A stretch of DNA of 35,083 bases from Actinomycetota bacterium. Its GTDB lineage: Bacteria > Actinomycetota > Acidimicrobiia > Acidimicrobiales > JAMDDE01. The stretch is from assembly GCA_023489235.1 (NCBI GenBank), contig JAMDDE010000027.1, positions 1 through 35,083 on the forward strand, given 5' to 3'. Numbering within the stretch: position 1 is the first letter of the stretch; each line of letters starts with the position of its first letter. Of the stretch, positions 1 through 35,083 are shown one piece after another. Both the position numbers and the translations under genes were made by a program. The notes below the pieces were generated by a model that saw only the letters and a program-made list of their open reading frames with translations, ran no database searches and was not told the origin of the DNA.

Positions 1-80
1 CAAACCACCAATCTGCCCGTTAGTGCATAATTACTAGTATTAGATTATGTTTATTTGTTGTTTATCGACCTTTCTTGGGT

Positions 81-443
81 CTAGGCTGCTTTGACAATTT
101 TGTTACGTAGCTGCTCGTGGACCTCACGTGCTTGTTTGCGTGCTTCATGCACCACTGATTTCGTTGGTAAAGGTAGTCGTTCCTCAAGTTTCTCAAGGCG
201 GCCATCCAATACCTCGATAACTTGTTCAACTCTACTGTCTACGTCTTTTACTTTGCGGGTCAATTCTGTGCGTATGTTTTCCAGTTGAGCTACGAGATCT
301 GATCGCGGTTCAACTATACGCTTGGCAAATTCCCTGCGTCGCACTTGAGATCTCTGAAAACCCATTACTCCTAAGCCAAGTGCTACATAAGCTGCGTCTT
401 TGACAAATCGACCTAATTGAAGTTTGTTGATGGGTTCATTCAT
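81..443 (-). CDS. Hypothetical small coiled-coil-like protein (start probably at 443 rather than 461)
   Basis: ORF track 81..461(-). The internal ATG at 443 has a GAGGAGG Shine-Dalgarno-like sequence just upstream on the minus strand. The protein has a hydrophobic N-terminal stretch (YVALGLGVMGF) followed by charged heptad-like helix. Confidence 0.6.
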   Translation of the reverse strand: MNEPINKLQLGRFVKDAAYVALGLGVMGFQRSQVRRREFAKRIVEPRSDLVAQLENIRTELTRKVKDVDSRVEQVIEVLDGRLEKLEERLPLPTKSVVHEARKQAREVHEQLRNKIVKAA

Positions 444-505
444 TTCCACGTGCCTCCTCAATTCCTTCCTTATCTATATACAAGTGTATATGAAATGAGT
501 AACAA

Positions 506-3500
506 ATGCAAGCACCTTTAAATGAAACCTTCCGGCCCTCTGGAGAGAATCTTAGCAGGCTCACTACCTGGTTGAATTGGTGTGCTAGGCAGGAAGGGAC
601 ATATGGGTGTACACTGCATCGGCTGGTGGCAACCTTCGGCATTCATGAGATGTTAGATGAGAGCAGTGAACTAGTCGGAAAGAGCAAAAGTAACTCTCTT
701 CCTGCTGTAGTAGCGGTACTGGTTGCCTGCAACCCAGGTAGTTGGTTCCTGGAGACGCTCAATTCTTTGGCTAACCAGGATTATCCTGCCTTGTCGGTAC
801 TCATTTTGGATAACGGTAGCGTGGATGATCTTGCTCCCACCATAGCGAAGATCCTTCCCTGGGCCCACTTGAAGCGACTTACTGAAAATCGTGGATTCGG
901 AGCTGCGGCTAACGAAGCACTCAATATGGTAGAAGGAGCTTCGCACTTATTGATTTGCCATGATGATGTAGCGCTTGCTCCTAACGCAGTGCGGGTTATG
1001 TTGGAAGAATCATACCGACAAAATGCAGGGATAGTTACTCCTAAATTCGTGGCCTGGGAGGATGAACAGCAGCTGCTTCAAGTAGGGCTGGGGGTTGATT
1101 GGCTGGGCGCAGCAGTGAACAGAGTTGAGGAGGGAGAGGTAGATCACGGTCAGCACGATGCAGTTCGCGAGGTATTTGCTGCTCCTGGAGGCTGCATGTT
1201 GGTGCGCCATGACCTGTTCGAGAGCATTGGTGGCTTTGATGCCTCCATGTTCTTGTTCGGAGAGGATATAGATATATCTTGGCGAGCACGTTTGGTAGGG
1301 GCAAGAGTAGTTGTTGCTCCTTCTGTCAAAGTTCGTCATCTAGAAGCCCTGTCCACTCAAGCAAGGAAGCTGGTTATTACCCCTACACCGGATAGGTATT
1401 TTGCAGGCGCTATTGACGCTCTTCCTGTCGATTCTCGCTCCATGGAGGACTCGACTGCAGCATTGGACACCGGAGAGGTCGATGCTTCAACCACGGGCAC
1501 TGTGCTGGCTGCCGAGGAGAGTACGTCAATGCTTACCGAATCGTTGGATGAGTCAAGCTTGCATATGCTCGCTCACAGAAATGAGCTACGTACCTTCTTC
1601 AAGAACACGGGTGTTTTCGTGTTGGTAGCTATGCTCCCAGCATTGTTCGTAAACGAAATCGTCAGCATTGGAAGGCTGATTGTTCGTTGGGATCAAAGGG
1701 GCCTCAAAGAACTGGGCAGTGCTTGGTGGTGGAACGTTCGTAATGCTGGAGATCTAGTGAGGTCTCGTAGAGCGATAAGCAAAGAGCGGACCGTCAACGA
1801 TCTGACGGTAAGGCGACTCATGATTAAAGGAAGTGCGCAATTCGCAATCCTGTTCCATCAGCTAATTCACCGTGATGTTGGAATGGAGGGAAGAGAACGG
1901 AGATCGAACAGGATTGCATGGATCACTTGGGTGAGTGTGTTCCTGGTGTGGCTGTTGGGCAGCAGACAACTGCTTGGGGGAGGGCAACTCCCCTTGTTTG
2001 GAGGGCTAGCTCCGCTTCCTTCATCAACTAGGATGTTTATGAGTTTCATGGACGGATACAAACCGAGCGTCTTGTCAGGCGTTCAACCAGCACCTCTAGG
2101 CTCTTTCTTGCTCGGTTTGGTCGGTAGCTTGTTCTTGGGCAAAGTGAGCTTTCTCTTCAAGATGATCCTCGTACTCTGTGTGCCGATAGGAGCTCTTGGG
2201 GCGGCTCGGTTAGCACGTATAGTTGTAGGGCGGTTAGCTGGTTTGGTGGCAGGAGTAGTCTATCTGGCGATACCCCTACCCTACGACCTCTTGTATAAAG
2301 GCCAAACAGAATACCTGATTGCTTATGCTCTGGTACCCTTCGTGCTCTACTCCTTTGCTTTATTGTTCAAGACGGATGCAATTACGACTCATGAGGGCGA
2401 ACAAGCCATCACCTCTAGGGTAAACGGCTCGGTTCCTGGTACGGAAAGCAATGCCTTGTTGCAAGTCGACCCAAGTGCTCCAGAGGCTCTCTCCTCAGTG
2501 GTTGAAGACAGTTCAGGCACTTCTCTGCCGCCTGGTAGGAAACCTCACGTCCAACGACTTTGGTCGGTCAAGACGGTTACCAGATCATCATCGTCCACCG
2601 ATGTACTCGAACCACGTGCTCCTAGACCACTCGAAGTAGTTAGGTCGTTCCTCCGCTCGGAGGATTTCAGAATGTTGATAAAGGTGGCAATGCTCGAGGC
2701 TTTGCTCGAGGCTTTTGCACCAGTAGGGCTGATACTGGGAGCTCTGGTCGTAGTGGGCTTGGTCCTCTCCTCTCTATTTCTGGGGTCGTTCAGGCAAGCA
2801 GCTAGAGTGCTGTTCTTGGGAGTATCGGCCACTGCAGCATCGATGGTTCTTTCTCTTCCGTGGTGGATAGCGGATCTTTCTTCCTCTCATCCATTCTCAG
2901 TGTCCTCTGGGTCCACTACGTTGTCGTCTGGGATGAACGACATTCTCAGATTTCATGTAGGTCCCTGGGGTGGTGGAGTCATTGGTTGGATGCCTCTAGT
3001 GGCTGCTGGTTTAGTGCTGATGGTAGGTAGAGGGAAACGATTCGTTTGGGGAGTTCGTTTTTGGTCAATAGCAGTAGTGGCATGGCTTTATGCATGGGCT
3101 AGTGGGTTAGGGCTGATGGGCGGTGCAAGGGTGCCAGTAGATGCCACTCTGACTGTTGCTGCTGTTTCCGTAGCGGTTTGCATGGCGCTTGGAGCTGAGG
3201 CTGTGGTGGTTGATCTGCCTAGATACAGATTGGGATGGCGTCAGGTGGCTCTGTCGGTGTCGTCGGTTGCAGCTGTGCTTGCAGTCCTCCCATTCTTGTC
3301 TGCTGCCTCTGGCGGAAGATGGGGTATGCCGTCAACAGGATATCGCCAGCTTCTTTCGTGGATGATTCCTAATAATCGTTCAGCTGATTTCAACGTGTTG
3401 TGGGTTGGGCGCCCAGGAAGTATGCCCAATAACGGTTTCGTGAGCGGTCAAGGTATTGAATATGCTTCAACCTCAGCAAGGAGCTTGACCAATCCTTTTG

Positions 3501-3991
3501 CTTTCTGGCCAGTATTGAGTCCTGGTCAACTCAAAAACGCTGAAAGCTCCATCTCTTCGGCTCAGCAAGGATTGACCACAGAGGTAGGGGGCTTATTGAG
3601 GCAAATAGGAGTTAAGTATGTAGTAGTTACCAGCCATACTGCTCCTGTAGTTTCTGGCCTGCAATCCCCACGAGATTTGCCAGCCCCACCCTCTTTAGTG
3701 AATGGATTACTGCAGCAGAGGGATATCACAGAGGTCATGAATCAGGCAGGAGTGTCAGTATTCAAGAACTTGGATTGGACTTCGAATGGGTATACACCTT
3801 CTCGTTCCCGAAGTCCAGTTTTCCCAGGAGAGCCTTTGATTATTGATGTTGCTGCGTGGTTAGTTGCGTTCATGGTCCTCAGTCCAAGGATGAGGCAGGT
3901 GTTGGCATGGAGGAGTGGTATCAGAACAGGAAGATCGCACTCCAAGTACCGAAGGGGCACATTGATAGCGGTAACGAATTCGCTTAGGTGA
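506..3991 (+). CDS. Large GT2 family glycosyltransferase with multi-TM C-terminal region (true start could be the ATG at 650)
   Basis: 1161-aa ORF. GT2-like N-terminus (VVAVLVACNPGSWFLETLNSLANQDYPALSVLILDNGS...NRGFGAAANEAL...FGEDIDISWRARL) followed by many hydrophobic segments. Confidence 0.88.
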   Translation: MQAPLNETFRPSGENLSRLTTWLNWCARQEGTYGCTLHRLVATFGIHEMLDESSELVGKSKSNSLPAVVAVLVACNPGSWFLETLNSLANQDYPALSVLILDNGSVDDLAPTIAKILPWAHLKRLTENRGFGAAANEALNMVEGASHLLICHDDVALAPNAVRVMLEESYRQNAGIVTPKFVAWEDEQQLLQVGLGVDWLGAAVNRVEEGEVDHGQHDAVREVFAAPGGCMLVRHDLFESIGGFDASMFLFGEDIDISWRARLVGARVVVAPSVKVRHLEALSTQARKLVITPTPDRYFAGAIDALPVDSRSMEDSTAALDTGEVDASTTGTVLAAEESTSMLTESLDESSLHMLAHRNELRTFFKNTGVFVLVAMLPALFVNEIVSIGRLIVRWDQRGLKELGSAWWWNVRNAGDLVRSRRAISKERTVNDLTVRRLMIKGSAQFAILFHQLIHRDVGMEGRERRSNRIAWITWVSVFLVWLLGSRQLLGGGQLPLFGGLAPLPSSTRMFMSFMDGYKPSVLSGVQPAPLGSFLLGLVGSLFLGKVSFLFKMILVLCVPIGALGAARLARIVVGRLAGLVAGVVYLAIPLPYDLLYKGQTEYLIAYALVPFVLYSFALLFKTDAITTHEGEQAITSRVNGSVPGTESNALLQVDPSAPEALSSVVEDSSGTSLPPGRKPHVQRLWSVKTVTRSSSSTDVLEPRAPRPLEVVRSFLRSEDFRMLIKVAMLEALLEAFAPVGLILGALVVVGLVLSSLFLGSFRQAARVLFLGVSATAASMVLSLPWWIADLSSSHPFSVSSGSTTLSSGMNDILRFHVGPWGGGVIGWMPLVAAGLVLMVGRGKRFVWGVRFWSIAVVAWLYAWASGLGLMGGARVPVDATLTVAAVSVAVCMALGAEAVVVDLPRYRLGWRQVALSVSSVAAVLAVLPFLSAASGGRWGMPSTGYRQLLSWMIPNNRSADFNVLWVGRPGSMPNNGFVSGQGIEYASTSARSLTNPFAFWPVLSPGQLKNAESSISSAQQGLTTEVGGLLRQIGVKYVVVTSHTAPVVSGLQSPRDLPAPPSLVNGLLQQRDITEVMNQAGVSVFKNLDWTSNGYTPSRSRSPVFPGEPLIIDVAAWLVAFMVLSPRMRQVLAWRSGIRTGRSHSKYRRGTLIAVTNSLR

Positions 3992-3994
3992 AGG

Positions 3995-5647
3995 ATGAAG
4001 TCCAGTGGCAGGGCACAGACGAGCAATACCAACAATTCGATGAATAGCGATCCAACTGGCGATCAGGGCAAAGGCATCGACACACTTGAGTCACAGCAAA
4101 AATCGAATTATCGTAGTTCTTCTCTGGAAAGCCACCTAAGAAGATTCATCGTTGTAGCCATTATTATCGTAGTACTCTCAGGAGCAGCTATTGTTGGCAG
4201 CCATGTGCACCATCGCACCCTAGAACGTTCAGTTATTTCTCCTTGGTCGAATGGTACCCCAACGGTGGCGGCAGCCGATGCTTATTCCACATCTTGGTAC
4301 TGTGCAGGTCCGGTAAGGTTTCCTCATGGTGGGACGCTTCAGGTGGTGATAGCCAATACGAAGAATGAAGCCGTGTCCGGTACGCTCGAAGCGGTATCAG
4401 AGAAGGCATCCGCTACTCCTCGAGCTTTATTGGTGAAACCCATGTCTGATCTCGTAGTTAACCCCTTCTCAAAGGGTGAAGCCAAGGATGGATACTTGGG
4501 TTCGGTCGTGACCATGAATGGAGGAGGAATTGGCGTTGCGGAACTTAGCAAGAATGGAGCCACTGAAACTCCTTGTTCTTCATCTACCGCTTCCAACTGG
4601 TACTTCCCGTTTGGCTCAACTGCCCCTGGCGAACACACAACCATTCTCTTGTTCAATCCAACCCATGAGCCTGCAACGGCAGCAGTTTCCATAGCCTCGA
4701 CTAAGTCCTCCTACTCCTCTCAGACGCTTCAAAGCATTACCGTCAAGCCAATGAGGGTCGCACTACTACAACTAGGGCATCCACTGCCTAGTTTGAAAGA
4801 GGCGGCCATTACAGTCACGGCTCGTTCTGGCCAGTTGGTCGCTTTTGAGCAGGAGAGCAAAACCACTCCTGGATCCTCGAGCACGACACTGGTATTAGGT
4901 GCCCCATCTCCGGCCAAGCAGTGGTATTTTCCCCTAATATCTCCTGGAAAGGGCGTGAGCGATGCCCTGTATGCATACAATCCATCTTATGCGCCTGCTC
5001 GCCTCGATGTTGTGTTTCATGGATCCATGGGGGGGACTAGCGTTTACCTAGTCCATACAGTTGTCCTATCCAACAGGCTGAATGTCTTGCAGCTGAACTC
5101 CTCAACTTTGCCAAGGGCCATTGGTTCAGCGCCATTTGCAGTGAGCGTGAAATCCACTAATGAAATACCTGTTGTAGTAGGTAGGTCCATGGAGTTCTCG
5201 TCGTCTACTCCTTATGGTGGGTACGCAATTGAGTTAGGTTCGCTCAAACCCACAACTAGATCGCTGTTGGTTGCAGTGACCCCCTCCTCTGGGGCAACTG
5301 CTAGTTGGTTGGATCTGTATGATCCAACCTCCGTTTCTGGCAGAGGGGGAGGAAGAAGTAGTGGAAGGAGCAAGATAGCCGGTGGAGGTATGATCAAAGT
5401 AGACGTCCGATCAAGTTCAACAGGTAGCTCTACCGCTTCAGCAACCAGTGCAAGCAGCCAACAGGTCATGAGAACCGCAGCTGAAGAGTTACGTCCGGAT
5501 GAGCCTTTAGGGACATTGCTTCCTGGCAGCAAGGCTACGGTAGTGTTTCTTGTCGTAGAGGCCCAAGTTCCCCTTGTAGCGGAGGTAGATACAGCTAAAG
5601 GAGGGGTGGCTGACCTAACCCTTCAGTTGGGCCTCCCTTTTGTCTGA
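3995..5647 (+). CDS. Membrane-anchored/secreted DUF5719-like protein
   Basis: 550-aa ORF directly after the GT2 gene. Single N-terminal TM (FIVVAIIIVVLSGAAIVGSHV), a 'SWYCAGP' motif, and repeated 'WYFP' segments of beta-rich type. Assignment rests on gene context and general family appearance. Confidence 0.65.
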   Translation: MKSSGRAQTSNTNNSMNSDPTGDQGKGIDTLESQQKSNYRSSSLESHLRRFIVVAIIIVVLSGAAIVGSHVHHRTLERSVISPWSNGTPTVAAADAYSTSWYCAGPVRFPHGGTLQVVIANTKNEAVSGTLEAVSEKASATPRALLVKPMSDLVVNPFSKGEAKDGYLGSVVTMNGGGIGVAELSKNGATETPCSSSTASNWYFPFGSTAPGEHTTILLFNPTHEPATAAVSIASTKSSYSSQTLQSITVKPMRVALLQLGHPLPSLKEAAITVTARSGQLVAFEQESKTTPGSSSTTLVLGAPSPAKQWYFPLISPGKGVSDALYAYNPSYAPARLDVVFHGSMGGTSVYLVHTVVLSNRLNVLQLNSSTLPRAIGSAPFAVSVKSTNEIPVVVGRSMEFSSSTPYGGYAIELGSLKPTTRSLLVAVTPSSGATASWLDLYDPTSVSGRGGGRSSGRSKIAGGGMIKVDVRSSSTGSSTASATSASSQQVMRTAAEELRPDEPLGTLLPGSKATVVFLVVEAQVPLVAEVDTAKGGVADLTLQLGLPFV

Positions 5648-5824
5648 AATTCCTGAGATTCACACAAGACGTTACAGTAACTAGCTCCCAACCCCTACAA
5701 TCCGCTGGACTTAACCGTGGAGAGGGATATCGGAGTTAAACCTTTTCCTGCGGATGCGGCTGTAAGGTTGGACGCAGCTGTGAAACGCAATAAACTCAAT
5801 CAAGTCCTGTAGCTTGCATGCTAT

Positions 5825-7996
5825 CTATGCCCGGTCCATCCCGTCTCCACTAGAGGGACCAGGGTCATTGTTGGTTGCTCCGTCGTCGCCAGAGGGACCG
5901 TTGGCATGGGGGAGAGGATCGCTCAGGTCCTTTGAAGCTTCCTCGTTTACCCTTGTAGCGGTCGTTCTTTTCGGTTTTGCCTCGGTTGTTGCCGCGTCTG
6001 TTTTTGCACTGGGCAGGTCAGGAACTTTGGCCAACTCGGCAGTGGTAGTTTGTTGGTCTAGCTGCTTTTTATGGTTGTCAAGATGAGGTACTATAGCCGC
6101 TCCATTGGCGTGGACAGGCTTGCCGTAAGCTTGATCGACCAAGCGACCCACTTCTTCGCCGTCTATGGTCTCCTTTTCCAATAAAGCCTTTGCCACTGCC
6201 TCCAATCCGCCCTTGTGGAGGGTGAGAAGCTCCAAGGCCCGTTCTTCTTGTTGGCGAAGGATTCTTTCCACTTCTTCGTCAATTATGTGGCTGGTAGCCT
6301 CGGAGTAGTCCCTCGAGTGCAGCAGATCCTCACCTAGGAAGACCATACCTTGCGACCCCCAGGCCATAGGTCCTATCTGCTCGCTCATGCCCCATTCACG
6401 TACCATCTTGCGGGCTAGTTCAGTGTTGCCGACCAGGTCATTGCTGGCTCCAGTGGAGAGGTCACCGTAGATGATCAGTTCCGCTGCTCTGCCCCCCATT
6501 CTCACCGCCAAGGAGTCTTCGATATGCTCTCTTGGGTAGATATGCTTCTCCTCCAAAGGGAGTTGTTGTGTCACACCTAATGCCATTCCTGTGGGAAGGA
6601 TGGTGACCTTATGGACAGGGTCAGCGAAGGGAAGGACATAGGCGAGGACGGCGTGACCGGCTTCATGGTAGGCGACTCGTTCCTTCTCAGCATCGGACAG
6701 CACCAAGCTCTCCCTACGCTGACCCATGAGCACGCGATCTCTTGCCGCCTCGAAGTCCTCCATCTCGATTGCCGAACTCCCGCGTCGCACTGCATGTAAA
6801 GCTGCTTCGTTGACGAGGTTGGCTAGATCGGCACCGCTCATGCCTGGAGTGCCTCTCGCCACCAAAGAAAGATCTACGTCCGGGCCAATTCTTTTGTCCT
6901 TGCAGTGGACTTGGAGGATGGGTAGTCGTTCTTCCAGGTCGGGAAGGGGTACGACAATTTGACGATCAAAACGACCGGGCCTGAGTAGAGCTGGGTCCAG
7001 GATATCTGGTCTATTGGTGGCAGCCATCATGACCACCCCCTCGGTAGCATCGAAACCATCCATCTCGGAGAGCATTTGGTTCAAGGTTTGTTCGCGTTCA
7101 TCGTGACCGCCCCCTAAGCCAGCTCCTCGCTTACGTCCAATGGAATCGATCTCGTCTATGAAGATTATTGCTGGCGCTTGCTTGCGGGCGGTTTGGAAGA
7201 GGTCTCGTACTCTACTTGCTCCGACGCCGACGAACATCTCCATGAAATCCGAACCGCTTACAGACATGAAAGGAACACCTGCTTCTCCTGCAACCGCCCT
7301 AGCCAGAAGAGTTTTGCCTGTACCTGGTGGCCCCACGAGCAATATCCCCTTGGGTATGCGAGCCCCTATCTCCCTGAAACGGTTTGGGGTCTTGAGAAAG
7401 TCCACTACCTCGCTTATCTCGAGTTTGACACCGGGGTATCCTGCTACGTCGGCGAAGGTGGTGCGGGGGCGTTCAGTAGAGTATATCTTTGCTTTAGATC
7501 GGCCGATAGAGGTAATACTCGATATCTGGCCCTGTGCTCTACGACTGAACCACCAGAATATCCCAAAGAACAAAAGGGCGTAGAACACCCAGGGCAGTAT
7601 GGCAGAGAAAAGACTTTGGCTAGGGGTGACAAAATTGAGCACTACTCCATGGGACTGCATGTCCTTTACATCTGAGCTAATGGAAGGACTTGGCCCATTG
7701 ACCGTATATGCAGCTCCATCCGATAGCTTGCCAGTGATCGTACCGTTGGTGTTGTTCACTGTGGCTGTAGCTACCTTCTTGGCATTGACATCGGAGAGGA
7801 AGGTGGAGTAACTCAGCTTCGTGCTGCTGGGGTGTGACAGCAGGGGTGGGATAATTAGTACTGCAGCTACAGCAGCTAGCAGAAGGCCGAACACCCACCG
7901 CCAACTTTGATCCGGTCCCGTAGGAGTAGGTGCCCCTGGTCCTTGGTTGTTACTTCTTCTAGATCGTAGGTCTGATGGTTGACGACTCACTCTCAT
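5825..7996 (-). CDS. ftsH: ATP-dependent zinc metalloprotease FtsH (ORF extends to 8059; likely start at 7996)
   Basis: Walker [21 protein letters not shown], second region of homology [22 protein letters not shown], and zinc motif HEAGH ([14 protein letters not shown]). Two N-terminal TM segments. Confidence 0.96.
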
Positions 7997-8093
7997 ATCG
8001 TATGCGTCTTTTGAGAGGAATATGTACCACCGGCTCGTTGTTGGAGAATGTTTTTTCAATGCCCACCTAATTGCCCCTAAAACGCCCTAACGT

Positions 8094-8933
8094 ATGCATA
8101 TGCACAATGGTGAGATGAGCCCTCGCAATAGTCCAGAAAGTCGTAGTTCGCATCCAACGCCACACATTATTGGTCCAACGAGTGCGTCAGATGCTTGGAC
8201 CTGGCTTGCACTAGCGGCAGTAGGGTTCATAGCCGGTCAGGTGTTCGGTGCCTTAGCTGTGGCCGTATGGGCAGCTTCCACCGGAAGATTGGGACAACTA
8301 CAACACTTGGTCAGTGAGTTTCCTCCTCCAGAGTCTGTTGTGGTCTCCAGTTTAGTGGGTCTATGGGTTGGATTGTTAGGTGGAGTGCTCCTAGCTAGCA
8401 AAGTGAGAGGTACGCATAGCTTGGTTAGCGACTATGGATTTCGTATACGAGCATGGCCCGACCTTCCTCTTGGCATAGCGGTAGGTTTAGCTGCTCAACT
8501 TGTGGTCATACCAGTCATTTATCTCCCCATAGAGCATGCTGTTCCTCATTTTGCCAAGAACTTTTCACGACCAGCAGTGCGGTTGACCGGTGGTTCTCAC
8601 GGGGCTGGAGCAGCGTTGATCGCTATCTGCGTAGTGCTCTTAGCGCCAATAGTGGAGGAGCTATTCTTCAGGGGTCTGGTTATGCGAGCGTTAGTGCGTC
8701 TGTCCGCACCTCTGGGCAGGGTTGTATCCGGCGTGGTTGCAGTGAGCGTGTCCGCTTTAGCATTTGGGCTGGCCCATGCAGAGATGCTTCAGCTGCTAGG
8801 CCTTGTAGTAGTAGGGATCTTTCTTGGTCTCCTTGCTTACAAGACAGGCAGATTAGGTCCATCTATAGTTACTCACGCTACATTTAATTTGATGGCAGTC
8901 ATTGTTTTAGTACAAAGCGGTACTTTGCGCTAG
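8094..8933 (+). CDS. CPBP (CAAX/bacteriocin-processing type) intramembrane metalloprotease
   Basis: Motif EELFFRGLVMRAL, then FGLAHAEMLQLLGLVVVGIFLGLLAYKTGRLGPSIVTHATFNLMA, with multiple TM segments. Confidence 0.9.
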   Translation: MHMHNGEMSPRNSPESRSSHPTPHIIGPTSASDAWTWLALAAVGFIAGQVFGALAVAVWAASTGRLGQLQHLVSEFPPPESVVVSSLVGLWVGLLGGVLLASKVRGTHSLVSDYGFRIRAWPDLPLGIAVGLAAQLVVIPVIYLPIEHAVPHFAKNFSRPAVRLTGGSHGAGAALIAICVVLLAPIVEELFFRGLVMRALVRLSAPLGRVVSGVVAVSVSALAFGLAHAEMLQLLGLVVVGIFLGLLAYKTGRLGPSIVTHATFNLMAVIVLVQSGTLR

Positions 8934-9179
8934 TAGGTGAGTAATATGCTCCATACCGATGGCGAACCTCCTCGCCTCTACGGACGTGGATTGTGCTCCC
9001 CTTTGGCTCAAGGGTGTTCAACCCAGAGCAGGCACTTTCATGTACCAAGTACTTGGTGAGTTCGGCACTTGGTGGGTTCGGGACGAGGACGGCGAGGACG
9101 GCAAGGTTATGCCTGGACTCTTGTTCCATATCTCTCTCTATTCCCTTTGCACCCTTCTATGGTTTAGGCTTGTCTTCGC

Positions 9180-10592
9180 ATGAGTTCACTGAACGCGATA
9201 TTCAAAGCCTATGACGTTAGGGGCATCGTGCCTGAACAGTGGGACGTAACAGAAGCACGAGCGATTGGTTCAGCATTCGCGCGGTTTGTGTCTGCCCCGA
9301 AGATATTGGTAGCGAGAGACATGCGGCTATCGGGCCCAAGATTGTCTGCTGCATTTGCCCAAGGAGCCATCTCGGAGGGGGTCCAGGTAACAGATCTTGG
9401 CCTTGCCTCTACTGATCTGGTTTACTTCGCATCTGGCCATCTTGACCTTCCAGCGGCTATGTTCACCGCCTCTCATAATCCAGCTGCATACAACGGGATC
9501 AAGATGTGCCTTCCAGGTGCTAGACCCATTGGTTCGGAGACGGGCCTCAAGGCTATTGAGCAGATGGCAGAGGAAAGGTTGGGAGCCGATTCTCAAGTGG
9601 CTGTAGACTTGGAAAAGGCAAAGGCCCAAGGAATGCTGACCGAAATGAACTTGCTGGATGATTACGCCACGCATGTGAGGTCATTCATCAGCCCCTCCTC
9701 ACTTCGACCTTTGAAAGTCGTTGTAGATGTGGCCAATGGCATGGGGGGACTGGTAGTACCCAAAGTGATGGAGCGCCTACCTTTTGAGCTTACTCTCCTC
9801 TTCCCTGACCTGGACGGTAACTTTCCCAATCATCCTGCCGACCCAATTCAACCGGAAAATCTCATAGCTCTCAAAGAAGCCGTACTGTCGACCTCCGCAG
9901 ACATAGGACTTGCTTTCGATGGAGACGCAGACAGAGTGTTCTTGGTCGATGAACGAGCTGAAGGGGTTTCCGGCTCTTTGACCACAGCCCTGGTAGCCTC
10001 TTCGTTGCTCAAGAAGTATCCAGGGGCTACGGTTCTCTACAATGCCATCTGCTCGAAGGTTGTACCTGAAGTAATAGCCGAGAATGGTGGCAAGGGTGTG
10101 CGCACCAGGGTGGGCCACTCCTTCATCAAAGAAGTAATGGCTGAGACTGGAGCGATCTTTGGCGGCGAACACTCAGGGCACTATTATTTCCGGGACAACT
10201 ACAGGGCGGACTCTGGTCTAATTGCTGCTCTTATTGTATTAGAGCTTCTCTCTCGATCCACGAATCCACTTTCGCAGCTTCTTTCTCCACTGCGCAGGTA
10301 TGTGGATTCAGGGGAGGTTAATGTAGCAGTTTATGACCCTCGAAAGGTGATTGAAGCAGTAGAGCTGAAGGTGTCTGGGACAGGAGCCAATCTGGATTAC
10401 CTGGATGGCCTTACTGTCGAGTATGAAGAATGGTGGTTCAATATTCGACCTTCCAATACAGAGCCATTGCTTCGGATCAATGTGGAGGCTCGTACCGAGC
10501 AGGAGTGCGAAGAGCACCTCCATTGGGTGCGGAGCTTAGTAGAAACGGCAGATAAAGATCTTCGTTCCTCTGTGGACGGTGGTAACTTCTAG
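9180..10592 (+). CDS. manB: Phosphomannomutase/phosphoglucomutase
   Basis: Active-site region TASHNPAAYNGIK, metal-binding loop FDGDADRVF, substrate motif GGEHSGHYYFRDNY, and phosphate-binding RPSNTEPLLRINVEA. Confidence 0.93.
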   Translation: MSSLNAIFKAYDVRGIVPEQWDVTEARAIGSAFARFVSAPKILVARDMRLSGPRLSAAFAQGAISEGVQVTDLGLASTDLVYFASGHLDLPAAMFTASHNPAAYNGIKMCLPGARPIGSETGLKAIEQMAEERLGADSQVAVDLEKAKAQGMLTEMNLLDDYATHVRSFISPSSLRPLKVVVDVANGMGGLVVPKVMERLPFELTLLFPDLDGNFPNHPADPIQPENLIALKEAVLSTSADIGLAFDGDADRVFLVDERAEGVSGSLTTALVASSLLKKYPGATVLYNAICSKVVPEVIAENGGKGVRTRVGHSFIKEVMAETGAIFGGEHSGHYYFRDNYRADSGLIAALIVLELLSRSTNPLSQLLSPLRRYVDSGEVNVAVYDPRKVIEAVELKVSGTGANLDYLDGLTVEYEEWWFNIRPSNTEPLLRINVEARTEQECEEHLHWVRSLVETADKDLRSSVDGGNF

Positions 10593-10594
10593 CT

Positions 10595-10840
10595 ATGCCT
10601 CTCGATCCGTTATTGCTGTCTATACTGGCTTGTCCAGAGGATAAGGGTCCATTGCTTTACTTTGCCGATGAAGACACCCTATACAATCCTAGGTTGCACA
10701 GACGTTATCGTATAGTGGATGGGATACCGGTGATGCTGGTTGATGAAGCAGAGCAGGTGAACGAAGACGAACACGTTCGACTCATGTCCAAGGCTGAGGC
10801 TGAGGGAATCAAGCCTACCTTTGAGCAATCCTTGAGTTAA
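10595..10840 (+). CDS. Trm112/UPF0434-like small protein
   Basis: 81 aa: LDPLLLSILACPEDKGPLLYFADEDTLYNPRLHRRYRIVDGIPVMLVDEA, typical of the bacterial Trm112 family. Confidence 0.88.
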   Translation: MPLDPLLLSILACPEDKGPLLYFADEDTLYNPRLHRRYRIVDGIPVMLVDEAEQVNEDEHVRLMSKAEAEGIKPTFEQSLS

Positions 10841-10888
10841 CAGCTAGCATCCAAATTATTTCTTACTTTGTGACCATCGAGGAGATAG

Positions 10889-11923
10889 ATGCAACCAGGA
10901 TTCAAAGATACTCTCTCCATGTTCGAGGCTGCCACCTCCATGCCTGAACAGTTGAGCGATGCCATGAGGGCGGCAGAGGCAGTGGAGTATTCATCGGATG
11001 GCAGATTCGAGAATGTAGTAGTGGCAGGCATGGGAGGGAGTGGGATAGCTGGCGATATATTAGCTGCCATTGGAGGTGAGCTGATGAGCATACCGGTTGT
11101 CGTGTGCAAATCTCCTCAGCTCCCGTTGTTCGTAGGTCCTGGTTCGTTGGTTTTCCTTCTCTCCTTCTCAGGGGATACCGAAGAGACTCTGCGCGCAGCA
11201 GAGCGTGCTTACTCTAGCGGAGCACAGGTAGTGGTAGTGTCCAGAGGGGGACATCTAGGTGAGCTTGCCGAGAGCAGAGGAACGCCGTTCGTGCGTGTAC
11301 CGGAAGGGATTCCACAGCCCCGAGCCGGCCTAGGAGCTCTACTGGCTCCCTTGGTGATAATCACGGATCAGTTGGGCATTCTTCCCGGTGGAGCAGGTCT
11401 GCTCACTGATGCCGTAGAACAACTGTCCAAGAGGAAGGAGGAAATCAGCTCCGAAGGCAACTTGGCATTGGAAGTAGCCAAGGCAGTCGTGGGGAAAGTA
11501 GTTGTAGTCTATGGTTCTGGTTCTCTCGGAGCGGTAGCCGCCCAGCGTTGGAAGACGCAGATCAACGAGAATGCCAAAGCACCAGCTTTCTACAACAGCT
11601 ACCCAGAACTCTGCCACAACGAAGTGGCTGGGTGGTCGAGTCTCGGCAACCTTACTCGCAGTTCTATAGCTGTGGTCAATCTGCGTCACGGATACGAGTA
11701 TGAGAACATTGACCGTAGAGTGGAGCTGGTAAACCAGATAGTTGCACCAGAGGTCGACAAAGTAGTCGAGGTCTGTGCTGAAGGAAGAGGGGTCTTGGCT
11801 CAACTGCTCGATCTCATCTTTATAGGGGATGTGGCTTCTTTGTATGTAGCCTCGCTACTAGGAGTGGACCCTGGTCCAGTAGCTGTGCTCGATGAGATAA
11901 AACTAGCCTTGCGTTCCTCATGA
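10889..11923 (+). CDS. SIS-domain bifunctional phosphoglucose/phosphomannose isomerase-like protein
   Basis: NVVVAGMGGSGIAGDILAA and FLLSFSGDTEETLRAAERA SIS motifs; NENAKAPAFYNSYPELCHNEVAGW. AGGAG-type RBS before the ATG; follows manB and Trm112. Confidence 0.87.
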   Translation: MQPGFKDTLSMFEAATSMPEQLSDAMRAAEAVEYSSDGRFENVVVAGMGGSGIAGDILAAIGGELMSIPVVVCKSPQLPLFVGPGSLVFLLSFSGDTEETLRAAERAYSSGAQVVVVSRGGHLGELAESRGTPFVRVPEGIPQPRAGLGALLAPLVIITDQLGILPGGAGLLTDAVEQLSKRKEEISSEGNLALEVAKAVVGKVVVVYGSGSLGAVAAQRWKTQINENAKAPAFYNSYPELCHNEVAGWSSLGNLTRSSIAVVNLRHGYEYENIDRRVELVNQIVAPEVDKVVEVCAEGRGVLAQLLDLIFIGDVASLYVASLLGVDPGPVAVLDEIKLALRSS

Positions 11924-12072
11924 ATCCTCGTGAACGTTGTGCCTTCCAGGCTTCGAGGAGTTGAGGTTTGCAATCGAGGAAGGCTGGAAGTTGCAAACGA
12001 TGGAGTAAGAGACAGGCTGTATCGAATGGTAGAAGACTGTTTAAACCAGAGTGACAAGGAGAAGAGGCTTAG

Positions 12073-13347
<1,275 letters not shown>

Positions 13348-13552
13348 CCAGAACGGTTGCTCTAGGGATGTCAACCTGCAGACGGTGTAAGCCAAGCCTT
13401 GAGTTGAGGTCAACGCAGCCGCAACCCCTATCCGTAAGGACGTGGGATCTTGCACTAACGCGTAATGAACAAGGACGGCTGGATAATACTGGACAAGGTG
13501 AACCAGGCCTTGAGCTCCGATCAACCGTCAACAGACATAGACTTGATCTGTC

Positions 13553-16372
13553 ATGAGTGTACTAACCAAGGTTCTTCGTGCAGGCGAGGGCAAGAAACTT
13601 CGCAGACTGGCTGAGATCGTTCCTCTGATAGGCGACCTGGAACCGGAGATGGAACGGATGGAGGACGAGGAGCTCAGAGGGATGACTGCTATTCTGCGTG
13701 AGCGCCTCGACAGGGGGGAACAGCTAGAGGATCTCCTGGTGGAGGCCTTTGCATTAGTTCGCGAGGCCGCAAAGCGCACCATAGGTCAGAGGCACTTCGA
13801 CGTGCAGCTGATGGGAGGAATGGCGCTGCATTTTGGCTGGATAGCAGAGATGAAGACAGGAGAGGGAAAGACGCTGGTCTCAACTTTACCTGTTTATCTC
13901 AATGGCTTGACCGGTAAAGGGGTGCATGTAGTCACCGTCAACGACTACCTGGCACGACGAGATGCGGAGTGGATGGGCCAGATCTATCGCTTCCTTGGGC
14001 TGAGCGTAGGGTTCATCTCTCCTGAGATCTCTGATCCAGTAGCCAAAAAAGAAGCTTATGCCTGTGATATCACCTATGGAACCAATACGGAGTTCGGCTT
14101 TGATTACCTACGGGACAACATGGCCTCCTCGAGGGAGACCATGGTGCAGAGAGGACATGTATACGCCATCGTAGACGAGGTGGACTCCATCCTCATTGAT
14201 GAAGCCAGGACCCCCCTCATCATCTCTGGTCCATCTGAAGAAGAGGCAAAACTCTACTTTCAATTCGCCGGGATAGTGAGGGCTCTACGTCGAGATGAAG
14301 ACTACGAAGTGGACGAGGAGAAGCGTACGGTTATCCCTACTGAGGCAGGGATTGACAAAGTCGAGCGCTCTTTGGGAGTTGACAATCTTTATGACCAAGT
14401 ATCTGTCAACTATGTCCACCATCTCAATCAGGCATTGCGAGCAAAGGAACTTTATCATCGAGACAAGGACTACATAATTGCCGATGGAGAAGTTAAGATC
14501 GTCGATGAGTTTACTGGAAGGATCCTAGAGGGGCGTCGTTGGTCGGAAGGACTCCACCAGGCTATCGAAGCCAAGGAACGAGTTCGGATCCAGGAGGAGA
14601 ACCATACCTGGGCAACAGTCACTCTGCAGAATTACTTTCGTCTGTACGAAAAACTGGCAGGCATGACTGGTACTGCGGAGACAGAGGCCTCGGAGTTTGC
14701 CAGCACGTACAATCTACCTGTTGTGGTTATCCCCACTAATCGACCGATGATCAGAAAAGATTGGCCTGATTTGATCTTCAAGACCGAGCAGGCGAAGTTC
14801 GCTGCCGTGGTCGACGATATCGAAGAACGATACGAAAGAGGTCAACCGGTGTTAGTAGGTACGGCCTCTGTAGCCAAGTCGGAACATCTCTCTAAACTCT
14901 TGGAGCAGCGAGGCATTCCTCACGCGGTCCTCAATGCCAAACAACATGCCAAGGAGGCACAGGTTATTGCTCAAGCAGGGAGACTGCACGCTGTAACTGT
15001 AGCGACCAACATGGCTGGTCGAGGTGTGGATATCATGCTCGGTGGCAATCCAGAAGGACTTGTCCTAGCCGAGTTGGCTGCACAAGGAGTTGAACCAGGT
15101 ACTGAAGAGTACGATCAAATGAGAAATAAGCTCAGGGAGAGGTTCTCCAAGGAGTGTGCCGAGGAGGCAGAACAGGTACGTGAGCTCGGCGGTCTTTATG
15201 TGCTCGGCAGCGAACGGCACGAGAGTCGAAGGATAGACAATCAGCTTCGAGGACGTGCAGGACGTCAAGGTGATCCTGGGGAGAGCAGGTTCTATCTGTC
15301 TCTGGAGGACGAACTTATGCGTCTGTTCGCTACTGGAGCCATGAGCTGGGTCATGGACAAGGCGTTGCCGGAGGATGTCCCCATAGAGGCGCGTATGGTA
15401 ACCAAGGCCATAGAACGTGCTCAGCGTACCGTAGAGGAACGCAATGCTGAGATCCGCAAAGAGGTCCTCAAATATGACGAGGTCATGAACGAGCAGCGTA
15501 AAGTGATCTACGCTCGCAGATTGCAGATAATCGATGGGTATGATCTTTCCGAGCATACCGAGGATCTGCTGGAGAATTGTATCCAGGAGCTGGTGTCCAC
15601 CTTCTGTCCGAGCAACTTCCCCGAGGAGTGGGACTTGAGTTCGTTGGTGTCGGAGGCATCGCAATACTACCCGACCAAGTTCACCGTTGACGACCTTGCC
15701 TTGGCTACTAGTACTGCTCAGATTGTAGAGAGTATGTTAGCAGAGGCGCTGGAGATCTACCATAAGCGAGAGGAAACGCTTCCTGGGGGGGCAGAAGAAG
15801 CCAGGGAGCTGGAACGTCAGATCATGCTACAGATCATAGATCAACGGTGGCGAGAGCACCTTTCCGAGATGGACTATCTGAGGGAAGGGATCAATTTGCG
15901 TGCCATGGGACAGCAAGATCCCCTCGTAGCTTGGCAGAAAGAAGGCTACGAGATGTTCGGCAAGCTAATGAAGGCCATCGATGACGACTACCTTCGCTAC
16001 GTCATGCATGTCGAGGTGCTCTCTGCAGCTCCCAGTGAGCCCGACTTGGCCAAGGCTCGCTACATAGCTGCCGAGGATCCAGTAATTGACTCTGCCAGCC
16101 TCTCGCGTATGTTCTCGAGAGAAGGTGTGGAGTTAGCGGGTGTGACCACGCCGTCCGCATCTGAATCTTCAAGAGCTGCTGTTGGGTCTACGGAGGCAAG
16201 TATGCCTCGGCAGGGTGGGGCTTCTACCCCTGTGGCCGGCGATGGAGCCGATGAGAGCATCTCCGAGAGGCAGGTTCCATTGGTGAAGTCAGCTCGTGAG
16301 AAAATCGGCAGGAATGAACCGTGTTGGTGCGGAAGCGGGCGTAAGTACAAGCTCTGTCATGGCGCGCGTTGA
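13553..16372 (+). CDS. secA: Preprotein translocase ATPase SecA
   Basis: MKTGEGKTLVSTLPVYLNGL, VNDYLARRDAEWMG, DEVDSILIDEARTPLIISG, RRIDNQLRGRAGRQGDPGESRFYLSLEDELMR, and C-terminal zinc motif CWCGSGRKYKLCHG. Confidence 0.98.
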   Translation: MSVLTKVLRAGEGKKLRRLAEIVPLIGDLEPEMERMEDEELRGMTAILRERLDRGEQLEDLLVEAFALVREAAKRTIGQRHFDVQLMGGMALHFGWIAEMKTGEGKTLVSTLPVYLNGLTGKGVHVVTVNDYLARRDAEWMGQIYRFLGLSVGFISPEISDPVAKKEAYACDITYGTNTEFGFDYLRDNMASSRETMVQRGHVYAIVDEVDSILIDEARTPLIISGPSEEEAKLYFQFAGIVRALRRDEDYEVDEEKRTVIPTEAGIDKVERSLGVDNLYDQVSVNYVHHLNQALRAKELYHRDKDYIIADGEVKIVDEFTGRILEGRRWSEGLHQAIEAKERVRIQEENHTWATVTLQNYFRLYEKLAGMTGTAETEASEFASTYNLPVVVIPTNRPMIRKDWPDLIFKTEQAKFAAVVDDIEERYERGQPVLVGTASVAKSEHLSKLLEQRGIPHAVLNAKQHAKEAQVIAQAGRLHAVTVATNMAGRGVDIMLGGNPEGLVLAELAAQGVEPGTEEYDQMRNKLRERFSKECAEEAEQVRELGGLYVLGSERHESRRIDNQLRGRAGRQGDPGESRFYLSLEDELMRLFATGAMSWVMDKALPEDVPIEARMVTKAIERAQRTVEERNAEIRKEVLKYDEVMNEQRKVIYARRLQIIDGYDLSEHTEDLLENCIQELVSTFCPSNFPEEWDLSSLVSEASQYYPTKFTVDDLALATSTAQIVESMLAEALEIYHKREETLPGGAEEARELERQIMLQIIDQRWREHLSEMDYLREGINLRAMGQQDPLVAWQKEGYEMFGKLMKAIDDDYLRYVMHVEVLSAAPSEPDLAKARYIAAEDPVIDSASLSRMFSREGVELAGVTTPSASESSRAAVGSTEASMPRQGGASTPVAGDGADESISERQVPLVKSAREKIGRNEPCWCGSGRKYKLCHGAR

Positions 16373-17513
16373 ACAACCTGAACCAGCTGATTGGCAGAGA
16401 GAGCATGCCACCCACATAGGAGAGTTGCGTGGTCGTTTGGATGAAGCCAAGAAGTATCTATCCTTTGATCTGGTCTCGTTGCGAAGGGAAGAGCTTGCCG
16501 AGGAGATGTCCAAACCAGACCTGTGGGACGACCCGAACAGGGCCCGCGAAATTGCTGCTGAGTACAGTGAGGCCAATGATCTGGTGGAGTTGGTGTCCAA
16601 GTTGGAAGGATCGCTTAGAGAGGTTGAAGAGCTCTACCAGCTCGCCGTGGATGAAAATGATAGTTCAGTAGTTGACGACCTGTCAGCTCAGTTGGCGCGA
16701 ATAGGTGAAGAACTCGACTCACTAGAGCTGGAGTCGTTGTTCCATGGAGAACATGATGAAAATGACGCAGTTGCCGAGATACATGCGGGGGCAGGGGGCA
16801 CGGATGCACAAGACTGGGCGTTGATGCTGCTTCGCATGTACTTGCGTTGGGCGGAACGGAGAGGCTTCAAAGTCGAACTTGATGAAGTTACCCCAGGCCA
16901 AGAAGCTGGTATCCTCTCTGCTACCTTCATAGTTCATGGTCGTCGTGCTTATGGATTGCTCTCCACGGAGAGAGGGGTACATCGACTCGTGCGCATGTCT
17001 CCTTTTGATGCACAGCATCGGCGTCACACCAGTTTTGCCTCCTTGGATGTCATACCTTTTCTGGAGGATGTCTCAGATGAGGTGGAGATCGATGAAAAAG
17101 ATCTACGTATTGACACCTACCGTTCGTCAGGTGCCGGCGGTCAGCATGTAAACGTTACCGATTCAGCTGTCAGGATCACGCACTTGCCCACTGGGATAGT
17201 CGTGTCTTGTCAGAACGAGAGGAGTCAACACCAGAACAAGGCCAAGGCTCTGCAGATCCTCGGCGCCAAGCTAGCTGAGCGGCAACGAGAAGAGCGAAAA
17301 GGCCAGTTGCAAGCGTTGAGCGGACCGAAGGTGGAGAACGCCTGGGGTAACCAGATTCGTTCCTACGTGTTGGCACCGTTTCAGTTGGTGAAGGACTTGC
17401 GTAGCCAGTACGAGACCGGGAATGTGGAGGCCGTGCTCGACGGAGATATCGACGATTTCATCAACTCGTTCCTGCGTTTCAAGCGGGCACAGGAGGCGGA
17501 GGGCAGGAGTTGA
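16359..17513 (+). CDS. prfB: Peptide chain release factor 2
   Basis: GGQ motif (RSSGAGGQHVNVTDSAVRITHLPTG) and RF2-type SPF (RMSPFDAQHRRHTSFASLDV). ATG at 16359 overlaps the secA 3' end; the ORF track begins upstream at a GTG (16296). Confidence 0.95.
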   Translation: MARVEQPEPADWQREHATHIGELRGRLDEAKKYLSFDLVSLRREELAEEMSKPDLWDDPNRAREIAAEYSEANDLVELVSKLEGSLREVEELYQLAVDENDSSVVDDLSAQLARIGEELDSLELESLFHGEHDENDAVAEIHAGAGGTDAQDWALMLLRMYLRWAERRGFKVELDEVTPGQEAGILSATFIVHGRRAYGLLSTERGVHRLVRMSPFDAQHRRHTSFASLDVIPFLEDVSDEVEIDEKDLRIDTYRSSGAGGQHVNVTDSAVRITHLPTGIVVSCQNERSQHQNKAKALQILGAKLAERQREERKGQLQALSGPKVENAWGNQIRSYVLAPFQLVKDLRSQYETGNVEAVLDGDIDDFINSFLRFKRAQEAEGRS

Positions 17514-17749
17514 ACCTGAGCCAACCGTACCCTTGTCTTACCTGTGACGCCTACACTCGATTTGTTGTAGAGCTGAACTCGAGGTGACCACGCCTCTTTT
17601 CGATGAAGCAAGGCTGATTGTGTACAGTGTCCTCCAATCTCTGGTTCGGTCTCAGCCCCTTGTACTTTCACGACCCTCTTCAGTCGGCTAAACTACCAAC
17701 AAGCCTTGGTTCTTACTCATGAGAAAATTACTGAACTGTTATTTATGCC

Positions 17750-18430
17750 ATGATCCGTTTTGATAGGGTCACCAAGATCTACAACAAAGGTTCCTCACCT
17801 GCTCTGCGCGACTGCAGCGTCGAGATCGACAAAGGAGAGTTTGTCTTTCTCGTGGGTCCCTCAGGGTCCGGGAAAACGACCTTCATGCGGTTGCTGCTTC
17901 GCGAGGAACTGCCCACCTCAGGGAGGATATGGGCGGCGGGAAGAGAACTAGGCAGGTTGAGCAACTGGCGAGTGCCGTACCTTCGCAGAAATCTCGGCTG
18001 TGTATTCCAGGACTTCCGCCTGTTGGCCAACAAGACGGCCTTTGAGAATGTGGCTTTTGTGTTGGAGGTGATAGGTCGTCCTAGGCCAGTGATCGAAAGT
18101 CAGGTCAACCAGGTGCTTGACTTGGTTGGCTTGGGGCAGAAGAAGCACAGGTTCCCATCGGAGCTTTCTGGAGGAGAACAGCAGCGAGTCGCTATAGCCC
18201 GGGCATTCGTAAATCGTCCTCTAGTTCTTCTGGCAGATGAGCCGACAGGCAACTTGGATCCGGAAACCAGTATTGGGATAATGAAGTTGTTGGAGAAGAT
18301 AAATAAGACTGGGACTACGATAGTTATGGCTACTCACGATGCAGGTTTGGTGGATATGATGCGTCGCAGAGTAGTCGAGTTGGATCAAGGATCGATAGTG
18401 CGAGATCAGCATCGAGGGGTATACGGTTGA
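17750..18430 (+). CDS. ftsE: Cell-division ABC transporter ATP-binding protein FtsE
   Basis: [82 protein letters not shown]; followed by ftsX. Confidence 0.96.
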
Positions 18431-19332
18431 GTAGGTTCCTCTCCCCTCGAGTCGACTACACCTTGCGCGAGGCGCTGTCCAATCTATGGCGAAATCGCTT
18501 GATGACCATAGCCGCCATTCTTACCGTAGCGGTTTCCTTGTCGCTCGTAGGCTCGGCCATGCTGGTCAAACAGGCAGTAGCTAATGCTACTGTTCAGTGG
18601 GACCACGGTGTGAATGCCATCATATGGCTTGATCCCAGTATCACCCCAGCAGTGCGAGAGTCCATCCACCAACAGCTACTGGCCATGCCGGAAGACATAG
18701 CTAGCTGTTATTACAATGGGCATAAAGCAGATTATGCTGAGGCCAGGATCGTGCTACGGAGCGAACCCGCAGCTTTTCAGGCGCTCACACCTGCCACCAC
18801 TCCTCCCTCGTATCGTTGCAGGTTGCGCAATGCAGTGGATGCTTATGCAGTGGCTAGCCACTTTGCCAAGCAAGCTGGAGTGAAGAACGTAACCTACCCT
18901 GGTCAAGCTATCAAGACCATGCGCAGGACGACTACTGTCCTACAAGATGTGCTCTTAGTGGTAGCCATAGTCTTGATGCTCTCTGCTGCCGTACTCATCT
19001 TGAACACCATTAGGTTGGCGATATTTTCACGTCGCCATGAGGTGTCGGTCATGAAGCTGGTTGGCGCTACCAACTGGTTCATACGAATTCCCTTCATGCT
19101 GGAAGGATTTCTTGAAGGTCTTGCTGGCGCAGCCTGTGCTGCAGGCATAGTTCTTTGGCTCCAGAAAGTATTCGACTCTGTAGTGGCCAAGCCTACTGCT
19201 TCGGGACAGCCATCTGCCCTATGGGTTTCCACCGGTCAATTGGTAACTACCGAGATCGTCATTGTGATAGTTGCCGTAGTTCTGAGTTCCATCGGCTCTG
19301 GCTTGGCCGTACGGCGTTTCTTGTCCACTTGA
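18427..19332 (+). CDS. ftsX: Cell-division ABC transporter permease FtsX
   Basis: [33 protein letters not shown], extracytoplasmic loop, [39 protein letters not shown] start overlaps the ftsE stop by 4 nt. Confidence 0.94.
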
Positions 19333-19347
19333 GCAGAGGAGGGTTCT

Positions 19348-20487
19348 ATGCTTGCTTATCTGGATCATGCCGCGACAAGTCCTATGCGTCCCGAAGCAGA
19401 ACGAGCAATGCTGGATGCAGTCCATGAACACATAGGTAATCCATCCGGGCTGCACTCAGTGGCCAGGAAAGCAGCTATGGCCTTGGATGAAGCTAGAGAA
19501 GTAATGGCTGCATCTCTTGGGGGTTCGCCTAGTGAGATAGTATTTACTTCAGGAGGGACTGAATCAGACAACCTGGCCATCTTTGGTGCCCACTCCGCTC
19601 GTCCAGGAACAGTGCTGTGCAGTGCAATAGAACACCATGCTGTCCTGGCTTCAGCAAGTTCAATAGGGGCACGGGTGATTCCTGTGGGAAGAGATGGGGT
19701 TGTAGATCTTTTTGCTCTAGAGCGCATGATCGATGCCAGTGTGTCCATAGTCTCGGTTATGTTGGTCAATAACGAGACAGGCATAATCCAGCCTATAGAT
19801 GAGATCGCCGAGATACTTCGAAAACGAGCCCCCTCGGCAGTGCTACACACGGATGCTGTAGCTGCCTTTCCTTTTTTGGATGTAGCCAAAGCAGCTAGAT
19901 CAGCAGACCTGGTGTCGATCAGTGCCCACAAATTTGGGGGACCTCAAGGGGTGGGGGCATTATTGGTGCGCCAGGGAACCTCCATTGCTCCACTGTTCCG
20001 AGGCGGCGGGCAAGAACGTGGTCTACGCAGTGGGACCCACAATATGGCTGGGATACTGGCCATGGCTGCTGCGGCATCAGCCACCGTTGCTCAGCGAGAA
20101 GAATCAGTACGCACCGTCGGAAGGCTGCGAGATCGCCTTGCCGATGAACTGCTCTCCAGAGTGGATGGAGCCGTGGAGACAGGGAATCGAACAAACAAGG
20201 TGGTCTCCAACTGTCATCTGTGTTTTCCTGGTGCAGAGAGTGAAGCCATCCTTTTTCTTGCAGATAGAAATGGAGTGTGTGCCTCTGCTGGTTCTGCGTG
20301 TTCCAGCGGGGCGATGCAGTCCAGTCATGTTCTTGCTGCTATGGGTTTGGAAGGCGAGGTTGCCAAGGGTGCTGTACGTTTCAGTTTGGGCTGGAACACC
20401 TCTGAAGAGGAGGTAGAGTTAGCCATCTCGGTCATTCCAGGGGTAGTCGAGCAAGCACGCTCTAGATCCATGCAAAAGGCTGGTTGA
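19348..20487 (+). CDS. Cysteine desulfurase (NifS/IscS-type)
   Basis: YLDHAATSPMRPEA, FTSGGTESDNLAIFG, PLP-lysine SISAHKFGGPQGVGAL, catalytic Cys loop CASAGSACSSG; GAGGAGG RBS before the ATG. Confidence 0.95.
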   Translation: MLAYLDHAATSPMRPEAERAMLDAVHEHIGNPSGLHSVARKAAMALDEAREVMAASLGGSPSEIVFTSGGTESDNLAIFGAHSARPGTVLCSAIEHHAVLASASSIGARVIPVGRDGVVDLFALERMIDASVSIVSVMLVNNETGIIQPIDEIAEILRKRAPSAVLHTDAVAAFPFLDVAKAARSADLVSISAHKFGGPQGVGALLVRQGTSIAPLFRGGGQERGLRSGTHNMAGILAMAAAASATVAQREESVRTVGRLRDRLADELLSRVDGAVETGNRTNKVVSNCHLCFPGAESEAILFLADRNGVCASAGSACSSGAMQSSHVLAAMGLEGEVAKGAVRFSLGWNTSEEEVELAISVIPGVVEQARSRSMQKAG

Positions 20488-21533
20488 TGTCCAGAGTGCT
20501 TGTAGCAATGTCAGGAGGAGTTGACTCCTCTGTAGCTGCAGCTTTGTTAGTTAGATCAGGATATGACGTTACTGGGGTGACCATGAAGCTGTGGGATGGA
20601 GTAAGTGATCGAGGCTGTTGCAGTGTCCGTGACGTTGAAGACGCTCGCAGAGTAGCTCGTCGTTTAGGCATCGACCACTACGTCTTCAACTTTACCGAAG
20701 AGTTCGAGAACACCGTAGTTCTTCCTTATGTGACGGAGCATACGCTAGGTAGAACGCCCAATCCCTGCATCGACTGTAATCGCCATCTCAAATTTGGGAA
20801 ACTGTTGGAGCGTGCTCGGCAGTTAGGCTTTGACAAAGTTGCTACTGGGCACTATGCCAGGGTGATAGAGAGCTCACCGAGCAGGTTTTCTCTCTATCGT
20901 GGTGTAGACCAAGAGAAGGATCAATCCTATGTGCTCTCTGTCCTTACCCAGTCACAGTTGGCCTACTGCCTCTTCCCCTTAGGGGATATGACCAAGAGCC
21001 AAGCGAGGGATATAGCTTCAACTCTAGGGTTGTGCACAGCCAATAAACCAGATAGCCAGGACGTTTGCTTCATAACCGATCAAGAAGGCAGAGAAGGATT
21101 CCTCTCTCGACGCATGGATCTCCATCCAGGTGAGGTGGTCGAGGTAGCAACGGGAAGGAGACTCGGTAATGTCCCTGCGCTAGAGCTAATTACTGTAGGC
21201 CAACGCAAGGGGATAGTGAAAGGAGCCGATGGCAAGAGGCGGTATGTGTTGAGAGTGGACATACCGGCTAGGCAGGTGTTGGTTGGTCAAGCTGATGAAG
21301 TGGGTGTATCACGTATCGATCTCACCTCTCTCTCTTTCGTGGAGGAGCCAGTGCCTCCTGGGACAGAGGTACTTGTCCAAGTGAGTGCCCATGGTTTTGT
21401 TACCAAGGGTTGTTTTCTGGGAGACTCCGTAGTGTTCGAGGGTCGACATCGGCGAGTAGCACCTGGGCAGACTGTAGCTCTTTATGACGGTTCTCGTGTT
21501 CTCGGAGCTGGCTTGGCCAAAAGCTCTCCTTGA
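20487..21533 (+). CDS. mnmA: tRNA-specific 2-thiouridylase MnmA
   Basis: VLVAMSGGVDSSVAAALL PP-loop, GCCSVRDVEDARRVARRLGI, NPCIDCNRHLKFG, DSQDVCFI; start ATG at 20487 overlaps the previous stop (TGATG). Confidence 0.96.
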   Translation: MSRVLVAMSGGVDSSVAAALLVRSGYDVTGVTMKLWDGVSDRGCCSVRDVEDARRVARRLGIDHYVFNFTEEFENTVVLPYVTEHTLGRTPNPCIDCNRHLKFGKLLERARQLGFDKVATGHYARVIESSPSRFSLYRGVDQEKDQSYVLSVLTQSQLAYCLFPLGDMTKSQARDIASTLGLCTANKPDSQDVCFITDQEGREGFLSRRMDLHPGEVVEVATGRRLGNVPALELITVGQRKGIVKGADGKRRYVLRVDIPARQVLVGQADEVGVSRIDLTSLSFVEEPVPPGTEVLVQVSAHGFVTKGCFLGDSVVFEGRHRRVAPGQTVALYDGSRVLGAGLAKSSP

Positions 21534-21546
21534 TCTGTTGTCTTGA

Positions 21547-22737
21547 TCAACTCGTTGCTGGGAGTCCCATCGTTTTGGCATGGGTCATCAGCATCGAGTA
21601 AGGCGGAGCTAGATCTGTGCCGTCTGGATCATTCAGATAGCCAGGAGCTGTTCCAGGAACCCCAGTATGGCCATACTGCCAAACTATTTTGTTGGTATGC
21701 GGATCTATGACTATGACACGATCATTGCCATCGTCATTGCAGAGTATGTCGCCGTTGGTAGGTATAGGTGCGCACAAGGATGGGTGATTGAGCATCCCCG
21801 GACCGCTTGTAGGGGCATATCGCCAAAGTAGACGACCGTGTTTGGTGAACTCCTCTACAGCACCTGGTTTGGTGTAGTCCACGCTTATGAAGGTATTGGG
21901 GCCTACTTGATTCGAGTCGGAGGGGTACGTGAACGAGGGTGGGTGAGTTGACCAGAGTACTTTTCCAGTAGCAATGTTCAGTTCGTCTACCCAATCCCCA
22001 TTTATCTCGGTTATCAGGTAATCACCGTTGCTCATGGGAAAGGCTCCATTAGGGCTGGCCCAACGGTGAGGAGGTTGGTGGTAGCAGTAGGGGTCGGTGA
22101 TGCCAATAGTCTGAAGGGGTAGATGTCCACCCTTAGGAATTATCAAGATGTTGCAGTTCTTTATATCGGCAGTAATAACGTCTCCGTTGGGCATCATCAG
22201 GGCATCGTCAGGGTTGTCCACCAACCCAGGCGTATGTCCAGCTACTCCCGGAGTACCGTAACGCCAGAGTATCTTAGGATGTTTGGTGAAACTGATCAGG
22301 GATATGACTTGGTCGGTCTCCTCGGTGGCGATGATGTCTTTGCCATTGGGAGTGAAGAATGCATCGTCTGGTCGTAGGAATGTTTGCCCAGGTGCTAGAG
22401 AATTCTTGGAGGGGAACTGCCACACGATCTTTCCCTCAGGATTGACGAGCAAAATTCTGTTGTTGCCTTCATCGGCTATAAGCACGTCAGAGGGCAGTAC
22501 TGACGGGTTGGACCCAGGAGCTAGGTTAGGTCCAGGCTTCAAAGAGGCTTGCACCCCCTTGCTGGCGGCGTTGCTTTGACCAGTCACATCCTGCTGCTTG
22601 GATAGTTTGCTCACCGGACGCGAACCGTTGGCCTTTGGTTTTGATGGGAGGGTAACGATTATGATGGCTGCTAGGGCAGCGAATGCCACCAATGCCATGA
22701 CGCGTGCGAAATTACTCTTGAGGTTGGGCGTGGGCAT
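21547..22737 (-). CDS. Secreted/membrane-anchored beta-propeller (PQQ/NHL-like) protein
   Basis: N-terminal TM (VMALVAFAALAAIIIVTLP) and repeated blade-like motifs (VLIADEGNNRILLVNPEGKIVWQFP, ILWRYGTPGVAGHTPGLVDNPDDALMMPNGD, DRVIVIDPHTNKIVWQYGHTGVPGTAPGYLNDPDG). Start is likely MPTPN at about 22737; the ORF extends to 22785. Confidence 0.75.
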   Translation of the reverse strand: MPTPNLKSNFARVMALVAFAALAAIIIVTLPSKPKANGSRPVSKLSKQQDVTGQSNAASKGVQASLKPGPNLAPGSNPSVLPSDVLIADEGNNRILLVNPEGKIVWQFPSKNSLAPGQTFLRPDDAFFTPNGKDIIATEETDQVISLISFTKHPKILWRYGTPGVAGHTPGLVDNPDDALMMPNGDVITADIKNCNILIIPKGGHLPLQTIGITDPYCYHQPPHRWASPNGAFPMSNGDYLITEINGDWVDELNIATGKVLWSTHPPSFTYPSDSNQVGPNTFISVDYTKPGAVEEFTKHGRLLWRYAPTSGPGMLNHPSLCAPIPTNGDILCNDDGNDRVIVIDPHTNKIVWQYGHTGVPGTAPGYLNDPDGTDLAPPYSMLMTHAKTMGLPATS

Positions 22738-22837
22738 GGGTAGAAAGCATAAAGGCTCGTGAGGATGAATAGTAGTCGGGCGCAAGCTAGCAGCTAAAGG
22801 CTAAAGAATGTATGGCGCGCACATTAAGGGGTGATCT

Positions 22838-24175
22838 TTGTCTACTCTTTATGTCGCCATGTCCTCACGCTCACATATGCTTTCAAAGAAATCCAGAGGT
22901 TCTCATCTGCATATAGGCTCAGGCTTGCATGAGCGCTCTCGTTTCTCTCCGACTCGACGAGTAGCACCATTTGCAGCTATAATACTAATCATTATAGTAT
23001 TATTAGTAATTGTTGGAGGCATAGTTCAAGTAGTTCGTTCTGTCCCATCCCCCATCTTCCACTCCACCATACCTACTTCTTACAGAGTAGCTGGGGGTCC
23101 TCCAGCATTGCCCTGGCCTAGCACCGGGGAAGCTGTAGTAGCGGTGAAAGGCGTGGGCACGGTGGGGAGCTTTGGAGGCGACCAAGAGTACTCAATTGCT
23201 AGCATAGCTAAAATCATGACGGCTTACTTGGTACTCAAGGACCATCCTCTTACGCCGGGGTCGTCTGGTCCCTATGTGACCATTACTCCAGCGGAGGTGG
23301 CAGCTTATCAAAAAGATGCTGCCCCTCCTCAGTCGCAGTCAGTGCTCCCTGTAGCTGCTGGTGAGAGATTGAGCGAGAGACAGATGCTAGAAGCAATTCT
23401 AATACCTTCGGCCAACAATATAGCTCGGATCCTAGCGGTTTGGAACAGTGGGAGCATAGCGGCCTTCGTGGCTCAGATGAATGCAGAGGCCCGAGCACTA
23501 GGAATGCACCACACTCACTACGTTGGCCCTTCCGGTTATAATCCTGGGACGGTCAGTACCGCCTCCGACCTGTTGAAACTTGCTGTAGTAGCGGAGTCGA
23601 ACCCAGTTTTCGCCTCCATAGTCGCTCGTCCCCAGGCTAGCTTCCCAGTGGCAGGCGTTGTGGAAAACTACAACTATGACCTTGGGAAGGATGGAATCGT
23701 GGGGATCAAGACCGGTTCAGAGGGTGATGGCACTGGGGGGTTCGTGTTCGATGCTCGCAAAGTTGTGGATGGTAAGCCAGTGACGATACTCGGTGCGGTA
23801 TTGGGTCAAGGTGGACTCAGTCCTCTGGAGACCGCACTAGGGGTAGGTGAGAGGCTCATTACTGCGGTAACTTCCATGTTGCGTCAACAAACCATAGTAA
23901 GCACAGGGAGCCGTGTGGGGAGCATCTCGGCACCCTGGCATTCAGGAGACATACCTGTGGATACCGGTGCGACAGTGAGCTTTCTTACCTGGCCAGGGAT
24001 GAGGGTTCATACCCGTTTGACTGGAAGTTCCCATCTGCCCCATGCCTTCTCGGCCGGAGCTGAGATCGGTACGCTCAGGATCACTGCCGAGTCAGAGAAG
24101 GCCACGGTTCCTGTGGATGCAGAGTCTTCCCTATCCGGGCCGTCCCTGAGCTGGAAGCTATTTGGACGTTTATGA
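22838..24175 (+). CDS. D-alanyl-D-alanine carboxypeptidase family protein (serine penicillin-binding, DacA/PBP5-like); exact start uncertain
   Basis: SxxK (SIASIAKIMTAYLVLKD), SxN (IPSANNIARILAV), KTG (GIKTGSEGDG), and an N-terminal TM. Confidence 0.9.
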   Translation: MSTLYVAMSSRSHMLSKKSRGSHLHIGSGLHERSRFSPTRRVAPFAAIILIIIVLLVIVGGIVQVVRSVPSPIFHSTIPTSYRVAGGPPALPWPSTGEAVVAVKGVGTVGSFGGDQEYSIASIAKIMTAYLVLKDHPLTPGSSGPYVTITPAEVAAYQKDAAPPQSQSVLPVAAGERLSERQMLEAILIPSANNIARILAVWNSGSIAAFVAQMNAEARALGMHHTHYVGPSGYNPGTVSTASDLLKLAVVAESNPVFASIVARPQASFPVAGVVENYNYDLGKDGIVGIKTGSEGDGTGGFVFDARKVVDGKPVTILGAVLGQGGLSPLETALGVGERLITAVTSMLRQQTIVSTGSRVGSISAPWHSGDIPVDTGATVSFLTWPGMRVHTRLTGSSHLPHAFSAGAEIGTLRITAESEKATVPVDAESSLSGPSLSWKLFGRL

Positions 24176-24264
24176 GCTAAATCAATCAAATCAACCAGTG
24201 AGCTGCAGTACGAGCTAACCTCAGGGTTGTGCCATAGAGAGGATTGGAGACGAGGAGGATCCAG

Positions 24265-24687
24265 GTGAACAGCGAAGCAAAGTATCCTTTCCTGAGTGAA
24301 CAGTGGATAGAGGAAGCGAAAAAGATACGTGCTGAATACGAGAGCAGAACCCCCCAAAACTCTCAGCCGATAAAGATGAATCATGTAATAGTAGATGTGC
24401 CCTTTGGGGAGGGTACGGTGAAAACGCACTTGGATACCTCCTCAGGGTATCTCGATATAGATCTGGGGCATGTAGACTCCCCTGATTTAACCGTCACTAT
24501 GGACTACGAAACCGCTAGAACCATCTTGGTGGACGGGAACCCCCAGGCTGGCATCCAAGCGTTCATGGCTGGGAAGATCAAGGTAGAGGGAGATATTACC
24601 AAGTTGATGATGCTGCAGAATACCTCTGTGCCTACCAACCCTGTGCTATCAGAGGTGGCGGCTAGGATACAAGCAATAACCGAGTGA
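24265..24687 (+). CDS. SCP2 sterol-transfer domain protein (ORF track starts at 24244)
   Basis: DLTVTMDYETARTILVDGNPQAGIQAFMAGKIKVEGDITKLMML is SCP2-like. GTG at 24265 preceded by GAGGAGG. Confidence 0.85.
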   Translation: MNSEAKYPFLSEQWIEEAKKIRAEYESRTPQNSQPIKMNHVIVDVPFGEGTVKTHLDTSSGYLDIDLGHVDSPDLTVTMDYETARTILVDGNPQAGIQAFMAGKIKVEGDITKLMMLQNTSVPTNPVLSEVAARIQAITE

Positions 24688-24727
24688 GTCGAAACAACTG
24701 GAGCCCATCATGAGTAGAGCTTCGTTC

Positions 24728-26890
<2,163 letters not shown>

Positions 26891-27007
26891 AGCTCTGGAG
26901 CAAGAACAATGCTACCGATCGATGCTGTCTCAGACTGCAAGTAGCCACAAACGATCAAGAAGGGCACGTTGTTCCCCTGAGGGGTCCAAAGGCGCTAACA
27001 TGCCGAC

Positions 27008-27337
27008 GTGAGCTCTCTTGATACAGAACCGCCATCAGCTTCGGAACAAATCTCTGTTGAAGAGGTGATCCACGTCGCCAAGCTTGCCCGCTTGCAGCTC
27101 AGCGAGGAAGAGGTAAAGACATTTACCGATCAGTTGGCTTCGGTCCTCCGATATGCCAGTCAAGTAGCTGCTTTGGATACCGCCACCGTGGAGCCGACTG
27201 CGCATCCCATGGCTATGGTCAACGTGTTTCGAGAGGATCTACCTAGGCCAGGGTTGAACCGGGAGGAGGTGCTGGATCAGGCTCCTGCAGTGGAGGGAGC
27301 CTTCTTCAAGGTTCCTAGAATTGTTGGAGAGGAATGA
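27008..27337 (+). CDS. gatC: Asp/Glu-tRNA amidotransferase subunit C
   Basis: [44 protein letters not shown]...[22 protein letters not shown] start; directly precedes gatA with ATGA overlap. Confidence 0.94.
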
Positions 27338-28812
27338 GTGAGGTGAGAATGGGTGAGTGGAGCGCTCTGGCGATTTCCCAAGGGGTGAGGGATGGGGAGC
27401 TGAAGGCAGTGGAGATAGCGGAGGAAACGCTCTCCAGAATAGAGACGAACGACCCTCTCCTCCATGCATTCTTGCACGTTTCCCCGGAGCTTGCTTTGAA
27501 AAGGGCTGCAGAGCTGGACGAGCGGATAGCTAAAGGTGAAGACCCGGGCCGCTTGAGTGGGGTGCCCGTAGCTCTGAAAGACAACTTGTGCACGAGGGAC
27601 ATGCCTACTACGGCTGCCTCTGCCATCCTGGACGGCTGGATACCACCTTATGATGCAACCGTGGTGTCACGATTGAAAGAGTCCGGTGCAGTCATCATAG
27701 GCAAGACCAACATGGATGAGTTTGCCATGGGATCGTCCACGGAGAACTCAGCTTTTGGTGCTACTCGTAACCCGCACGATCCCGCTCGTGTCCCTGGAGG
27801 GTCAAGCGGTGGCAGTGCGGTGGCAGTGGCCGCCTCACTAGTCCCACTGGCTCTTGGATCGGATACAGGAGGATCTATTCGACAGCCGGCTGCCCTGTGC
27901 GGTGTGGTAGGCATGAAGCCTACCTATGGGATGGTGTCCCGCTATGGGTTGATTGCCTTTGCCAGTTCCTTGGACCAGATAGGACCTTTTGCTGCCACAG
28001 TAGCTGATGCTGCAGTTCTTCTGGAGGTTATTGCTGGTCATGATGGTTACGACTCTACTTCGCTGGATCGTCAACCCCCTTCCCTTCTCGATCAACTCGA
28101 CAGAGGGGTTGACGGGCTCAAGGTCGGGGTGGTTTCCGAGCTCTTGGAAGGGGCAGATCCAGCTGTGGCTGTCCAAGTGAGGCTGGCTGCCGAAACCCTA
28201 GCCAATGCGGGTGCCTTGGTGGAGGACACATCCATACCAGTCCTCACCTATAGTCTGCCTGCCTACTATCTTTTGGCTCCGGCTGAGGCCTCCTCCAACT
28301 TGGCCCGTTATGATGGGGTACGGTACGGCCTCAGGGTGGATGCCCCGGATGTGGAGAGCATGAACTCTAGGACTAGAGAGAAGGGGTTTGGAGCAGAAGT
28401 CAAACGACGCATCATGCTAGGCACCTACGCTCTGTCCGCTGGATACTACGATGCTTTCTACCTCCAAGCGCAAAAGGTGCGTACTTTGGTGATCAATGGT
28501 TTCTCTGCTGCTTACGAGAGCTACGATCTACTGCTCTCCCCGACCTCTCCTACGACGGCTTTTCCTCTGGGATCCAGGCTTGCCGATCCACTTTCTATGT
28601 ATCTCTCTGATATCTGTACCATTCCCTCCAATTTGGCTGGACATCCAGCTATGTCCATCCCCTTTGGGACGGATGACGATGGCTTACCGGTGGGGGTACA
28701 ACTCATGGCTCCAGCCCTAGGCGAGGCAGTGATGGTGAGAGCCGCCGCGGTTCTGGAGGCAGCTGAATCACATCTCTCGGGGCAGCAGAGGAGGGACGAA
28801 GATGAGCAATGA
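27334..28812 (+). CDS. gatA: Asp/Glu-tRNA amidotransferase subunit A
   Basis: Amidase signature [45 protein letters not shown]; catalytic Lys region [11 protein letters not shown]. Confidence 0.97.
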
Positions 28813-30313
28813 GTTCGAGACAGTCGTAGGTCTCGAGGTCCACTGTGAATTAGCTACTCGGACAAAGCTGTTTTGCAGTTGCCCAAATCGGTTCGGAGAC
28901 GAGCCAAATACCAATGTATGCCCTGTCTGTCTGGGCCTGCCTGGTTCGCTGCCTGTTTTGAATGAGGCAGCGGTAGAGATGGCCATGCGCATAGGATTGG
29001 CTCTCCACTGCGAAATACGACCATCGGTGTTCCATCGCAAGAACTACTTCTACCCGGACATGCCCAAGGATTATCAGATAAGTCAGTACGATGCTCCCAT
29101 ATGCGTTAATGGTTGGCTGGAGTTACCCGATGGTTCGAAAGTAGGTATCGTAAGGGCGCACTTGGAAGAGGATACTGGAAAGACTACCCACGTAGGCAGC
29201 ACAGGCAGAATTCATGATGCCAGTTATTCACTGGTGGACTACAACCGAGCCGGTGTACCTCTTGTTGAAGTGGTCAGTGCTCCTGACATCAGCTCAGGCC
29301 AACAAGCTCGCCAGTACGTAAGTGAGTTGCGGGCCATACTGTTGGCTACAGCTACATCCGATGGAAAGCTTGAAGAAGGGTCACTGCGGGTGGATGCCAA
29401 TGTATCCGTACGGCGCAAGGGTAGCGATGAGCTCGGGACGCGATGCGAGATCAAGAATTTGAACTCCTTGCGCTCCTTGGCCAGGGCTATCGAGTACGAG
29501 AGCGAACGGCAGGCTGATCTGATCAGGCAGGGGCTGGAGGTGGTCCAGGAGACTCGTCACTGGAGCGAGGACGAGGAGAGAACCGTACCCATGCGCTCGA
29601 AGGAAGAGGCCTTTGACTATAGGTATTTCCCGGAGCCGGATCTAGTTGCGCTTGTTCCTGGGGAGCAGTGGATAGAGAGGGTGCGCGGCAGTATGGGGAT
29701 GCTTCCCGAGGAGCGTCGAAAGCGATTGATCGAGGCTATAGTCCGCCCTCGATCCTCCTCGGAACCGACTACTTCTCATATATCACAGGCAGAGTCGGAT
29801 GCGGAGAAGTCAAGTGATGAGACTCCTGCTGAAGCGGTTCTTTCCCATGTGGCCAAGGTGGTGGAACTTGGATTGGATGATCTCGTGATTGCCGCTATCG
29901 AACTTGGTGCCGACAGGCGGATCGCAGTTATGAGGGCAGTCAATGAGGCGGCTGCAGATCCAGAGAGGGCTCGACATATTGAAGCGGGACATTTCGCCAA
30001 ATTGATCGAGATGGAGCATAAGGGACGGATCAGCGCCACGCAGGCAAAGACTATCTTGGCTCGCATGTTGGAAGGCGATGGAGAGGACCCTGAGACCATA
30101 GCTGCCAAAGAGGGGTTCAGTGCTCTTTCCCGAGACGAACTGGTCGAAGTGATCAACTCAGTGATAAGCGCCAATAGTGATGCTTGGCAGCGGTTTGTCT
30201 CCGGTGATCAAGCAGTCGGAAAATTCTTGGTCGGTCAAGTGATGAAGGCGACTCGGGGAAGAGCAGATGGACGAGCAGTCATGGAGCTGTTGACTGCTCG
30301 GAACGAGGGCTGA
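28802..30313 (+). CDS. gatB: Asp/Glu-tRNA amidotransferase subunit B
   Basis: [54 protein letters not shown]-terminal [24 protein letters not shown] inside the gatA end. Confidence 0.96.
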
Positions 30314-30419
30314 GTTAGTTCTATTCTAGAGCAGATTTTCAGAAGGATACCTTGACTGACCACGGTGTTTGCAGAGATAGCCCGTTCGATACGTTCAGCT
30401 GTCACCGAGGCAGTTGGTT

Positions 30420-32186
30420 ATGGCCTATTCTCTGCTCATGGGAAATGAATCATCGGAAGGTTCCGCAGCAGTCTCCAGTGTCGCATCGAGTGGATCAGAA
30501 GTGGCAACCAAGGTATCCTTGAAGATCCGTAGCAAAGAGGTAACTGAAGGTGCGGAGCGAGCTCCAGCTAGGGCAATGCTTCGTGCAGTGGGCATGGGAG
30601 ATGATGACTGGGACAAGCCACAGGTAGCCGTAGCTTCCTCCTGGAACGAGGTCACTCCTTGCAATCTCCCTCTGGCCAATCTTGCCAGACAAGCCAAGGC
30701 AGGAGTCAGAGCAGCAGGTGGCTTTCCCTTTGAGTTCGTAACCATTGCAGTATCCGATGGGATCTCCATGGGGCATGAAGGTATGAGGGCGTCTCTTCCT
30801 AGTCGAGAGATCATTTGTGACTCCGTGGAGACCATGATGCATGCCGAGCGTTTCGATGGCTTTGTTGGGCTAGCCGGTTGCGACAAGTCGCTTCCTGGCA
30901 TGCTCATGGCAGCAGCTAGAGTGAATCTTCCATCCGTCTTTCTCTACGGAGGAACCATACTGCCTGGACGTCTCAAGGACCAAGCGTTGGACATCGTGAC
31001 CGTGTTCGAAGCTGTGGGGGCACATGCCTCGGGACTCATAAGCGACGATGAGCTGGTGTCCATAGAGCGCAACGCTTGCCCTACTCCTGGATCCTGCGCA
31101 GGGATGTTCACGGCCAATACCATGGCCTCCGTTGCCGAGGCTCTAGGTATGTCCTTGCCTGCTGGTGCAACCGCTCCAGCTGTGGACCGACGCAGGGAAG
31201 ATTTGGCTTATGAGTCAGGGAAAGCAGTTGTAGGGCTACTAGCCTCAGGTATAAGACCTCGTGACATTATGACCAAGGAGGCATTCTACAACGCAATAGC
31301 TGTAGTCATGGCTTTAGGAGGTTCGACCAACGCCGTACTCCATCTTCTTGCTATAGCTCATGAGGCAAGGGTGGATTTGGATCTGTCTGACTTCGATCGC
31401 ATTGGGCGTAAGGTACCTCATTTGGCCGATATGAAGCCTCATGGTCTGTACCATATGAGCGACCTGGACAGGGTAGGAGGAGTACCAGTGGTAATGGCAG
31501 AGTTGGCTAGTGCTGGTCTACTGAATTTGGACTGTATAACCGTTACCGGCCGTACAGTGGGAGAGAATCTCTCGTCTATCCAGCCGCCTGCTCCAGACGG
31601 TTCCGTTGTTCACCCCCTCTCCAACCCCATCCATTTGGATGGCGGAATAGCCATCTTGAAGGGTTCGTTTGCACCTAATGGTTCCGTAGTGAAAGTAGCT
31701 GGCATTGACCAGACGTACTTCGAGGGAGTGGCAAGAGTGTTCGATGGAGAGGATGGTGCCATGCAGGCAATCCTTTCTGGGAGCATCAAGCCGGGTACCG
31801 TTGTGGTCATTCGTTACGAAGGACCTAAAGGGGGACCGGGGATGCGCGAGATGCTGGCTGTAACAGGTGCGATGAAAGGAGCTGGCCGGGGAGAGGACTG
31901 TGCTTTGGTGACCGATGGTCGTTTTTCGGGGGGGACTCACGGTTTATGTATTGGGCATGTTGCCCCAGAGGCTGTCGATGGTGGGCCCATAGCATTTGTC
32001 GAAGACGGGGACAAGATCGTGATTGATGTAGATAAACGGTCCATAGAGCTGCTCGTCCCAGAGGAGGAACTAACTCGTCGCCGTGCCTCTTGGAAGCTTC
32101 CCGAACCGCGTTACTCAAGCGGCGTCCTGGCCAAGTATGCTCGCTTGGTTACCGGATCGGATATGGGAGCAGTGACTCTGCCCTAG
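30420..32186 (+). CDS. ilvD: Dihydroxy-acid dehydratase (ORF track starts at 30414)
   Basis: [64 protein letters not shown]. Confidence 0.96.
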
Positions 32187-32209
32187 AGGCTAGGCGTCTT
32201 GCATGCGGC

Positions 32210-32238
32210 TTGCATGCGCCGGCTGAGTATGAGACAAT
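32210..32238 (+). promoter_or_regulatory. Candidate promoter for the ilv leader/ilvBN
   Basis: TTGCAT (32210-32215), 17-nt spacer, GACAAT (32233-32238). Predicted TSS would fall near 32245-32248, essentially at the leader ATG. By-eye match. Confidence 0.4.
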
Positions 32239-32247
32239 ATCTTCACT

Positions 32248-32334
32248 ATGAGTAATATGACGAGAATAGCTACCTCAACCGCAAAGTCTTCCGCGTATTC
32301 CGTGACGGCTATTCTCGTAGTAGTAGTAACCTGA
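32248..32334 (+). CDS. Candidate ilv operon leader (attenuator) peptide, 28 aa: MSNMTRIATSTAKSSAYSVTAILVVVVT
   Basis: ATG at 32248 in frame to TGA at 32332-32334. Run GCT ATT CTC GTA GTA GTA GTA ACC just before the stop; sits between ilvD and ilvB and is followed by hairpins. Confidence 0.8.
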   Translation: MSNMTRIATSTAKSSAYSVTAILVVVVT

Positions 32335-32361
32335 GCGCGCAGCTATCCGCTGTGCGCTCAC

Positions 32362-32393
32362 TGACCTCCCGAATGGGAGGTCATTCTATTTTA
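32362..32393 (+). terminator. Candidate intrinsic terminator of the ilv attenuator
   Basis: TGACCTCCC-GAAT-GGGAGGTCA (9-bp perfect stem, 4-nt loop, 32362-32383) followed by TTCTATTTTA (T tract interrupted). Confidence 0.65.
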
Positions 32394-32672
32394 TGGGCTT
32401 TATGGGCCGGGATTCACGACTACTCCAAACTCCAAGCAGTGCCGACGGTGAAGAAAGGTGTCAACAGCGATCCCTGCTCTTTGGAATAGTTGGTTTTAAG
32501 TGGATAGAGGTGAACAGAGATCACGGAGCTAGAGAAGAGCTGCCAAGTCTTTTCAGCTCGAGTGCACGGAGAGATTAGGAGACTGTGACGAAGCGAATCG
32601 AGGACAGAGGATCAGATCGAAACGGATTTTAGAGAAGATTAGAGATTAGAAAGGATTGAAAGGATAAGGAGC

Positions 32673-34415
32673 ATGACTATGAGATTGACAGGAGCACAAG
32701 CACTCATCAAGAGCTTGGAACAAGAGGGAGTCGAGGTTATCTTTGGTCTTCCCGGGGGAGCTATTTTGCCAGTCTATGATCCAATCATAGACTCGCATAT
32801 CCGTCATATCCTGGTACGACATGAACAAGGTGCAGGACATGCGGGAGAAGGTTATGCACATGTCACCGGGAAACCTGGAGTGGTGATGGTGACCAGTGGG
32901 CCTGCCGCTACGAATATGGTTACAGCATTAGCAGATGCCTATATGGATTCAGTGCCTCTTGTCTGCATCACAGGTCAGGTAGCTACTCCCTCTATAGGCA
33001 CCGATGCCTTCCAGGAAGCTGACATCACGGGTATCACTATGGGGGTTACCAAGCACAACTGGTTGGTAACTCGGTCCGAGGACATTCCTAGAGTAGTGGC
33101 AGAGGCCTTTTATGTGGCCACAACGGGTAGGCCGGGGCCCGTGCTGATAGACGTTCCAAAGGATGTATCCAACGGGATGTTGGAGTGGTATTGGCCGGAG
33201 GATATTGATCTTCCCGGTTATCATCCACCTTCTGCACCAGATCAGTCCCTTGTCGCAAGAGCAGCAAGGTTAATAATAACCGCTGAGCGTCCAGTTATAT
33301 ACGCTGGAGGTGGAGTTTTGAGATCCGAAGCTTCCCATGCTTTGGTGAGGCTTGCCGAGCTGACGGGTATACCTGTGGTCACTACCCTTACTGCGAGAGG
33401 GGTTATTCCCGATGAACATAGGTTGTGCTTGGGTATGCCAGGTATGCATGGAAACTATACGGCAGTGACTGCAATGCAACGGTCCGATCTGCTCATTGCA
33501 TTGGGAGCAAGATTTGATGATCGGGTCACCGGCAAGGTGAGTGCCTTTGCCCCCGGTGCGAAAGTAATCCATGTTGATGTGGATCCAGCCGAGCTGGGCA
33601 AGATACGGCAGGCGGATGTGCCTATAGCCGCTGATTGTCGATTAGCCATCGAAGCTATTCATGAGGCGCTTGTTGCAGATGGCGTGGGTGGACCCAACAG
33701 CCCGCAGTCGGATTTGTCTCCATGGATCGAGCAGATCCGCAAATGGCAGAGAGATTTCCCTTTGACCTATGAGCGGGAGTCGGGTGATGGGGTGGTAAAA
33801 CCCCAGTATGTCATCGAATCCTTGCGGGAGCATACTCCAGACGACACTATTTTGGTTGCGGGCGTTGGTCAGCACCAGATGTGGGCTTCGCAATACTGGC
33901 GCTTCCGTTATCCGCATACTTGGGTCAACTCTGCTGGCTTGGGTACCATGGGTTTTGCTGTTCCTGCAAGCATAGGTGCCAAAGTGGGAAAGCCGTCTGC
34001 CATGGTTTGGGCGGTAGATGGAGATGGTTCTTTCCAAATGACCGCGCAGGAGCTGGTAACAGCAAGTTCGGAAGGGATACCAGTAAAGATTGCTATTTTG
34101 AACAATGCCTATCTGGGCATGGTGCGGCAGTGGCAGGAGATGTTTTACGACGAACGTTACTCCGAAGTATACCTCTCGCCTGATCTGCCTGATTATGTTG
34201 GATGGGCAGAGGCGATGGGTTGTGTAGGCATGCGGGTCACCTCCATGGAAGAGGTTGTGCCAGCTATCGAGAAAGCTAACGAGATAGACGACAGGCCAGT
34301 AGTAATTGACTTCAGGACTGATGTCATGGAGAAGGTTTATCCCATGGTCCCAGCTGGATCCTCCAATGATGACATAATCGTTTATCCGGGGCAGAGGAGA
34401 GAGGAAGATCAATGA
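32673..34415 (+). CDS. ilvB: Acetolactate synthase large subunit (start may be the ATG at 32679)
   Basis: [70 protein letters not shown]-terminal ThDP motif [39 protein letters not shown]. Confidence 0.96.
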
Positions 34416-35041
34416 TGAGCTCGATGAGTTCAACCGATTTGGGTGGCGAGCCAGGATCCACCCTCTCCTCTCTGTTCTCCGAAGGAACGGTTAGAGAGGG
34501 AAATGGTGCTGGCTACCAGAACGGTCATCCCCACATATTAACCGTACTCGTAGAGAACAAGGCTGGTGTTTTGGCCCGTATCGCTTCTCTCTTTGCACGC
34601 AGAGGTTTCAATATATTTTCTCTGGCGGTAGCCCCTACGGAGGATTCTAGGTTCAGTAGAGTGAGCATGGTGGTTGATCTGGCCTCTGCTCCCTTGGAGC
34701 AAATAGTCAAACAATTGGACAAACTCATAAACGTGGTGAGCATATCCGAATTGGATCCCGCTGAGGCAGTTCAAGCTGAGTTGGCACTGATCAGCGTTAA
34801 TGCATCACCCCAAGTGAGAGGTCAGGTCATAGAGCTCGCAGGGATCTTTGGCGCCAAAATTGTCGATGTAGGTCATGAATGTCTTACTGTTATGCTGGCT
34901 GGTGATCCAAGCCAGGTGGACGCCTTTCGCGACCTGATTGCTCCTTATGGGATAGTGGGGGTACAGCGCACCGGTAGTATTGCATTGCCCAAGGCAAATA
35001 AGAGCCTGCCCGATGTAAGTTCAAGACAATCCATTGCGTAG
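34412..35041 (+). CDS. ilvN: Acetolactate synthase small regulatory subunit
   Basis: ACT domain [53 protein letters not shown] overlap with the ilvB stop. Confidence 0.95.
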
Positions 35042-35083
35042 AGGATGGATTGTATACGCGGTTCCCATGTGCTTGGAGTCAAA

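Follow-up and report, generated by a model that had tools for sequence, protein, structure and literature searches.

How transcription passes from a short leader into the acetolactate synthase genes is the question raised by the region between ilvD and ilvB in the window, the whole 35,083-nucleotide stretch of DNA that was analysed. The preliminary description of this region had proposed a branched-chain amino acid attenuator, and had suspected that the classic switch between alternative hairpins is absent. All features given below lie on the forward strand. The neighbouring genes were identified by NCBIfam profile matches. Upstream is ilvD, encoding dihydroxy-acid dehydratase (30414-32186; TIGR00110, 763 bits). 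Downstream, and the proposed targets of the control, are ilvB, encoding the acetolactate synthase large subunit (32673-34415; NF005860, 899 bits; TIGR00118, 757 bits), and ilvN, encoding the small subunit (34412-35041; NF008864, 181.5 bits). The genome of 2.17 Mb, in 80 contigs, is the sole member of its family in the genome collection; the nearest relatives of its IlvB protein belong to Acidimicrobiales, which puts the window in the class Acidimicrobiia, and the genomes compared were mostly MAGs.

A leader peptide carries codons for the products of the operon

An ORF of 28 codons, MSNMTRIATSTAKSSAYSVTAILVVVVT followed by a stop, occupies positions 32248-32334 and ends in AILVVVVT, exactly as the preliminary description had read it. 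Its regulatory codons, ATT CTC GTA GTA GTA GTA (Ile-Leu-Val4; 32311-32328), end one codon ahead of the stop. This is a leader of the ilv type, a short ORF with codons for the amino acids that its own operon produces. The codons are retained among 217 related loci, where Ile, Leu and Val account for 93, 99, 92 and 85% of codons -5, -4, -3 and -2; in shifted frames they account for no more than 13% at these positions. GTA stands at codon -4 in 178 of the 217 loci; 179 have TAG as their stop codon, the window having TGA. GTA makes up 67% of the Val codons in the leaders of relatives vs 4.3% in their ilvB genes; in the window genome's own genes GTA accounts for 24% of Val codons and is not rare, a point against the attenuator reading.

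Upstream of the ORF we noticed a putative promoter (32210-32238), TTGCAT (32210-32215) and GACAAT (32233-32238) separated by 17 nt, a weak match ending 9 nt ahead of the leader ATG; this candidate was absent from the output of a strict promoter scan. In relatives, TANNNT lies 5-9 nt ahead of an in-frame ATG or GTG 35 times, vs 4 and 4 times in the other frames, a spacing which suggests that the leader mRNAs are leaderless. Judged from these sequences, the leader is apparently transcribed from a promoter of its own into a leaderless mRNA, and control of readthrough from ilvD therefore seems to be a side effect at most. The preliminary description had included such control beside that of ilvBN; ilvBN stands as the proposed target, and the ilvD part is demoted, ilvD being upstream in just 57 of 136 relatives.

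Two adjacent hairpins are conserved together with the codons

Three inverted repeats in series, followed by a T-rich tract, had been described for this region, and all are present. Hairpin 1, within the leader ORF (32260-32318), has arms at 32260-32270 and 32308-32318 that form 11 perfect base pairs. The second repeat, here denoted hairpin A and proposed to be the antiterminator (32332-32360), has arms at 32332-32343 and 32349-32360 (12 bp, one of them G-U) and is opened by the leader stop codon TGA, on which its first base lies. The third, denoted terminator T (32362-32393), reads TGACCTCCC GAAT GGGAGGTCA, with arms at 32362-32370 and 32375-32383 (9 bp), and continues into TTCTATTTTA, the U-rich tract at 32384-32393. 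A gap of 1 nt separates hairpin A from terminator T, and they share no bases. Folding of positions 32240-32400 with RNAfold, which the preliminary description had recommended, gave -63.4 kcal/mol (z = -5.46), with 0 of 200 dinucleotide shuffles as stable. A terminator scan of positions 32000-32700 found T as the sole site, and sequence and covariation together predict an intrinsic terminator between the leader and the first gene. The Rfam 15 families (riboswitches, T-box and leader families) gave no gathering-score match in the window or in 15 related loci.

Conservation of the whole element was monitored with a covariance model of the codons, hairpin A and terminator T (model R2), built from 28 relatives with the window excluded and the loops trimmed. 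A first model (R1), based on a plain MAFFT alignment, had retained the T stem alone and was replaced by R2. With no window sequence in the model, R2 matches positions 32308-32391 of the window with 44.8 bits (E = 1.6e-8). It also matches 90 of 100 ilvB loci, 28 of these being its own seeds, as well as 305 of 398 Acidimicrobiales genomes. In a phylum-wide sample of 398, matches outside Acidimicrobiia occur in 30 genomes from seven families, and most of the sampled phylum has no match. The gene directly downstream on the same strand is ilvB in 210 of 218 distinct elements, at a median distance of 62 nt (5-95% range 21-252 nt) and with no conserved start codon. In the window the distance is filled by about 280 nt of purine-rich DNA (32394-32672), far longer than the median of the relatives.

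The preliminary description had asked for an alignment of related regions, and this shows that the Ile/Leu/Val codon runs are kept along with compensatory changes in both hairpins. In the alignments of relatives, which were fitted to the structure and are to that extent biased in its favour, both sides have changed in 13 of 15 pairs of hairpin A and 12 of 15 pairs of terminator T. Cells with changes on both sides number 115 and 117, where shuffles give about 20, and none of 500 shuffles came as high. Slid-alignment controls gave far lower values. Compensatory changes affect 7 of 7 modelled pairs of hairpin A in the relatives, and are found in the T stem too. The layout is equally regular: of 217 loci, 193 have a hairpin A that starts 1-2 nt inside the stop codon, 204 have a terminator T that starts 0-4 nt past hairpin A, and just 3 show an overlap of at least 3 nt with both hairpins maximally extended. 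Hairpin 1 is lineage-specific and lies outside this conserved element; the leader fold has z = -2.6 in the window and a mean of -0.18 in 215 relatives, so that the hairpin described earlier is real in the window sequence but was dropped as a working part, leader folding in the relatives being at chance.

Within the ilvB elements, the inner T stem CCTCCC/GGGAGG is almost invariant across the order, beyond what pairing requires. At the other CCTCCC..GGGAGG sites in the window genome no T-rich tail follows the stem, and none of them is an obvious terminator. Such conservation would suit a reading in which T is not a terminator at all and acts instead as a repressor operator, being a near-perfect palindrome, or as a Shine-Dalgarno-like element affecting translation. 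We regard this as very unlikely, since T runs into a U-rich tract, ilvB lies at a variable distance with no start codon conserved, and the elements found before leuA, leuB and cimA (see below) use other T sequences.

Modelled ribosomes switch hairpin A and leave the terminator unchanged

We modelled ribosome footprints by masking positions -15 to +12 around the A-site codon, a footprint size that was assumed, and computed the remaining pairing. In the relatives and the window, hairpin A has a pairing probability of 0.00 with the ribosome on the stop codon and about 0.99-1.0 with the ribosome stalled at codon -4 or -5. Terminator T pairs with a probability of about 0.98 in every modelled ribosome state, the window included. 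Codon -4, which is the best conserved, is the last stall position that leaves hairpin A whole. Folding with masked 5' segments, as had been suggested, thus yields a hairpin that depends on the position of the ribosome, hairpin A, and a terminator that does not.

A classical attenuator would make its terminator conditional by pairing one of the T arms elsewhere. To follow such sequestration, transcripts were ended after the T loop, and E. coli trpL and hisL served as positive controls. Upon stalling, sequestration of the 5' arm of the terminator rose from 0.05 to 0.71 in trpL and from 0.01 to 0.64 in hisL, whereas the T 5' arm of the element was not sequestered (0.41 to 0.36; window, 0.07 to 0.13). 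A swap test of 217 loci detected no coevolved pairing, either of hairpin A with the T 3' arm (z = +0.67) or of the leader with the T 3' arm (z = -0.92), and was null among 59 variant terminators as well. Pairing of the A loop with the T 3' arm had shown early promise, which was gone once the 217 loci were tested. An antiterminator that shares terminator bases, in the manner of the 2:3 and 3:4 pairings, was thus recovered in both controls and not in the element. On the suspected absence of this classic switch, the swap, footprint and sequestration tests agree.

It could still be argued that a weak, irregular or pseudoknotted pairing with a T arm, for example between the A loop and the T 3' arm, was overlooked and that the attenuator is classical after all. 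For both the A region and the leader, pairing with the T 3' arm is somewhat stronger than in shuffled sequences (mean z about -0.55), a few loci (L070, L057 and L064) offer good matches to this arm, and pairing of a hairpin loop with the terminator 3' arm has a precedent in the proposal for Corynebacterium ilvB-II (PMC10272879). Given that no coevolution appeared among 217 loci and that the T 5' arm did not respond to stalling as it does in trpL and hisL, we consider an overlooked pairing unlikely. In the modelled states it is hairpin A that the ribosome switches, and A and T have no bases in common.

The leader codons change with the downstream gene

A model of hairpin A and terminator T alone (model R3) matches 224 of 249 genomes. 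The leader ends in IIII before the citramalate synthase gene cimA (L331, L332, L249 and L250), in IVII or VIII before leuB-type genes (L339, L347, L349 and L355) and in LLL(L) before leuA and leuS (leuS in L348). When loci were chosen by gene, 22 of 28 leuA loci had a leader with a Leu run, a hairpin A that starts at the stop codon and, 0-5 nt further on, a terminator T, with A and T sequences unlike those of the ilvB version; the leuB and cimA versions likewise use other T sequences. For cimA chosen by gene, a leader was present within 1.5 kb in just 1 of 30 loci, the Ile-type leader being commoner before leuB. In the window's own genome R3 gave no second copy above noise; a search by gene revealed one before leuA (L447:1223-1358, contig C44), where the leader MPYNRCLVVGIDILNEQSVLLLT ends in SVLLLT, a TAGAAT box precedes its ATG by 6 nt, hairpin A starts from the TGA stop and T follows with a gap of 0. 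Codon identity tracks the product of the downstream gene, and this is the strongest sign, among the sequence comparisons, that the leader codons are the sensor.

Some model matches fall outside this pattern. One lies before a prephenate dehydratase-like frame, with a leader ending VLLIT (L258), and another before an isocitrate lyase-like frame, with a leader lacking an Ile/Leu/Val run (L269); both are possibly chance. Two further loci (L085, CAMBEL010000003.1; L106, CAMDLX010000002.1) are labelled Bifidobacterium breve and carry an acidimicrobial-looking IlvB and leader; they are probably mislabelled.

The change of codons also bears on the simplest account of the region, that the two hairpins are nothing more than a double-hairpin terminator at the end of the ilvD transcript and the ORF is there by chance. 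T is a good predicted intrinsic terminator lying 176 nt past the ilvD stop, as this account would have it. The in-frame Ile/Leu/Val codons of 85-99% of relatives, the spacing from promoter to start, the presence of ilvD in only 57 of 136 relatives and the switch of codons to Leu before leuA and to Ile before cimA refute it unless the leader codons are irrelevant, and we judge it extremely unlikely.

A proposed mechanism for attenuation by an abutting hairpin

The computed features of the element are its codons, hairpin A, terminator T, their spacing and conservation, the gating of A but not of T, and the match between codons and downstream gene. From these we infer termination in vivo, its response to amino acid supply and the way in which A stops T: the region is probably a ribosome-mediated attenuator of ilvBN, in which a ribosome-gated hairpin A abuts terminator T and acts as the antiterminator. 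The original reading, a branched-chain amino acid attenuator with a leader peptide and a terminator, thus gains codon, covariation and phylogenetic evidence, all of it from sequence comparison.

A short, probably leaderless transcript would begin just ahead of the leader ORF. With ample Ile, Leu and Val, the ribosome would reach the stop codon and its footprint would cover the 5' arm of hairpin A; with A blocked, terminator T would form and transcription would end near position 32390. Scarcity of charged tRNA would instead stall the ribosome on the Ile, Leu or Val codons, above all on the GTA at codon -4, with its front edge just short of the stop, so that hairpin A could form beside the emerging T and RNA polymerase would read through into ilvBN. 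Since A and T share no bases and lie 1 nt apart, we propose that A, abutting the base of T, would get in the way of the closing pairs of T as they zip into the RNA exit channel. In an operon for biosynthesis, the control has the right sign only if A prevents termination, and hindrance at the base of T would be the simplest way to achieve this. The scheme predicts that hairpin A would form in the absence of translation and give readthrough, the opposite of trp. We found no paper showing that termination is inhibited by a hairpin that merely abuts the terminator.

Alternatively, hairpin A could make RNA polymerase pause and wait for the ribosome, which would melt the hairpin on arrival; the kinetics of coupling, and not A itself, would then decide termination. 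The position and timing of A resemble those of the trp 1:2 pause hairpin, and A is disrupted exactly when the ribosome arrives on the stop. With T free in all states, though, a pause alone would not set starved cells apart from fed ones, and a ribosome that follows more closely would make termination less frequent in the fed state, which is the wrong sign. We therefore hold a pausing role to be distinctly improbable, and retain hairpin A as the proposed antiterminator.

A wider claim, which we advance tentatively and with somewhat less than even confidence, is that Acidimicrobiales and other actinobacteria attenuate transcription without base-pair competition, through steric block by an abutting hairpin, and that one stop-anchored module is reused with Ile/Leu/Val, Leu or Ile codons as a general amino-acid sensor. 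If true, a neighbouring hairpin alone could defeat an intrinsic terminator, and the element would be a clean natural test of this. It would also explain why overlapping antiterminators have gone unrecognised in some actinobacterial ilv leaders. The compact rules of the element (regulatory codons, one codon, stop, hairpin, 0-4 nt, terminator) would allow new sensors to be found by sight.

Comparison with known attenuators

Attenuation by leader peptides with branched-chain amino acid codons was predicted for Corynebacterium, Mycobacterium and Streptomyces (PMC1262725) and proven by experiment for C. glutamicum ilvBNC (PMC11857589) and M. tuberculosis ilvB1 (PMC13236596). Among open-licence papers we found no report of such attenuation in Acidimicrobiia, to which the present element would extend it.

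In E. coli trp and his, as proposed here, the position of the ribosome on the leader peptide determines the choice of hairpin, but their antiterminators share bases with the terminator and hairpin A in the window does not. The closest precedent is the three-hairpin attenuator of C. glutamicum ilvBNC, proven by mutation, which has a leaderless branched-chain leader (MTIIRLVVVTARRLP), GTA among its control codons and adjacent terminator and antiterminator bases (PMC11857589). There, a GCC trinucleotide considered essential is common to terminator and antiterminator, and an anti-antiterminator hairpin precedes them (PMC11857589). The element described here has no such boundary overlap, the window having a 1-nt gap, an overlap of at least 3 nt occurring in 3 of 217 loci and hairpin A starting on the stop codon; nor does it have a comparable upstream hairpin, hairpin 1 being lineage-specific and leader folding in the relatives being at chance.

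The Corynebacterium ilvB-II motif likewise places an uORF rich in Ile, Leu and Val codons, and a terminator, upstream of ilvB (PMC10272879). In that motif the uORF spans P1, and the antiterminator forms between the loop of P1 and the 3' side of P2 (PMC10272879), whereas hairpin A starts at the stop codon, downstream of the regulatory codons, enclosing no uORF, and no such loop pairing coevolves here. M. tuberculosis ilvB1 has LVVI codons including GUA and a terminated leader transcript, and its induction disappears once these codons are replaced by Ala codons; the authors draw a mutually exclusive terminator and antiterminator (PMC13236596), and it is by this description that we set it apart. 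The LEU element of actinobacterial leuA is a pseudoknot in which Leu codons pair with the leuA Shine-Dalgarno sequence (PMC1262725); the leuA loci described here instead have a stop-anchored hairpin A and a predicted intrinsic terminator.

Streptomyces ilvL (L421; leader MRTRILVLGKRVG; PMC8079986) also has a leaderless Ile/Leu/Val leader and, when folded here, it and two similar loci (L419 and L424) show a stall-dependent hairpin 0-3 nt from the terminator. It differs in that the Ile/Leu/Val run lies 5 codons ahead of the stop and the 5' arm of the hairpin falls within leader codons. In L421, L419 and L424 the conserved codons after the run (KRVG, QRVG and KRVAP) are the 5' arm of the hairpin that abuts the terminator; conservation of the peptide after the Ile/Leu/Val run in actinomycete-type ilv leaders may thus be conservation of RNA. 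Because these three loci also fold with a gap of 0-3 nt, abutment may, as far as the folding models go, be a general actinobacterial plan, of which the stop-anchored form would be the leanest version.
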